64,000 bases of DNA, from contig NZ_AQOR01000008.1 of NCBI RefSeq assembly GCF_009846755.1, positions 1 through 64,000 of the forward strand, given 5' to 3'. Source of the DNA: Alcanivorax sp. S71-1-4 (GTDB taxonomy: Bacteria; Pseudomonadota; Gammaproteobacteria; Pseudomonadales; Alcanivoracaceae). The notes beneath the pieces were generated by a model that was not told the DNA's origin, did not search any database, and saw only the letters and a list, made by a program, of their open reading frames with translations. How positions within the stretch are numbered: the first letter of the stretch is position 1; every line of letters begins with the position of its first letter. Positions 1 through 64,000 of this stretch are shown here, in pieces. Position numbers and translations under genes: made by a program.

Positions 1-17
1 GCTTTTTCAACACCCTG

Positions 18-1103
18 CTAGGGGTGGCGCAGGGCGGGTGGCAGCGGCCACTTGCCGATCCGGTCACCGCTGAGCGAGCCCAGATAGAGGTGCCCGTCGT
101 GTTCCACCGCCGAGGTCAGCTCGTGCAGCAACTCGCCACCGGGGTCCTGCGGTGCCGCGACGATCTGCCCGGCGTTGTCCAGCAGCAGCACCATGCCGTA
201 GTGCTCCGGGCTGGGCTGCAGGCGCTGCGGCAGGCGTGCCAGCAGGTTGCGCAGCGGCACCGAGTGACTGATCTGGTCGAAGTCCGGGTTGCGGCGGCTG
301 GGAATGGCCACCCAGTAACCGTCGCCGGCCGGGCGGCGCGACAGGTTGTCGGGGAAGCCGGGCAGGTTGTCTGCGAACAGGTCATCCTGGCCGGCGTTGC
401 CGCCGCTCAGCCAGAAACGGCGGATGCGGTAGCGGAAGGTCTCGTTCACCAGCACGAAATCCTCGTCCGGCGACAGGGTCACGCCATTGGCAAAGTACAG
501 GTCGTCCAGCAGCACACGCAGTGTGCCGGTCTCGGGCTGATAGGCCAGCAGCCGGCCGTGCGGGCGGCCTTCGATCAGGTCAAGACGGTAGTGGGAAAGG
601 GGGAAGCGGGAGGAAGCATCGGTGAAATAGAGGGTGCCGTCTTTGCCGACGGCGACGTCATCGCAGAGGGTCAGTGGCTCGCCGTCGATCTCGTCCACCA
701 GCACCTCTATGCGACCGTCGGCGTCGATGCGCAGCAGGCCGCGGGCGGCATCTGCGACGATCAGGCGCCCGATATTGTCCAGTGCCATGCCCAGTGGGCG
801 GCCACCGGTGTTGACCACCAGGTGAATGCCGCCCTGATCATCGATGCGCACGATGCGGCCATCGGCGGTGCCGCTGAACAGATTGCCGGCGTCGTCCAGT
901 AACACGGCTTCCGGACCGTTGAGCATGCCCTGACCCAGCAGCGCGGCCCGGCGCAGATCGGTGTTTTCCATCAGCGCGCCAGTGGCGGGCGGCGGCGCTG
1001 GCACGTCCCAGCCCACCGCATCCACCGGGCCGGGCCGGGTCAGCCAGATCAGGGTCATGACCAGGATGATCAGCAGGACAACCAGCGTTTTGATCAGGCG
1101 CAC
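18..1103 (-). CDS. SMP-30/strictosidine-synthase-like beta-propeller protein, membrane anchored
   Basis: The protein of about 361 residues begins with a hydrophobic segment (about residues 3-21, LVVLLIILVMTLIW), predicting an N-terminal anchor with the propeller on the periplasmic side. The rest carries repeated propeller blades, including NGPEAVLLDDAGNLF, RPLGMALDNIGRLIVADA and NGVTLSPDEDFVLVNETF, as in the strictosidine synthase/APMAP/SMP-30 gluconolactonase superfamily. These are metal-dependent lactonases or esterases of diverse substrates, so the substrate cannot be named. I chose the GTG at 1103 because GGAG lies just upstream and the anchor follows at once; an upstream ATG at 1196 gives 392 residues but has no better signal. 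It is divergent from rnd. Confidence 0.75.
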   Translation of the reverse strand: MRLIKTLVVLLIILVMTLIWLTRPGPVDAVGWDVPAPPPATGALMENTDLRRAALLGQGMLNGPEAVLLDDAGNLFSGTADGRIVRIDDQGGIHLVVNTGGRPLGMALDNIGRLIVADAARGLLRIDADGRIEVLVDEIDGEPLTLCDDVAVGKDGTLYFTDASSRFPLSHYRLDLIEGRPHGRLLAYQPETGTLRVLLDDLYFANGVTLSPDEDFVLVNETFRYRIRRFWLSGGNAGQDDLFADNLPGFPDNLSRRPAGDGYWVAIPSRRNPDFDQISHSVPLRNLLARLPQRLQPSPEHYGMVLLLDNAGQIVAAPQDPGGELLHELTSAVEHDGHLYLGSLSGDRIGKWPLPPALRHP

Positions 1104-1235
1104 GGCAATCTCCAGGGCAACGGCGGCAAAGACCGTGCAGTATAGCAGGCTGCCAGGAAACGGCCTGCGCTGACGGCCGGACCAGCCCGTCCGCAAAGTC
1201 AGACGCGATAAGCGGTTGATTTGCTGTGCTCGTCC

Positions 1236-1259
1236 CTGCGGCGCTGTAGCGCCGTGCAG
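1236..1259. other. GC-rich hairpin upstream of rnd
   Basis: CGGCGC and GCGCCG pair around a TGTA loop, extended by CTGC/GCAG. It lies between divergent genes and has no T-run, so its role is unknown. Confidence 0.3.
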
Positions 1260-1335
1260 GCTTTCGAAAACTTCGCCGGGGCTTTTTCAGTCAACTTCAG
1301 CCAATGGCCCGACAGCACCGTCATGGCCATGGGGT

Positions 1336-1364
1336 TCGCCGCTGTGGCATTGGCGGCCTATAAT
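1336..1364 (+). promoter_or_regulatory. Putative rnd promoter
   Basis: A perfect TATAAT sits at 1359-1364, 35 bases before the rnd ATG. The -35 region is poor (TTCGCC at 1335-1340, 18-base spacing), so the call rests on the -10 box and its position. Confidence 0.4.
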
Positions 1365-1399
1365 GCCGGTTCGCTATCAGTGGGCTGCACGGGATATAC

Positions 1400-2485
1400 A
1401 TGACTTATCGCTGGATTGACCGGGTCGACGACCTGCAGGACGCCATGGCCGGCCTGTCGGCACAGCAGCCGCTGTATCTGGATACCGAATTCATGCGCGA
1501 GCGCACGTTCTGGCCGCAGCTTGCGCTGGTGCAGGTGAACACCGGGGACGCCATCTGGCTGATCGACGCGCCGGCACTGGCGGACCCGACCACGTTGGCC
1601 CCCCTGTGCGCCGGGCACCCGCTGGTGATGCACGCCTGCTCGGAAGATATCGAAGCGCTGAACGTCTTTACCGGCGCGGCACCCGTGGCGATCGAGGACA
1701 CCCAGATTGCTGCGGCACTGTGTGGCCATGACCTGCAATGCAGTTACCAGCGGCTGGTGCGTGAACTGACCGGCACCGAACTGCCCAAAGACGCCACCCG
1801 CACCGACTGGCTGAAACGCCCCCTTTCCCCGCAACAGCTTGCTTATGCCCGCGATGACGTGGTGTGGCTGCCGGAGTTGGCCGAACGTCTGCGCGAACAG
1901 CTCGCGGGCCTTGGCAGGCTGGCGTGGTGGCAGGAAGAATGCCAGCGCTTGCTGGACAGCGTGCAGGCTCAGGTGCCGGCGGAAGAGGCCTGGCGGCAGG
2001 TGAAGGGCGCCGGGCATCTGCAGGGCGTGGCGTTGGCCCGGCTGCAGCAACTGGCCGCCTGGCGTGACCGCATGGCCCGCGAGCGTGATCTGCCGCGGGG
2101 CTTTATCATTCGCGATCCGGCCCTGCTGGCGCTGGCACAACAGCCACCGCGTCAGGCTGATGGCCTGCATGACCAGGGCGTGCATCCGTCGGTGATCCGC
2201 CGTGACGGCGAAACGCTGCTGGCACTGCTGCGTGAGGCTGAACAGATGACACCGCCGGCGCCACTGCCGGAACCACCGGACGCCGCGCAGCGCGACCGGG
2301 TCAAGCAATTGCGCACACACGTCGGCAAGATTGCCGCGCAGCTCGGGGTGGAGCCGGAGGTGCTGGTGCGCCGCCGCTGGCTGGAAGCGCTGGTGCGCGA
2401 ACCTGAGCAGATACCGGCACCGATGCAGGGCTGGCGGCGCACGCTGGTGGCCGAGCCGCTGCAGGAGATATTGCTGAATGACTGA
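1400..2485 (+). CDS. rnd: Ribonuclease D
   Basis: This is a 3'-5' exoribonuclease that trims tRNA and other structured RNA precursors. The DEDD exonuclease domain spans about residues 1-170, with ExoI LYLDTEF (D28, E30), ExoII HACSEDIEAL and ExoIII YARDDVVWL. An HRDC-type helical domain follows (WRDRMARERDLPRGFIIRD and a repeat near residue 300). The length of 361 residues is normal for the family. The ATG at 1400 follows a good TATAAT box. The gene overlaps ycgL by 8 bases, so the two are probably co-translated, an arrangement common in gammaproteobacteria. Confidence 0.95.
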   Translation: MTYRWIDRVDDLQDAMAGLSAQQPLYLDTEFMRERTFWPQLALVQVNTGDAIWLIDAPALADPTTLAPLCAGHPLVMHACSEDIEALNVFTGAAPVAIEDTQIAAALCGHDLQCSYQRLVRELTGTELPKDATRTDWLKRPLSPQQLAYARDDVVWLPELAERLREQLAGLGRLAWWQEECQRLLDSVQAQVPAEEAWRQVKGAGHLQGVALARLQQLAAWRDRMARERDLPRGFIIRDPALLALAQQPPRQADGLHDQGVHPSVIRRDGETLLALLREAEQMTPPAPLPEPPDAAQRDRVKQLRTHVGKIAAQLGVEPEVLVRRRWLEALVREPEQIPAPMQGWRRTLVAEPLQEILLND

Positions 2486-2777
2486 TATGACCCGTCACCT
2501 GATCTGCTCGATCTATCGCAGCAGCCGCCAGGATGAAATGTACCTGTACGTCGACAAGCGCCGTGGTCTGGACGCGGTGCCGGAGGCCTTGATGAGCCGT
2601 TTCGGCGCGCCGAAACATGTCGCCGACATGCTGCTGCGCCCGGAAAAACCGCTGGCGCGCGTTGACGTGGACAAAGTGCGCGCCGCGCTCCGGGAACAGG
2701 GCTGGTTCCTGCAGATGCCGCCACCGCCGGAGCCGGACCTGTATCTGGCCAAGGGGCATCCGGGCCGTGGTGCGTGA
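2478..2777 (+). CDS. ycgL: YcgL domain protein
   Basis: This 99-residue protein has the YcgL-family pattern: an N-terminal CSIYRSSRQDEMYLYVD strand pair, then RRGLDAVPEALMSRFG, and a conserved end DLYLAKGHPG. The family is small, cytosolic and of unknown biochemical function. It starts inside the 3' end of rnd (8-base overlap), and its own stop overlaps the start of ycgN, making a compact rnd-ycgL-ycgN operon. Confidence 0.9.
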   Translation: MTDMTRHLICSIYRSSRQDEMYLYVDKRRGLDAVPEALMSRFGAPKHVADMLLRPEKPLARVDVDKVRAALREQGWFLQMPPPPEPDLYLAKGHPGRGA

Positions 2778-3207
2778 GCGCTTCTGGGAACATTTTCCGC
2801 TCCATGAGCTCAACAGTGCCGAATGGGAAGCGCTGTGCGACGGCTGTGGCCGCTGCTGCCTGGTGAAGCTCGAAGACGAAGACACCGGCGAACTGCACTA
2901 CACCCAACTGGCCTGCCGCATGCTGGATACCGACACCTGCCGTTGCCTGGATTACGCTGCGCGGCAAACGCATGTGCCGGACTGTGTGCAGGTGACGCCC
3001 GAAGTGGCAGCCTGGGACTGGCTGCCGCGCAGCTGCGCTTATCGCCGCCTGGCCCGTGGCGAAGGGCTGGCGGCGTGGCACCCCCTGGTCAGTGGTGACG
3101 CGGACTCGGTGGTGCGCGCAGGGATTTCCATGCGTGGCCGGGTATTCAGCGAAACGCTGGTGGATGAAGACGATTACGAAGACCATATCGTGCGCTGGGT
3201 CAACTGA
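2767..3207 (+). CDS. ycgN: YcgN family (UPF0260) cysteine-cluster protein
   Basis: About 146 residues. The diagnostic metal-chelating cysteine cluster is CDGCGRCC, followed by ACRMLDTDTCRCLDY and HVPDCVQ, as in the YkgJ/YcgN zinc- or iron-cluster family of unknown function. No ATG fits. Two tandem GTG codons (2767 and 2770) lie about 10 bases after AAGGGG, and I take the first. The start overlaps the ycgL stop by 11 bases, implying translational coupling. The C-terminus (VFSETLVDEDDYEDHIVRW) is typical. Confidence 0.85.
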   Translation: MVRERFWEHFPLHELNSAEWEALCDGCGRCCLVKLEDEDTGELHYTQLACRMLDTDTCRCLDYAARQTHVPDCVQVTPEVAAWDWLPRSCAYRRLARGEGLAAWHPLVSGDADSVVRAGISMRGRVFSETLVDEDDYEDHIVRWVN

Positions 3208-3268
3208 CCCAGGTGCACCAGAGCGCCGGCCCTGGCCGGCAGATCATCGGGTAAGTCAGGAGAAACGC

Positions 3269-3592
3269 GTGTCTGAGCATGGATATATGATGGCCTGGTC
3301 CACCTACCTTGGCGCCGCCGTGGTGACGCTGGCCGTTCTTTGGTGGTTGACCTGGCGTTGGTCGGCGGCGGTCAAACTGCCGCTGCGGGCGCTGGCCATC
3401 GCCTTCCTGCTCACACCCTGGCCGGTGGCGCGCGATACCGACGCGCTGGGCCCGGCCTGGGTGGTCACACTGTTCGATACGCTGGTACAGTCGGACGCGG
3501 ATCCATTGCGGGCCGGTGCACCCTTGCTGGCGGCGATCCTTCTGGCGCTGGCCGTGGCCGGCGTGATCCATTACCTGCGGCGTACGCGATGA
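3269..3592 (+). CDS. Small inner-membrane protein, unknown function
   Basis: This 107-residue protein starts at a GTG preceded by AGGAG (3258-3262). Hydrophobic segments occur near residues 10-27 (STYLGAAVVTLAVLWWLTW), 35-48 and 83-101 (LLAAILLALAVAGVIHYL), so it is predicted to be integral to the inner membrane. The end is basic (RRTR). I do not recognise a named family. Its stop overlaps the start of the HIT gene in an ATGA arrangement, so the two are likely co-expressed. Confidence 0.65.
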   Translation: MSEHGYMMAWSTYLGAAVVTLAVLWWLTWRWSAAVKLPLRALAIAFLLTPWPVARDTDALGPAWVVTLFDTLVQSDADPLRAGAPLLAAILLALAVAGVIHYLRRTR

Positions 3593-4053
3593 GCGATTGC
3601 ATTTTCTGTCAGATAGCCACCGGGGCGGCACCGGCCAGCATCATTCACGAGGATGATCAGGCGCTGGTACTGCTGGACCTGTTCCCGGTGCGCGAAGGCC
3701 ACGTGCTGATCATCCCGCGTCAGCATGGGCAGTACGTCGAGGAATTCGATGATGCGTCGCTGGCGCACCTGATGAGCCTGGCACGCCGCACCATCATTGC
3801 GCAGAAAGCAGTGGCGACCAAAAACCCCGGCATGGTCATCCGTGGCCACAATCTGATCATCAACGACGGCAAGGCCGCCAATCAGCATGTCCCGCACCTG
3901 CACCTGCATGTGGTGCCACGGCAGGGCGGTGACAGCCTGGCGATGGCGCTGACCTGGGCCACGCGCATGATGAATGTGTTCGGTGTGGCGGCGCGACGCG
4001 AGCGGCTGGACCGGCTTGCCGGGTTGCTGCGCGAGCATTTTCCGGCGGAATGA
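3589..4053 (+). CDS. HIT family nucleotide hydrolase
   Basis: At 154 residues it has the HIT fold. The N-terminal CIFCQIATG motif suits a zinc/HIT start, and the histidine triad is HVPHLHLHVVP. Members hydrolyse dinucleoside polyphosphates or nucleotide phosphoramidates in the cytosol; the exact substrate is not predictable. It is coupled by a 4-base overlap to the small membrane protein upstream. The C-terminal part (RMMNVFGVAARRERLDRLAGLL) is longer than in a minimal Hint protein. Confidence 0.85.
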   Translation: MSDCIFCQIATGAAPASIIHEDDQALVLLDLFPVREGHVLIIPRQHGQYVEEFDDASLAHLMSLARRTIIAQKAVATKNPGMVIRGHNLIINDGKAANQHVPHLHLHVVPRQGGDSLAMALTWATRMMNVFGVAARRERLDRLAGLLREHFPAE

Positions 4054-4103
4054 GTGCCGGGGCTGGCGGCACGAACGTCAGCGAATCCTGCCACGCCATC
4101 CTG

Positions 4104-4850
4104 TCAGCCCGGTTTGCGCGCCACCCGTAAATGCAACGGCCAGCGGACCTCCCGTGTGCCGTCTCCCCAGGCCTGCGCCAGTCGTGGCGCAAATGCGTCC
4201 AGCACGTCTTCTCCCGCCGCCCGCGCGGCGATCACCGCAGACCAGGTGTCGAGATATCCCAGCATGTCACGCCAGTGCCAGTCGTAGCGCAGCGTCAGCG
4301 CCGGCGCATCCAACAGCGGCCACGGCAGGGGCAGATCGCGGTAGCCATTGACGACATGGGCGCGGTTCGGTGCCCACCAGTCGTGCAGCGTGTGGTCGTG
4401 GAAGGTCCGCACCAGCGGCCCGCATTCGCCGTCGATCTCGCACAGCCCGTACGTCCAGACGGCTAGCAGGCCAGCGGGGACGAGCAGCCGGGTGGCCTCG
4501 CGATGAAAGGCAGGCAGATCGAACCAGTGCAGGGCCTGGGCTACGGTGATCAGTGACAGGCTGGCCGCTGCAAACGGCAGTGCTGCACTGCTGGCCACCA
4601 CGCGCCGGCAATTGGCGAGGGCCTCCAGGGCGGCCAGTTGCGCCGGCACCAGATCGCAGGCGATGACCTGCTCGAAGCGTGCCGCCAGCGGTCGGCTGGC
4701 CTGACCCGTGCCACAGCCACAGTCCAGCGCACGATGATGGTCGGGCGCCTGTGCGGCGAGCCAGTCGAACAGGGTGTCGGGATAGCGGGGGCGGAACTGC
4801 CGGTAGCTGCCGGAGTTCCAGTTGTCCGGGGTGGAGCGGGGCAATGTCAT
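4104..4850 (-). CDS. Class I SAM-dependent methyltransferase
   Basis: This 248-residue protein has a Rossmann methyltransferase core: motif I ALDCGCGTGQASRPLA, an acidic end of strand 2 (VIACDLVPAQL), a SAALPFAAASLSLITVAQALHWFD motif IV region and a LLVPAGLLAVWTYG strand. It resembles the small-molecule methyltransferases related to trans-aconitate methyltransferase and yeast Tmt1. I chose ATG 4850 because GGAG sits 7 bases upstream; a longer frame to 4913 lacks such a site. The 5' end lies against a strong hairpin shared with the upstream TRAP gene. Confidence 0.75.
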   Translation of the reverse strand: MTLPRSTPDNWNSGSYRQFRPRYPDTLFDWLAAQAPDHHRALDCGCGTGQASRPLAARFEQVIACDLVPAQLAALEALANCRRVVASSAALPFAAASLSLITVAQALHWFDLPAFHREATRLLVPAGLLAVWTYGLCEIDGECGPLVRTFHDHTLHDWWAPNRAHVVNGYRDLPLPWPLLDAPALTLRYDWHWRDMLGYLDTWSAVIAARAAGEDVLDAFAPRLAQAWGDGTREVRWPLHLRVARKPG

Positions 4851-4858
4851 GGTGCACT

Positions 4859-4888
4859 CCGGGGCGGCACGCATTGTGTCCGCCCCGG
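4859..4888 (-). terminator. Strong hairpin between TRAP permease 1 and the methyltransferase gene
   Basis: CCGGGGCGG pairs perfectly with CCGCCCCGG (9 bp, 12-base loop). It lies 22 bases past the TRAP stop and partly overlaps the methyltransferase ribosome binding site. There is no T-run, so it may act as an RNA-stability or attenuation element rather than a classical terminator. Confidence 0.4.
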
Positions 4889-4909
4889 ATGCAACCATGT
4901 CAGGCGACG

Positions 4910-7066
4910 TCAATCAAGCGGGATGATCTGCGCGCTGACGTCGATCTTCTGGAACAGCCAGTCGTGCAGCCCATCGAACAGCAGCGGCATGAAGGCGATC
5001 AGGATCAGTGCGGTAAACATCACCGCCATCGGCAGCAGGTATTTTTCATACCGCACCCAGAAACTGCCATGGCTGAGTTTGGCGTTCTCCACTTCGTCGT
5101 CGCCAACCACCTGTCGCGTCAATAGATGGTTCAACGCCACGGGGGGCGTCAGGTACCCCAGCTCGAAGGCCACCAGCGTGACGATCCAGAAATGCAGCGG
5201 CGCGATGCCGTTGGCAAAGGCGATCTGTGCCAGCGTCGCGTTGACCAGGATGACCGCGCCAAGCGGGTCCATGATCATGCCGATGAACACCAGCGTGGCC
5301 ACCAGCATGGCCATGGCAATCCAGATCGACGGGAAGGCGTCCGGCACGTTTTCCATCATGCCGCTGCGCTCGATGATGCCGCCGACGCAGGCGGACATCG
5401 CCATCAGGATCAGCAGCGCACCGATATGCCCGGTGGTCTCGTTGGTGGCACGACGTACCGCCTGCTCCAGGTTGCGGGGCCGGTCGATGCCTTCGGCGCG
5501 GTCTTCCTCGGCGTGCGCCTCGCGGCGGGCACGGGGCGTGAGCACGTATTCGTAGATCAGGATCGCCAGCAGCACCACCGGCAGGATGATCGGTGCGGAG
5601 AACTCATCCAGGCGACGGTCCAGCACGAAGCGGAAGAACAGCACCACCGCCATCAGCACGATCACATACGGAATGATCGGCTTCAGCAGCTTGAGGCTGG
5701 CCGGCAGCGCCTGCCCGAACGGCGCGATGCGGGCCGGTTCCTTGCGGGCGAACTGCGAATAGATGAAGAACAGGAACAGGGTGAAGAAGAACACCTTGAT
5801 GCCGGAGTTGAACAGCTCGGTGGTGGTCACCGCGTTGTTCAGTGCAGCGATGATCACCACAACCAGACAGGGCCGCAGCACCACACCCATGGAGCCGGAC
5901 ATCGCGGTGGTGGCCAGCGCCATCTGTGGCCGGGCGCCGGCACGCATCAGTTCGGCGTAGATCACGGCACCGGCAGCGATCACGAAAATCCCCGACGCGC
6001 CGGTGTAGGCCGTGGGCAGTGCGGTCACCGCCAGTACCACAAAGCACAGCAGTTCCGGCGACATGTGCCAGGGACGGAACACATTGAACACCAGCTGCGC
6101 CAGGCGGGTCTGCTTGAGCATCATCCCGATCCAGATATACAGGGCCAGGTTCAGGAACAGCGTGGAGAGCTCCATGATCATGCCCAGGTACACGCTGATG
6201 CCGTGGTAGTACTCATCCATGATGAAACGCAGGCCGGCATTCAGGGCCATGAAGCTGTACAGCGGGATGGTCAGCAGCGCCTTGCCCCAGCCACCGCCGG
6301 ATTCCATGTCTTTCGGCGGGCGTACCAGCTGGTAGATGTTGATGGCGGCAAGCAGGGTGAAGCCGGCAATCCAGAACTGGTGCAGGTAGAAATGGCCGAC
6401 CTGGATGCCGTCGGCCATGCTCATGATTTCACGCTCGCGGTAAACGATGGCGGACACGGCGAGAATGGAGTTCGCGCCAAGTTGCGCGAGCGTGGACACA
6501 TAGTGATCGCGAACAGTGCGCATCGGGCGCAGCGCGATGTGGTGGCGCATCACGGTCGTCGTGGCGGCGCAGATCAGCAACAGCAGGCACAGCAGCAGGC
6601 GCTTGTAGGCGCCCAGTTCGGTCACCGCCATGGCCACGGTGGTTTCCACTGCACGGAAGGCTTCCACGGACGGCGTGATGCGTGAGGCGACGTGCTCGTA
6701 GCGGTCCCATCGCTCCTGGCACACTTCCTGAGAGCGGATCACCGAGCGACGCACGGCATCTGCGTCGATATCGGTGCCCAGCAACCCGGCCAGCGGGTCG
6801 TTCGCGGCGGTGGCTTCGCGCTCGGCGATGGCCCGGGCCACGTCGGCATCGATATCCCGGTCCCGTTGGCAGGTGGGCTCACTGGGATTGCTGCGCAGCA
6901 GGAAGTATTCCTGCCAGGTGTTCTCACCGATTTTCAGTAACTGGGAGTGAATGATTTCGCCGGAGGCCAGAAAGATGGTGATAAGCAGGATCACCAGTGT
7001 GGGTAATGACGAAATCCATTCGCCAATCGAACGATTGGCAAGCGTGAAACGCGAGGTTGCTTCCAT
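4910..7066 (-). CDS. TRAP transporter fused permease (DctQ-like region plus DctM), copy 1
   Basis: This 718-residue polytopic inner-membrane protein belongs to the TRAP dicarboxylate-type secondary uptake family. The C-terminal two-thirds has DctM-type helices with GASGIFVIAAGAVIYAELMRAGARPQMALATTAMSGSMG, a motif run typical of large TRAP permeases, and FELGYLTPPVALNHLL. The first about 300 residues carry one helix (21-37), a soluble segment (about 40-150) with two cysteines (C66, C116), then further helices that probably replace the separate small permease DctQ. The substrate is unknown. It is a tandem paralogue of the gene at 7667-9823, differing at scattered positions only. The leader CCGGGTGACAAATGGA is also shared between the copies. 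Confidence 0.85.
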   Translation of the reverse strand: MEATSRFTLANRSIGEWISSLPTLVILLITIFLASGEIIHSQLLKIGENTWQEYFLLRSNPSEPTCQRDRDIDADVARAIAEREATAANDPLAGLLGTDIDADAVRRSVIRSQEVCQERWDRYEHVASRITPSVEAFRAVETTVAMAVTELGAYKRLLLCLLLLICAATTTVMRHHIALRPMRTVRDHYVSTLAQLGANSILAVSAIVYREREIMSMADGIQVGHFYLHQFWIAGFTLLAAINIYQLVRPPKDMESGGGWGKALLTIPLYSFMALNAGLRFIMDEYYHGISVYLGMIMELSTLFLNLALYIWIGMMLKQTRLAQLVFNVFRPWHMSPELLCFVVLAVTALPTAYTGASGIFVIAAGAVIYAELMRAGARPQMALATTAMSGSMGVVLRPCLVVVIIAALNNAVTTTELFNSGIKVFFFTLFLFFIYSQFARKEPARIAPFGQALPASLKLLKPIIPYVIVLMAVVLFFRFVLDRRLDEFSAPIILPVVLLAILIYEYVLTPRARREAHAEEDRAEGIDRPRNLEQAVRRATNETTGHIGALLILMAMSACVGGIIERSGMMENVPDAFPSIWIAMAMLVATLVFIGMIMDPLGAVILVNATLAQIAFANGIAPLHFWIVTLVAFELGYLTPPVALNHLLTRQVVGDDEVENAKLSHGSFWVRYEKYLLPMAVMFTALILIAFMPLLFDGLHDWLFQKIDVSAQIIPLD

Positions 7067-7303
7067 TTGTCACCCGGTTTGTTGTTATCGAACATGTTCC
7101 GGGGTCAAGGAAGGCCCGGAACCAGGCTCCCTCGCGGTCTTGCGCCGCAATGGGAAACAGGCAGTCTAGGCGAGCTACGCAAAGGTGCCTACCAGAAGAG
7201 GGAAAGAAAAGCAGCTTTTCCTGATTTTTAGGTCAGGGAGGGGAAGGGTTATTTGGCGTTTTCGCAGGACGGGGCAAGCCCGGGCCGCCCCGCAATGCCA
7301 CCT

Positions 7304-7474
7304 TCAGCCGTAGATCATGCGGTCGACGATAAACGCTGACACCGCCACGAAAGCGACCAGCGCCGCCAGCGCCAGCATCAATCGCCACAGGGGCTTGAAG
7401 CTTGCCGGCAGGGGTTCGGTCGGGCGTTGTGAGCGCGGGGTGCGGGTGGGGCGGGTATCCGGTGTCTGGGTCAT
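7304..7474 (-). CDS. Small single-pass membrane protein, hypothetical
   Basis: A 56-residue frame starts MTQTPDTRPTRTPRSQRP and ends in one hydrophobic helix (about residues 32-51, LMLALAALVAFVAVSAFIVD). It lies between the two permease copies, in the same direction. The Shine-Dalgarno signal is weak (CGGATG). Basic N-terminus and a C-terminal tail anchor are plausible for a real small protein, but it could also be chance coding in GC-rich DNA. Confidence 0.4.
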   Translation of the reverse strand: MTQTPDTRPTRTPRSQRPTEPLPASFKPLWRLMLALAALVAFVAVSAFIVDRMIYG

Positions 7475-7535
7475 GGGGGCATCCGAGTACGCTGGTCTGG
7501 AACGGGCACCTGCCGGTGGGCAGTGGCCACACAAA

Positions 7536-7561
7536 CGAACGGGCCGTTTCCGGCCCGTTCG
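7536..7561 (-). terminator. Perfect 10-bp hairpin, putative terminator
   Basis: CGAACGGGCC and GGCCCGTTCG flank a 6-base loop. On the reverse strand it is followed by TTTGTGT. It lies about 100 bases past the second TRAP permease stop. Confidence 0.5.
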
Positions 7562-7629
7562 CGTTCCATTATGACAGCTGGTGCCGCCAAAGGTTAACAG
7601 GCTATTGAGAAACAGCCTGTGCCGATGGC

Positions 7630-7659
7630 CTGGAAAAGCCTCCGCTGAGGCTTTTCCAG
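7630..7659 (-). terminator. 13-bp perfect hairpin just after TRAP permease 2
   Basis: CTGGAAAAGCCTC pairs with GAGGCTTTTCCAG around a 4-base loop, beginning 7 bases after the stop at 7667. The AT-rich stem base supplies Ts on either strand. It probably ends the permease transcript. Confidence 0.65.
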
Positions 7660-7666
7660 TGCGTGA

Positions 7667-9823
7667 TCAGTCAAGCGGGATCACCTGACGGGCCACGTCG
7701 ACCTTCTGGAACAGCCAGTCGTGCAGGCCATCGAAGGCCAGTGGCAGGAACGCCACGATCAGCAGCGCGGAGAGCATCACCGCGATGGGCAGCAGGTATT
7801 TCTCGTAACGGGCCCAGAAACTGCCATGGGTGACCTTGGCGTTTTCCACCTCGTCGTCGCCGACCACCTGCCGTGTCAATAGATGGTTCAGCGCCACGGG
7901 CGGCGTCAGGTAACCCAGCTCAAAGGCCACCAGCGTCACCATCCAGAAGTGCAGCGGGGCGATGCCGTTGTTAAAGGCGATCTGGGCAATGGTCGCGTTC
8001 ACCAGGATCACGGCGCCGTAGGGGTCCATGAACATGCCGATCAGCACCAGTGTCACGACCAGCAGGCCCATGGCCAGCCAGATGGACGGGAAGGTGGCCG
8101 GCAGGGCTTCCATCACGCCAGTGCGCTCGACGATGCCGCCGACGCTCACCGACAGGGCCATCAGCATCAGCAGGGCGCCGATATGGCCGGTGGTCTCATT
8201 GGTGGCGCTGCGCAGCGCGTGTTCAAAGGTCTTCGGACGCTCGATGCCGTCTTCTGCGGCAGCACGGATGTTTTCTTCCCGCTTCGCCTTGCCGACGATC
8301 AGGTATTCATAGATCAGAATGGCCAGCAGCACGACGGGCAGGATGATCGGCGCGGAGAATTCATCCAGACGACGATCCAGCACGAAGCGGAAGAACAGCA
8401 CAACCAGGGCGATCATGATCACGTATGGCACGATCGGTTTCAGCAGCTTGATGCTGGCCGGCAGTGCCTGGCCAAACGGTGCGATGCGGGCCGGTTCCTT
8501 GCGGGCGAACTGCGAATACATAAAGAACAGGAACGCGGTCAGGAAGAAGATCTTCAGGCCGGAGTTGAACAGCTCGGCGGTGGTTACTGCATTGTTCAGG
8601 GCAGCGATGATCACCACCAGCAGGCAGGGCCGCAACACCACACCCATGGAGCCGGACATCGCGGTGGTGGCCAGCGCCATCTGTGGCCGTGCACCCGCAC
8701 GCATCAGTTCGCTGTAGATCACCGCACCGGCCGCGATCACGAAGATACCGGAGGCGCCGGTGTAGGCGGTCGGTACCGCCGTCACGATCAGCACGACGAA
8801 GCAGAGCAGTTCCGGTGACATGTTCCAGGGACGGAAGACGTTGAACACCAGCTGTGCCAGACGGGTCTGCTTGAGCATCATCCCGATCCAGATATACAGC
8901 GCCAGGTTCAGGAACAGGGTGGAGAGCTCCATCATCATGCCCAGGTACACGCTGATGCCGTGGTAGTAGCCGTCGAGCATGAAGCGGGTGCCGGCGGTAA
9001 GGCACATGAAGGTGTACAGCGGAATGGTCAGCGGTGCCTTGCCCCAGGAGCCTCCCGGTTCCATGTCTTTCGGCGGGCGCACCAGTTGCCAGATGTTGAT
9101 CGCGGCCAGCAGGCCGAAACCGGCGATCCAGAATACGTGCAGGTAGAAATGGTTGACCTGAATGCCGTCAGCCATGCTGATCATCTCGCGCTCGCGGTAG
9201 ATGATCGCGGAGACCATCAGCATCACATTGGCGACCAACTGGGCCGTGACGGAGACATAGTGGTCACGTGTGGTGCGCATCGGACGCAGGCAGATGTGAT
9301 GCCGGGTCAGGGTGGCGGTGGCGGCACAGATCAGCAGCAGCAGGCACAGCAACAGGCGCTTGTAGCCGCCGAGCTCGGTGACGGCCATGGCAACGGTGGT
9401 TTCCACACTGCGGAACGCCATGACGGCCGGGGTGATACGCGACTGTACCCGCTCATAACGTTCCCAGCGGCCTTCGCACACTTCCTGGGAGCGCTCCAGC
9501 GACCGGCGAATGGCGTCCTCGTCGATATCCGTCCCGAGCAGGCCGGCCAGCGGATCATCCGCCGCGTTCGCCTCGCGCTCGGCGATGGTCCGGGCGACAT
9601 CCGCCTCGATGTCCCGATTGCGTTCACAGGTGGGTTCGCTCTGGTTGGCACGCAACAGGAAGTATTCCTGCCAGGTGTTTTCACCGATTTTAAGCAACTG
9701 CGAGTGAATGATTTCGCCGGAGGCGAGGAAAATGGTGATTAACAGGATCACCAGAGTGGGTAATGACGAAATCCATTCACCAATCGAGCGATTGGCGATC
9801 CTGAAGCGCGATGTTGTTTCCAT
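7667..9823 (-). CDS. TRAP transporter fused permease (DctQ-like region plus DctM), copy 2
   Basis: The 718 residues are the same length as copy 1 and aligned throughout by eye: the same ANRSIGEWISSLPTLVILLI start, the same C66 and C116 pair, the same GASGIFVIAAGAVIY core and the same FELGYLTPPVALNHLL end. Differences cluster in the soluble N-terminal segment and the loop near residues 510-530 (VGKAKREENIRAAAEDG versus TPRARREAHAEEDRAEG). It encodes the energised membrane unit of a TRAP uptake system and presumably accepts substrate from one of the nearby binding proteins. It has its own terminator hairpins and is separated from the binding-protein operon upstream by another terminator. Confidence 0.85.
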   Translation of the reverse strand: METTSRFRIANRSIGEWISSLPTLVILLITIFLASGEIIHSQLLKIGENTWQEYFLLRANQSEPTCERNRDIEADVARTIAEREANAADDPLAGLLGTDIDEDAIRRSLERSQEVCEGRWERYERVQSRITPAVMAFRSVETTVAMAVTELGGYKRLLLCLLLLICAATATLTRHHICLRPMRTTRDHYVSVTAQLVANVMLMVSAIIYREREMISMADGIQVNHFYLHVFWIAGFGLLAAINIWQLVRPPKDMEPGGSWGKAPLTIPLYTFMCLTAGTRFMLDGYYHGISVYLGMMMELSTLFLNLALYIWIGMMLKQTRLAQLVFNVFRPWNMSPELLCFVVLIVTAVPTAYTGASGIFVIAAGAVIYSELMRAGARPQMALATTAMSGSMGVVLRPCLLVVIIAALNNAVTTAELFNSGLKIFFLTAFLFFMYSQFARKEPARIAPFGQALPASIKLLKPIVPYVIMIALVVLFFRFVLDRRLDEFSAPIILPVVLLAILIYEYLIVGKAKREENIRAAAEDGIERPKTFEHALRSATNETTGHIGALLMLMALSVSVGGIVERTGVMEALPATFPSIWLAMGLLVVTLVLIGMFMDPYGAVILVNATIAQIAFNNGIAPLHFWMVTLVAFELGYLTPPVALNHLLTRQVVGDDEVENAKVTHGSFWARYEKYLLPIAVMLSALLIVAFLPLAFDGLHDWLFQKVDVARQVIPLD

Positions 9824-10030
9824 TGGTCACCCGGTTGTTGTTATGCGACGAACGCCAGGGGCGCGATATCGCTCCGTCCACTGAAATGCCGGTGCCAAAA
9901 GAGCCATAGTCCTGCGGGCGTGCGCCGATGTCGTTGTCATTCTGGGTGCGCAACACAACCAATCTGACCGCAGAAGCCTGATGAGCAGCCGGCCGTTAAA
10001 ACAAACGCCTTTCCGGGGCGCTGATACGAC

Positions 10031-10054
10031 AAAAGCGGGGCGTTGCGGCCCCGC
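10031..10054 (-). terminator. Rho-independent terminator of the binding-protein operon
   Basis: GCGGGGC pairs with GCCCCGC around a 6-base loop and is followed on the reverse strand by TTTTG. It lies 40 bases past the stop at 10094. Confidence 0.75.
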
Positions 10055-10093
10055 CTGAGTATTGCCTGTCTTATCCGGTATGGTCGCCGGTCT

Positions 10094-11113
10094 TTACTCG
10101 CGCTGGTCGCTGCACTCGGCGCGGGCGGCATCGAGGCGGCAACGGATATTGCGCAGCAGCGACATCATATCCTTGTTATAGATGCCTTGCTCGGTCAGTT
10201 CGATCCGGGCATCGCGCATCATTTCGTCGTAACGCAACTTGTCCTGGTCGGCGATCTCGATCCACCACTTGTCCTCAATCTCGTTGTTGGCGCTGTTGAT
10301 GATGCGCATCGCACGATCAAATACCGAGTTGAAGAAGTAGCTGCGCGACCAGGCGGCGAACTCGCTGTCGAACTTGTTATGCCGGGCAATGACCTGAAGG
10401 GTCAGCTGGCCGAGCACATAATCCACGATCCCGCCGTTGGGTTCCATCCCTTTATAGAGTTCCAGGGCGCTGTAGGCCATGACCGGTGCGAAGCAGATAT
10501 CCACGCTATGGTTATTGAAGCGGCCGGCAAAATTGGTTATGTCCGACATGACCGGGGACATGCCGACGCTGGCGGCCATCTTGCCCTGGGCCGCGTCATA
10601 CTCCATGACCGCGATGGACTTGCCCGCCAGGGCGTTGACGTTGTTGATCGCCTGGTCTTTCACGAACAGGTAGGCCGCACCCATCGGGGCGATCCCCATT
10701 ACCTCATAGGAGCCGCTGCGCAGGTTCGGGGTGATGCGCGGGCTTTCGCTGGCCAGCACCTGGACCACGGTGCGCAGGGCGTCGTAGTTCGGAATGGCCC
10801 CGATGGAATCCAGGCTGCCGGTGTAACTGTTGAACTGGCGACCGCGGATGCCGGTGATCGCGGCGGCGTCGCACTGGCCGGCCTTGAGGTCTTCGGCGGC
10901 AATGTTCTCGTCGGTGTAGGCCTTCAGTTCGAGGTCGTACCCCTGCTCGATGGCAGCGGTCCTGTAGTCCCGCATGATGTTGTACATGTCACCGGAGGTG
11001 CCGATGATGTCGAACACGCAGAGGGTGCGTTTTTCGGCCGAGATGGCCGGGGCGGATACGCCGAGCAGCAGGGACGAGGCCGCCGCCGCGATAAGAGCTT
11101 TACCGTAACGCAT
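10094..11113 (-). CDS. TRAP-associated periplasmic solute-binding protein (AdeT1/2-like family), copy 1
   Basis: 339 residues with a Sec signal peptide (KALIAAAASSLLLGVSAPAISA, cut after about residue 25). The mature protein has the family pattern LCVFDIIG, DLKAGQCDAAAITGIRGRQFN, YTGSLDSIGA, MGAAYLFVKD, FNNHSVDICFAPVMAYSALELYKG, and a C-terminal cysteine pair in RNIRCRLDAARAEC. From memory this resembles the AdeT1/2-type putative solute-binding family, which has been linked in name to efflux; here the neighbourhood argues for TRAP uptake. I chose ATG 11113 (GGAGAC upstream, signal peptide follows). The gene follows the TatT-like lipoprotein gene with a 65-base gap. Confidence 0.75.
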   Translation of the reverse strand: MRYGKALIAAAASSLLLGVSAPAISAEKRTLCVFDIIGTSGDMYNIMRDYRTAAIEQGYDLELKAYTDENIAAEDLKAGQCDAAAITGIRGRQFNSYTGSLDSIGAIPNYDALRTVVQVLASESPRITPNLRSGSYEVMGIAPMGAAYLFVKDQAINNVNALAGKSIAVMEYDAAQGKMAASVGMSPVMSDITNFAGRFNNHSVDICFAPVMAYSALELYKGMEPNGGIVDYVLGQLTLQVIARHNKFDSEFAAWSRSYFFNSVFDRAMRIINSANNEIEDKWWIEIADQDKLRYDEMMRDARIELTEQGIYNKDMMSLLRNIRCRLDAARAECSDQRE

Positions 11114-11178
11114 GATGCTGTCTCCGTTGTACTGCCTGTCCATGGCCGGTGCCCGCAGCGGGGCACCAGCCTGCCGGG

Positions 11179-12204
11179 TCACAGTAGGTCGTCGATATTG
11201 ATGGTGGATTCAGAAGACTTGCGGGTGTCGTCCCAGAAGGTCCCCAGGTTGCCGTAGGGGGTCCGTTTGCCGGTGGCTTCAGTCCACATGCGGTCGGAAA
11301 TACCCTTGATCAGCATGCCGGCGATCGAATCGATCATGGCGTAGTTGGGGTCGAGGTTCTTGTCGTTGTTGGCGAACTCGCGAATGGCACGGCGGACCCG
11401 CTGGTCATCCCCGACGCTGTAGGCGGAGATAGCGTACAGGGCGCTCGGCAGGCGCACGCCCTGTTCAAAGCCCAGGCGCGTGGCGCGTTCAAGCTCGGCC
11501 CAGGCGTCGGCGTTAGCCGGTTTCAGCATCGGCAGGATATTCCACAGGGCGGCACGGCCACCCCGGGGCACGCCCCACCATTTCTCGTTGTCCAGGCAGG
11601 CCAGGCCGCGCTCGACCTTGGCCGCCACATCGCGTGGCACGCCCACGGCGGTATCGGCAGTGGCATCGTTGAGCAGCGACTGGACGCCGCTGATCTGGCC
11701 GATCATCCATACCAGTTCGTCAAAGTCACTGCGCAGGCGCGGGCACTTGCCGTTGTCGGCTTCGCCGAATTCGACGAAGGAGCGGCGGTAGGCCTCGTAC
11801 TGACGGCGGGCGGAGATCTCGGCCAGTTCTTTCTGTCTGGAACGGGCGTCCTGTGCTTCATTGACACGGCCTTCCTTGACCGCGCGCATGTAGCGCAGCT
11901 CTTCTTCGAGTGCCATGGATTCGGTACAGGTGGCGGCCACGGTGTAAACCAGTGTGGCGAGTTTGTCGGGGTCGGAGCCTACGGATTCGAATGACAGCAG
12001 CAGCGGGGTGAGTGCCTCGCCGGTGGCACAGGCCATGCCGACGTCCTGATAGGTCATGAGGTAGGGCACCATTTCTGCGCGCCCGTAACTGACCAGCACA
12101 TCGCCGGTGGTCTTGTAGACCATCCCGCACCCCGGTAAGGCGGCCAAAGCGGCGCCCAGAGCTGCGACGCGGCAGGCACCGCGAACGCGAAAACGGAACT
12201 TCAT
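11179..12204 (-). CDS. TatT-like TRAP-associated helical lipoprotein
   Basis: 341 residues. A signal peptide ends in lipobox LPGC, so C26 should be lipidated. The remainder is almost wholly helical with TPR-like spacing (for example AWAELERATRLGFEQGVRLPSALYAISAYSV) and ends FWDDTRKSSESTINIDDLL. This fits the TRAP transporter T-component (TatT) family of TPR lipoproteins that partner periplasmic binding proteins, although I infer this from architecture and context rather than a decisive motif. It is first in an operon with the binding protein at 10094-11113 and divergent from the UbiB-like kinase. GGAG lies 9 bases before the ATG. Confidence 0.6.
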   Translation of the reverse strand: MKFRFRVRGACRVAALGAALAALPGCGMVYKTTGDVLVSYGRAEMVPYLMTYQDVGMACATGEALTPLLLSFESVGSDPDKLATLVYTVAATCTESMALEEELRYMRAVKEGRVNEAQDARSRQKELAEISARRQYEAYRRSFVEFGEADNGKCPRLRSDFDELVWMIGQISGVQSLLNDATADTAVGVPRDVAAKVERGLACLDNEKWWGVPRGGRAALWNILPMLKPANADAWAELERATRLGFEQGVRLPSALYAISAYSVGDDQRVRRAIREFANNDKNLDPNYAMIDSIAGMLIKGISDRMWTEATGKRTPYGNLGTFWDDTRKSSESTINIDDLL

Positions 12205-12454
12205 ACTGCGTTCTCCATCAATTGCATAATTATTGTTCTTCCGCTCGGTCGGACGATGCGCGCAACGCCCGCCGATAATGTCAGGCCAACACTACCGAAG
12301 CACGAAAATTGGCACAAGCGCCGATTACAAAAAGTAAGGCAAGTCATTACAAATACTTGTGTTGAGTTATCATTGCCGCAACGCTGGCCGGAAGTGATCA
12401 TTGATCACACGCAGGTGGGCATTTGTTCCACTCGAACACAGGATGGTTCCGGGG

Positions 12455-13801
12455 ATGAGAAAATATACTGAGGTTGAGCAGCGACGTGCACGCATGGCCG
12501 GTCGGCGTGCCGGGCTTTTATTGGCCGAAGATACCGCGCGCGGCGGCTTGAGAGTCTTGCAAACTGCGTCGGTTCTTGCTCGCACCGGGGCCGGCTGGTT
12601 GCTCGGCCGACGGCCATCCCTGCCGGTGCTGCTGCGCGAAACATTCGAGTCACTGGGTACCACCTATATCAAACTGGGGCAGTTCATTGCCAGTTCGCCG
12701 TCGCTGTTCCCGGATGAGTATGTCGAGGAGTTCCAGAAGTGCCTCGACAAGACACCGGCACTGCCTTTCCGCTTTATCCGCGACACGGTGGAGGCAGAGC
12801 TTGGCCGGCCGCTGGAGGACGTCTACGCCTGGGTGGACCCGCAACCGCTGGCCTCGGCCTCTATTGCCCAGGTGCACGCCGCACGCCTGCACAATGGCGA
12901 CGACGTGGTCATCAAGGTGCAGAAACCGAATGTGCGCAATGTCCTGCTGACCGATTTCAACTTTCTCTATTTTGCGGCGCGGGTGGTCGAGATGTTGACG
13001 CCGGGCCTGTCGCGGTCGGCGGTGTCCGGTGTGGTGGAGGAACTGCAGGGCTCGATGCTGGAGGAATGTGATTTCCGGCAGGAGGCGGACAACCTTGAAC
13101 GCTTCAACGAGTTTCTCAACATGACGCAGAATACCCGTGCCGTGGCGCCGACACCGTACCGGGAATTTTCCACTGCGCGGGTGCTCACCATGGAGCGCTT
13201 CTTCGGCGTGCCGCTGACTAACCTGGAAATATTGCGCCAGCATGTGCCGGACCCGGCGGAAACCCTGATCACGGCGCTCAACACCTGGTTCTCCAGCCTG
13301 ATGCTGTGCGATTTCTTCCACGCCGATGTACACGCCGGCAACCTGATGCTGCTACGCGATGGCCGTATCGGCTTTATCGATTTCGGCATGGTCGGGCACA
13401 TGCGAAAGGAGACCTGGGAAGCAATGGCCCGGTTTTTCGACGGCATCGGCCGCGGTGATCACCGGCTGGTCGCCGAAGCGATGGCCACCATCGGCATGAC
13501 CCGTGAAAAGGTGGATGTGGATGCTCTGGCGCGTGACATCGAACGCTTCCAGGACAAGCTCGCCAATCTGGACCCGACCAGCCTGCTGGAAGGGGGGCGC
13601 CATGATCGTGAGGTCAATCGCCTGTTGCTCGACATCGTGCATATCGGCGAGCACCACGGCATCCGCTTCCCACGCGAGTTTGCCTTGCTGCTGAAGCAGT
13701 TTCTGTACTTTGATCGTTATGTGCAGGCGCTGGCGCCGGAACTGGACATGTTTGCCGACACGCGGGTGGATATCTTCGCGACGCTGGACCAGTTGCATTG
13801 A
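12455..13801 (+). CDS. ABC1/AarF/UbiB family atypical kinase
   Basis: 448 residues. It has the hallmark KxGQ motif in TTYIKLGQFIASSPSLFPDEY, an alanine-rich nucleotide loop PLASASIAQVHAA, VVIKVQKPNV with the ATP lysine, a catalytic DFFHADVHAGNLML, and a metal-binding IGFIDFGMVG. Members are atypical kinases or ATPases linked to quinone and lipid metabolism. True UbiB has two C-terminal membrane helices, which are not evident here, so it is more likely an ADCK-like paralogue than UbiB. I chose ATG 12455 (GGGG upstream); a GTG- or ATG-extended frame begins at 12401. A palindromic repeat begins 17 bases after the stop. Confidence 0.8.
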   Translation: MRKYTEVEQRRARMAGRRAGLLLAEDTARGGLRVLQTASVLARTGAGWLLGRRPSLPVLLRETFESLGTTYIKLGQFIASSPSLFPDEYVEEFQKCLDKTPALPFRFIRDTVEAELGRPLEDVYAWVDPQPLASASIAQVHAARLHNGDDVVIKVQKPNVRNVLLTDFNFLYFAARVVEMLTPGLSRSAVSGVVEELQGSMLEECDFRQEADNLERFNEFLNMTQNTRAVAPTPYREFSTARVLTMERFFGVPLTNLEILRQHVPDPAETLITALNTWFSSLMLCDFFHADVHAGNLMLLRDGRIGFIDFGMVGHMRKETWEAMARFFDGIGRGDHRLVAEAMATIGMTREKVDVDALARDIERFQDKLANLDPTSLLEGGRHDREVNRLLLDIVHIGEHHGIRFPREFALLLKQFLYFDRYVQALAPELDMFADTRVDIFATLDQLH

Positions 13802-13817
13802 GCGGGCTGGTGGGGGC

Positions 13818-13984
13818 TAGGGTGGGTAGAGCCAAAGGCGAACCCCACCATGTCCATGCAGCGCACTGCTCGCACAGAATCATCGAAACTACCCACCTCC
13901 CAAGCCGGGTGATTTCGATGATTTTGCAGGAGTGATTAACGGGCATGGACACGGTGGGTTTCGCCTTTGGCTCAACCCACCCTA
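13818..13984. repeat. 167-bp palindromic repeat element, copy A
   Basis: The left arm (13818-13859, TAGGGTGGGTAGAGCCAAAG...) and right arm (13943-13984) are inverted repeats of about 42 bases with few mismatches, separated by about 83 bases. A related copy lies at 33481-33645, with fragments at 44363 and 52809. No coding capacity is visible. It resembles a MITE or other small non-autonomous element, inserted between convergent genes. Confidence 0.8.
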
Positions 13985-13988
13985 CGCA

Positions 13989-15152
13989 TCATTCAACCGG
14001 GTTCGTGCATTCCGAGCGTGAGGGCTCAACCGTGCAGCGAATGCGCCGTTGCAGGGTAAGCATCTCGGCACTGTAGTAGCCTTCGTCACGCAACTGGATG
14101 CGCGCATCCTGCATCATGGTTTCGTATTCCTGCTTGTCTTCGTCCGGAATGCTGACCCACCAGTGGTCCGGGACCTTGTCGGCTTCTTCCTGCAATCGGG
14201 CCATGATCTCCTCATAGCCTTCGAAGAATGCCTCGCGCACCAGTTGCGCCACTTCCGCCGGGAACTTGTCTTCCCTGCCGATCAGCTGCATGGTGATCTG
14301 CGCCAGTGGATAGTCAATGATGCCACCGTGCTCGCCGAGCCCCTTGTACAGTTCCAGCACTTCATAAGCCACCAGCGGGGCCGGCAGTACATCGACACTG
14401 CCGTTGTTGAACTTGGTCGGTGCGCTGACGATATCCGACGCCACCGGCGTGGCGCCGATCTGCGCCACCATGCGGGCCTGGGTCGGATCATAATCCAGCA
14501 CCGGCACACGCTTGCCGGCGGCTTTGGCCAGCGAATTGATCTTGCGGTCGTTGACGAACACATAGGCGGCGCCACCGGGGGCGATGCCCATGACGGTATA
14601 GCCGTGGGTGGTCATCCGGTCCGCCAGGCGCGGGTCGACCAGCACCTGCAGCAGCATGCGCATGTGCTCGTCAGTGGGCAGGCCGCCGACGGAATCGATG
14701 GTGCCGGTGAACTGGTTGAACAGTCGCGCACGCAGGCCGGTCATCAGGGCCGCTTCGCAGCGGCCGGATTTCAGCTCTTCCACCATCACGCCTTCGTTGG
14801 TGTAGACCTCCAGCTGGATATCCACGCCATACTCCAGCAGGCGCAACCGCTGGTCCTGTGCGGCCATGAAAATCGGCCCGGCGCGGCCGGCGATATCCCA
14901 GATGCAGACAGTGCGGCGCAGCGGTTCGGCGGGGGAGAAGCCCGTCAGCCGTTGCATCGCACGGATGCGTTCGTCCACGCTCTTCGACGTGTCATAAACA
15001 ATCGTCCGCAACTGGCTGACCAGTTCCGGTGTCAGGTTCACACCAGGGGCGACGCGGGCCAGCTCGGCCTGCTGGGCGGCGGTGAGGGTCACGTCGGCAT
15101 TGGCCAGCGCGCTGCCGCACAACAGCATCAGACAGAACAGCAATTGCTTCAT
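13989..15152 (-). CDS. TRAP-associated periplasmic solute-binding protein (AdeT1/2-like), copy 2
   Basis: 387 residues with a signal peptide (LLFCLMLLCGSALANA). Compared with the copy at 10094 it has an extra N-terminal helical region of about 50 residues (LTAAQQAELARVAPGVNLTPELV...), then the shared family pattern: TVCIWDIAGRAGPIF, LKSGRCEAALMTGLRARLFN, GGAAYVFVND, KFNNGSVDVLPAPLVAYEVLELYKGLG, and C-terminal RRIRCTVEPSRSEC. AGGA precedes the ATG. Only 4 bases separate its stop from repeat copy A. It should deliver solute to one of the two fused permeases. Confidence 0.75.
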   Translation of the reverse strand: MKQLLFCLMLLCGSALANADVTLTAAQQAELARVAPGVNLTPELVSQLRTIVYDTSKSVDERIRAMQRLTGFSPAEPLRRTVCIWDIAGRAGPIFMAAQDQRLRLLEYGVDIQLEVYTNEGVMVEELKSGRCEAALMTGLRARLFNQFTGTIDSVGGLPTDEHMRMLLQVLVDPRLADRMTTHGYTVMGIAPGGAAYVFVNDRKINSLAKAAGKRVPVLDYDPTQARMVAQIGATPVASDIVSAPTKFNNGSVDVLPAPLVAYEVLELYKGLGEHGGIIDYPLAQITMQLIGREDKFPAEVAQLVREAFFEGYEEIMARLQEEADKVPDHWWVSIPDEDKQEYETMMQDARIQLRDEGYYSAEMLTLQRRIRCTVEPSRSECTNPVE

Positions 15153-15180
15153 GTTTTTTCCTGATAGTTGCTATTTTTTA

Positions 15181-15233
15181 GCTGCGAGCAATGAGACAGG
15201 GCCTTTAACTCGCGTCTCGAGGCTCGCAGTCCA
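15181..15233. repeat. Inverted CTGCGAGC/GCTCGCAG hairpin in the gap between binding-protein genes
   Basis: CTGCGAGC (15182-15189) pairs with GCTCGCAG near 15222-15229. The segment TGCGAGCAATGAGACAGGGC is closely matched by TGCGAGCAATGAGGCGGGGC near 20271, suggesting a second small dispersed repeat. It could end the transcript from 16427, although no T-run follows on that strand. Confidence 0.35.
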
Positions 15234-15242
15234 CAGCTTTTT

Positions 15243-16427
15243 TTATTCCTTCGGATTGGCACATTCCGAGCTGTCCGGTTCAATGCGGCAGCGGATGCGC
15301 ATTTGCAGGTGCAGCATTTCCGGGTGGTAATACCCGAGGTTGCGCAGTTCGATACGGGCGTCCTGCATCATGGTGTCGTATTCCTGCTTGTCTTCGGCCG
15401 GAATCTGCACCATCCATTTCTCCGGAATGCGGGATTCCTCGTTATGAATGAATTCCATGATGGCGTCGTAGCGTTCGTTGGCGGCCTCGCGCACCAGCTG
15501 CGCGATTTCGTTCGGGAATTTGGCGCGGTGGCCGACCAGTTGCATGCTGATCTGCGCCAGCGGGTAGTCGATGATGCCGCCGTCCGGTTCCAGGCCCTTG
15601 TAGAGTTCCAGCACCTGATAGGCAAGCAGCGGGGCCGCCAGTACATCCACGACCCCGTTGTTGAACATCCCGGGTGCGCGGGTAATGTCGGTGGATACCG
15701 GCGTGGCGCCGATGCCGGACACCATGCGTGCCTGCATCGGGTCAAAATCCAGTACCGCGACTTTCTTGCCCGCGGCCTTGGCCAGGCTGTTGATCTGTTT
15801 GTCGTTGACGAACACATAGGCGCCGCCGGCGGGGAACACACCCAGGACGACGTACTCGCCCTGTACCATGCGGCCGGCGTTGCTCGGGTGCGACACTACC
15901 TTGAGCAGGGTTTTCATGTGCTCATCGGTGGGCACGGCGCCGACGGCATCAATGGTGCCGGAAAAAGTATTGAACAGCCGCGCGCGCATGCCGCTCATCA
16001 GGGCGGCGTCGCACCGTCCGGCCTTGAGCTCGTCCACCATCACGCCTTCATTGGTGAACGGAATCATTTCCAGGTTGATGCCGTATTCCAGTGCGCGCAC
16101 GCGCTCGGCTTCGGCAATGGTAAACACCGGGCCGGCGCGGCCGGCGATATCCCAGATGCAGATCTTGAACGGGGTGCGCTGATCCGGCGGCAGGTCAGTG
16201 AGGCCGGAGAGGCGGCCGATGGCCTTGAGGCGGTCATCGACGCTCATGTTGGAACTGAGGGAAATTTCCCGCATCAACTCGATCAGCTCCGGCGTAATGT
16301 CCACGCCGGGGGCCAGTTGTTGCAGCATGGCCTGCTGTTCGGGTGTGAGGGACACCTCGTTTTCTGTTGCGGCGTGCAGGCCGGCCACAGTGAGAAACAG
16401 TGATAGCGCAATAATTATTTTTTTCAT
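15243..16427 (-). CDS. TRAP-associated periplasmic solute-binding protein (AdeT1/2-like), copy 3
   Basis: 394 residues with a signal peptide (KKIIIALSLFLTVAGLHA). It is closely related to the copy at 13989: the same N-terminal extension (SLTPEQQAMLQQLAPGVDITPEL), ICIWDIAGRAGPVF, LKAGRCDAALMSGMRARLFN, FNNGVVDVLAAPLLAYQVLELYKGLE and C-terminal MRIRCRIEPDSSEC. I chose ATG 16427 because the signal peptide follows directly and GGACGTGGGACC precedes it; the frame extends to 16535 without a signal peptide. Lower sequence match to copy 1 than to copy 2 suggests copies 2 and 3 duplicated most recently. Confidence 0.75.
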   Translation of the reverse strand: MKKIIIALSLFLTVAGLHAATENEVSLTPEQQAMLQQLAPGVDITPELIELMREISLSSNMSVDDRLKAIGRLSGLTDLPPDQRTPFKICIWDIAGRAGPVFTIAEAERVRALEYGINLEMIPFTNEGVMVDELKAGRCDAALMSGMRARLFNTFSGTIDAVGAVPTDEHMKTLLKVVSHPSNAGRMVQGEYVVLGVFPAGGAYVFVNDKQINSLAKAAGKKVAVLDFDPMQARMVSGIGATPVSTDITRAPGMFNNGVVDVLAAPLLAYQVLELYKGLEPDGGIIDYPLAQISMQLVGHRAKFPNEIAQLVREAANERYDAIMEFIHNEESRIPEKWMVQIPAEDKQEYDTMMQDARIELRNLGYYHPEMLHLQMRIRCRIEPDSSECANPKE

Positions 16428-16697
16428 GGTCCCACGTCCTTCATGGATAAGCAGGCCGCCCCTGGCAGCCTGGCGTCTGTCAGCATTCTGTCGCAGGGAC
16501 GATGGAAGCCGCCGTGCCATGACAGGCGCAGACACAAGAGGGCGCCGCGCGAGCTGACGTGAGTGTCATGTTCACTCTCGGGTTGTCAGAGGGGCTATGA
16601 CCTTGTGGCAAAAAAAAGCTGCTTAAAGGTCAACATTAAAAAAGTTAATGCGAGAGGGGAAGCGGGCCGGTGCGCGACGGCGACCGGCCGGAGGGTA

Positions 16698-17486
16698 TCA
16701 GCGGATTTGGGCGTTGAAGGCCTGCCCGGTGATGCCGGTGCTGGCCGGTCCCAGCAGCCACAGGTAGGCCGGGACCAGCTGTTCCGGCGTGCGCAGTGTG
16801 TTGGCATCCTCGCCGGGGTAGGCCAGGGCGCGCATGCGCGTGCGGGTGGCGCCCGGGTTGATGCTGTTGGCGCGGATGGCGGAGGTGTTTTCCAGTTCGT
16901 CGGCCATCACCTGCATCAACCCTTCGGTGGCGAATTTGCTCACCGCGTAGGCGCCCCAGAACGCGCGGGCGCGACGGCCCACGCTGGAAGAGGTGAACAC
17001 CACCGAGGCGTCTTTGGCACTGCGCAGCAGCGGCAGCACGGCGCGGGTCAGGTAGAAGGGCGCGTTAAGGTTGACCTGCATCACGCTGTCCCAGGTGCCA
17101 TAGCCGTAGCTGTCCAGTGGCGTGATATCACCGAGGATCGAGGCGTTGTGCAGCAGCCCGTCCAGGCGCCCGAATTCGCGGTCCAGCATGGCGGCCAGTT
17201 CCTCGAAATTGGCCGGCGTGGCCACTTCCAGGTTCACCGGCACCAATGCCGGCTGGGGGCCGCCGCGCTCAAGAATGTCGTCGTAGACGCGCTCGAGTTT
17301 GTCCTGGGTGCGGCCCATCAGGATCACCGTCGCGCCGGCGTCGGCCAGGGCCAGGGACACGGCGCGGCCAATGCCGTCTCCGGCACCGGTCACCAGGACC
17401 ACGCGGTCCTTGAAGCTGCCGGCAGGGCAGCTGTAATTCAGCGCTTCCTGTTGCAGGCGGGCCAGGTCGGGGTGGATGGCGGTCAT
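16698..17486 (-). CDS. yciK: YciK-type short-chain dehydrogenase/reductase
   Basis: 262 residues. Classical SDR with the NAD(P) motif VTGAGDGIGRAVSLALADAG, NASILGD in place of NNAG, catalytic S in VFTSSSVG and YAVSK (Y, K), then INPGATRTRMR. The YciK subfamily is an oxidoreductase of unknown physiological substrate. It is last in the mtaD-ubiG-mupP-yciK operon; its start overlaps the mupP stop (ATGA). The same order is seen in Pseudomonas, supporting the name. Confidence 0.88.
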   Translation of the reverse strand: MTAIHPDLARLQQEALNYSCPAGSFKDRVVLVTGAGDGIGRAVSLALADAGATVILMGRTQDKLERVYDDILERGGPQPALVPVNLEVATPANFEELAAMLDREFGRLDGLLHNASILGDITPLDSYGYGTWDSVMQVNLNAPFYLTRAVLPLLRSAKDASVVFTSSSVGRRARAFWGAYAVSKFATEGLMQVMADELENTSAIRANSINPGATRTRMRALAYPGEDANTLRTPEQLVPAYLWLLGPASTGITGQAFNAQIR

Positions 17487-18154
17487 GCGGAGGTTCCTTT
17501 TTCAATATCCAGCAGCGGCAACAGCGCGTTGGCTGCGTCTATATAGTAGTCGGCGTGCCAGGCACGCGGGTCTTCGTTCGGGTCCAGGTAGCCGTACAGG
17601 GCGGCCACGGTGCGCATGCCGGCGTTGCGGCCGGCTTCGATATCGCGCAGATGGTCACCCACATACAGACATTGCGCCGGGTCGACGCTGGCCTGCCGGG
17701 CGGCCAGCAGCAGCCCTTCCGGGTCCGGTTTGCGCAGGGCTACATGATCGGGGCAGATCACCGGGCCGCAGCGCTGTGCCAACCCCAGTCCGCGCAGTAC
17801 CGGCACGGTGAACCGTTCCGGTTTGTTGGTCACCACGCCCCAGGGAATGGCGCGCTGGTCGAGTGCATCAAGCACCCGGTCCATGCCGGGGAACAGCCGG
17901 GTGTCCACGTCGAGCCGGTCGGCGTAGGCATTGAGTACCTGGTCCAGGTACTGGCCGAAGTCAGTGTCTTCCGGTGTCAGGCCAACGCCGAGGGTGACCA
18001 GCGCGCGGGCGCCGTTGGATACCTGGCTGCGCACGGCGGCTTCACTGACCGGTGGCCGGCCGGCATGTGCCAGCACCTGATTGAGCACCACATAGAAGTC
18101 CGGGGCGGTGTCGATCAGGGTGCCGTCGAGGTCGAAAAAGACTGCCTGGACCAT
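17483..18154 (-). CDS. mupP: HAD phosphatase MupP (N-acetylmuramic acid 6-phosphate phosphatase)
   Basis: 223 residues. HAD motif I is FFDLDGTLIDTAPDF. Motif II is in PWGVVTNKPE, the lysine in CPDHVALRKPDPEGLL and motif III/IV in YVGDHLRDIEAGRNAGM. The sequence alone would allow Gph (phosphoglycolate phosphatase). The position between ubiG and yciK is that of Pseudomonas MupP, which acts in peptidoglycan recycling on MurNAc-6-phosphate to feed AmgK/MurU. I therefore prefer MupP. The ATG overlaps the ubiG stop by one base (TGATG). Confidence 0.8.
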   Translation of the reverse strand: MVQAVFFDLDGTLIDTAPDFYVVLNQVLAHAGRPPVSEAAVRSQVSNGARALVTLGVGLTPEDTDFGQYLDQVLNAYADRLDVDTRLFPGMDRVLDALDQRAIPWGVVTNKPERFTVPVLRGLGLAQRCGPVICPDHVALRKPDPEGLLLAARQASVDPAQCLYVGDHLRDIEAGRNAGMRTVAALYGYLDPNEDPRAWHADYYIDAANALLPLLDIEKGTSA

Positions 18155-18876
18155 CACTGCCCGGCCTTCACAGCGTGCATCAGATAGTTGACCGACACAT
18201 CCCGGTTGAGCCGGTAGACCTGTGTCAGCGGGTTGTAGGTCATGCCGCAGGTGTCGCGCACTTCCAGCCCGGCGTCGCGGCACCACTGCGCCAGCTCCGA
18301 CGGACGGATCAGCTTGGCGTATTCGTGCGTGCCGCGCGGCAGCAGCCGCAGCACGTATTCCGCGCCGACGATGGCGAACAGGAATGCCTTCGGGTTGCGG
18401 TTGATGGTGGAGAAAAACAACTGCCCGCCGGGTTTGGCCAGCTTTGCGCAGGCGGCCACCACGGCTGCCGGGTCCGGCACATGCTCGAGCATTTCCAGGC
18501 AGGTGACGACGTCGTATTGCCCGGCGCGTTCCTCGGCGATTTCTTCTGCGGCAATGTTCAGGTATTCCACCTCGACGCCGGCTTTTTCTGCGTGCAGGCG
18601 CGCCACGGCCAGCGGTGCTTCGCCCAGGTCGATGCCGGTCACCGTGGCGCTGCGCCGGGCCATGCCTTCGGACAGCAGACCGCCGCCGCAGCCGATATCG
18701 ATCACGCGCTGGCCGGGCAGGCCGGCGCGCTCGTCAATATAGTTCAGCCGCAGCGGGTTGATATCGTGCAGCGGGCGGAATTCCGAGGACGGGTCCCACC
18801 AGCGTTCCGCCAGTTGTTCGAACTTGGCGATTTCCTGCGGGTCGACGTTGCGGGCGGTGCGTTGTGGTTCAGCCAT
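18154..18876 (-). CDS. ubiG: Ubiquinone biosynthesis O-methyltransferase UbiG
   Basis: 240 residues, the usual length. The N-terminus ARNVDPQEIAKFEQLAERWWD is characteristic of UbiG, followed by SAM motif I VIDIGCGGGLLSEGMAR, GIDLGEAPLAVAR and the membrane-binding region around KAFLFAIVGAEYVLRLLPRGTHEY. It catalyses both O-methylations in ubiquinone synthesis. The gene overlaps mtaD by 8 bases upstream and mupP by 1 base downstream. Confidence 0.95.
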   Translation of the reverse strand: MAEPQRTARNVDPQEIAKFEQLAERWWDPSSEFRPLHDINPLRLNYIDERAGLPGQRVIDIGCGGGLLSEGMARRSATVTGIDLGEAPLAVARLHAEKAGVEVEYLNIAAEEIAEERAGQYDVVTCLEMLEHVPDPAAVVAACAKLAKPGGQLFFSTINRNPKAFLFAIVGAEYVLRLLPRGTHEYAKLIRPSELAQWCRDAGLEVRDTCGMTYNPLTQVYRLNRDVSVNYLMHAVKAGQ

Positions 18877-20194
18877 TGAGGTTCTCCTGCCAGGTCTGGG
18901 TGTCGCGCAGGATGCGGGCGCTGTTCAGTGTCAGCAGTTCGCGGCCGGCCATCAGGCAGCGGCCGGCGACCCAGGTGTGGGTAACCTGGTCGCGGGTCGC
19001 GGCGTACACCACCTGGGCGATGGGGTCGAACAGCGGACGGGTTTCAAGGCGGTTGAGATCGATGGCGATGATGTCGGCCTGTTTGCCGGGCACCAGCGAG
19101 CCGGTCTGCTGTTCCAGGCCCAGGGCGCGGGCGCCATTGAGAGTGGCCATCGCCAGTGCGGCGTCGGCCGGCAGGGCGTCAGCGGCGCCGGCCACACCCT
19201 TGGCCAGCAGCGCGGCGGTGCGCAGCTCGCCGATCATGTCCAGGTCGTTGTTGCTGGCGGCACCGTCGGTGCCCAGCGCCACATTGACGCCGCCCAGGCG
19301 CAGTTTCTCGATGGGGCAGAAGCCACTGGCCAGTTTCAGGTTCGACTCCGGGCAGTGGGCGACGTGCGTGCCAGTGCCCTGGAGCAGTGCGATCTCGTCG
19401 TCATCCAGCTGCGTCATGTGGACGGCAATCAGGCGCGGACCGAGCAGCCCAAGCCGTGCCAGCCGTGCCAGCGGGCGTTCGCCGCTGGCGTCGGTGGCCA
19501 TCTGCACTTCGGCGGCGGTCTCGTGCACATGCATCATGACCTGCGCATCCAGTTCCTCGGCCAGCATGACCACCCGTTTCAGGGGCTCATCGGAGACTGT
19601 ATAGGGCGCGTGCGGGCCAAAGCCGATAGTGATCAGCGGGTCATGGCGCCAGTCATCGGCGGCCTGGGTGGCCAGGCGCAGGTAATCGTCCGGGCCCTGG
19701 CCCATCGGTGTCGGGAAATCCATCACCGGGCAGAACAGGCTGGCGCGCAGGCCGGCCTCGGTGGCGACCCGGGCGATGGCGTCCGGGAAAAAGTACATGT
19801 CGGCAAAGCAGGTGGTGCCGCCCCGGATCATTTCGGCGGCGGCCAGCCGGGTGCCGTCGGTGACAAACTGCTCGCTGACCCATTTACCCTCGGCCGGCCA
19901 GATATGCTGCTCCAGCCAGGTCATCAGCGGCAGATCGTCGGCCAGGCCACGGAACAGGTTCATGGCCGCATGGGTGTGGGCGTTGATCAGCCCCGGCATC
20001 AGCAGGTGGCCGTCCAGGCGCAGGGTCTCCGTGGCCTGCCAGCGGCGGCTGGCCTCGGCGGCGGGCAGAATATCCTGGATACGGGTGCCGCTGATGACAA
20101 TGGCGTGATCGGTGAGCAGCCGCGCCGGGCCTTCCACGGGCGCGATCCAGCTGGCCTGGATGATCAGGTCGGCGTGTGCCGGTGCTTGGGGCAT
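18869..20194 (-). CDS. mtaD: Methylthioadenosine/S-adenosylhomocysteine deaminase-type amidohydrolase
   Basis: 441 residues. TRZ/ATZ-type metal-dependent amidohydrolase: metal ligands in NAHTHAAMN (HxH), HVHETAAEV and LGTDGAASNNDLD, with substrate loop FGPHAPYTV. In Pseudomonas the gene at this position encodes a purine-nucleoside-derivative deaminase acting on methylthioadenosine and related compounds. AGGAG lies 6 bases before ATG 20194. It heads the reverse operon mtaD-ubiG-mupP-yciK and is divergent from gyrA. Confidence 0.85.
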   Translation of the reverse strand: MPQAPAHADLIIQASWIAPVEGPARLLTDHAIVISGTRIQDILPAAEASRRWQATETLRLDGHLLMPGLINAHTHAAMNLFRGLADDLPLMTWLEQHIWPAEGKWVSEQFVTDGTRLAAAEMIRGGTTCFADMYFFPDAIARVATEAGLRASLFCPVMDFPTPMGQGPDDYLRLATQAADDWRHDPLITIGFGPHAPYTVSDEPLKRVVMLAEELDAQVMMHVHETAAEVQMATDASGERPLARLARLGLLGPRLIAVHMTQLDDDEIALLQGTGTHVAHCPESNLKLASGFCPIEKLRLGGVNVALGTDGAASNNDLDMIGELRTAALLAKGVAGAADALPADAALAMATLNGARALGLEQQTGSLVPGKQADIIAIDLNRLETRPLFDPIAQVVYAATRDQVTHTWVAGRCLMAGRELLTLNSARILRDTQTWQENLNG

Positions 20195-20494
20195 GAAGAC
20201 TCCTGTCTGCGGACATGTTCTGGGGCGGCGGAAGTATAGCAGGCGCGCCCGGTGGGCGCGCCTGCAGCGGTGCGAGCAATGAGGCGGGGCTTCAGGTTCG
20301 CAGCGCAACGCCCGTCGCTCGTAGCTGGCGCGAAGCGCCTTATGCTATGATCTCCGGCTTTCGGCGCTTCCCCTGTGGGGGGGATGCCATGGTGTCGAAC
20401 CGCCGCAGCGTGGCGGTATTGGCGCGTTATAGCGCGGAAATCCAGCGGGCCGCCGGATGTTGCGGCCCGTCAGGCCCTGAGAGTAAGGATCACC
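20195..20494. promoter_or_regulatory. Divergent mtaD/gyrA intergenic region
   Basis: These 300 bases have no gene. They hold TGCGAGCAATGAGGCGGGGC near 20271 (similar to 15182), a GGCGC/GCGCC hairpin at about 20327-20339 and a TATGAT (20346-20351) that could be a gyrA -10 box without a recognisable -35. The gyrA leader would be about 135 bases long. Confidence 0.35.
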
Positions 20495-23215
<2,721 letters not shown>

Positions 23216-23230
23216 CGGATAGAAAGAACC

Positions 23231-23262
23231 GGCCCCACTGCCGATGCGCCGGCGCAGGGGCC
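23231..23262 (+). other. GC-rich hairpin between gyrA and serC
   Basis: GGCCCC pairs with GGGGCC around an inner palindrome TGCGCCGGCGCA. With no T-run it may be an mRNA processing or stability structure rather than a terminator. Confidence 0.3.
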
Positions 23263-23299
23263 TGCCCATTGCAGCCGCGGCGATGCCGCTGAGGAACCC

Positions 23300-24371
<1,072 letters not shown>

Positions 24372-24379
<8 letters not shown>

Positions 24380-25457
24380 ACCGACTCTCGAACAGTTGCG
24401 CGCGCAAATTGACGGCCTGGATGACCAACTCCAGACGCTGATGAACCAGCGCGCAACCCTGGCGCAGAAAGTGGCAGAAGTGAAGCAGGCCACCGACGGC
24501 GATGCCGTGTTCTATCGCCCCGAGCGCGAGGCACAGGTATTGCGGCGCGTGAAAGAGCGCAATACCGGCCCGCTCGATGGCGAAACCGTGGCGCGGCTGT
24601 TCCGTGAAATCATGTCCGCCTGCCTGGCGCTGGAGCAACGCATGAAAGTCGCGTTCCTCGGCCCGGAAGGCACCTTTACCCATCAGGCGGCGCTGAAGCA
24701 TTTCGGCCACGCGGTGGAAGCCGTCTCCCTGGGCGCCATCGATGAAGTGTTCCGTGAAGTGGAATCCGGTGCAGTGCAGTATGGTGTCGTGCCGGTAGAA
24801 AATTCCACCGAAGGCGTGGTCAACCATACGCTGGACAGCTTCATGGATTCATCGCTGAAAATATGTGGCGAAGTGGACCTGCGTATTCATCATCACCTGT
24901 TGCTGGGAGAGCACACCCAGGAAAACAGGATTACGCGCATCTATTCGCACCAGCAGACGCTGGCGCAATGCCGCAAGTGGCTGGATGCGCACATGCCGAC
25001 CGTGGAGCGGGTGGCGGTGAGTTCCAACGCACAGGCGGCGCGCCGGCTGAAAGACGAATGGAACGCTGCGGCCATCGCCGGTGAAATGGCGGCGGAACTG
25101 TACGGCCTGAAAATCATGCACCACAACATTGAAGACCGGCCGGACAATACCACGCGCTTCATTATTATCGGCCGTCAGGACACGCCGCCCTCCGGGCAGG
25201 ACAAGACCAGTATCCTGGTGCGCATGAAGAACCGTCCCGGTGCCCTGTACCATGTGCTCAAGCCGTTCAAGGAGCACAGCGTGGACCTGACGCGGGTGGA
25301 ATCGCGCCCGTCGCGCAGCGGCAACTGGAGTTATGTCTTCTTCATTGATTTCGAAGGGCACCGCGACGACGACCGCGTCGGGCGCGTGCTGGCCGCGCTG
25401 GAACAGGAAGCGATGGACATCCGTTTTCTGGGCTCTTATCCCCGCGCCGTGATCTGA
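24372..25457 (+). CDS. pheA: Bifunctional chorismate mutase/prephenate dehydratase (P-protein)
   Basis: About 361 residues. An AroQ-type chorismate mutase covers residues 1-85 (LEQLRAQIDGLDDQLQTLMNQRA). The prephenate dehydratase begins at about 92 (KVAFLGPEGTFTHQAALKHF) and contains VPVENSTEGVVNHT and NTTRFIIIG. An ACT domain (GALYHVLKPFKEHSVDLTRVESRP) provides phenylalanine feedback control. The ATG at 24372 overlaps the serC stop; a TTG at 24360 is less likely. It supplies phenylpyruvate for phenylalanine. Confidence 0.96.
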
Positions 25458-25692
25458 GCTGCCCGGGCGGCGTACCCCTCAAGCCGCTGTGGCGGCACTT
25501 CCCTGTGACCCGGTACGTTTCGGGGTATCGTCGCGTGGGTGGCGGGCCTGGCGAACAGAAAGTCCGCAGGGTGGGGGCGTCGCCTCCTGCGAGCGGCCGG
25601 GGTACCATCCCGGCATTGCAACGAGACAGATGGCCGGGTGATTTCAGCATGTCATCATCCGGTGCGCCGTGCGGCGCGAGTATTGATAACCC

Positions 25693-25708
25693 GCAGCCCC
25701 CGGGCTGC
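25693..25708 (+). other. Hairpin directly upstream of hisC
   Basis: GCAGCCC pairs with GGGCTGC around CC, 18 bases before the hisC ATG. The 268-base gap between pheA and hisC holds no convincing gene, so this could be a leader structure or the end of the preceding transcript. Confidence 0.3.
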
Positions 25709-25725
25709 TTCGGAGCGTCCTTAAT

Positions 25726-26826
25726 ATGCCTGTCGACTTTATTGCCCTGGCCAATGCAGGTGTACAGAAGCTGCAACCGTACCAACCCGGCAAACCGATC
25801 GAGGAACTCGAACGGGAGCTGGGCATCACCGATATCGTCAAGCTGGCCAGCAACGAAAGCCCGCTTGGCCCAAGCCCGCGTGCCATGTCGGCCGTGCGCT
25901 CGGTGCTGGAGGATATTCATCGCTACCCGGACGGCTCCGGCTTCCGTCTGAAGGCGGCCCTGGCCGAACGCCTCGGCATGCGGGCCGCCCAGATCACCCT
26001 GGGCAACGGTTCCAACGATGTGCTGGAACTGATCGCCCGCGCCTGGCTCAAGCCCGATGACGAAACCGTGTTCAGCGAGCATGCCTTCGCGGTGTACCCG
26101 CTGGTGACGCTGGCCTGCTCGGCGCGGCCGGTGGCGGTGCCGGCGCGTGAATACGGCCATGACCTGGACGCCATGCTGGAGGCCATTGGAGAGCGCACCC
26201 GCATCGTGTTCATCGCGAACCCGAACAACCCCACCGGCACCTGGATCAGTTCCTCGACACTGGATCATTTCCTTGCCCGCGTGCCCAAGGATGTGCTGGT
26301 GGTGCTGGACGAGGCCTATTTCGAATACGTCGAGGAAAGTGCCTACCCGGACGGCATGACCCGTCTCGCGGCGCACCCGAACCTGGTGGTGACCCGCACT
26401 TTCTCGAAAATCTACGGGTTGTCCGGTCTGCGCATGGGTTACGGCGTTTCCAGTGTGGACATCGCCGACGTGCTCAACCGAGTGCGCCAGCCGTTCAACT
26501 GCAACAGCCTGGCGCTGGCGGCGGCGGAAGCAGCCCTGGATGATGCCGACTATCTGGAATACAACCGCAACCTCAACACCACCGGGCTGGCCCAGGTGGC
26601 TGAGGGGCTGGAGCAACTGAACCTGGAATACATTCCGTCGGTGGGCAATTTCATTGCCTTCGACTGCGGCCGTGAGGCGATGCCGGTCTACGAGGCGCTG
26701 TTGCGCGAAGGCGTGATCGTGCGGCCGATCGCCGGCTACGGCATGCCGAATCACCTGCGTGTGTCGATCGGTCTGCCGGAGGAAAATGAACGCTTCCTGG
26801 AAGCGCTGGCAAGGGTGCTGGGCTGA
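25726..26826 (+). CDS. hisC: Histidinol-phosphate aminotransferase
   Basis: 366 residues. Class I/II fold aminotransferase with KLASNESPLGPSPRA, FIANPNNPTGTW, VLDEAYFEY, the PLP lysine in TRTFSKIYGLSGLRMGYG and a C-terminal LRVSIGLPEENERF. In this gene neighbourhood (as in Pseudomonas) the enzyme is a second HisC that may also transaminate aromatic keto acids, which fits its place between pheA and tyrA. GGAG lies 10 bases before the ATG. Three bases separate it from the tyrA-aroA fusion. Confidence 0.93.
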   Translation: MPVDFIALANAGVQKLQPYQPGKPIEELERELGITDIVKLASNESPLGPSPRAMSAVRSVLEDIHRYPDGSGFRLKAALAERLGMRAAQITLGNGSNDVLELIARAWLKPDDETVFSEHAFAVYPLVTLACSARPVAVPAREYGHDLDAMLEAIGERTRIVFIANPNNPTGTWISSSTLDHFLARVPKDVLVVLDEAYFEYVEESAYPDGMTRLAAHPNLVVTRTFSKIYGLSGLRMGYGVSSVDIADVLNRVRQPFNCNSLALAAAEAALDDADYLEYNRNLNTTGLAQVAEGLEQLNLEYIPSVGNFIAFDCGREAMPVYEALLREGVIVRPIAGYGMPNHLRVSIGLPEENERFLEALARVLG

Positions 26827-26829
26827 ATC

Positions 26830-29112
26830 ATGGGTGATGCGTCAATGCCGCTGTTTGAACAGGTCACCATCATTGGCCTGGGCCTGATCGGCGGCTCGCT
26901 GGCGGCGGCGGTCCGGTCGGGCGGGCTGGCGAAGAAAATCGTCGCCGGTTCGCGCTCGTCCCGCACGCTGGAGCGAGGCCTGTCGCTGGGACTGGTGGAC
27001 GAAGGCTACCAGGACCTGGCGCAGGCCGTGCAGGGCGCCGATCTGGTATTCGTGTCGGTACCGGTGTCGGCGATGGCGGCGACCTTCAGCGCCATCGTGC
27101 CCGGGCTCGAGCGCCATGCCATCGTCACCGATGGCGGCAGTGTCAAAGGGTCGGTGATTGCCGCCGCACGGGCACAGCTTGGCGCCCATTTTTCCCGCTT
27201 CGTGCCCGGCCACCCGATTGCCGGCAAGGAAAGGAGCGGCGTGGATGCCGCTGACGCTGCCCTGTACCAGCGCCACCGGGTGATCCTCACGCCCGTGGCC
27301 GAGACTGATCCGGCGGCGACACAGGCAGTGCGCCGGCTGTGGACCGCTGTGGGTGCCGACGTGCTCAGCATGGGGCCGGACGAGCACGACCGGGTACTGG
27401 CCGAAACCAGTCATCTGCCGCACTTGCTGGCCTTCTCGCTGGTGGATACGCTGGCGCGCCAGGGCGATTCCACCGACATTTTCCGGTACGCCGCTGGCGG
27501 TTTCCGTGATTTTACCCGGATCGCTTCCAGTGACCCGGTGATGTGGCACGACATCTTTACCGAGAACCAGGACGCAGTGCTGGCTGCTGCTGACCTGTTC
27601 GCCGCCGGGCTGGCCCGCTTCCGCGATGCGGTGGCCCGGGGTGACAGCGACGCCCTGCTGGGTATCATGACCCGCGCCAACACGGCCCGGGCACGCTTCC
27701 TGGCGATGAACGCCCGTACTTCCTATACCCAGGCGCAAAGCGCGACAGACGAGCATCACATGAAGGCTGATCAGAACGCGGCACAGGCCCGCAACCCCGA
27801 ATTCATCGTCCAACCCGGTGGCCAGCTCACGGGCCAGGTGCGCGTGGCAGGGGACAAGTCGATCTCCCACCGCAGCATCATGCTGGGCGCCCTGGCGGAC
27901 GGCGTGACCGAGATCGAAGGCTTCCTCGAAGGCGAGGACGCGCTGGCCACATTGCAGGCGTTCCGCGACATGGGCGTGGTGATCGAAGGCCCGCACGCTG
28001 GCCGCGTGCGCGTGCACGGCGTTGGCCTGCACGGCCTGAAGGCACCGGCCCGCACTCTCTATATGGGGAACTCCGGCACCTCCATGCGTCTGCTGATGGG
28101 GCTGCTGTCCGGGCAGGCCTTTGCCAGCGAACTGACCGGCGATGACTCCCTGTCGCGCCGCCCGATGGAGCGCGTCGCCAAGCCGCTGCGCGAGATGGGC
28201 GCCGCCATCGGCACCACCGGCAACGGCACGCCGCCGGTGAGCATTCGCGGTGGCCGCACCCTGAAGGGCATCGACTACACCCTGCCGGTGGCGTCCGCCC
28301 AGGTGAAATCCGCGCTGCTGCTTGCCGGCCTGTATGCCGAAGGCGAAACCCGTGTCACCGAGCCGGCGCCGACCCGCGACCATACCGAACGGATGCTGGC
28401 CGGCTTCGGCTATCCCGTGCAGCGCGACGGCGCCAGCGTCACCGTGCGCAGCGGCGGCCGCCTGACGGGCTGCCAGCTGGAAGTGCCGGCGGATATCTCC
28501 TCGGCGGCCTTCTTCCTGGTCGGCGCGGCGATCGCTGAAGGCTCCGAACTGCTGCTGCCACACGTCGGCATCAACCCGACCCGCACCGGCGTGATCGACA
28601 TCCTGCGCCTGATGGGCGCGGATATCCGCCTGGAAAACGAGCGCGATTCGGGTGGCGAACCGGTGGCGGACCTGCGCATCCGCAGCAGCGGCCTGAAAGG
28701 CATCACCATTCCGGAAGAGCTGGTACCGCTGGCGATTGATGAATTCCCGGCGATCTTCGTCGCGGCAGCCTGTGCCGAGGGCGACACGATCCTGCACGGC
28801 GCAGAAGAGCTGCGTGTGAAGGAATCCGACCGCATCCAGGTCATGGCCGATGGCCTCACCGCCCTGGGTGTCGAGCTGGAAACCTACCCGGACGGCATCC
28901 GCATCCGTGGCGTGGGGCAGGGCAGGCCGGCCTTTACCGGCGGCGAGATCGAGAGCCACGGCGACCATCGCATCGCCATGAGCTTCGCCATGGCCGCCCT
29001 GCGTGCCAGCGGCGCGATCCGCATTCGCAACTGCGCCAACGTGGCTACCTCCTTCCCCGGTTTCGCCGAACTGGCCGGCCGCGCCGGCCTGTCATTGCAG
29101 GTGCAGGGTTGA
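26830..29112 (+). CDS. tyrA-aroA: Bifunctional prephenate dehydrogenase/EPSP synthase (TyrA-AroA fusion)
   Basis: 760 residues. The N-terminal TyrA domain (about 6-290) has the NAD motif [35 protein letters not shown] and [13 protein letters not shown]. The C-terminal AroA domain (about 322-755) has [31 protein letters not shown]-type [30 protein letters not shown] and ESDRI. It joins tyrosine synthesis and the penultimate shikimate-pathway step in one polypeptide. An internal ATG at 27760 (MKADQNAAQ) lies exactly in the linker. The start at 26830 is 3 bases after hisC; ATG 26845 is an alternative. Confidence 0.96.
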
Positions 29113-29804
29113 TGGGGGGGCAGCGCGTGCCCGTACTGACCATTGACGGCCCAGTGTCCTCCGGCAAGGGCACCGTGGCCCGCCGCGTGGCCTGCCGTAT
29201 GGCCTGGCATCTGCTGGATTCCGGTGCCCTGTACCGGGTGCTCGGGCTGTACGCCGAGCGCCAGGGCGTGGCGCTGGACGACGAACCCGCCCTGACCCGG
29301 CTGGCGCGCGAGCTGCCGGTGGTGTTCCGTGAAGGCGACGGGGACATCCAGGTGCTGCTGGCCGGAGAGGATATCGGCCAACTGATCCGCGACGAGCGGG
29401 TCGGTGAACTGGCGTCCCAGGTGGCGGTGCTGCAGCCGGTGCGTGATGCGCTGCTGGCCCGCCAGCAGGCGTTTGCCGAGGCGCCGGGGCTGGTGGCTGA
29501 CGGCCGTGACATGGGCACGGTGGTGTTCCGCCAGGCACCGCTGAAGATCTTCCTCACGGCGAGCCCGGAGGAGCGCGCACGCAGGCGCTATAACCAGTTG
29601 AAGGAAAAGGGGTTTAATGCTAACCTCCCGGCCCTCATTGAGGATATCCGCGCCCGGGATGACCGAGACATGCAACGTTCAGTGGCGCCATTGCGCCCGG
29701 CGGACGATGCCATCGTCATCGACAGCACCCACCTGAGTGTCGAAGACGTGGTCGACCGGATCCTCGAAGAAGCCGCCCGGCGCAGTTTGATCGGCGCGGC
29801 GTGA
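29112..29804 (+). CDS. cmk: Cytidylate kinase
   Basis: 230 residues. P-loop [70 protein letters not shown] and a C-terminal [21 protein letters not shown]. It phosphorylates CMP and dCMP. The ATG overlaps the aroA stop by one base (TGATG), and cmk is followed by rpsA as in most gammaproteobacteria. Confidence 0.96.
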
Positions 29805-29825
29805 ATGCAATCGTCCGATTGCATT
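29804..29825 (+). other. Perfect palindrome at the cmk stop
   Basis: AATGCAATCG and CGATTGCATT flank a 2-base loop, immediately after cmk. It may attenuate read-through into rpsA or form the first structure of the rpsA leader. Confidence 0.4.
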
Positions 29826-29891
29826 GCGGTGATTGTCCGAAGGCCGCAAACGTAAACCAGCAAGGTCTTCGTTCAGTCAGACAAGAGCTGC

Positions 29892-29913
29892 CCATGCCTG
29901 CTGGTTGGCATGG
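29892..29913 (+). promoter_or_regulatory. rpsA leader hairpin
   Basis: CCATGCC pairs with GGCATGG around 8 bases, 28 bases before the rpsA ATG. The rpsA ribosome site is weak (AGGT), as expected where S1 autoregulates its own leader through hairpins, so this is a candidate S1 recognition structure. Confidence 0.4.
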
Positions 29914-29941
29914 CGAAAATCGTTAATTACAGGTATCTCAC

Positions 29942-31618
29942 ATGACCGAAAGTTTTGCCGAACTTTTTGAAGCCAGCCTGCAGGATCTCGACGTCGCACG
30001 TGGCTCTATCATCCGCGGCACCATCGTTGCCATCGACAATGACTGGGTGACCGTTAACGCGGGCCTGAAGTCTGAAGGCATCATCCCGCGCGAAGAATTC
30101 CTGAATGAAGCCGGCGAGCTCGAAATCGCCGAAGGTGACGAAGTCGAAGTGGCCGTTGACGCCATCGACGACGGCCTGGGCTTCACTCGCCTGTCCCGTG
30201 AAAAAGCCAAGCGTGCGGAAATCTGGACCGATCTCGAAGCAGCCTTCGAGAAAGACGAAGTCATCAAGGGTCAGATCAGCGGCAAGGTCAAAGGCGGCTT
30301 TACTGTGGATATCGGCCTGATCCGTGCGTTCCTGCCGGGCTCGCTGGTGGATATCCGTCCGGTGCGCGATGTGGCGCATCTGGAAGGCAAGGATCTGGAT
30401 TTCAAAGTTATCAAGCTGGATCCAAAGCGCAACAACGTGGTGGTCTCCCGCCGCGCGGTCATGGAAGCCGAGCACAGTGCAGAGCGCGAGCAACTGCTCG
30501 AGTCGCTGCAGGAAGGCATGGAAGTCAAAGGTATCGTCAAGAACCTCACCGACTACGGTGCGTTCGTTGATCTCGGCGGTATCGACGGCCTGCTGCACAT
30601 CACCGACATGGCCTGGAAGCGTATCAAGCATCCGAGCGAAATCGTTGAAGTTGGCCAGGAAATCGACGTCAAGGTGCTGAAGTTTGACCGCGATAAAATG
30701 CGCGTATCGCTGGGCCTGAAGCAACTGGGCGAAGATCCGTGGCACGATATCGTTGGCAAGTACCCGGAAGGCGCGCGGGTCAAGGCCAAGGTGACCAACC
30801 TGACCGATTACGGCTGCTTCGCCGAGATCGAGGAAGGCGTCGAAGGTCTGGTGCACGTGTCCGAGATGGACTGGACCAACAAGAACATCCACCCGTCCAA
30901 AGTGGTTTCCATTGGCGACGAAGTGGAAGTGATGATTCTGGATATCGACCAGGAGCGTCGTCGTATCTCCCTGGGTATCAAACAGTGCATGTCCAACCCC
31001 TGGCAGGCGTTTGAAACCAACTACAACAAGGGCGACCGTATTTCCGGCAAGATCAAGTCGATCACCGACTTCGGTATCTTCATTGGTCTGGAAGGCGGCA
31101 TCGACGGCCTGGTGCATCTCTCCGACATCTCCTGGGAAGAGCCGGGCGAAGATGCGGTACGCAAGTTCTCCAAAGGTGACGAGCTTGAGACCGTGATTCT
31201 GTCGGTGGATGCAGAGCGCGAAAGAATTTCCCTTGGAATCAAGCAGTTGACAGACGATCCGTTTGCTCAGTATGTTGCAGCTAACGAGAAGAACAGCATC
31301 GTCAAAGGCACCGTCAAGGCAGTGGATGCCAAGCTCGTTACCATTGAGCTGGCAGACAACGTCGAAGGCCTGATGAAAGCGAACGAAATCAGCCGCGACC
31401 GCGTTGAAGATGCTACCCAGGTCTTCAAGACGGGTGACGAAGTTGAAGCGAAAATCATCGCTGTCGACCGCAAGAACCGCATCATTAACCTGTCTATCCG
31501 TGCCAAGGATATGGCCGATGAGCGTGAAGCGATGGACGACCTGAGCTCCCGTCAGGAATCCTCGCCGAAGACCATCGGTGATCTGATCAAGGCGCAGATG
31601 GAAGGTAGCGACCAGTAA
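29942..31618 (+). CDS. rpsA: 30S ribosomal protein S1
   Basis: 558 residues, full length. Six S1/OB RNA-binding repeats are visible, e.g. [85 protein letters not shown] and [20 protein letters not shown]1 unfolds mRNA at the 30S platform and is essential for most initiation. Located between cmk and ihfB as in Escherichia and Pseudomonas. Confidence 0.98.
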
Positions 31619-31671
31619 GACGTTCCTCCCCGGGCCGCACGCCAGGGCAGGACGCCCAGGGGATCATGGTT

Positions 31672-32046
31672 ATGGCATTGACCAAGTCTGAACTTATCGA
31701 ACGTATTTCCGCACGGCAGAAGCAGCTTTCACCGAAAGATGTGGAGCTGGCGGTAAAATCCCTGATCGAAGAAATGGCTGACAACCTCGCCAACGGTGGT
31801 CGTATCGAGATCCGTGGCTTTGGCAGCTTTTCCCTGCATTTCCGCGCGCCGCGTGTCGGCCGCAACCCCAAGACCGGTGCCTCGGTCGAACTGCAAGGCA
31901 AGTATGTGCCCCATTTCAAACCCGGCAAGGAACTGCGTGATCGCGTCAATCAGGCGATGCAGGAAAATCCGGGCCAGGCTGCCGGTGAAGGCGACCTGAG
32001 CGAGGTTGCCAGCTTGCCCCGGTCGGCCTCAGCGGCCGGTCACTGA
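31672..32046 (+). CDS. ihfB: Integration host factor beta subunit with C-terminal extension
   Basis: 124 residues. IHF-beta core [43 protein letters not shown] and [15 protein letters not shown]; with IhfA it bends DNA sharply at recombination, replication and promoter sites. Typical IhfB is about 95-100 residues. Here about 28 extra residues ([20 protein letters not shown]...) follow and are probably disordered. AGGGGA lies 8 bases before ATG 31672, which is better spaced than the ATG at 31666. Confidence 0.95.
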
Positions 32047-32060
32047 GCAGGCCCGCCGTC

Positions 32061-32300
32061 GTGCGCTGGCTGCTGAACTTCCTCATTGTCCTGCTGGCCC
32101 TGGTGCTGTTTCTGGTGTGCCTGCTGTTCTTGCTGGGTAACCCGCAGCCCATCGCGCTGGAATTGCTGGTCACCGCCTGGCAGCCTGAGGCTGCGCTGGG
32201 TCAGTGGCTGCTGCTGTTCCTGCTCGGGGGTGTCGTTGCCGGGCTGGCCGCCGGGTTGCTGCTGGCTGGCGTATTGCGGCTGCCGCGCCGCCGGAGCTGA
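32061..32300 (+). CDS. lapA: Lipopolysaccharide assembly protein LapA
   Basis: 79 residues, two hydrophobic segments (about 4-25 LLNFLIVLLALVLFLVCLLF and 47-70), ending in RLPRRRS: the DUF1049 pattern of YciS/LapA. With LapB it links LPS assembly to control of LpxC turnover in the inner membrane. It uses a GTG start, 14 bases after ihfB, and the lapB start follows 2 bases after its stop. Confidence 0.88.
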   Translation: MRWLLNFLIVLLALVLFLVCLLFLLGNPQPIALELLVTAWQPEAALGQWLLLFLLGGVVAGLAAGLLLAGVLRLPRRRS

Positions 32301-32302
32301 CC

Positions 32303-33457
32303 ATGCAGACCTCGCTGTGGCTGCTGGCATTGCTGTTCGCGGCCATTGCGATCGGTTTTCTGCTCGGGCGCCTCGACCGCTTTCCGCGTCGCCGTAAAGC
32401 CCGCGCCTTGCCGCGCAGTGTGGACTTTCTGCTCGGCGAACCTTCCGACCGCACGCTGCGTGCCATGGTCGAAAACCTGGATACCCACCCCGACGCTTTG
32501 GATACCCACCTTGCGCTTGGCCGGCTGTTCCGCAAGCGCGGTGAGCTGGACCGCGCCACATTGATTCACCAGGGCATGCTCGATAACAGCCGCCTGCCGG
32601 AAAAAGTGCGCGAAGACGTGGAGCTGGAACTGGCGCGGGATTTCCTGTCCGCCGGCCTGTTCGACCGGGCCGAGCAGGTGCTGCAGCACATGGTCGATCA
32701 CGACGGCAGGCATGCCGCCGTAGCCATGCGCCATCTGATGTCGATTTTTGAACAGGAACGTGACTGGCACAGTGCGCTGGCCATTGGCGAGCGGTTGCTG
32801 CGCCGCAACCGCGAGGTGGCCCCGGTGTTGGCGCAATACTGTTGCGAGCTGGCTGAACGGTTGACGGCCCAGCAGGAACTGAATGCGGCCCGGCGTCTGC
32901 TGCGCCGGGCACTGGCGTTCGATGGCCAGTGCGTGCGCGCGAGCCTGTTGCAGGGACGGCTGGAAATCCAGGCCGGCTATTGGGACAACGCACTGCGTGC
33001 GTTGCGTCGCGTACGCCGGCAGAACCCGCTGTTTCTGGACCAGGTGCTGGATGACCTGGAGCGCTGCTACCGTGCGTTGGGGCGTGAGGAAGACATGCTG
33101 TCATTCCTGTTGGATGCCTGCCTTGAAACCCCGTCCAACGCCTTGGTGGTGCGCCTGGCCGGTATGCTGCGCGAGCGGGCAGGGGAGCGCGAGGCCTCGT
33201 TGTTTCTGGCCCAGTACATGAAAAAATTCCCGTCGGTACAGGGCCTCAACGAAATCATTGAAATGAACCGTGATGCCACTCAGGGGAACACCCGCGAATA
33301 TCTGGACACCTTGCGCACGCTGACCCAGCGGCTGCTGGCCGAGCGTCCGGTTTATCACTGCGTGCAATGCGGTTTCCGGCCCCAGGCGCTGCACTGGCAA
33401 TGCCCCGGCTGCAAAGGCTGGGCAACCATTGCCCCGGTGTCCGGCGCGATGGTCTAA
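32303..33457 (+). CDS. lapB: Lipopolysaccharide assembly protein LapB (YciM)
   Basis: 384 residues. One N-terminal helix (about 4-21), then LDTHLALGRLFRKRGELDRATLIHQ and further TPR repeats. A C-terminal rubredoxin-like metal knuckle has CVQCGF and CPGCKGW. LapB is the essential adapter presenting LpxC to FtsH and so balances LPS with phospholipid synthesis. GGAG sits 7 bases before ATG 32303. A palindromic repeat begins 23 bases after the stop. Confidence 0.93.
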   Translation: MQTSLWLLALLFAAIAIGFLLGRLDRFPRRRKARALPRSVDFLLGEPSDRTLRAMVENLDTHPDALDTHLALGRLFRKRGELDRATLIHQGMLDNSRLPEKVREDVELELARDFLSAGLFDRAEQVLQHMVDHDGRHAAVAMRHLMSIFEQERDWHSALAIGERLLRRNREVAPVLAQYCCELAERLTAQQELNAARRLLRRALAFDGQCVRASLLQGRLEIQAGYWDNALRALRRVRRQNPLFLDQVLDDLERCYRALGREEDMLSFLLDACLETPSNALVVRLAGMLRERAGEREASLFLAQYMKKFPSVQGLNEIIEMNRDATQGNTREYLDTLRTLTQRLLAERPVYHCVQCGFRPQALHWQCPGCKGWATIAPVSGAMV

Positions 33458-33480
33458 TGCCCCACCCGAAGCCTGGACGG

Positions 33481-33645
33481 GTAGGGTGGGTAGAGCCAAA
33501 GGCGAAACCCACCGAGACCATGCCGCACACTGCTCGCACAAAATCAGCGGAACTGCCTGCATAGAGGGGTGGTTTCGATGTTTTTGCGGGAGTGAATAAC
33601 GGGCATGGACACGGTGGGTTTCGCCTTTGGCTCTACCCACCCTAC
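33481..33645. repeat. 165-bp palindromic repeat element, copy B
   Basis: It is bounded by GTAGGGTGGGTAGAGCCAAA on the left and the reverse complement ending at 33645. The interior matches copy A (13818-13984), including CACTGCTCGCACA and TTCGATG...TGCGGGAGTGA. The element sits between lapB and pyrF and separates an otherwise continuous gene string. Near-perfect inverted arms suggest an RNA hairpin and possible bidirectional terminator function. Confidence 0.8.
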
Positions 33646-33670
33646 AGAACCCCCTGACAAGGATACTGCC

Positions 33671-34366
<696 letters not shown>

Positions 34367-34378
34367 ACCGGCTAAGGC

Positions 34379-34417
34379 AAACGAGGGCGCAGGCTTACAA
34401 GCCCGGCGCTCTCGTTT
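34379..34417 (+). terminator. Hairpin terminator after pyrF
   Basis: AAACGAGGGCGC pairs with GCGCTCTCGTTT (12 bp, one G-U), enclosing a second stem GGCTT/AAGCC. It lies 12 bases after the pyrF stop. Confidence 0.65.
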
Positions 34418-34462
34418 CGCTAGGGTAGGCACTCCTAAACCAAACGCAAAGGAGTGTGACCC

Positions 34463-34759
34463 ATGCATCGCTATCTCAATATCATTCTGTCCCTGCTGCT
34501 GGCCAGCGGCCTGGCCGTGACGTCTGGCGCGGCGTTCGCTGAACCGGCGCTTACGGACACCCCCACAGTCAACATCAACCAGGCCAGCGCCGACGAGATC
34601 GCTGAAGTCCTGTCCGGCGTCGGCATGACCCGGGCCGAGGCCATCGTGGCGGATCGTGAACAGCATGGTGCCTATCAATCTGCGGACGAACTGGTGCGCG
34701 TCAAAGGCATCGGGCCGAGTACGGTCGAGCAGAATCGGGGGCGGATCAACGTTGAATAA
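34463..34759 (+). CDS. ComEA-like helix-hairpin-helix secreted protein
   Basis: 98 residues: signal peptide (LNIILSLLLASGLAVTSGAAFA), then VNINQASADEIAEVLSGVGMTRAEAIVADRE and VKGIGPSTVEQN, the double HhH of the ComEA/short YbaV family. Such proteins bind DNA non-specifically in the periplasm; in a Gram-negative, a role in DNA uptake is possible but not shown. AAAGGAGTG precedes the ATG and a clear terminator follows. Confidence 0.85.
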   Translation: MHRYLNIILSLLLASGLAVTSGAAFAEPALTDTPTVNINQASADEIAEVLSGVGMTRAEAIVADREQHGAYQSADELVRVKGIGPSTVEQNRGRINVE

Positions 34760-34767
34760 GGCGGAGG

Positions 34768-34796
34768 CCCGGCGCCGCGAGGCTGCCGGGTTTTTT
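34768..34796 (+). terminator. Rho-independent terminator after the ComEA-like gene
   Basis: CCCGGCGCC pairs with GGC-GCCGGG (one bulged T) around GCGA, followed by six Ts at 34791-34796. Confidence 0.9.
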
Positions 34797-34810
34797 GTAT
34801 ATACAAAAAA
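34791..34810 (+). promoter_or_regulatory. 20-bp perfect palindrome, candidate brnTA operator
   Basis: TTTTTTGTATATACAAAAAA is its own reverse complement and is shared with the T-run of the preceding terminator. It lies about 74 bases before the brnT start, in an AT-rich promoter-like stretch. BrnA-type antitoxins bind palindromes in their own promoter, so this is a plausible operator. Confidence 0.45.
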
Positions 34811-34883
34811 TATAAAATCACCTATGATCCTGTCAAACACTATCGGAATGTGCTGACCCCGGGGGCGTTCGTTTGATCTGGTG

Positions 34884-35111
34884 ATGCAGTTTGACTGGCA
34901 TGGTGCATTGATTCGTTGTGATGAACGGCATGATTACGGTGAGGCGCGTTACTGTGCACTGGGCCATATCCATCACCGTCTGTTTTCTCTTGTCTTTACG
35001 CCACGTGATGGTGCAGTGCATGTCATCAGTTTGCGCAAGGCAAATCGTCGGGAGGTGAATCGTTATGAAGAGGCGCTCAGGCATACCATCACCGGACCAG
35101 GAAAATCCTGA
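34884..35111 (+). CDS. brnT: BrnT-family toxin, apparently shortened
   Basis: About 75 residues. The C-terminal two-thirds (DYGEARYCALGHIHHRLFSLVFTPRDG, VHVISLRKANRREVNRYEEAL) match BrnT ribonuclease toxins. The N-terminal FDWHGALIRCDERHDYGE jumps from the usual FEWD start straight to the GERR-type region, missing the expected stretch with NxxKHG...F..A..VF, about 25 residues that hold catalytic residues. The product is therefore probably inactive. It starts at ATG 34884 (a GTG precedes it) and overlaps brnA by 47 bases, as in functional brnTA operons. Confidence 0.7.
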   Translation: MQFDWHGALIRCDERHDYGEARYCALGHIHHRLFSLVFTPRDGAVHVISLRKANRREVNRYEEALRHTITGPGKS

Positions 35112-35358
35112 ATGGACCGACGAGGCCGTGGCGTCCGCCCAGCCGGCACGCGAGGTGCTGCCTGAACTGTTCGGTCAGACGGCGGCTGCGGAAATGCTGG
35201 TCCCCCGTCGGGGGCGTCCGCCAGCGCTGGCGCCGAAGCAGGCGGTGAGCCTGCGTCTTGATCCCGATGTGTTGGCTGAATTCCGTGCCACAGGGCCTGG
35301 CTGGCAGACGCGGATCAATCTTGTGCTACGTGAGTGGCTGAACGCGCAACGGCATTGA
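35065..35358 (+). CDS. brnA: BrnA-family antitoxin
   Basis: 97 residues. C-terminal ribbon-helix-helix PKQAVSLRLDPDVLAEFRATGPGWQTRINLVLREWL is the BrnA signature; the N-terminal part (EWTDEAVASAQPAREVLPELF) is the toxin-binding region. It should neutralise BrnT and repress the operon. It overlaps brnT, and its stop is only 2 bases from the convergent hipA stop. Confidence 0.85.
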   Translation: MKRRSGIPSPDQENPEWTDEAVASAQPAREVLPELFGQTAAAEMLVPRRGRPPALAPKQAVSLRLDPDVLAEFRATGPGWQTRINLVLREWLNAQRH

Positions 35359-35360
35359 GC

Positions 35361-36695
35361 TCACCATCGCCGCTGAGCGTGTGCGGTGGCAATTGCCCGG
35401 GTGGTGGCCTCATCCACTCCGGCCTCTGCGGCGAAAGCCGGCCACTGCCGGACCGCGGAGGCCACGCCATCGATAATATCCAGTGCCCGTTTGTCCATGA
35501 TGGCGAACCGTCGTGCCACGGCGAGCAGGTCGTCACGGCTGAAATGGTCCCGCTTTCCCTGAATGCTCATCTGGTGTTGCTGCGTCCAGACGCCGTCCGG
35601 GTTATAGGCGAAGGTCACGTCGAAGGCCGGAGAGAGCGACCATTCGCCCCGTCGGTTCATCAGGAAGGCGATATTTTTGGTGTGGTCGTCCTGATTGCGT
35701 GCCAGCACATTGAATACCATGCGTCGAAACTGCTCTTCCAGTGCCAGCTTGTTCAGCCCCAGGCGTTGCATCACCTGCATGGCCTGCTCGTAGGACCAGG
35801 CGCCGGCCATATTGAAGTCGTAGTGGGCGATGGCGCACAGCGACTGCATGTGCAGCTTCTGGCCGTCATCGGTGCGATCAAAGCGGCGGCACATGAAGTG
35901 GCTGCGGCCATTCTCCCTCAGCAGCCGGCATTCCGGCATGTCGATGCCGGCAGCGGTGGCCATCAGATAGTAGGCGTACTCGATCAGGCCAAAACCGGCC
36001 GGGTCGAACTGCTCCTTGTCCCGATTATGCGTGACACCGTCGAACTTCAGCAGCCAGTGCCTGAAGCCGGGTGGGGCCTGTAGTTGCCCCGAACGGATTT
36101 CCTGCGTGGCTTCGTTCCAGGCCACCAGCGCCTTGGCGCGGGCGCCGCCAGCCGACACGCCGACCTGGATAATGTCGCGCAGGGCTTTTTCATTGCGTTG
36201 TTCGTCATCAGAAAGCCAGGTGCTGAAACCATCACGCTGCGCAAGAATGGCATCGGACAGGGCTGCCAGGGCGCCGATATCCAGCGGCAGTGTGCTGCCT
36301 TGGCCCCGACCTGCTGCGGGTTCGAATTCCAGTGCGCCCATGCCGCGCCGGCCGATATAACAGAGCCGTTCCACCGGGCTGAAATCCTCGCGCGAGCGGC
36401 CCTGTTCGGCCAGCCAGGCATCAATCACGGCATTGCCGAACTTGTCTGGCAGCGAATCGGCCAGCAGACCGGGCAGGCCGCGAAAAGTGTCGCGTGCCAG
36501 CTGCGGGAAAGCATGGATACGGTTGTCCAGCGGCATGGTCAGCGGCGCCACCTGGATACCGCTGCGCCGAAACGCCGGGGCGTACTCGAAAAAGCCGAGT
36601 TGCCGCCCGGGATCCCAGCGCACCGCGCCAATGTGGGCCCCCCACAGCACGACGCTTGCCACCAGAGTGCCGGCTTGGGTTGCGCCTTTTTTCAT
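35361..36695 (-). CDS. hipA: HipA-family serine/threonine kinase toxin
   Basis: 444 residues. HipA fold: N-terminal GLPGLLADSLPDKFGNAVIDAWL and YIGRRGMGALEFEP, a VGVSAGGARAKALVAW activation/P-loop region, HWLLKFDG, catalytic NVLARNQDDHTKNIAFL and metal site LSPAFDVTFAYN. HipA kinases phosphorylate aminoacyl-tRNA synthetases or related targets and stop translation. All key residues appear present. AAAGGATCC precedes the ATG, which is 46 bases after the hipB stop. Confidence 0.9.
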   Translation of the reverse strand: MKKGATQAGTLVASVVLWGAHIGAVRWDPGRQLGFFEYAPAFRRSGIQVAPLTMPLDNRIHAFPQLARDTFRGLPGLLADSLPDKFGNAVIDAWLAEQGRSREDFSPVERLCYIGRRGMGALEFEPAAGRGQGSTLPLDIGALAALSDAILAQRDGFSTWLSDDEQRNEKALRDIIQVGVSAGGARAKALVAWNEATQEIRSGQLQAPPGFRHWLLKFDGVTHNRDKEQFDPAGFGLIEYAYYLMATAAGIDMPECRLLRENGRSHFMCRRFDRTDDGQKLHMQSLCAIAHYDFNMAGAWSYEQAMQVMQRLGLNKLALEEQFRRMVFNVLARNQDDHTKNIAFLMNRRGEWSLSPAFDVTFAYNPDGVWTQQHQMSIQGKRDHFSRDDLLAVARRFAIMDKRALDIIDGVASAVRQWPAFAAEAGVDEATTRAIATAHAQRRW

Positions 36696-36741
36696 ACGGA
36701 TCCTTTACCCGGACCGGAAGGCTGCGGGTTATGCGTTGTGC

Positions 36742-37083
36742 TCATTCCGGCCATTCCCAATCGCCCGTTTCGTTGCTGTCTTCCCGGACACCGCTGGCGC
36801 GCTGTCGTTGGCGCCCCTGCAGGCGCGCCAGATCCACAGGGCTGATTTCTGTCGGTGGCAGCAGGGCGTCCAACTGATCCAACTGGCCGAGGGCACGCAG
36901 TACCCGGATGAAATTGACGGTGTCCACGGGGTGGCCGTTTTCCAGCCGGGACAATGTCTTGCGGGAGATGCCAGCCTCCAGGGCGAGTTCATCCTGCTTG
37001 AGATTGCGATTGAGGCGCAGGCGGGCGATGCGCTGCCCCAGCTCTGCGAGGATGACATCATCGCTTGTACCCAGATAATCCAT
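36742..37083 (-). CDS. hipB: HipB-family antitoxin, XRE DNA-binding protein
   Basis: 113 residues. An XRE helix-turn-helix spans about 16-55 (RIARLRLNRNLKQDELALEAGISRKTLSRLENG), followed by VDTVNFIRVLRALGQLDQLDALLPP, the HipB-type dimer region, and a polar tail. It should bind HipA and repress the operon. AGGTGA lies 5 bases before the ATG. A consensus-like promoter is at 37164-37192. Confidence 0.85.
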   Translation of the reverse strand: MDYLGTSDDVILAELGQRIARLRLNRNLKQDELALEAGISRKTLSRLENGHPVDTVNFIRVLRALGQLDQLDALLPPTEISPVDLARLQGRQRQRASGVREDSNETGDWEWPE

Positions 37084-37793
37084 AATGTCACCTTTTGGTA
37101 ACGTAATCCGGAAAAGCGCTATTGAAAGGTTGCTTTATGACGCATTAAGCCCGTTTCAGGAGAGGTATAGTGGGTCTGTTCTGTGAAGTCAAATAAAATA
37201 AGGTTACCTATATATCCCATAAATTGGGTTTTATGTGTTTTGGGGGACTCTTGTGGGGCGTTATGACGGATTGTCGCTATGCCACGCAGCAAGCCGCTCG
37301 CCGACGGAAGGAAAATCGTAAAGAAGTGATAGCACTATTGACCATGCCCCGGCCATGGGGCAACCTCAGCGCGCCGTTCAACGCTACAGGGAGCAGTATT
37401 TCAGGGATGTCAGGGCGTTTGCACGATTTTGCGTTGACTGGGTTTGTCCTTCCTTCACGCACCATGACCCGCGCTGGCCGATATGGCCGCGGGGGGAATG
37501 TGCGGCATACCCGTTTCCCCTGTCCTGTCCCGTTGCCGGGTGACATCCTGTGTCGGTCTGTCGATGCCTCACGTTCCGACGTGCAGGGTTGTGCTGTCGC
37601 CGGTACGAACGCTTGCACAAATACGCTTGTCTGTGACCCGGCATGGCGACAAGGTAATGCTCTGTCCGGGATGGGGTGGTGCGCCGCCGATTGGTTGGCG
37701 GCGTGATTGAAAACAGCGGGTAAATACGAACAGGGCCAGGGTGGGTGCCACGTGCCGCATCCGGCCAATACCAGCTTGAAGTGGAACGTCTTC
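37084..37793. other. 710-base gene-poor gap between hipBA and wzi
   Basis: Both strands have open frames here but none shows a recognisable domain, ribosome site or conserved pattern. The part next to hipB is AT-rich and promoter-like; it contains GGTAACG (37096 region) and GGTTACC (37202 region) that may be operator half-sites. The remainder (about 37260-37793) would be a long wzi leader. No remnant gene is identified. Confidence 0.4.
37164..37192 (-). promoter_or_regulatory. hipBA promoter
   Basis: On the reverse strand TTGACT (37187-37192) and TATACC (37164-37169) are separated by 17 bases, a good sigma-70 match, about 80 bases before the hipB ATG. Confidence 0.6.
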
Positions 37794-39317
37794 ATGCTTC
37801 TGGGAGTGAGAAAAGCATCATCCGTGTCGGCCCGTTATCCACTGGCCGGCTGGCTCGCCAGCGCCCTGTTGCTGGGAGCTGCGTCACCCGCCATCGCGCG
37901 GCCATGGATCGAGCCTGGAGACATGCGTGCGCGCCACAGCCTGCAGTGGCTGGTGGACCAGGGCTGTCTGCAGGCGCCGATGAGCACCTGGCCGGTCATG
38001 TGGGCGGACATCAGCCCCGGGCTGGACAACGACGACGCGCCGGCACTGTGTCGCGACAGCCTGGCCTGGCGCTATCTCCGTTTCGAGCGCGACTACCATG
38101 CGGGTGAACGCCTGCAGATGGGCCTGTCCGCCGGCGGGGCGGGGCAGGAAGTACTGTTCCGCGATTTCGCGGGCGGGCCGCGTGAAAAAGGCGAGGTCAA
38201 CGCCCGTCTGGAGTGGATGAGTGGCGGCCTGGCCATCGGTCTTTCCGGTACCTATGTCCACAACCCCCGCGATGGTGATGAGGCCCGCTACGACGGCTCT
38301 TACCTGGCCGGCACGCTGGGCAACTGGGTGCTGGGTGCCGGTGCCATCGAGCGTTGGTGGGGGCCGGGTTGGCACAGCAGCACCATTCTTTCCAGTAACG
38401 CGCGCCCGGTGCCGGGCGTGTGGATCAACCGCAAGCAGTCGACGCCGTTTTCCTGGCGCCCGGCACGCTGGCTCGGACCATGGCATGCGGTGGCGTTTGT
38501 CGGCCAGCTCGAGGATGAACGTGCGGTGCCGAATGCACGCATGCTCGGAGCGCGGGTCACGTTCCGTCCCTGGCGTTATCTGGAAGTTGGCCTGAGCCGT
38601 ACCGCGCAATGGGGCGGGGATGGCCGGCCGGAAAGCTGGTCCTCGTTCTGGGATGCCGTCACCGGCAGGGATAACGGGCAGCAAGGGCCCGGCAATGATC
38701 CCAGTAACCAGTTGGGGGGCGCCGACCTGCGCCTGGGCTTTCCGATAGGCAGTGCGGCACTGGGCATTTACGCACAGGCCACCGGGGAAGACGAGGCCGG
38801 TGGCCTGCCGTCAAAGTTCATGAACCAGGCCGGGGTGGATCTGGCCACAGGCTGGGCGGGTGCCGAGCAGCGTTTCTACCTGGAATACACCGACACCACG
38901 GCGGGAAGCTGGTCGAGTGAGCTGCGCCCGAACGTGGCCTATGAGCATTCCACCTACCAGAGCGGCTACCGGTTCAATGGCCGCAATATCGCCTCCACGT
39001 GGGAAGGGGACTCTCGGGTGTTGACCCTCGGGGCGACGCATTTCTTCCGCCGCGGCAGTGATGTTTCTGTGACATTGAGCCGGGCCGAGCTGAACCGCGA
39101 TGGTACACTCCGCAGTCGTCCCGCTTCGGCTGGCACGCCCGTTCTGGAGGCGGTGGACGCTCAGGATGTCGCCATACTTGCCGCATCGTATCGCCTCCCC
39201 GTGCTGGGTGGGCGCGTCACGTTGTCGGGATACTACACTGATAAGGAAATCGAGACTGTGGCGAGACAATGGTCGCGCACTACGGTGATGGCTGCCTGGG
39301 AGTATCGTTTTGACTGA
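37794..39317 (+). CDS. Capsule assembly outer-membrane protein, Wzi family
   Basis: About 507 residues. A signal peptide-like segment (LAGWLASALLLGAASPAIA) is followed by PWIEPGDMRARHSLQWLVDQG, LAGTLGNWVLGAGAIERWWGPGWHSSTILSSN and many alternating strands with a C-terminal WEYRF, as in the Wzi/capsule assembly beta-barrel family that attaches polymer to the cell surface. The start is uncertain: ATG 37794 (weak GTGGA upstream) or a GTG a few codons on; the frame opens at 37707. It is the first gene of the wzi-wza-wzb-wzc string. Confidence 0.75.
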   Translation: MLLGVRKASSVSARYPLAGWLASALLLGAASPAIARPWIEPGDMRARHSLQWLVDQGCLQAPMSTWPVMWADISPGLDNDDAPALCRDSLAWRYLRFERDYHAGERLQMGLSAGGAGQEVLFRDFAGGPREKGEVNARLEWMSGGLAIGLSGTYVHNPRDGDEARYDGSYLAGTLGNWVLGAGAIERWWGPGWHSSTILSSNARPVPGVWINRKQSTPFSWRPARWLGPWHAVAFVGQLEDERAVPNARMLGARVTFRPWRYLEVGLSRTAQWGGDGRPESWSSFWDAVTGRDNGQQGPGNDPSNQLGGADLRLGFPIGSAALGIYAQATGEDEAGGLPSKFMNQAGVDLATGWAGAEQRFYLEYTDTTAGSWSSELRPNVAYEHSTYQSGYRFNGRNIASTWEGDSRVLTLGATHFFRRGSDVSVTLSRAELNRDGTLRSRPASAGTPVLEAVDAQDVAILAASYRLPVLGGRVTLSGYYTDKEIETVARQWSRTTVMAAWEYRFD

Positions 39318-39339
39318 ATCACTGACAACAGGGCAAACC

Positions 39340-40500
39340 ATGACGGGGATACGTACATTGGTTCCGCATCGTGTCAGCCTGCTGCTGGGAGCGGGCTTGC
39401 TGGCAATGATAGCGGGGTGCACCGCGGTGCCGGGCTCACATATTTCCCGCCCCGCCAGTAACCCCTGGTTTGGTGGCGACCGGGAAGAGAGCGACACCAG
39501 CCTGCCGGACATTGTGCGGGTGCACCGGATTCTGCCGAATCGCGGGGTGCAGCCTGCACCGGAAGCACAGCCGGTTCTGCCGCCCGAGCTGGACATTCAC
39601 CAGGCCAGCTATGACTACGTGGTAGGGGCGGGCGATGTCCTGAACATCACGGTGTGGGACCACCCGGAACTGACCATTCCGGCCGGTTCCATGCGCAGCC
39701 CCTCCGAGGCGGGCAACTGGGTGCATAACGACGGCACCATTTTCTACCCCTATGTGGGCTCGATCGAGGTCGCCGGGTTGCGGGTGACAGAAATCCGGTC
39801 GTTGATCACCGAGCGCATTTCCCGCTATATCGAGAACCCGCAAGTGGATGTGTCGGTGGCAGCCTTTCGTTCGCAGCGGGTGTATGTCTCGGGGAGCGTG
39901 CATCAGCCAGGCGCCTACCCGGTGACGAATGTGCCGATGCGGCTGCTGGACGCCGTCAATGCCGCCGGCGGGCTGGATGAAACGGCCGACTGGCGCAGCG
40001 TGATTCTGACGCGTGATGGCAAGGAATATACATTGTCGTTGCGTGCCGTGTATGAGCGCGGTGATGCGCGTTACAACGTGCTGCTGAAAGCGGGCGATGT
40101 AGTGCATGTTGGTCGTGGAGACGACAACAAGATATTTGTGTTGGGTGAAGTCGCCACGCCCAGCTCGCTGATGATGGGGCGCAACGGCATGACACTTGCC
40201 GAAGCCCTGGCCGAAAGCGGTGGCCTGAACGAATTGCAGGCCGATGCGTCCGGTGTGTTTGTCATGCGCCGCACGGTGGAGGGCGAAGACAGGTATATCG
40301 ACCTGTATCAGCTCAACGCCAAAGATGCGACTGCGTTGGTGCTGGCGGATGAGTTCACCCTGTCTCCACGCGATATCATCTACGTGACGGCGGCGCCGAT
40401 CTCCCGGTGGAATCGCGTGATCACACAGATTCTGCCCACCGTGCAGACCATCTACTTCGGTGCGCTGGCCCAGGACCGTCTCAGGGATATCGATCGCTGA
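39340..40500 (+). CDS. wza: Polysaccharide export outer-membrane lipoprotein (Wza)
   Basis: 386 residues. The lipobox IAGC gives lipidated C27. The export domain begins YDYVVGAGDVLNITVWDHPEL, then SLBB repeats (RVYVSGSVHQPGAYPVT, KIFVLGEVATPSSL) and a C-terminal amphipathic helix SRWNRVITQILPTVQTIYFGA, which in Wza forms the outer-membrane alpha-barrel. It forms the octameric export channel that contacts Wzc. The ATG at 39340 lies 22 bases after wzi; it overlaps wzb by one base. Confidence 0.93.
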   Translation: MTGIRTLVPHRVSLLLGAGLLAMIAGCTAVPGSHISRPASNPWFGGDREESDTSLPDIVRVHRILPNRGVQPAPEAQPVLPPELDIHQASYDYVVGAGDVLNITVWDHPELTIPAGSMRSPSEAGNWVHNDGTIFYPYVGSIEVAGLRVTEIRSLITERISRYIENPQVDVSVAAFRSQRVYVSGSVHQPGAYPVTNVPMRLLDAVNAAGGLDETADWRSVILTRDGKEYTLSLRAVYERGDARYNVLLKAGDVVHVGRGDDNKIFVLGEVATPSSLMMGRNGMTLAEALAESGGLNELQADASGVFVMRRTVEGEDRYIDLYQLNAKDATALVLADEFTLSPRDIIYVTAAPISRWNRVITQILPTVQTIYFGALAQDRLRDIDR

Positions 40501-40928
40501 TGTTTGATTCCATTCTCGTGGTGTGCGACGGCAACATCTGCCGCAGTCCGACGGCGGCGGCGATGCTGATGCGTGATACGCAAAAAAAAGTCAGTTCTGC
40601 CGGGCTGGTCGCGCTGGTGGACCATGATATGGACGCGCTGGCACGCGAAGTGGCGCTGAGCCATGGGCTCACATGCCCAACGCACAGTGCCCGCAAACTG
40701 ACACGTGAAATGTGTCGTGATGCGGACCTGATCCTGGTGATGGAGACGCGCCAGCGCGACCGCGTTGCCGTTCTGGCGCCGGAGGCCAGTGGCAAGACAT
40801 TGCTATTGGGGAAGTGGCTGGGGGAGCAGGCCATTCCAGACCCTTATAAACGCCATCGTGAAGTATACGAACAGGCTTACCAGATGATTGCCCAGGCCGT
40901 GGCGGCCTGGGCGCAAAGACTTGCTTGA
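40500..40928 (+). CDS. wzb: Low-molecular-weight protein tyrosine phosphatase (Wzb)
   Basis: 142 residues. The active-site loop VCDGNICRSPT supplies C9 and R15 of CX5R, and D114 in IPDPY is the general acid. It dephosphorylates the tyrosine cluster of the Wzc kinase, allowing cycling of polymer assembly. The start overlaps the wza stop (TGATG). Thirteen bases separate it from wzc. Confidence 0.95.
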   Translation: MFDSILVVCDGNICRSPTAAAMLMRDTQKKVSSAGLVALVDHDMDALAREVALSHGLTCPTHSARKLTREMCRDADLILVMETRQRDRVAVLAPEASGKTLLLGKWLGEQAIPDPYKRHREVYEQAYQMIAQAVAAWAQRLA

Positions 40929-40941
40929 CCGGAGTGGTCGG

Positions 40942-43143
40942 ATGACCGAACAGGATTCAAAACGGGGTGTCACGGGTCGGCTGGCAGCGGGTGCCAGCGA
41001 TGAAATCGATCTGACCCGTCTGTGGGCATTGCTGGTGGATCACCGCTGGCAAATTGGCCTGATTACGGCCATGGCGTTTGTGGTGGGTGTGATTTATACC
41101 TTTTTGGCCACGCCAATCTATCGGGCCGATGCGTTGCTGCAGATCGAGGCGCGGCAATCGGGCCTGCCCGTACTGGGCGATCTGTCCGAAATGCTGGGTA
41201 GCGAGAGCTCGGCCCAGACCGAGATCGAGATCATCCGCTCCCGCATGGTGATCGGCAATGCCGCCGATGAACTGCGTGCCGACATTCAGGTGCGCCCGGT
41301 TTCCCTGCCCATCATCGGCCGTTTCTTCGGGCCGCAAGAAAAGGACAACCGTATCCTGTTCGCGGGCTGGGCCGACGCCGAGAAACAATTGTGGATTGAT
41401 CAGTTGGCTGTGCCGGAATGGCTGCTGGGCAGGGAGTTTATCCTGGAAGCAGGTGAGGGCGGTGCCTTTACGCTGACGCTGGACGGTGAACTGGTGCTGG
41501 AAGGTCAGCCAGGCAAAGAGGTCCGCTCTGCAGACCAGCGCATCGCCATTCGCGTGGCCGAATTGAATGCCGAACCCGGCACCCGTTTCCAGGTGGTCAA
41601 ACAGTCTCGCCTGCGGGTCATGCAGCAGTTGCTGGCTGACCTGAGCGTCGCCGAAAAAGGACGCAATACCGGCATTCTGGCCGTCAGCCTGACCGGGCCC
41701 AACCCGGAAAAAGTCGCCAAGATACTGGACGCAGTCGCCAAGAACTACCTGCTGCAGAACGTGCAGCGCCGTTCTGCCGAAGCGGAGAAAAGCCTCGAGT
41801 TTCTGGATGAGCAGGTGCCCGAGATTCGCGATGAGCTGAACGCTGCCGAAGAAAAACTGAATGCCTATCGCCTGGAAAGTGAATCCGTTGACCTGTCCCT
41901 GGAAACCAAGGCCGTACTTGACCAGCTCGTACAGCTGGAAGCCAAACTGAACGAGCTGAAATTCCGCGAAAGCGAAGTCAATCGTCTTTATACCCGCGAG
42001 CACCCGGCCTACCGCACCCTGATGGAGCAGCGGCGCAGCTTTGAGGAAGAGCGCGAGCGCCTGAACAGCCAGGTCAAGAACCTGCCGGAAACCCAGCAGC
42101 AGATTCTGCGTCTGATGCGCGATGTGGAACTGAACCAGGAAATCTACGTGCAGTTGCTCAATCGCGTGCAGGAGCTGCGCATCATGAAAGCCGGGACCAT
42201 CGGCAATGTACGTATCATTGATAACGCGCAGGTGCAGCCGGAGCCTATCAAGCCACAAAAAGGACTGGTCGTTGTGCTGGCCACGTTGCTTGGCCTCATG
42301 GGGGCGGTCGGGCAGGTGTTTGTGCGTGCCGCATTCAATCGCGGTATCGAGAGCCCGGACCAGCTTGAACAGGAAGGCATCCCGGTGTATGCCACGTTGC
42401 CGCTCTCGGAAGACCAGCTCCGCAACGAACGCCTGATCAACCGTATCAGCCGGCGCCGTGGCACGCCCAACAAGACACACCAGCTGCTGGCCCAGACCAA
42501 CCCCGGCGACCTGACCATCGAGGCGCTGCGCAGCCTGCGGACCAGCCTGCACTTTGCCATGCTGGAAGCGTCCAACAACGTGCTGATGATTTCCGGCCCC
42601 AGCCCGGAGGTGGGCAAGTCGTTCGTGTCGGCCAACTTTGCCATGGTGCTGGCGCAGGTTGGCCAGCGCGTGGTGCTGGTGGACGGCGACCTGCGCAAGG
42701 GCCACCTGCATCGTTACTTCCCGTCTGACCATGCCGTCGGGCTGTCGACCTATCTGGCGGGGCGTAATTCACGGGAAGAAGTGACGCTGCGCACCGATAT
42801 CCCTGGCCTGGACTTTATCGGCCGGGGTGAAATCCCCCCCAACCCGGCGGAGCTGCTTATGCACCCCCGGTTCCAGGGGCTGATGGAAGAGCTCAGCCGC
42901 GACTATGATCTGGTGCTGATCGACACCCCGCCGATCCTGGCGGTGACAGACGCTGCGATTATCGGCAACCTGGCCGGTACCAGCCTGGTGGTGACCCGTT
43001 ACGGCCGCAATTCCATCAAGGAAGTGGAACAGACGCTGGGCCGTTTCGAGCAGAATGGGGTGCATGTAAAAGGCTGTATCCTCAACGCAGTGGAACGCAA
43101 GGCCAGCAATGCCTACAGTTATTACGCCTACGAGTACAAATAA
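40942..43143 (+). CDS. wzc: Wzc-type polysaccharide co-polymerase tyrosine autokinase
   Basis: 733 residues. Wzz domain with a first helix (about 36-57), long periplasmic coiled coils (AEKSLEFLDEQVPEIRDELN), GNVR-like end (IMKAGTIGNVRIIDNA), and second helix about 441-463. The cytosolic BY-kinase has Walker A GPSPEVGKS (about 551-559), Walker A-prime VLVDGDLRKG and Walker B LVLIDTPP. It ends in a tyrosine cluster NAYSYYAYEYK, the autophosphorylation tail. It sets chain length and drives export with Wza. GGAG lies 7 bases before ATG 40942. Confidence 0.95.
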   Translation: MTEQDSKRGVTGRLAAGASDEIDLTRLWALLVDHRWQIGLITAMAFVVGVIYTFLATPIYRADALLQIEARQSGLPVLGDLSEMLGSESSAQTEIEIIRSRMVIGNAADELRADIQVRPVSLPIIGRFFGPQEKDNRILFAGWADAEKQLWIDQLAVPEWLLGREFILEAGEGGAFTLTLDGELVLEGQPGKEVRSADQRIAIRVAELNAEPGTRFQVVKQSRLRVMQQLLADLSVAEKGRNTGILAVSLTGPNPEKVAKILDAVAKNYLLQNVQRRSAEAEKSLEFLDEQVPEIRDELNAAEEKLNAYRLESESVDLSLETKAVLDQLVQLEAKLNELKFRESEVNRLYTREHPAYRTLMEQRRSFEEERERLNSQVKNLPETQQQILRLMRDVELNQEIYVQLLNRVQELRIMKAGTIGNVRIIDNAQVQPEPIKPQKGLVVVLATLLGLMGAVGQVFVRAAFNRGIESPDQLEQEGIPVYATLPLSEDQLRNERLINRISRRRGTPNKTHQLLAQTNPGDLTIEALRSLRTSLHFAMLEASNNVLMISGPSPEVGKSFVSANFAMVLAQVGQRVVLVDGDLRKGHLHRYFPSDHAVGLSTYLAGRNSREEVTLRTDIPGLDFIGRGEIPPNPAELLMHPRFQGLMEELSRDYDLVLIDTPPILAVTDAAIIGNLAGTSLVVTRYGRNSIKEVEQTLGRFEQNGVHVKGCILNAVERKASNAYSYYAYEYK

Positions 43144-43289
43144 AGGCGGGTAGCCGAGGCGGGTGGCAGGGATGGAAAGATGCCGTGCCCGCCGTGGTGG
43201 CCACAGCACTGAATCGAAGTGAATGCACAGCGGTGGAGATGGAGCCCCGCTGCCGTGGCGGCCGCCATGGCGAGACGAAGGAGTGACCC

Positions 43290-43820
43290 ATGCATAGCGC
43301 AAGCCCCCAGGCCAGGAAGGGTGCAGAACCCTCCCGCTGGTACCTGATCCAGAGCAAGCCCCGTCAGGGCGACCGGGCAGAAGAGAACCTCAGCAATCAG
43401 GGGTTCCAGTGCTTTTTCCCTCAGGTGGATGTGCAGGCCCTGGTTGGCCAGCGGCAGGTGACACGCCGTGAGCCGCTGTTCCCCGGCTACCTGTTCATCC
43501 AGCTCAGCGAGGTGGCCGACAACTGGCTGCCGATCCGCTCGACCCGGGGGGTCCAGCGCCTGGTCACTTTCGCCGACAAGCCGCTACCGGTGGCCGACAC
43601 CATCATCAACGCCATTCGCGACAGGCTGGCGGAGCCAGGCAGCCCGCGCATGCTGTTCCAGCCTGGCGACAAGGTCCGTATTACCGAAGGCGCCTTTGCC
43701 AACGTCGAGGCCATCTTTGAACGATTCAATGGCGAGGAGCGAGTGGTGCTGCTGATGAACCTGCTGCACAAGACCCAGCAGGTCTGCTTCCCGCTGCGCA
43801 GCGTCACCCGCATCGACTGA
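43290..43820 (+). CDS. rfaH: RfaH-like NusG paralogue, transcription antiterminator
   Basis: 176 residues. An NGN domain at about 15-110 (RWYLIQSKPRQGDRAEENLSNQGFQCFFP, EPLFPGYLFIQL) and KOW region at about 125-170 (FQPGDKVRITEGAFANVEAIF). The spacing of the NGN and C-terminal part and the PRQGDRAEENL start fit RfaH rather than housekeeping NusG. RfaH loads onto RNA polymerase at an ops site and suppresses pausing and Rho. An exact ops core lies about 510 bases downstream at 44331. AAGGAG precedes ATG 43290. Confidence 0.85.
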   Translation: MHSASPQARKGAEPSRWYLIQSKPRQGDRAEENLSNQGFQCFFPQVDVQALVGQRQVTRREPLFPGYLFIQLSEVADNWLPIRSTRGVQRLVTFADKPLPVADTIINAIRDRLAEPGSPRMLFQPGDKVRITEGAFANVEAIFERFNGEERVVLLMNLLHKTQQVCFPLRSVTRID

Positions 43821-43893
43821 TATCGAGCCGAAACAACACCATAAAGTACCTGCGGTTGCGGGTATGCCATCACCTTGCCATACTTTGTGTTCA

Positions 43894-44244
43894 ATGATTG
43901 AACGTATAGATCCCCGCATAGTCGAAGAGGCGCATTACCGGCTGCTGGCGTTGTTGCAGAACGAGCCAGGGCTGTCGCAGCGCGAGATGGCCGAACGGCT
44001 GGGCGTCAGCCTGGGCAAGGTCAACTACTGCATGCGCGCGCTGATCGAAAAGGGCTGGCTGAAGGCAGAGAACTTTCGCCGCAGCAGCAACAAGCGGGCG
44101 TATCTGTACAAGCTGACCCCCAGCGGCCTGAAGGAAAAGGCGGCGCTGGCGCTGCGCTTCCTGCGTCGCAAGGAAGAGGAACACGACGCCCTGGTGCAGG
44201 AGATCGCCCGGTTGAAAGAAGAGTTGGGGGCGTCTCAGGACTGA
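43894..44244 (+). CDS. MarR-family EPS-associated transcriptional regulator
   Basis: 116 residues. A winged-helix ALLQNEPGLSQREMAERLGVSLGKVNYCMRALIEKGWLKAENF, then a C-terminal coiled coil KEEEHDALVQEIARLKEELGA. This pattern (LSQRE.A..LGVSLGKVNYC..ALI.KG) is the EPS-associated MarR subfamily found beside exopolysaccharide loci. Ligand and targets are unknown. No clear Shine-Dalgarno is seen; ATG 43894 was chosen from the domain start. Confidence 0.85.
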   Translation: MIERIDPRIVEEAHYRLLALLQNEPGLSQREMAERLGVSLGKVNYCMRALIEKGWLKAENFRRSSNKRAYLYKLTPSGLKEKAALALRFLRRKEEEHDALVQEIARLKEELGASQD

Positions 44245-44330
44245 CACAGGTGCCGGGTAGATTCATACCCGGACCCCGCAGCCGGCCGTGCCGGGCTGCC
44301 CGTTCTCAGGAAGCAGACGGCCAATCCTGG

Positions 44331-44342
44331 GGCGGTAGCGTG
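44331..44342 (+). promoter_or_regulatory. ops element (RfaH recruitment site)
   Basis: GGCGGTAGCGTG is an exact match to the 12-base ops consensus GGCGGTAGCnTG, in the sense direction of downstream genes and preceded by CCTGG as in JUMPstart sequences. It lies one gene away from the RfaH paralogue. Confidence 0.8.
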
Positions 44343-44362
44343 TCTGATGCCAAGACTGACTG

Positions 44363-44424
44363 CAGGGAGGGTAGAGCCAACGGCGAAACCCGCCATGTCC
44401 ATGCTTCGGCTCACTCCCGTCAGT
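44363..44424 (-). repeat. Truncated copy C of the palindromic element
   Basis: AGGGAGGGTAGAGCCAACGG and the following CCATGTCCATGC...TCACTCCCG match the reverse complement of the right half of copies A and B. The other arm is missing. Confidence 0.65.
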
Positions 44425-44641
44425 CTGACAAAATGCCCGGGCCCGAGCACAACGGTTCCCGCCTGTCGGTTGCCCAGCGTGCTCCGCAATGGGTATCCGG
44501 ACAGCGCGGGCTTTCTCCGATTGGGCACACCCTGGCAACTGTGTTAGAAACGGTCCAGGTGTAGTACCGCCTGATGTGACGGATTGAGCGCTTTATGGCC
44601 TGTTCCAGTTTATGAGATCACCTGCAATGAGGTGGAATTCA

Positions 44642-45043
44642 ATGAGCCCTGATGAAGCCCCATTACAAAAGCGACTGGCGGCGATATTCTCTGATACGCC
44701 GGGCTTATGCTTCGCCGTATTGGTGGGCAGTAGGGCCACGGGGGCAGCGTCATCCTCCAGCGACTGGGATGTTGCCCTGCAATGGGCAAAACCGGGGCTC
44801 GATATGGATACCCTGGCCTGTGAAGAGCGGCTACGCGAGCGGCTCGCACATGCTCTCGAATGCAGCCTGGAAAGCGTTGATCTGATAAACCTGTCGTCGG
44901 CTGGGTTGGCCATGCGTGCCGCCGTGGCCGAAGAGGGCGTTCCTTTATACGGTGATGCGGCATTGCCCTGGTTCCACTTCCTCAGCCGAACCTGGCGAGA
45001 GCTCGAGCAGTGGCAGTGGGAGCGTGAACATCATGCGGCTTGA
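44642..45043 (+). CDS. MNT-type nucleotidyltransferase (MntA-like antitoxin), pair 1
   Basis: 133 residues. The motif GSRATGAASSSSDWDVAL satisfies GSX10DXD of minimal nucleotidyltransferases, with the third acidic position likely at SVDLINL. In MNT/HEPN modules it AMPylates the HEPN toxin and silences it. GAGGTGG precedes ATG 44642. Its end overlaps the HEPN gene by 11 bases. It is the first gene after the ops site. Confidence 0.8.
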   Translation: MSPDEAPLQKRLAAIFSDTPGLCFAVLVGSRATGAASSSSDWDVALQWAKPGLDMDTLACEERLRERLAHALECSLESVDLINLSSAGLAMRAAVAEEGVPLYGDAALPWFHFLSRTWRELEQWQWEREHHAA

Positions 45044-45446
45044 TCTGTACCTTGCGGAGACTCGCACCCTGGCAGCCAGACAGAAAAGTGTGCTGGACGT
45101 GGCGGCGAACAAGTTAAAAACTGGGGACCGGCTGAGCGAACTGGAGCAGAACGGCGTGCTGCATGCCCTGCAACTGCTTATTGAAAATGCTATCGGGAAA
45201 GCGAAGCATATTCTCAAGGCTCACTCATTACCCGTACCAGTTTCCGCCTACGATGCCTTCCGTGACCTCGCAGCGATGAGTCGTTCAGCCATCACGGATC
45301 TGGAACAATGGTATAGCATCATCGGGCTGAGAAATCGTATCGTCCACGACTATCTGAATCTGGATATGCAGCATGTGTTGCGTCTCGTCTCGAACAATGC
45401 CCATATGTTTATCTATGATTTTCTCGTGGCAGACATCGAGATATGA
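45033..45446 (+). CDS. HEPN (DUF86/HepT-like) ribonuclease toxin, pair 1
   Basis: 137 residues, all-helical. The motif RNRIVHDY satisfies RX4HXY of HepT RNases. The helix QNGVLHALQLLIENAIGKAKHILK matches the DUF86 core. It should cut RNA unless modified on the motif tyrosine by the upstream MNT protein. The start is the ATG at 45033 (GGGAGCGTGA upstream). Its stop overlaps the PAP2 start (ATGA). Confidence 0.8.
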   Translation: MRLDLYLAETRTLAARQKSVLDVAANKLKTGDRLSELEQNGVLHALQLLIENAIGKAKHILKAHSLPVPVSAYDAFRDLAAMSRSAITDLEQWYSIIGLRNRIVHDYLNLDMQHVLRLVSNNAHMFIYDFLVADIEI

Positions 45447-45997
45447 AACCCGGAGGGCCTTCCAACGTGCGACGGCTTTTCATTACCTTGTGCATGGTGG
45501 CAGCGAGTGGCTTGCCGGCATCGGTGATGGCGTCAATGTTGATTCAGGCGGGCGACTTCATCAGCAGCAATGCCCGTTACGTTGCGCACGCACATGCTGC
45601 TGCGCACAAGGACATCGACGGCACGCTGCAACTGATTCTGGCCAACCATGCCGGCCGCTGGACCAAAGCCTGGCTGAAAGACGAAGTACAGCGCAACCGC
45701 CCGGACGGGACCGACCAGCGTTCATTCCCCAGCGGCCACACCATGAAGGCCAGCGTCCCGGCCTGGTATGTGACAGAGCGCTATGGTTGGCGTGAGGGCT
45801 GGCCCTATCACGTGGGCGCTGCGGTGGCCGGCGCCGCCAGAGTCGAGCAGAAACGTCATTATGCCGAAGACGTGATCGGCACCCACCTGCTGGCCTGGGG
45901 CGTCACCCGCCTTGTGACCGGGCGTGATGGTGCACCGCCACCAGTGGGTGTCACGGTAGGGCGAGGCGTGCGGCTGCATTTCTTTGGCGCCTTCTGA
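45443..45997 (+). CDS. PAP2-family phosphatase, secreted or membrane-associated
   Basis: 184 residues. N-terminal hydrophobic segment (LFITLCMVAASGLPASVMA) then the three-part phosphatase signature KDEVQRNRPDG (KX6RP), PSGHT and RVEQKRHYAEDVIG (RX5HX3D). Members remove phosphates from lipid phosphates such as undecaprenyl pyrophosphate or lipid A. It starts 4 bases inside the HEPN gene, so translation may be coupled to the toxin-antitoxin pair, which is odd for its function. It may serve carrier-lipid recycling for the polysaccharide. Confidence 0.8.
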   Translation: MKPGGPSNVRRLFITLCMVAASGLPASVMASMLIQAGDFISSNARYVAHAHAAAHKDIDGTLQLILANHAGRWTKAWLKDEVQRNRPDGTDQRSFPSGHTMKASVPAWYVTERYGWREGWPYHVGAAVAGAARVEQKRHYAEDVIGTHLLAWGVTRLVTGRDGAPPPVGVTVGRGVRLHFFGAF

Positions 45998-46131
45998 GCG
46001 ATGTACACACGGTAGAACCACCGGGGAGTTTTTCAGAGATTCCCTCGTTTGAATATGCTACAAGGGAGTGCCTGTTGTCCGATGTTGGCCTGTACCCTTG
46101 GATAATTACTACCGGGCGTGAGTATTCCCTT

Positions 46132-46557
46132 ATGAATCCACTTCCTGCCTCCGATGCTGAAGCCCGTTTCCGGACGGAGTTCCAATGGATACCAGCGATG
46201 CTGGCGAGGCATGTGCCGTTGCAGTTGGTGATGGTGTTTGGATCAATGGCGCGAGGTACGGCTTCTCTGCATAGCGACCTGGATGTGGCGGTGCTTGCGG
46301 AAAAGCCTCTGGATGCGGCGACCCGATATGCCATGATCGCAGATCTTGCAGAAAAAGAAGGGCGTCCAGTGGACCTGATCGATTTGCATGATGTGGGCGA
46401 GCCATTGCTGGGCGAGATTCTTCAGAACGCTATATTGCTGGCAGGAACGCCAGCGAAAAAAGCTGCTTTGCAATACAGGCACCTCGTGGAAGAGGCGGAT
46501 TTTGTTCCACTGAGAAACCGTTTACTGCGCACCAGGGCCGAGTCATGGATCGGGTAG
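46132..46557 (+). CDS. MNT-type nucleotidyltransferase (MntA-like antitoxin), pair 2
   Basis: 141 residues. Motif FGSMARGTASLHSDLDVAVL satisfies GSX10DXD, with third acid at VDLIDL. Very different in sequence from the pair at 44642, so not a recent duplicate. The start is uncertain (ATG 46132; the frame opens at 46075). It overlaps the following HEPN gene by 13 bases. Confidence 0.8.
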   Translation: MNPLPASDAEARFRTEFQWIPAMLARHVPLQLVMVFGSMARGTASLHSDLDVAVLAEKPLDAATRYAMIADLAEKEGRPVDLIDLHDVGEPLLGEILQNAILLAGTPAKKAALQYRHLVEEADFVPLRNRLLRTRAESWIG

Positions 46558-46958
46558 TCATCTCCGAGAAACTCGAGTCCTTGCGCCGCTGCCTGGCTCG
46601 ACTCAAAGCAAAATGTCCTGATACCCCAGAGGCATTGCAGGGTGATCTGGATGCACAGGATATTGTCTCTCTCAACCTCACGCGTGCCATCCAGCTATGT
46701 GTCGATATCGCCACCCACTGGCTTGCTGATCATGATGAGCTGATCGTGCCACGTACTATGGGCGAAGCGTTTACCCGTCTCGCGGAGGGTGGGTTGATTG
46801 GCCAGGATCTGGCGATGAATATGCGGCGGGCCGTTGGTTTCCGTAATATCGTGGTGCACAACTACGGAGATATTGACTGGCAAATCGTGCATGCGCTCTG
46901 TACCCAGAGAATGGACGACTTCAGGCGCTATGCGCAGGCTATTCAGGCGGAGCTCTAG
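46545..46958 (+). CDS. HEPN (DUF86/HepT-like) ribonuclease toxin, pair 2
   Basis: 137 residues. Motif RNIVVHNY satisfies RX4HXY; flanking helices (DIVSLNLTRAIQLCVDIATHWLAD) match DUF86. It should act as the toxin partner of the MNT protein at 46132. All expected motif residues are present. Confidence 0.8.
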   Translation: MDRVVISEKLESLRRCLARLKAKCPDTPEALQGDLDAQDIVSLNLTRAIQLCVDIATHWLADHDELIVPRTMGEAFTRLAEGGLIGQDLAMNMRRAVGFRNIVVHNYGDIDWQIVHALCTQRMDDFRRYAQAIQAEL

Positions 46959-47112
46959 CCGAGGAGTCAGTTTGCCCATTGGCATTAAAAGTGTCTGGTG
47001 AGCAGAAATAATTGCGGTCGCAGTGAGCAGGGTCCAGACAACTGTGGCGCCAAACCATGTTGTTTCTGCATGCGCCTGATTTGAGTCGACTACCGCTTTC
47101 AGGGAAGAAGGC

Positions 47113-48564
47113 ATGACAAACAGGTTCAACATTCTTCACCACGGCGCGGTCAACGGCGTCACCGGCTCCGCGCATGAACTGGTGCTCGACGAACAGAACA
47201 GCCTGCTGATCGACTGCGGTCTGTTCCAGGGCAACGACAGTTCTCCGGGCGGCGGGGCGCACGCCGACAATCTGGACATCGATTTCCCGGTCCATCGTAT
47301 TCGCGCCCTGATCGTCACCCATGTCCATATTGATCACGTGGGCCGCATCCCCTGGCTCCTGGCCGCTGGCTTCGATGGGCCGATCCTGTGCAGCACGCCC
47401 TCCGCCCGCCTGCTGCCGATCGTGCTGGAGGATGCCTTCCGGCTTGGCTTCAGCCGCCGCCCGCGTGAGGTAAACCGCTACCTCAGCATGATCGAAAGCC
47501 GGCTGGTGCCATTGTCCTATAACCAGTGGCAAACCGTAGTAAGCACATCCGATACACAGGCCCGCATCCGTCTGCAACGGGCCGGCCATATCCTCGGCTC
47601 TGCCTATGTTGAATGCGACGTGACGTCCGGGCTCTCGCCCCGGCACCCTGAAGCCCAGACAAAACGCATCATCTTCAGCGGCGACCTCGGCGCCCCGCAC
47701 GCGCCGTTGTTGCCGCCCCCGGCGCCGCCGGAATACTGCGACACCCTGGTTATCGAAAGCACCTACGGCGACCGCCACCACGAAGACCGCGCACAGCGCC
47801 GCAAACGCCTGGAAGCCGTGCTCGTCCGTGCCCTGGCCGACAAAGGCACTGTCCTGATCCCGGCCTTCAGCATCGGCCGCACCCAGGAACTGCTTTACGA
47901 ACTGGAAGACATTATCCACCAGCAGCAGAACAACCCGGTGGGCGATACTGACCTGAACTGGAACGCACTGCCGATCATCCTGGATTCGCCTCTGGCCAGC
48001 CGCTTCACACAGGCCTACCGCGAACTCAGGCCATTCTGGGAACAGGAGGCGATAGAACGCGTCCTGTCCGGTCGCCGCCCCCTCGGGTTCGAGCAACTGC
48101 TTACCGTGGACGACCACGATGCCCACCTGCGCATGGTCCGCCATCTCGCAGACAGCGCGCGGCCTGCCGTGGTCATCTCCGGCAGCGGCATGTGTACCGG
48201 TGGCCGTATCATCAACTACCTGAAAGCCATGTTGGGTGACCCGCGCCACAACGTGCTGTTCGTCGGCTACCAGGGGGTTGGCACACCGGGGCGGGCGATC
48301 CAGCGCTTCGGGCCGCGCGGTGGCTATGTGGAACTGGACGGAGAGCGTTACGACATTCGCGCCGGGGTCGAGACCATTGGTGGCTACTCCGCCCATGCGG
48401 ATCAGGCCGGGCTGGTGGCGTTTGCCACAGGCATGCAGCGCGGGCCGGCGGAGATTCGCATCCTCCATGGGGATGCGGATGCCAAAGGGCAGTTGGCCGC
48501 CCGGCTGGCAGCGGCCTGGTCAGGAGAAGATGTGGTGCCGGGTATCGAAGTGCCGACCGGATAA
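47113..48564 (+). CDS. Metallo-beta-lactamase/beta-CASP RNA-processing nuclease
   Basis: 483 residues. Metal motif HVHIDHVGRIP, GHILGSAYVE, FSGDLGAP, then the beta-CASP part VIESTYGDRHHED, ALADKGTVLIPAFSIGRTQELLYEL, SGSGMCTGGRI and YSAHADQ. This is the CPSF73/archaeal-type bacterial family (KH-less) that cleaves RNA. It is probably a general RNA metabolism enzyme rather than a toxin. It lies between the second MNT/HEPN pair and the AbiE pair. Confidence 0.88.
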   Translation: MTNRFNILHHGAVNGVTGSAHELVLDEQNSLLIDCGLFQGNDSSPGGGAHADNLDIDFPVHRIRALIVTHVHIDHVGRIPWLLAAGFDGPILCSTPSARLLPIVLEDAFRLGFSRRPREVNRYLSMIESRLVPLSYNQWQTVVSTSDTQARIRLQRAGHILGSAYVECDVTSGLSPRHPEAQTKRIIFSGDLGAPHAPLLPPPAPPEYCDTLVIESTYGDRHHEDRAQRRKRLEAVLVRALADKGTVLIPAFSIGRTQELLYELEDIIHQQQNNPVGDTDLNWNALPIILDSPLASRFTQAYRELRPFWEQEAIERVLSGRRPLGFEQLLTVDDHDAHLRMVRHLADSARPAVVISGSGMCTGGRIINYLKAMLGDPRHNVLFVGYQGVGTPGRAIQRFGPRGGYVELDGERYDIRAGVETIGGYSAHADQAGLVAFATGMQRGPAEIRILHGDADAKGQLAARLAAAWSGEDVVPGIEVPTG

Positions 48565-48618
48565 ATTGTTCCGGGGTTCAAGCTCGACCAGCCTGGAAGT
48601 GGCTGTATTTCGTAAAAA

Positions 48619-48660
48619 GTGTACAATTACCCCCCTTTCAAAGGGTGAAATCGTGTACTT
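48619..48660 (+). promoter_or_regulatory. Putative AbiEi operator
   Basis: GTGTACAATTACCCCC and GGGTGAAATCGTGTAC form an imperfect inverted repeat around CCTTTCAAAGG, directly before the abiEi ATG. AbiEi antitoxins bind inverted repeats in their own promoter. Confidence 0.5.
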
Positions 48661-49203
48661 ATGACCCAGGGCGAGCTACAGAAAACATTGAGCGAATGGG
48701 CTAAACGTGGCCGGTACGTCTTTTCCCGCCACGACATGCGGCGCCTGTTTCCTGATGAGTCGGAAAGGTCGCTGGAAAAGAGCCTGGCGCGCATGGTCGA
48801 GCGTGGCTTGCTGCAACGCGCTGCCAGAGGGGTTTACCTGAACCCTTATGCGGGGAGCCAGGACGGCTATGCTATTGAACATATCGCCAAGGCACTGCGT
48901 CCGGGGGAATACAACTACGTGAGTCTGGAATCCGCCCTGAGCGAGTATGGCGTGATTTCGCAAATTCCCATCGACCGGCTGACCGTGATGACCACCGGCC
49001 GCAAGGGCACCTACCGTACCCGTCACGGCACCATCGAGTTCACTCACACCAAGCGGGGGCTCGACGAGGTATTGAAGAGTATGGTGCCAGTGCCTGGGAG
49101 GCCCCTGCGCATTGCCACGTTACCCGCCGCCCGCCGGGACTTGCGGCGTGTCGGTCGCAATTGCCATCTGATGGAACAGGAGGGGGCCGGCGATGGCCAG
49201 TAG
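48661..49203 (+). CDS. abiEi: AbiEi-type antitoxin (type IV toxin-antitoxin)
   Basis: 180 residues. N-terminal winged helix (VFSRHDMRRLFPDESERSLEKSLARMVERGLLQRAARGVYLNP) and a C-terminal region with YNYVSLESALSEYGVISQIPIDRLTVMTTGR, the AbiEi pattern. It represses its operon and counteracts the AbiEii nucleotidyltransferase toxin. It appears intact, whereas its partner is frameshifted. It overlaps abiEii by 11 bases. Confidence 0.85.
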   Translation: MTQGELQKTLSEWAKRGRYVFSRHDMRRLFPDESERSLEKSLARMVERGLLQRAARGVYLNPYAGSQDGYAIEHIAKALRPGEYNYVSLESALSEYGVISQIPIDRLTVMTTGRKGTYRTRHGTIEFTHTKRGLDEVLKSMVPVPGRPLRIATLPAARRDLRRVGRNCHLMEQEGAGDGQ

Positions 49204-50099
49204 GGATTTTGAGGCGCTGGTCACCCGGGCCATGGCGATGCCCGGTCGGACCCACATGCGCCCGGTGGTGGAAAAGGAACTGCTGCATTACGACATTCTG
49301 TTCGCCTTGGACCGGCAGGGCCTCCTCGACCGGTTGACGTTTCAGGGCGGGACCAGTCTGCGGCTTTGTCACGGTGCCCCCAGGTTCTCGGAAGACCTGG
49401 ATTTTGTCGCCGGCACGGAGTTCGGCGATCCGGAACTCCAGGACATCAAAGCCTGCCTGGAACAGTATCTGGGCGAGCGTTATGGGCTCCAGGTGGGTCA
49501 AAGAGCCCCCATCAGATGACGATACCCGACCGGGCGTACAGGTCCGGCGCTGGCAGGTCAGTATTCGTACCGCGCCGGAGCGGCCGGATCTGCCACATCA
49601 GCGGATCAAACTGGAGGTGGTCAATGTGCCCGCCTATACCCGGGTACTCATGCCGCTGCGCCACAACTACGATTTTCTACCCGATGGCTATGATGAAACC
49701 TTGGTCGGTGTGGAAACGCTGGACGAAGTGTTCGTGGACAAGCTGATCGCCTATCCGGTAACGGCGCACCCCCGATACCGCGACATCTGGGACTTGCAAT
49801 GGCTGGCCCAGCGGGAAGCGAAAATGGACGAAGCCGTACTGCGTGCCAAAATCGACGATTATGGGCTTGAGGATTATCCCGGCAAGCTGGAACAGGCGAT
49901 CAGGGAGCTGCCAGAACGCATTCAAAGCCAGGCTTTCAGGGATACATTGAGCCGTTTTCTACCCGAGGATACTCTGGACCGGACCCTCAATAGGGAGGGG
50001 TTTCTGGGCTATCTTACCAGCGCTGTCGGCGGTCATTTGCAAAGCGCACTAGCGGTATTACGGACGGGCTCCACACCGGAACTACCGTTCGACATGTAA
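49193..50099 (+). pseudogene. abiEii: AbiEii-type nucleotidyltransferase toxin gene with a single-base frameshift
   Basis: The first frame (49193-49519) reads FQGGTSLRLCHGAPRFSEDLDFV, the AbiEii active-site region (GGTSL...R.SEDLDF), and stops after QRAPIR. A second frame resumes with VKEPPSDDDTRPGVQVRRWQVSI and continues to 50099 with DEVFVDKLIAYPVTAHPRYRDIWDLQWL, the conserved C-terminal half. Removing one G from the GGG at 49495-49497 restores a 301-residue protein reading LQVVKEPPSD. The active site lies wholly in the truncated first product, but the C-terminal half is normally required. Either a real inactivation or a sequencing error. Confidence 0.8.
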
Positions 50100-50195
50100 G
50101 TATATGTCCGTTTCCACAATGCAGCATTTATGCGGCTGCAGGAGCCAGTCGAGAAGGCTCTCCGCCTGTCAGCCAAGGTATATTTGGAAGGGGTT

Positions 50196-50249
50196 GTGAA
50201 TATATGCTACAAAAACGATGTTTTGAGACGTTTTGAGGCATATATTCAC
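50196..50249 (+). promoter_or_regulatory. Nested palindromic operator before the XRE gene
   Basis: GTGAATATATGC (50196-50207) and GCATATATTCAC (50238-50249) form a perfect 12-bp inverted repeat, with an inner AAAACG/CGTTTT pair. The right arm touches the XRE start codon, so occupancy would block both transcription and initiation. Confidence 0.6.
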
Positions 50250-50498
50250 ATGAGACTCCAGGAGCTGGGAGGCCTGTTTGCTGAGTTGCGCAAGGCAAAC
50301 GGCCATAGCCAACAGCAAGTGGCCGCCATGAGCGGGGTAGACCGTACCACCGTCTCTCGCTTTGAATCGGGGCGGGTCATGGAACTCGGCTTCAGCAAAA
50401 TCGAGCGGTTATTCGCGCTATATGGGCAGGAACTGGCCCCGAGGCCCCGCAAAACGCCGACGCTGGACGATCTGGTGAGAGAGCGTGAATGGCGATAG
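50250..50498 (+). CDS. XRE-family DNA-binding regulator, orphan
   Basis: 82 residues: RLQELGGLFAELRKANGHSQQQVAAMSGVDRTTVSRFESGR is an XRE helix-turn-helix, then MELGFSKIERLFALYGQEL as in HipB-like antitoxins, and a tail TPTLDDLVREREWR. The palindrome at 50196-50249 is an obvious candidate self-operator. No HipA follows; the next genes are the HD/nucleotidyltransferase pair after 189 bases. It might regulate that pair or be left over from a lost toxin. The start at ATG 50250 is chosen over an upstream frame opening at 50130. Confidence 0.75.
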   Translation: MRLQELGGLFAELRKANGHSQQQVAAMSGVDRTTVSRFESGRVMELGFSKIERLFALYGQELAPRPRKTPTLDDLVREREWR

Positions 50499-50687
50499 TG
50501 GATGGCTCCTGCGCGAATGCGCGGATGGTACTGTCCATATGTCCATGTCAGAATCGAAGCCATGAACCCTGCGGTGACGCCGGCTTGCCATTTGGGGGAT
50601 AAGTAGGGTGATGGAAGACAGGGTATCACGGCCAAGTTTGATCGATACTCAGGACGATCACTCTGAAAATAACGTAATGGAATACGA

Positions 50688-51725
50688 ATGCCGAAATTAT
50701 ACCTGGATCGTTATATGAAGAAGTGGATGGGCGAATGGTGCGCTGACCCGATACTGATGGGCATATTGCGTAGCGGCCCTCTTCAGCGGCTCCGGGATAT
50801 CTCCTTCCTTGGGGCTATCGATTACACGGCTCTGGTGGCTGGGGAATCCAATGAGCAGAGTAATCGTTGGGAGCACTCGCTCGGCGTGGCGACCATCACC
50901 GATTTCGTCGCACGTGAACGTCAATACGATAACGTGAAACGCCGCCATCTGGTCGCCGCAGCGCTGCTGCACGACATTGGTCACGCGCCTTTGTCACACA
51001 GCGTGGAACCTTACTTCAAGCGCCGTTTGGGAGTCGGCCATCATGATCTGGGCGAATACCTCATGGAGCACGATAAGGTATTGTCCGGGGTATTGAATCG
51101 GCATTTCGATCTGTCGCTGATCAAGGCGCTGATCGCCGGGAAAGCCGGCCAGGACTGGGGTGGCGATTTGTTCTCCAGTCCGATCAATGTTGACACCATC
51201 GATGGTATTTTGCGCAGTATGGTGCGTTTCGGGGAAGCGCCTTCACTGGATCCGTTGACCGTGGCGCATGCGGCTTTCCTGGAACCGGACCGGGCCGAGA
51301 ACAGAACGATTCTGGATCAGTTTTGGAGCGCCAAAGGGCAGGTTTATACCCATTACATCACCAGCACGATGGGGGTGCTGGCGGATAGCTATTGCCAGGA
51401 TTATTTTGAGTCGAATCAGCGTTTGCTGACGACGGACCATTTGATGGAGACCGAGCAAGAATGGCGCCATGGCTTTCCCGATCTGTTCCTGACGTTGGGA
51501 ACGCTCGGGGCGGCGAGCCAGTCCCTGGCCAGGGAGGGGGGCGCGTCCATTGACTATGTCTCTCGTTGGTATTTTGTGGTGCCGGAGGAAGAAGAGATAT
51601 CGGCCCGTTATCAAGTAGAAAAGACCAGAAAGAAGCTGGCCTTATCGCTTCATGACAAGGTGGTTGTACACCAGGAGGGGGGGAGTGATGGAACACATAG
51701 AACGGAGTCGAGACTTTACCATTGA
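50688..51725 (+). CDS. HD-domain phosphohydrolase, uncharacterised
   Basis: 345 residues. HD-superfamily motifs: WEHSLGVA (H63), LLHDIGHAPLSHSVE (H95-D96, H99), HHDLGEYLMEHD, and INVDTIDGILR. The ordering resembles dGTPase/SpoT-like HD hydrolases that act on nucleotides or phosphodiesters. No other domain is visible. The 3' end overlaps the nucleotidyltransferase gene by 38 bases, pointing to a dedicated two-gene unit. The substrate cannot be predicted. The Shine-Dalgarno is weak (TGGAAT). Confidence 0.8.
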   Translation: MPKLYLDRYMKKWMGEWCADPILMGILRSGPLQRLRDISFLGAIDYTALVAGESNEQSNRWEHSLGVATITDFVARERQYDNVKRRHLVAAALLHDIGHAPLSHSVEPYFKRRLGVGHHDLGEYLMEHDKVLSGVLNRHFDLSLIKALIAGKAGQDWGGDLFSSPINVDTIDGILRSMVRFGEAPSLDPLTVAHAAFLEPDRAENRTILDQFWSAKGQVYTHYITSTMGVLADSYCQDYFESNQRLLTTDHLMETEQEWRHGFPDLFLTLGTLGAASQSLAREGGASIDYVSRWYFVVPEEEEISARYQVEKTRKKLALSLHDKVVVHQEGGSDGTHRTESRLYH

Positions 51726-52647
51726 TACATTAATGTCTTTGAGGGCGGAGTTGGAGCAGGCTCTGAGAACCAGTCCAGAGAAGGACAAATTAACCATCGT
51801 GGCCACTGGCTCTTACGGTCGGGAGGAAGCTTCTCCGGAATCCGATATTGATCTGTTTATCCTTTTTGATGCCGACGACAGCGCCGAGGACAGAATCCGG
51901 GCGGAATTGAAAAGCGTGGAGGATGTCATCAAGGCCAAAGTGCCGAATATGGCGGGAGATACGGGAACCTTCGGGCTGGACGCCGTAAAGTCGTTCTCCG
52001 AGATGAAAATCAACATTGGCGGCCAGCATGATGACAACCGGAGCCTCACCAGAAGAATGTTGTTCCTGTTGGAAGGAACCTGGTTGTATCAGGAGACGAG
52101 ATTCAAGGAATATCAAAGCTCTCTGTTGCGGCGTTATGTGGAAAACAGTTCTCCAAAGGCTGCACTGCCGCGTTTTCTGCTCAATGACATCATTCGTTAT
52201 TACCGCACCATCACAACGGATTTTGAACATAAAATCTCGGAAAGTGGTAAAGCCTGGGGGCTCAGGAACATTAAATTGAGATTTTCCAGGAAGTTGCTGT
52301 ACTTTGGCGGCATCCTGGTCGTGGCAGAGATGGCCGAAGCCGGGTATGACAAATGGGAACCACGGGCCCTGGAGCTCTTCTCCATTCCGGTATTACGACG
52401 TATTGAGCATCTCATCAAGGATGGATGTGGCGAAAAGGTGCTGATGATTTATGACCGCTTTATCGCGGGAATAACCGACAAGGCAACCAGGGAGGCACTT
52501 AGCCGGGTAACCAAGGAGGACCGCACGGGGAGCACGGAGTACCAGGGGCTTCGGGTGCTCAGCGACGAATTCTCCGCCGCGCTTTCGGAATGCCTGAAAA
52601 GCCGATATAAGCCGGAACACCCCATTCATCACGCACTGATGTTCTAG
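51688..52647 (+). CDS. Nucleotidyltransferase (GSX10DXD), partner of the HD hydrolase
   Basis: 319 residues. VATGSYGREEASPESDIDLFILF satisfies GSX10DXD (G41-S42, D53, D55), and a third acid is possible in MKINIGGQHDD. The N-terminal layout recalls PII-uridylyltransferase (GlnD) and DUF294-type nucleotidyltransferases; the C-terminal about 200 residues are helical and unfamiliar to me. AGGAGGGGGG gives a strong ribosome site before ATG 51688, inside the HD gene. It could modify the HD protein or another target. Confidence 0.75.
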   Translation: MEHIERSRDFTIDTLMSLRAELEQALRTSPEKDKLTIVATGSYGREEASPESDIDLFILFDADDSAEDRIRAELKSVEDVIKAKVPNMAGDTGTFGLDAVKSFSEMKINIGGQHDDNRSLTRRMLFLLEGTWLYQETRFKEYQSSLLRRYVENSSPKAALPRFLLNDIIRYYRTITTDFEHKISESGKAWGLRNIKLRFSRKLLYFGGILVVAEMAEAGYDKWEPRALELFSIPVLRRIEHLIKDGCGEKVLMIYDRFIAGITDKATREALSRVTKEDRTGSTEYQGLRVLSDEFSAALSECLKSRYKPEHPIHHALMF

Positions 52648-52878
52648 TCACTGACGTAAGGGCGATGCCCGGATTCGCCACATCGCCACTGTGGGAGCTT
52701 GCTGGCGGACCCACGCTTCCCGGAGGTGGCATCGGCCATGATCAAGGCCTGGGAAGACGCATTGAAACAAATCGCAGCCTGGTTATAACCCTGAGAAAAT
52801 AATTACCCGTAGGGTGGGAAGAGCAAAGCGAATCCCTCCACACCACCCCAGGCATGTACCCCTCGGCTCCATGGAACA
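52648..52878. other. Intergenic scar before the sugar-nucleotide genes
   Basis: 231 bases without a gene. CCACATCGCCACTGTGGGAG resembles a REP-like unit, a short in-frame stretch (about 52710-52785) reads PRFPEVASAMIKAWEDALKQ like the tail of a lost gene, and a fragment of the palindromic element is at 52809-52839. Confidence 0.5.
52809..52839. repeat. Fragment D of the palindromic element
   Basis: GTAGGGTGGGAAGAGCAAAG then CGAATCCCTCC matches one arm of copies A and B with several differences. No second arm is present. Confidence 0.5.
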
Positions 52879-54021
52879 ATGACTCAAATGACTACACCCA
52901 AAAAAATCATGTGCGTCTTCGGCACCCGCCCCGAAGCCATCAAGATGGCCCCGGTGGTCAAGGCCCTGGACGCAGCAGAAGGTATCGACTCCCGCGTCTG
53001 CGTCACCGCCCAGCACCGCGAAATGCTGGATCAGGTACTGCACCTGTTCGATATCGTGCCGCACCACGACCTGAACATCATGGCACCAGGCCAGGACCTC
53101 TACGACATTACCACCCGTATACTGCTCGGCCTGCGCGACGTGCTCCGCGAAGAAAAGCCCGACATGATCCTGGTGCATGGCGACACCACCACCACCTTCG
53201 CCGCCTCCCTGGCCGCCTTCTACGAGAAAGTGCCCATTGGCCACGTCGAAGCCGGGTTGCGCTCCGGTAACCTGCAATCGCCCTGGCCCGAAGAGGCCAA
53301 CCGCAAACTGACGGGTGTGCTGACCAACCTGCATTTTGCGCCCACGGAAACGGCCAAGAATGACCTGCTGCGAGAAGGCGTACCCGCAGACTCTATCCTG
53401 GTCACAGGCAACACCGTCATTGATGCACTGCTGTGGGTCAAGGCGCGCATCGACCAGGATGCAACGCTGCGCGACCGGCTTGCCACACAGCTCCCTTACG
53501 GCACACAGCGCCCGATGGTGCTGATCACCGGCCACCGGCGCGAAAGCTTCGGTGGCGGCTTTGAGCGCATCTGCCAGGCCATCGCACAGCTCGCCACGAC
53601 GCACCCTGATCACGACTTTGTGTATCCGGTGCATCTCAACCCCAACGTGCAGCAACCTGTTAACCGCTTGCTGAGCGGCTTGAACAACGTGCATCTCATT
53701 GCGCCGCAGGATTACCTGCCGTTTGTGTGGCTGATGATGAACGCCAGGCTGATCCTTACGGATTCGGGCGGGATTCAGGAAGAGGCGCCGTCGCTGGGCA
53801 AGCCTGTGTTGGTGATGCGTGATACCACTGAACGGCCGGATGCGGTACTCGCGGGTACGGTAAAACTGGTGGGTACGGACGCCGAAATTATTTTCCTGGA
53901 GGCAGACAGGCTGTTGTCGAATGAGGATGCGTGGCAGGAAATGAGCCGGGCACACAATCCCTACGGCGATGGTAAGGCGTCGGAGCGCATAGTTAGCGCA
54001 CTGCTAGGCGCTGAGCAGTAG
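52879..54021 (+). CDS. wecB: UDP-N-acetylglucosamine 2-epimerase, non-hydrolysing
   Basis: 380 residues. [92 protein letters not shown] and [29 protein letters not shown] closely follow E. coli WecB. It converts UDP-GlcNAc to UDP-ManNAc in the cytosol, the precursor for the WecC product encoded downstream. It is the first clear glycan-synthesis gene after the accessory stretch. ATG 52888 is a possible alternative start. Confidence 0.95.
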
Positions 54022-54153
54022 CTATGCCATGTCGGCCTCGACAGGGGCGGGGATGCATTTTTAACGCAAGATATTGTTGGCTCGGCATGCTGGAAAGATG
54101 GCCATTTCACGGCGCGCTGATAACCAGACAGTTCAAGGAGTTATCGAAATATC

Positions 54154-55179
54154 ATGAGCCGATACGATCAGATAAAAGTCGACCTCAGGGCGGCCCCGGC
54201 GACCTGGCTGATAACGGGTGTCGCTGGATTCATTGGATCCAATTTGCTGGAGGTCCTGCTGTCTCTGGAGCAGAAAGTGATAGGGCTAGATAACTTTTCG
54301 ACAGGCTACCCTCATAATCTGGAGAAGGTGAAACACCGGGTTACTGAAGCACACTGGAAGAATTTCAGCTTTATCGAAGGTGATATCGCAAGGTTGGAGG
54401 ATTGCCGGAAGGCGGTCTCGGGTGTGGATTATGTCTTGCATCAGGCGGCCCTGGGGTCGGTGCCGGCATCGATAGCTGATCCTATCGCAACGAATCTCGC
54501 GAATGTGGACGGCTTTCTCAATATGCTCGTCGCTGCCAGGGATGAGGGAGTCAAGAGCTTTACCTATGCGGCGTCGAGCGCCACATATGGTGATCATCCC
54601 GGATTGCCGAAAGTCGAGGGCCATATAGGTAATCCTCTTTCCCCTTACGCAGTGGCTAAGTACGTCAACGAGCTCTATGCTGGTGTGTTTTCCCGGGCTT
54701 ACGGTTTCGGAAGCACCGGATTGAGGTACTTCAACATTTTCGGTCCCCGCCAGGATCCCGATGGTGCCTATGCCGCAGTGATTCCCAAATGGGTGTCGAC
54801 GATGATCAGAAATGAGCCCGTCTCCATTCATGGCGACGGAGAAACGAGTCGGGATTTCTGCTTCGTCCAGGATGCGGTGCAGGCGAATCTGCTTGCCGCG
54901 GTTCTGAACAACGATGAGTTGGCCCGCGTCTACAATGTTGCCTGCGGCGTCAGCACCAGCCTCAATCAGCTTTTTGCCATGATCCGTGAGCAGCTGGGGC
55001 ATATCGGCATTGATTACGCCGGATCACCGAAGTACAGCGATTTCAGGCATGGCGACATTCGTCATTCGCAGGCGGACATCCGCAAAATCGGACAGGGGCT
55101 GGGATACGCTCCTGAATTCAGTGTCGACAAAGGACTGGCGCTGGCCATTCCGTGGTACATGTCGCAGCTTGCCGAATAA
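54154..55179 (+). CDS. wbpP: UDP-N-acetylhexosamine 4-epimerase, WbpP-like
   Basis: 341 residues, the length of WbpP. Extended SDR: NAD motif [16 protein letters not shown], the [15 protein letters not shown] region, catalytic [15 protein letters not shown] with S and SPYAVAKY (YxxxK), then [23 protein letters not shown]. It should interconvert UDP-GlcNAc and UDP-GalNAc (or the uronic acids). AGGAG is 13 bases before the ATG. It follows wecB by 132 bases and precedes wecC. Confidence 0.88.
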
Positions 55180-55258
55180 GGGGGCGGCCGGTGTTTCCCG
55201 GCAAGGTCGTCTTTTTTTTAGTATCCCATGAGTGTGTGCGCTGATTTCGAGGTGGGTT

Positions 55259-56533
55259 ATGAAGTTTGAAAACATCTGTGTGGTCGGGCTGGGCTATATC
55301 GGCTTGCCCACCGCGACCATGTTCGCGTCACGGCGCAAGCACGTTGTCGGTGTGGATATCAATCAGCACGCCGTTGATACGATCAGCCGCGGGGAAATCC
55401 ACATTGTCGAGCCGGATCTGGATATTGCAGTGCATGCCGCAGTGAAAGGCGGATACCTGCGCGCCACTACCGTGCCGGAAAAGGCTGATGCCTTCTTGAT
55501 CGCGGTACCGACGCCTTTCCGGAAGGACGATGCCGATACTTGTGATGGCGTCCCCACCCCCGATCTCAGTTACATACAGGCGGCTGTAAGATCCATCGCA
55601 CCGGTTCTGGAAAAGGGCAATCTGATCATTCTGGAATCCACGTCTCCGGTTGGCGCGACGGAAAGAATGGCCGCATGGCTGGCCGATGAGCGCCCGGATC
55701 TGACCTTCCCCCAGCAAGTGGGCGATCAGGCGGATATCCTGATTGCACATTGCCCCGAGCGTGTGTTGCCGGGAAGGGTGATGCTGGAACTGATCGACAA
55801 CGACAGGATCATCGGCGGCATGACGCCCAGGTGTGCCACAGCAGCCTGTCAGCTGTACAAGGAGTTCGTGCGCGGCGCCTGTCTGTTGACCGATGCGCGA
55901 ACCGCCGAAATGGCCAAGCTCACCGAAAACGCTTTCCGGGATGTGAACATTGCCTTCGCCAATGAACTGTCGATGATCTGCGAGGCGGAAGGCATCAACG
56001 TATGGGAGCTGATCGAGCTGGCCAATCGCCACCCGCGGGTGAACATCCTTCAGCCGGGCCCCGGGGTCGGTGGGCACTGTATTGCTGTCGATCCGTGGTT
56101 CATCGTGTCGAGAAACCCGGATACCGCCAGGCTCATCAGCACCGCGCGCCGTGTCAACGATCTCAAGCCCGGCTGGGTGCTCGGGAAAATCGTCGAGGAA
56201 TTGTCCGCGCTGGACGGGTCAGACAGAAGAAAGAAGGTCGGTTTCTACGGCCTGGCTTTCAAGGCCGATATCGACGACACGAGGGAAAGCCCCGCGGTCA
56301 AGATCGTGCAGGAGGCCGCCAGGCTGCTGTCCGCGGATATTCTGGTGATGGATCCTTACGTGAAGGAACTGCCGGCCTCGTTGATCCCGGTTTGCGATCT
56401 GGTCGAGTTCGAGAAGGTCAGGGGTGAGCTGGATCTGCTGGTTGTCCTGGTGGACCACAAGCCGATCAAGGCCTGGGCATCCGACAATCTTCCTGGCATT
56501 CCCGTGATCGATACCCGGGGCGTCTGGAAATAA
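55259..56533 (+). CDS. wecC: UDP-N-acetyl-D-mannosamine dehydrogenase
   Basis: 424 residues. Begins ICVVGLGYIGLPTATMFASR, then GVDINQHAVDTISRGEIHIVEPDL, LILESTSPVGATERMA, CPERVLPGRVMLELI, LTENAFRDVNIAFANELS and the catalytic cysteine in GPGVGGHCIAVDPWFIVS, matching E. coli WecC almost segment by segment. It oxidises UDP-ManNAc to UDP-ManNAcA with NAD. GAGGTGG lies 6 bases before ATG 55259; it abuts wzx with no gap. Confidence 0.95.
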   Translation: MKFENICVVGLGYIGLPTATMFASRRKHVVGVDINQHAVDTISRGEIHIVEPDLDIAVHAAVKGGYLRATTVPEKADAFLIAVPTPFRKDDADTCDGVPTPDLSYIQAAVRSIAPVLEKGNLIILESTSPVGATERMAAWLADERPDLTFPQQVGDQADILIAHCPERVLPGRVMLELIDNDRIIGGMTPRCATAACQLYKEFVRGACLLTDARTAEMAKLTENAFRDVNIAFANELSMICEAEGINVWELIELANRHPRVNILQPGPGVGGHCIAVDPWFIVSRNPDTARLISTARRVNDLKPGWVLGKIVEELSALDGSDRRKKVGFYGLAFKADIDDTRESPAVKIVQEAARLLSADILVMDPYVKELPASLIPVCDLVEFEKVRGELDLLVVLVDHKPIKAWASDNLPGIPVIDTRGVWK

Positions 56534-57796
56534 ATGATGCAGGGTGTCATCGGGGGGCTGGTACGGGGCGTTCTGGGCCGGGGCTGTGTTGCCCTCGTGG
56601 GGCTGCTGCTTACCGTGACGTTGCCAAGGATGCTGAGTACCGACGAGGTAGGGCGGGTATACTTTGCCATATCGGTCGGTGCCCTGTTGTCCATTTTCGC
56701 CAGACTGGGCATGGACAACACCGCCAATGCCATAACCGCCAACGCCAGTGATGCCCTGATTCAGGACAGGAAAAGGCAGATTATCGGGGCGTCGCTGGTT
56801 CTCGGGATGGCCTTTCTTTCTGCTTGGGTGCTGCTTGTAACGGTGATTCTGCCCGAGGGTCTCCTTCTCGGGCTCTCGAGCACGGATCTGCTGTCCTCGG
56901 GGCTGCTGGGCTTTGCCCTGGCCATTTCATACATACTGTTCCAGCTTTACCGGATAGATGGTCATGTGTTCCTCGGCGCGCTGACCAGGGGTTTCTTCCA
57001 CAATCTGGTCATTCTGGTCTCTCTCCCTCTGCTGATATCCGCCAGTGTCGGGTTCGATCTCTCGCTGTTGCTGGCCTGCGGCCTGGTTTCCATTGTCGCG
57101 CTCGCGAACCTGATACTGTACAGCGCAAGGAATGGGGCCTTGCCGTCGCTGTTCGATACATCGGGCATATCACGACTGGTGTCCGCGAGATTTCTGCTCT
57201 ACTCGTTTCTTCTGTATCTGATAACCGATGCGGACTATTACTTCATCAAGGCATACCTGAGTGACGCGGAACTCGGTATCTACGCCTCGATGAAAAGGCT
57301 TGCCGTGCTGATTGCGATATATATCGACATCGCGCACCTGGTGTTGCCCCGTGTGTACAGAAATGCCCTGAACAGGGAACGGATTTCCGAGGCGCTGGTG
57401 GTGTTTCGACGGCTGGCGTTGCTGGGCTTCGTGGCATCGGTGGTGCTCATGCTAGTGCTCGGCCTTTATGCTTCACCGATTTTTCTGAGGCTCTGGGGGC
57501 CCGATTATCTGCCGGGTATCAGCGTTCTCAACATACTGCTGCTGAGTTTTGCATTGTCGCTGGCATTCGGGTTCTCGGAAATGTGGCTGCTCCTGAATGA
57601 AAACAAGAATGCCCTGCTGGCAAGCATGGTGTTCGTGGTCGGGATGTGCTTTGCCCTGAACATCATGCTGACACCCGTCTACGGATTGACGGGCGCCGCC
57701 TGGGCGTTTTCGGGATCAAGCATCCTGCTGAGGCTGATAATGATGATTTACGTGAGAAGAAAGTACAACGTCTGGCTGATGATGTGGTGGCGCTGA
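56534..57796 (+). CDS. wzx: Polysaccharide flippase, Wzx/MATE-like family
   Basis: 420 residues with about 12 predicted membrane helices, starting GGLVRGVLGRGCVALVGLLLTVTLPRMLSTDEVGRVYFAIS, the usual O-antigen/capsule flippase N-terminus. It would move lipid-linked repeat units to the periplasm. Its start immediately follows the wecC stop; a second ATG is at 56537. The stop overlaps the pyruvyltransferase start (TGATG). Confidence 0.88.
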   Translation: MMQGVIGGLVRGVLGRGCVALVGLLLTVTLPRMLSTDEVGRVYFAISVGALLSIFARLGMDNTANAITANASDALIQDRKRQIIGASLVLGMAFLSAWVLLVTVILPEGLLLGLSSTDLLSSGLLGFALAISYILFQLYRIDGHVFLGALTRGFFHNLVILVSLPLLISASVGFDLSLLLACGLVSIVALANLILYSARNGALPSLFDTSGISRLVSARFLLYSFLLYLITDADYYFIKAYLSDAELGIYASMKRLAVLIAIYIDIAHLVLPRVYRNALNRERISEALVVFRRLALLGFVASVVLMLVLGLYASPIFLRLWGPDYLPGISVLNILLLSFALSLAFGFSEMWLLLNENKNALLASMVFVVGMCFALNIMLTPVYGLTGAAWAFSGSSILLRLIMMIYVRRKYNVWLMMWWR

Positions 57797-58788
57797 TGCA
57801 ATTCGGACTACTGGACTACAAGCTGGTGAGAGGCCAGTTCAACATCGGGGATTACGTGCAGTCACTGGCCGCATCTCAATATCTCCCACGGGTAGACCAT
57901 TACATCAATCGTGAAGAACTGGATTGTTACGCAGGGCCGGCGGCAAAGATCATCATGAATGGATGGTTCATGCATCATCCTGAGTGCTGGCCCCCCGCAT
58001 CTCATCTGGAAACGCTGTTCGTTTCCTTTCATATGAACAGGCCGTATATAAAGAAAATGATGACTCCTCAGGCTGTCGAGTACTTCAAAGCCAGAGGCCC
58101 GATCGGTTGCAGGGATTACCATACAGCGGAAGTGCTTAACGATTTCGGAGTGGATGCTTACTACTCGTGTTGTCTGACAACGACTTTGTCGAAGGATAAC
58201 TTCGGTTCACTTGAGCGAAAAAGAAAGATATTGATGGTGGATGTGCTGCATGCCGTGCCCGATATGGCGGATTACTTTGGAATGCCATATCGATATATAG
58301 CGTCGCACGTGAAATCAGGAAATATCATCCGCTCCATGCGCAAGTCGCGTAATCAGAACCGCATCCTGAAAGCCTTGAATTCATATGAGGGATATGAAAT
58401 TCAATGGTTTGAGAATGCAATATGCGGGGTGGGGCTGAGTTCCGGGCAACGATTCGAAATGGCTCGCCAGTATTTGTCGTTAATTGCAGAGTCCAGCCTG
58501 GTGCTGACGTCCAGGATTCACTGCGCATTACCGTGTCTGGCATTGGGTGTGCCGGTTGTCTTCGTCAAATATGGGCAGTCGTCCAGTTCGAACACGCTCC
58601 GGTTTCGCGGAATCATTGATCATATGAACGTGATCGATCTGGATGGAGATATGGCGAAACTCGGATATAAGTCACAGGAAGTGGATGTGAATGACATAGT
58701 ATTCGGTAAGGATATAAGAAATCCGAATACCCATGTCAAATACGCGGAGGAACTGAAAAATAAATGCGAGGCATTCGTGAATGGCTGA
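57796..58788 (+). CDS. Polysaccharide pyruvyl transferase family protein
   Basis: 330 residues. Begins FGLLDYKLVRGQFNIGDYVQSLAA, typical of the NxGD-type entrance in this GT-B-like family, with C-terminal LVLTSRIHCALPCLALGVPVVFVKYG, the conserved SRxHxxxxxxxxGVP region. It probably transfers a pyruvate ketal from phosphoenolpyruvate onto the repeat unit. Start overlaps the wzx stop by one base; the stop overlaps the next gene by 8 bases. Base composition here is more AT-rich than upstream. Confidence 0.85.
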   Translation: MQFGLLDYKLVRGQFNIGDYVQSLAASQYLPRVDHYINREELDCYAGPAAKIIMNGWFMHHPECWPPASHLETLFVSFHMNRPYIKKMMTPQAVEYFKARGPIGCRDYHTAEVLNDFGVDAYYSCCLTTTLSKDNFGSLERKRKILMVDVLHAVPDMADYFGMPYRYIASHVKSGNIIRSMRKSRNQNRILKALNSYEGYEIQWFENAICGVGLSSGQRFEMARQYLSLIAESSLVLTSRIHCALPCLALGVPVVFVKYGQSSSSNTLRFRGIIDHMNVIDLDGDMAKLGYKSQEVDVNDIVFGKDIRNPNTHVKYAEELKNKCEAFVNG

Positions 58789-59818
58789 AGGTAAATTTAT
58801 AAAGCCAAACAATCTGGACTTGCTTCGCCTCGTATTTGCCGCACAAGTAATGCTGTTCCATGGATTTCACCATATCCTCCATGAAAAGATAGGGTGGCTC
58901 GACCATATTCCGGGTGTGCCAGCCTTCTTTTTCATTAGCGGATTTCTCATTTATGCGGCGTACACGCGATCTCCCAGTATTTTCCTGTACTCGCAGAACA
59001 GATTCCTGAGGCTTTTCCCTGGCCTTGTTTTCGTGACGCTGGGCGGTGTGGGGGTTGTCTTGCTGGCAAAGGGAGGAGGCTTCATTGCCGACAATATTGC
59101 CGTTATTGCCGGTTGGGGCCTTGCCCAGACAACCTTGGGGCAGGCTTACAACCCCTCCATTTTCAGGGACATTGGGGTTGGGGTTATCAACGGGTCACTG
59201 TGGACCATAACCGTTGAAATTCTTTTTTACATATGCATTCCCGTTGTCGTATGGATGGAAAGGTTCGTGCGTCACATCGTGGTCATTATAACGATAATTT
59301 CCGCATCCATATATTGTGCCATTGAGCTGGATTATCTTTCAGCAAGTCTGGGTGGCCACTCGCTTCGGGAATATGCCAGATTGACCCCTGTATATTGGGG
59401 CTGGATGTTCGGCCTGGGTATCCTGGCTTTCAAGTACAGGCAGTACGTTCCGTTGAAGGCGTCGATGGCAGTGGCTTCTGTCCTTGTCTGCTCGATGCTG
59501 GCATGGCTTGACTTGCAGGGGCCGCTTTTTTCCGCGAAAGGGAATTACATAGGCCTGCTGTATTATCTGCCTTACGCGTATCTCATTTATTATGTTTCGT
59601 TTGCTTTTCCGCTTGTCAGATTGAAGAACGATATATCGTATGGCGTTTACATATGGCATATGCCTCTCGTTAATCTGCTGCTCGTTGTCGGGTTTGCGAA
59701 TGCCGTAGTGAATTTGTTGCTGGTCTTTGCGTTGACCATTCTGTTTGCCTGGTTTTCCTGGAAGTATATAGAAAAGCCTGCTCTTTCAATGAAAAGAGTA
59801 TCAATTAGGGCTGACTGA
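58781..59818 (+). CDS. Acyltransferase 3 family membrane protein
   Basis: 345 residues, about 10 helices. Starts NNLDLLRLVFAAQVMLFHGFHH (RxxA...H), AFFFISGFLIYAAY, RFLRLFPGLVFVT, and WTITVEILFYI, all features of the OafA/acyltransferase 3 family. It likely O-acetylates or otherwise acylates the polysaccharide. Tightly coupled to both neighbours (8-base overlap upstream, 1-base gap downstream). Confidence 0.88.
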   Translation: MAEGKFIKPNNLDLLRLVFAAQVMLFHGFHHILHEKIGWLDHIPGVPAFFFISGFLIYAAYTRSPSIFLYSQNRFLRLFPGLVFVTLGGVGVVLLAKGGGFIADNIAVIAGWGLAQTTLGQAYNPSIFRDIGVGVINGSLWTITVEILFYICIPVVVWMERFVRHIVVIITIISASIYCAIELDYLSASLGGHSLREYARLTPVYWGWMFGLGILAFKYRQYVPLKASMAVASVLVCSMLAWLDLQGPLFSAKGNYIGLLYYLPYAYLIYYVSFAFPLVRLKNDISYGVYIWHMPLVNLLLVVGFANAVVNLLLVFALTILFAWFSWKYIEKPALSMKRVSIRAD

Positions 59819-59819
59819 T

Positions 59820-60923
59820 ATGGAATATTATTACTATTATGCGCTTGTCTTGACCCCGTTGGCGCTGGTTATTCGAAGAAACTTCCTGATCGCCATCATG
59901 ATGATTGGAGGTTGCTGGTTCCTGTTGACCTTGCCGAGCACCGGGTACGACTACGATTACTACAAACAGGCATACGATAACGCCTACTTTGATGCGGGTT
60001 ATCCCTGGTTCAAGACGGAGGCGGTGCTGACGGCTGAGCCATTGTATAAATGGTACACGTCATTCGTATCTGTTGTATTGCCTATCGAGTTCCAGGGTTT
60101 TCTGGCTCTGAACTTTATATTGTGCCTGGTCATTTCATGGTTCTCTCTCAGGGGGTTCAGGAATATCGACCTGGATCTGTTCTGGTTGGCGTTTGTTCCT
60201 GTTATTTTTCCAACGCTATTCTATTTTTCGCCTCGATCATCGATATCTTTTTTTCTGGTATTCCTTGGTTTCATGAGCCTGATAAAAGGGAGGAATCTTT
60301 TTGCCTTATTGCCTCTCTCGCTGGGGATACTGATCCACTCGCAATACATCCTTGTGGTAGTTTTCTTCACTGTCTCATATTTCTCCTATAGAGCCACGGT
60401 CGGGCTATCGGAAAGAATACGAAAGCGCATCGGAATACTCATACTGGTGCTGTTGGGGCTGTCTCTGCTTGTCGTGCGCTATCTCATGGGGGTGCTGGCT
60501 TCGGTGCTCGGGTTGCTGCCCAGCGCCGATGTGGCTGTTTCCAAGCTTCACTATCTGGAAGGTTCCGAGACGGGTTACAGATTGACCGCGGTGCTGTCCA
60601 TTCTGGTTTATCCGATGATCTACATGTCCGTAATGTGGATAAAGAAGAAGAGGGGCATATATTTTCTTGAGAATGAGGCTCAGGATAGACAGTTTTGCCA
60701 TATGATCGGCCTGGTCGTTCTGTTTGGCGCATTGGTCAATATCGTGTTTTTCGAGACCAGTCATCTTGCCGGGCGCCTATCGAGGTTCTCGGACTATCTG
60801 TGTATGGGGCTGCTGCTGCCCGTATTTCTGAAGCTTTTCCTCAAGCGGGAGGGGGCGGTTATTGCGCTCTGGGGAATGGTGTGGGTGGCTCCCTTGATGT
60901 ACAGGACTGTATATGGCTTCTAG
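59820..60923 (+). CDS. wzy: EpsG-type O-antigen/EPS polymerase, Wzy
   Basis: 367 residues, polytopic. It begins with YYYYYALVLTPLALVIRRN, contains STGYDYDYYKQAYDNAYF and a loop TAEPLYKWYTSFV of the EpsG family (YxxY...EPLY), and PRSSISFFLVFLGF further on. It would join repeat units on the periplasmic face. Its end overlaps the glycosyltransferase gene by 11 bases. Confidence 0.8.
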   Translation: MEYYYYYALVLTPLALVIRRNFLIAIMMIGGCWFLLTLPSTGYDYDYYKQAYDNAYFDAGYPWFKTEAVLTAEPLYKWYTSFVSVVLPIEFQGFLALNFILCLVISWFSLRGFRNIDLDLFWLAFVPVIFPTLFYFSPRSSISFFLVFLGFMSLIKGRNLFALLPLSLGILIHSQYILVVVFFTVSYFSYRATVGLSERIRKRIGILILVLLGLSLLVVRYLMGVLASVLGLLPSADVAVSKLHYLEGSETGYRLTAVLSILVYPMIYMSVMWIKKKRGIYFLENEAQDRQFCHMIGLVVLFGALVNIVFFETSHLAGRLSRFSDYLCMGLLLPVFLKLFLKREGAVIALWGMVWVAPLMYRTVYGF

Positions 60924-61995
60924 TAAGGAAAGGGTGTCCGTACTGGTTATTGGTTCCATGCCTCCGCCAGTAGGGGGCGTGACCATCCACATCAAAAGGC
61001 TTTTCGAGAAAGCGGTAACGGATGAACGGGTCGACCTTGAAGTGCTCGATTTGAAGAATAGGGTTCTATATACGCCATCCTCTACTGAGTCGGGTATTCG
61101 GTCGGCAGTATCCGCTTTCTTCAAGGCTGAAATCATACATATTCAAATATCAAATGTTGCCAAGATAGCTATTGCCTTGTTGTCTTTTGTTTTCGGGAAG
61201 AAGGTCATCTATACGCACCATAATTCTCGTCCGGAAAGGAAGGTGTTTGCTTCCATTCTGGGGCTGTCGTGCAGGTATATCGTTCTGGTTAATGACTCGG
61301 TCCGGAAGTGTTTTGACTTTCCCGGGAAGGTGGTTCTCATACCGGCCTTTATTCCTCCTGTTTCGGAGGAGGTGCTTCGCGATGACGTCTCGAGAGATAT
61401 CGAAAAATTTGATGTTGTTCTGGCAGTCAATGCCTATGACAAGAACTATATCGATGGCAAGGAAGTCTATGGAATAGATCTTCTGTGTGACGCCATTGCC
61501 GAGTTGTCGAGGGCAATCCGTGGCGGTGAAAAGCAGCCTTATGCAGGGCACGTAGGCGTTTTTTTCTTTGATCCTTCTGGCGCATATGCTGGCCTTGGGG
61601 CGCAGCCTGCGAATGCTGAGGACGCAATATCGCTGCGAAGGTATCAAGGGAAAAACCTGTCCTTCTATGAGCTTTTGAAAGTTTCGGATTTATGTCTTCG
61701 GCCAACGCGCACGGATGGCGATCCGCTCAGCATTCGCGAGGCGCTGCACCTTGGGGTAAAGGTGCTGGCGAGTGATGTGACAAGCCGGCCGGAAGGTGTC
61801 GAGCTATTCTCATCGGGGGACTGCCGGGATTTCGCCGATAAACTGGATCTCATTTTGCGCCGTGTGGGTGATGACCGGCAAGAGATCGAGGGAGATGGGC
61901 ATTATTCATTGTTCTATGAACAGATAGTGGATTTGTACAGATGTTGTCTGGGGGCCGATGGCCCTGGTCGCACGGATTCTGGAATCCGTGACTGA
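60913..61995 (+). CDS. Glycosyltransferase, GT4-like
   Basis: 360 residues. N-terminal VLVIGSMPPPVGGVTIHIKRLFEKA is the GGV-type donor/acceptor loop seen in GT4 enzymes; KKVIYTHHNSRP, and a C-terminal LLKVSDLCLRPTRTDGDPLSIREALHLGVKVLASDVTSRPEGVELF supply the E-x7-E-like nucleotide-sugar site. It is the only intact sugar transferase in the window. The sugar specificity cannot be predicted. The stop overlaps a short residual frame at 61995. Confidence 0.88.
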   Translation: MASSKERVSVLVIGSMPPPVGGVTIHIKRLFEKAVTDERVDLEVLDLKNRVLYTPSSTESGIRSAVSAFFKAEIIHIQISNVAKIAIALLSFVFGKKVIYTHHNSRPERKVFASILGLSCRYIVLVNDSVRKCFDFPGKVVLIPAFIPPVSEEVLRDDVSRDIEKFDVVLAVNAYDKNYIDGKEVYGIDLLCDAIAELSRAIRGGEKQPYAGHVGVFFFDPSGAYAGLGAQPANAEDAISLRRYQGKNLSFYELLKVSDLCLRPTRTDGDPLSIREALHLGVKVLASDVTSRPEGVELFSSGDCRDFADKLDLILRRVGDDRQEIEGDGHYSLFYEQIVDLYRCCLGADGPGRTDSGIRD

Positions 61996-62075
61996 TGAAG
62001 ATACTTTTTTTACCGCGTTGTAAAGCATCGGATTGCCTTGGTGGACGGGCATTCCAGGGGCGGCATTCGGAGTAG
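61995..62075 (+). pseudogene. Residual start of a lost glycosyltransferase gene
   Basis: A TGATG overlap starts a 26-codon frame MKILFLPRCKASDCLGG... ending TAG at 62073. MKILFLPR is a common opening of glycosyltransferase genes and the coupled start looks deliberate, but the sequence then degenerates immediately. It may be the scar of a deletion that removed the rest of the gene, leaving the next start (62079) close by. Confidence 0.45.
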
Positions 62076-62078
62076 GCC

Positions 62079-64000
62079 ATGAAGCAGTTATTTCAATCTC
62101 TCAACACGGGTGAGACATCGATCATCGAGGCACCCGCGCCCATCATCAACAGCAATTCCGTACTGATCGATACCCGCGTCTCGCTCCTGTCCGCCGGCAC
62201 CGAACGGATGCTGGTCGATTTCGGCAAGGCGGGTTACGTACAGAAAGTGCTTCAGCAACCTGAAAAGGTCCGGCAGGTGCTGGACAAGGTGTCCACCGAC
62301 GGGCTGCTGGCCACCGTTGACGCAGTCAGGACGAAGCTCAACGAACCCCTGCCGCTGGGGTACTGCAACGTCGGTGTGGTCAGGGAAGTAGGCAAGGCGG
62401 TCGGCAACGTCAAGGTCGGAATGCGCGTGGTAAGCAACGGCCCCCACGCTGATGTGGTCGCGGTATCCAGCACGCTGATGGCCGCCATCCCCGATTCGGT
62501 GACCGACGAGGAGGCGTCGTTTGCCATCCTGGCAAGTATCGGGTTACAGGGAATCCGCCTGGCCAACCCGTCGCTGGGAGAGAGCGTGGTCGTGACGGGA
62601 GCGGGCCTGATCGGCCTACTGACGATCCAGCTCCTTCTTGCGCAGGGATGCCGGGTGCTGGCTATCGACTTCGACGAGAGTCGACTGGCACTGGCTCGCC
62701 AGTTTGGCGCGGAGACTTGTAATCCGGCCATCGGGGAAGACCCGGTTAGCGCGGGTATGGCATTTAGCCGTGGAAAAGGGGTCGATGCCGTCCTCATTAC
62801 CGCGTCCACGAAGTCTAGCGATCCGGTTACGCAGGCTGCCAGGATGAGCAGGAAGCGTGGACGCATCGTGCTGGTCGGGGTGACAGGCTTGGAGCTTAAC
62901 CGCGCGGATTTCTACGAGAAGGAACTGACATTCCAGGTTTCCTGCTCTTACGGGCCAGGCCGGTATGATCCGAATTACGAGAACAAAGGGCAGGATTATC
63001 CGATTGGCTTCGTCCGTTGGACGGAGCAACGCAATTTCGAGGCAGTGCTCGATATGATGGCGGCCGGGAAGCTCGATGTTAAACCGCTGATCACGCACCG
63101 CTTTGCCTTCGAAGATGCGGACAAAGCTTATAGCGTGCTGACGGACAGTAATGATGCTCTTGGTATCTTGCTGCTGTATAGCTCTGGGTCAGCAGATCGC
63201 CATGTTAGCCATATCAGGCTACCGAATCCTGGCGTCGATCCGAGCAAGATGGTAGTTGGTTTTGTAGGCGCGGGGAATTATGCATCTCGGATGTTGATCC
63301 CGGCCTTCAAGAATGCAGGGGCGCGTTTTTCCTCCATCGTTACTGCCACAGGAAGCAGTGCAGTAATACACGGTACACGAGCGGGGTTCGCGGAAGCCAG
63401 TACTGATATTGAACGCTTGCTACAGGATCCAGATACCGCAGCGGTTGCCATCGTAACACGTCATAATAGCCACGCCGGGTTTGTCCAACGTGCGCTTGAG
63501 GCTGGAAAACATGTTTTCGTAGAGAAACCGTTAGCTATCACTCTGGATGAACTGGCTTCGGTTCAGGCTGCCTGGAGTGCGCAAGCGGAGCGCTCCCCGC
63601 GCCATCTAATGGTCGGATTCAACCGTCGGTTCGCTCCACAGGTGCAAAAAGTGAAAGCGTTGCTGGCGCAAGTCAACGAGCCAAAGTCGTTTATAATGAC
63701 CATGAATGCCGGGGCAATTCCGGAAGATCACTGGACGCAGGATGCTGCGGTCGGCGGTGGACGAATCATCGGTGAAGCGTGCCATTACATTGACCTTATG
63801 CGCTTTCTTGCCGGCTCTCCGATCATTTCGGTGCAAGCCAGGCGGATGGGGGATCATCCGGCGGTCACGGTGACCGAGGACAAGGCTTGTATCACGCTGG
63901 GTTTCGAGGATGGTTCGGTTGGTACCATCCACTATTACGCCAACGGCGCCGTATCGTTCCCGAAGGAGCGAATCGAAGTTTTCGCGGCTGGGCGGATACT
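62079..64000 (+). CDS. Bi-domain oxidoreductase (MDR plus Gfo/Idh/MocA), partial at window end
   Basis: At least 640 residues visible; no stop before the window edge. The first part is zinc-alcohol-dehydrogenase-like: LLSAGTERMLVDFGKAG, LPLGYCNVGVV, VVVTGAGLIGLLTIQLLLAQG. From about residue 390 a Gfo/Idh/MocA domain begins: MVVGFVGAGNYASRMLIPAF, HVFVEKPLAI (EKP), FNRRFAP and GEACHYIDLMRFL. This fusion is known from polysaccharide loci, often next to a heparinase-like gene; its substrate is unknown. GGAG lies 6 bases before ATG 62079. Confidence 0.88.
   Translation, partial: MKQLFQSLNTGETSIIEAPAPIINSNSVLIDTRVSLLSAGTERMLVDFGKAGYVQKVLQQPEKVRQVLDKVSTDGLLATVDAVRTKLNEPLPLGYCNVGVVREVGKAVGNVKVGMRVVSNGPHADVVAVSSTLMAAIPDSVTDEEASFAILASIGLQGIRLANPSLGESVVVTGAGLIGLLTIQLLLAQGCRVLAIDFDESRLALARQFGAETCNPAIGEDPVSAGMAFSRGKGVDAVLITASTKSSDPVTQAARMSRKRGRIVLVGVTGLELNRADFYEKELTFQVSCSYGPGRYDPNYENKGQDYPIGFVRWTEQRNFEAVLDMMAAGKLDVKPLITHRFAFEDADKAYSVLTDSNDALGILLLYSSGSADRHVSHIRLPNPGVDPSKMVVGFVGAGNYASRMLIPAFKNAGARFSSIVTATGSSAVIHGTRAGFAEASTDIERLLQDPDTAAVAIVTRHNSHAGFVQRALEAGKHVFVEKPLAITLDELASVQAAWSAQAERSPRHLMVGFNRRFAPQVQKVKALLAQVNEPKSFIMTMNAGAIPEDHWTQDAAVGGGRIIGEACHYIDLMRFLAGSPIISVQARRMGDHPAVTVTEDKACITLGFEDGSVGTIHYYANGAVSFPKERIEVFAAGRI

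Follow-up and report, generated by a model that had tools for sequence, protein, structure and literature searches.

An AdeT-type TRAP locus with a predicted TatT-like lipoprotein, three receptors and two fused permeases in Alcanivorax sp. S71-1-4

Gene content and candidate transcription units

The locus occupies positions 4,910 to 16,427 of the window, a 64,000-nucleotide stretch of contig NZ_AQOR01000008.1 from Alcanivorax sp. S71-1-4, a bacterium related to marine oil degraders. Its genes and principal hairpins are listed in Table 1. A reading made from the sequence alone (the sequence-only reading) had described two permeases, three binding proteins and a lipoprotein. Absent from it were the ABC1/UbiB-like kinase gene, which interrupts the otherwise reverse-strand span, and the 56-residue transmembrane ORF between the permeases. 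The kinase gene was linked at all 29 Alcanivoracaceae loci having both lipoprotein and receptor. Here the small ORF separates the permease copies; at the remaining two-permease loci that have it, it follows the last copy.

Table 1. Features of the AdeT-type TRAP locus (positions in the window)
Feature	Coordinates	Strand	Evidence or remark
perm1 (P0001), fused TRAP QM permease, downstream copy, Leu at 602	4910..7066	(-)	DctM PF06808 E 1.7e-17; profile and fold matches to SiaQM/IseQM
Small 56-aa single-TM protein between permeases	7304..7474	(-)	Present at 23/33 Alcanivoracaceae loci, after permease
11-bp hairpin 3' of perm2	7536..7561	(-)	z -4.8, strong
13-bp hairpin directly 3' of perm2, candidate terminator	7630..7659	(-)	z -6.4, strong
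perm2 (P0002), fused TRAP QM permease, upstream copy, Tyr at 602	7667..9823	(-)	DctM E 1.4e-16
Hairpin 3' of SBP1, GC-rich with TTTT tail, candidate terminator	10035..10054	(-)	z -1.6, weak, not above shuffles
SBP1, core AdeT1_2 receptor (P component), Sec-type signal without lipobox	10094..11113	(-)	PF19582 E 3.8e-87; core clade; signal judged by eye
TatT-like lipoprotein (T component, P0004)	11179..12204	(-)	TatT fold match Z 16.4; lipobox LPGC
ABC1/UbiB-like atypical kinase	12401..13801	(+)	PF03109 E 3e-60; UbiB NCBIfam match below cut-off
SBP-A, AdeT1_2 receptor, additional N-terminal stretch	13989..15152	(-)	PF19582 E 1.2e-80
SBP-B, AdeT1_2 receptor, additional N-terminal stretch	15243..16427	(-)	PF19582 E 2.1e-83

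Individual hairpins were picked by eye and scored (z) against shuffled sequences. Besides those in Table 1, weaker candidates follow SBP-A (13935-13988, z -3.1) and lie in the gap between SBP-B and SBP-A (15160-15242, z -2.9), and none was seen in the stretch 13802-13860 (z -0.1). A general scan returned 16 sites against 11.7 +/- 4.1 expected, and there is therefore no general excess of terminators. The proposed division into several terminator-separated transcription units is plausible given these candidate hairpins, although some are weak.

Duplicated permeases and residue 602

The two 718-residue ORFs encode fused TRAP permeases related to SiaQM/IseQM by profile and by fold. DctM was found in 29 of 29 members of this permease family, and the DctQ Pfam domain in only two, weakly; assignment of the Q half therefore rests on fold and length. 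The AF2 model was poor (pLDDT 60; best VIA Z 9.0, with DASS-type transporters scoring nearly as high) and was used only for its agreement with the profile matches. TM1 is followed by a hydrophilic stretch of ~100 residues that contains the invariant Cys66 and Cys116.

The permeases are equal in length, as first described, but at 82% protein identity, 81% DNA identity and a dS of ~0.61 they are not near-identical. Patchwise gene conversion between them may still have occurred, as pS along the pair ranges between 0.24 and 0.61. In the permease tree, second, downstream copies originated about six times within Alcanivoracaceae, each time with the downstream copy on the longer branch (6/6 lineages). 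A single ancient duplication followed by gene conversion was considered, and a tree with one clade of downstream copies was rejected (AU p 4e-53); the differing position of the small transmembrane ORF also weighed against it.

At the position that aligns with one of the lining residues of the putative substrate site in Haemophilus influenzae SiaQM, 28/28 first or single copies have Tyr, whereas 21/21 secondary copies have Leu, Phe or Met. This Tyr was missing from all 17 downstream copies examined, and the broken-ORF loci L042 and L052 were consistent with the others. Of the 266 columns that do not vary among 21 first or single copies, downstream copies deviated at 9 to 28. In a repeated-change test devised after inspection of the data, the 19 columns changed in at least two lineages did not exceed a variability-weighted null (p 0.09); the eight changed in at least three lineages did (0/5000 draws). 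The broken ORFs were left out of the permease trees and of the column-deviation, repeated-change and main residue tests.

Because of the opposed Tyr and Leu/Phe/Met distributions, together with dS and branch lengths, the duplicated permeases look like a case of specialization rather than dosage, and the earlier suggestion of a recent duplication under dosage selection did not hold up. We consider it unlikely that the second permease has kept the same function, whether as a source of extra dosage or as a gene in decay. The identity of the pair and the intact ORF fit such a copy, as do the column deviations, but L023 and L025, single copies that have diverged, also deviate, at 13 and 15 columns. 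The perm1/perm2 dN/dS of ~0.2, retention of the aligned Na2-site residues in second copies, and replacement of the Tyr by only three residues argue against it. Since the differing residue aligns with the putative substrate site, perm1 and perm2 probably prefer different ligands. More tentatively, and with less confidence than doubt, TRAP permeases may have a substrate filter of their own: at least five separate lineages would have retuned a duplicated AdeT-linked permease, each exchanging the same pocket Tyr for another residue, and one shared receptor set would feed two permeases of different lipid specificity. If true, TRAP selectivity would be a two-stage code, set by receptor and permease and not by the receptor only. 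The repeated duplications offer natural experiments on the permease's share in TRAP substrate choice.

Receptors, lipoprotein and their distribution across genomes

That the three binding proteins belong to one family was confirmed: SBP1, SBP-A and SBP-B all matched PF19582 (AdeT1_2; E < 1e-79) with 293, 272 and 281 bits against a gathering cut-off of 27, and with sub-threshold DctP and TRAP_S1 matches they classify as TRAP-type solute-binding proteins. SBP-A and SBP-B share 59% protein identity, and SBP1 shares 43% and 39% with them. The sequence-only reading had proposed a phylogeny of both duplications as a check; beside the roughly six permease origins, it placed SBP1 in a core receptor clade and SBP-A and SBP-B in a part of the tree without core receptors, where support for the deep forks is weak. 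The matches of the receptor profile did not include TatP (Tp0957).

The lipoprotein, described earlier as TPR-like, has a lipobox whose Cys26 is invariant in sets of 21 and 29 relatives, but no family match was found; Pfam TatT (PF16811) matched 0/29 lipoproteins at E <= 1. Neither Pfam searches with 21 and 29 members nor profiles run against the PDB led to TatT, and a fold comparison was needed. The lipoprotein model (pLDDT 73) aligned with TatT 3u64 over 243 residues (VIA Z 16.4, rmsd 4.0), followed by TatT 4di3 (16.2), TPAT 8g52 (15.5) and the sterol-binding BstC 7t1s (12.6). These four best rows are all T-components, the next scored 11.7, and the Foldseek E-value against TatT was only 0.067. 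The predicted fold is thus TatT-like.

At class level, AdeT1_2 and the permease family (profile A2, E <= 1e-20) were confined to the same 6 of 369 genomes, five of which also had the lipoprotein (profile A1, E <= 1e-6). In the sixth, G210, 4 bases separate the permease from the end of its contig on the side expected to carry T and P, and the miss is probably a contig-end effect. At order level all three occurred in the same 26 of 145 genomes. The one-strand order lipoprotein-receptor-permease (T-P-QM), which is that of TPATs, was seen in 30 clusters from 25 of these 26 genomes; receptors outnumbered permeases in 16, equaled them in eight and were fewer in two. Judged from gene order, the core unit is T-P-QM, and additional receptors are common. 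The cluster survey left out a short G465 fragment, a 166-residue permease fragment of G462 and, where a permease hit was split, its second half; L056 (same contig stretch as L068) was left out of neighbor counts, and L099, L115 and L117 out of A5. A1, A2 and A4 are hand-picked subsets of 21, 30 and 34 rows. Fragmentation of G427 (570 contigs) inflated its permease count to seven, and clusters close to contig ends may appear receptor-only.

The present genome encodes six AdeT receptors, two lipoproteins and two permeases of the matching family, the receptors elsewhere being a tandem pair on contig C11 and one in an SBP1/lipoprotein copy on C22. Such numbers indirectly support the earlier idea of mix-and-match receptors. 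Each receptor might instead bind its own solute class, some using the genome's other TRAP permeases, with no shared hub. Four strong DctM genes do lie outside the AdeT-linked family (C77, C46, C45 and C21), SBP-A and SBP-B fall apart from the core receptors, and a passage of PMC5812351, citing Mulligan et al. 2009, describes DctP-permease contacts as specific, not promiscuous, which argues against loose sharing. The identical distributions of AdeT receptors and AdeT-linked permeases in 369 and 145 genomes would be unexpected if the receptors used ordinary DctM permeases, and we regard separate routes as improbable. Because the distributions of receptor, permease and lipoprotein match, AdeT at this locus is, on comparative grounds, a TRAP receptor and not an efflux part. 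The remaining view, that AdeT proteins are parts of RND drug efflux pumps, as annotated in Acinetobacter, has in its favor the name, earlier reports, frequent labeling of the family as an antibiotic-pump part, a section heading of PMC7687900 ('AdeT1 forms an active efflux pump in E. coli') and the fourfold rise in erythromycin MIC that the paper gives for AdeT1 propionylated at Lys280, but we rejected it for this locus as very improbable given the TRAP gene content, the co-occurrence, the lack of membrane-fusion-protein domains among the three receptors' Pfam matches at E <= 1, the grouping of the family with TRAP-type receptors in a passage of PMC11467057, and the statement in PMC7687900 that wild-type AdeT1 gave no resistance in E. 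coli.

Proposed importer and comparison with known systems

Gene content, T-P-QM order, family-level co-occurrence and the excess of receptors over permeases are direct sequence observations. To our knowledge, how hydrocarbon-derived lipids cross the inner membrane of oil degraders is poorly understood. We think it probable that the locus encodes an AdeT-type TPAT in which a TatT-like lipoprotein and soluble AdeT receptors, shared by two fused QM permeases, handle hydrophobic cargo. After a ligand that is hydrophobic and probably carboxylated (resembling a fatty acid or a sterol) has entered the periplasm, the T lipoprotein would hand it to an AdeT receptor; the loaded receptor would dock on either permease, which would draw on an ion gradient for uptake (of sodium, like SiaQM). 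The core receptor would be SBP1, and SBP-A, SBP-B, the C11 pair and the C22 copy would be accessory, feeding the same two permeases. Against the TPAT reading stand the 0/29 PF16811 matches, the weak Foldseek E-value against TatT, the poor permease model, weak lipid-gene enrichment and SBP1's signal sequence, in which no lipobox Cys was seen by eye, although a lipoprotein P component may not be definitional. This AdeT-type TPAT would tie a family filed under drug efflux to a lipid-type importer through matching genome distributions, and supply its likely lipoprotein and permease partners.

The cargo is probably fatty and hydrophobic, by homology with TatT and TatP, whose interiors PMC5812351 describes as hydrophobic; a passage there also reports proteobacterial TPATs mostly in hydrocarbon degraders, a link thus already published. 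Accessory receptors of the present genome adjoin an alpha/beta-hydrolase lipase and lipase chaperone (L021) or lie near a penicillin-amidase-type acylase (L022). Lipid genes lay within three genes of 13/75 loci, against 39/420 control positions (p 0.03) or 4/39 control centers (p 0.24); the counts were 4/75 and 21/420 (p 0.54) when the references were restricted to those derived from E. coli. Within five genes they were 17/75 and 33/266. A second attempt, limited to putative operons and with 6 of 14 references drawn from case loci, gave 10/75 against 9/342 (p 0.0005), or 4/75 against 7/342 with E. coli references only (p 0.12). Without the four reference-source loci it gave 6/71 against 9/342 (p 0.03), and 6/39 against 9/285 when limited to loci that have an operon partner (p 0.005). 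Overlapping control positions and related case loci make these p-values rough, and the enrichment is weak support for the cargo.

The closest likeness is to the TPAT of Treponema pallidum (TatT Tp0956, TatP Tp0957, TatQM Tp0958), which has the same T-P-QM order by locus tag, a TatT-fold lipoprotein and a fused permease. Unlike it, the present locus has an AdeT-type receptor without lipobox (TatP is a lipoprotein), a lipoprotein without a PF16811 match, several receptors per permease, tandem permeases and a linked ABC1 kinase. DctPQM/SiaPQM transporters share the DctM domain and a related fold, and their DctP receptor is weakly related; the additional lipoprotein, the receptor excess and the hydrophilic stretch after TM1, whose absence from SiaQM is judged from length, set the present system apart. 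TTT (Bug/TctC) systems with orphan receptors also combine many receptors with few membrane parts, as a passage of PMC5812351 describes, but the families are unrelated and the receptor excess here is modest. In the BstABC sterol transporters, BstC, reported in PMC10942540 to bind sterols, has the T-component fold predicted for the lipoprotein here, but works with an RND-type BstA and a phosphonate-type BstB, where the present locus has a TRAP permease.

Gene content and shared distribution of the TRAP locus

The locus lies on contig C76 of the 4.18-Mb Alcanivorax sp. S71-1-4 genome, and its minus-strand genes are transcribed in the order SBP-B, SBP-A, lipoprotein P0004, SBP1, perm2, 56-aa ORF, and perm1. 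The two permeases, three binding proteins of one family, and single lipoprotein listed in the sequence-only reading are all present, with DctM matches for the permeases and PF19582 (AdeT1_2) matches of 272 to 293 bits for the receptors. SBP-A and SBP-B share 59% protein identity, and SBP1 is 43% identical to SBP-A and 39% identical to SBP-B. The closest permease relatives in an 84,980-species collection, which may lack records of the window itself or of very similar sequences, were from Alcanivoracaceae (71% identity), including Alcanivorax limicola. The gap between SBP-A and the kinase gene (13802-13988) carries REP-like imperfect inverted repeats with 20-bp and 13-bp arms.

Features of the TRAP locus in the window
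Feature	Position	Strand	Remark
perm1	4910-7066	minus	DctM match
56-aa single-TM ORF	7304-7474	minus	between perm2 and perm1
perm2	7667-9823	minus	DctM match
SBP1	10094-11113	minus	PF19582 AdeT1_2
Lipoprotein P0004	11179-12204	minus	
ABC1/UbiB-like kinase	12401-13801	plus	between SBP-A and lipoprotein
SBP-A	13989-15152	minus	PF19582 AdeT1_2
SBP-B	15243-16427	minus	PF19582 AdeT1_2

PF19582 was present in six of 369 genomes of the class, the same six that matched the permease profile A2 (E <= 1e-20), and the lipoprotein profile A1 (E <= 1e-6) matched five of these and none of the other 363. In G210, the lone genome of the six without an A1 match, the permease is cut at a contig end on the upstream side. 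At the order level and these thresholds, PF19582, A2, and A1 were all found in the same 26 of 145 genomes, the other 119 lacking all three; the genomes are related and do not count as independent events. Lipoprotein, receptor, and fused permease (T-P-QM) stood in this order on one strand in 30 clusters from 25 of the 26 order genomes. This shared distribution and gene order indicate that AdeT is a TRAP receptor, in agreement with the consulted part of PMC11467057, which assigns the PF19582 family to TRAP-like periplasmic binding proteins. Judged by co-occurrence, receptor, lipoprotein, and permease are components of one predicted system, which was stated nowhere in the portions of the open-access literature searched; neither PMC7284936 nor PMC11970703, as excerpted, bore on the AdeT/TPAT (TPR-protein-associated TRAP transporter) question. 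The name AdeT implies an RND efflux component, and a section heading in PMC7687900 calls AdeT1 an active efflux pump. In the same excerpt, wild-type AdeT1 gave no resistance in E. coli, and propionylated AdeT1 raised the erythromycin MIC fourfold. The TRAP co-occurrence and the PMC11467057 assignment speak against the efflux name.

Every Alcanivoracaceae locus with T and QM together (29 of 29) has the ABC1 kinase gene within the cluster and in opposite orientation. Closely related genes lay near clusters at three of the 73 loci L055-L127 (L098, L106, and L108, from two further families), and a distant ABC1 gene was present in one of the 40 control stretches. A link to lipid handling is our guess. 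The 56-aa ORF (motif TEPLP...VDRxIYG) is unannotated and matched no Pfam or NCBIfam model above the cut-off; 23 of the 33 Alcanivoracaceae loci have it adjoining a permease.

Permease duplication and residue 602

The permeases had been read as near-identical in sequence, with recent duplication as one of two explanations offered for the region. They are only 82% identical, and their divergence (pS 0.42, dS 0.61, dN/dS ~0.2) speaks against a recent origin. Two permease ORFs were found in 19 of the 33 Alcanivoracaceae loci (L052 was counted here because its ORF is split) and one in 14. On a tree of 36 permease copies, the 15 downstream copies require six label changes; in separate analyses of three gene segments, starred branches by themselves forced five changes in two of the three. 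A single clade of downstream copies was rejected (AU p 4e-53), with an lnL deficit of 636. In the window the two copies flank the 56-aa ORF, and the other two-permease loci that have it carry it after the last copy. This difference also points to separate duplication events.

The downstream copy had the longer branch in all six lineages. Downstream copies deviate at 9 to 28 of the 266 columns that show no variation across 21 upstream or single copies; the diverged single copies of L023 and L025, each left out in turn, deviate at 13 and 15. Column 602 was changed in the downstream copies of all six lineages (p 5e-5, post hoc, for any such column under a variability-weighted null). In the enlarged locus set, where many rows are close relatives, Tyr602 occupied all 28 first or single copies, and the 17 downstream copies had Leu (9), Phe (6), or Met (2). 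The two loci first excluded fit this pattern: L042 has Tyr followed by Phe, and L052 has Tyr. All four stand-alone copies have Met and branch with the L045 and L046 downstream copies. Among 29 rows of the wider family, Tyr (13) and Phe (11) predominated; perm1 had Leu, and the four rows with Met or Ile formed one clade. Phe by itself therefore has no diagnostic value. Residue 602 aligned, by a weak but motif-anchored profile match, to L523 of HiSiaQM, which the consulted part of PMC10942642 includes in the set of residues that line the putative substrate site. Na2-site residues are retained in the alignment.

Following the first TM helix, members of the permease family also share a hydrophilic segment of ~100 residues (45-143 of perm1) that includes two invariant Cys. 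This segment is probably periplasmic and could possibly be a docking site for the T lipoprotein.

Surplus receptors and their neighbors

The S71-1-4 genome encodes six AdeT receptors, two lipoproteins, and two permeases. Across the 26 order genomes the totals were 93 receptors, 41 lipoproteins, and 54 permease places, a figure that counts fragments, with receptors outnumbering permeases in 16 genomes, equal in eight, and fewer in two. For 36 receptors in 32 clusters, neither T nor QM lay within 8 kb, in a count that made no correction for contig ends. A quick tree of 93 receptors from case loci had at least 15 'orphan' label changes forced by starred branches, which implies many separate origins of accessory receptors or losses of their partners. 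SBP-A and SBP-B, each with an additional N-terminal stretch, were placed with other accessory receptors. Four Cys are invariant in the receptor alignment A4 (SBP1 positions 32, 81, 325, and 334), which suggests two disulfides.

By analogy with TPAT work, we infer a hydrophobic cargo. In the excerpt of PMC5812351, proteobacterial TPATs are mostly in hydrocarbon degraders, and these may already include clusters of the present kind. Receptor neighbors at other loci, chosen by eye, included genes for FadL/TodX and FMO-like proteins (L073), a P450 and a ferredoxin (L082), a GMC oxidoreductase (L080), and an FMO-like protein (L083). On contig C11 of the S71-1-4 genome (L021, 6051-12007), tandem AdeT receptors lie beside a lipase chaperone gene and two lipase-like genes, one of them for a lipase-type hydrolase. 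Lipid genes occurred within three genes of 13 of 75 loci, compared with 39 of 420 control positions (p 0.03) and with 4 of 39 control centers (p 0.24). When the references were restricted to E. coli, the figures were 4 of 75 and 21 of 420 (p 0.54). The operon version gave 10/75 versus 9/342 (p 0.0005) and, under the E. coli restriction, 4/75 versus 7/342 (p 0.12); for loci with any operon partner, the restricted references gave 4/43 versus 7/285 (p 0.04). We regard these statistics as weak.

The lipoprotein and the TatT comparison

P0004 matched nothing in Pfam or NCBIfam, a PDB sequence search gave no convincing relative, and none of 29 lipoprotein family members matched TatT PF16811. An AlphaFold2 model from 21 sequences had a mean pLDDT of 73, with residues 1-54, 71-77, and 324-341 poor. 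Its top Foldseek row was TatT, but with E 0.067. The best row on VIA re-alignment was TatT 3u64 (Z 16.4, rmsd 4.0, 243 aligned), followed by TatT in 4di3 (16.2), TPAT 8g52 (15.5), sterol-binding BstC 7t1s (12.6), and a designed barrel (11.7). The VIA documentation warns that predominantly helical models may score Z ~13-14 without clear kinship, and gene context therefore matters. A second pair of SBP1 and lipoprotein genes is on contig C22 (L022, 6904-9102), with no permease nearby and a penicillin-amidase-type acylase near; this lipoprotein is 64% identical to P0004.

In the excerpts of PMC8407342 and PMC5812351, the TatT gene directly precedes TatP in the TPAT locus Tp0956-0957-0958. The order is the same here, with P0004 directly before SBP1, and predicted fold and gene context together identify P0004 as a putative TatT-like T-component.
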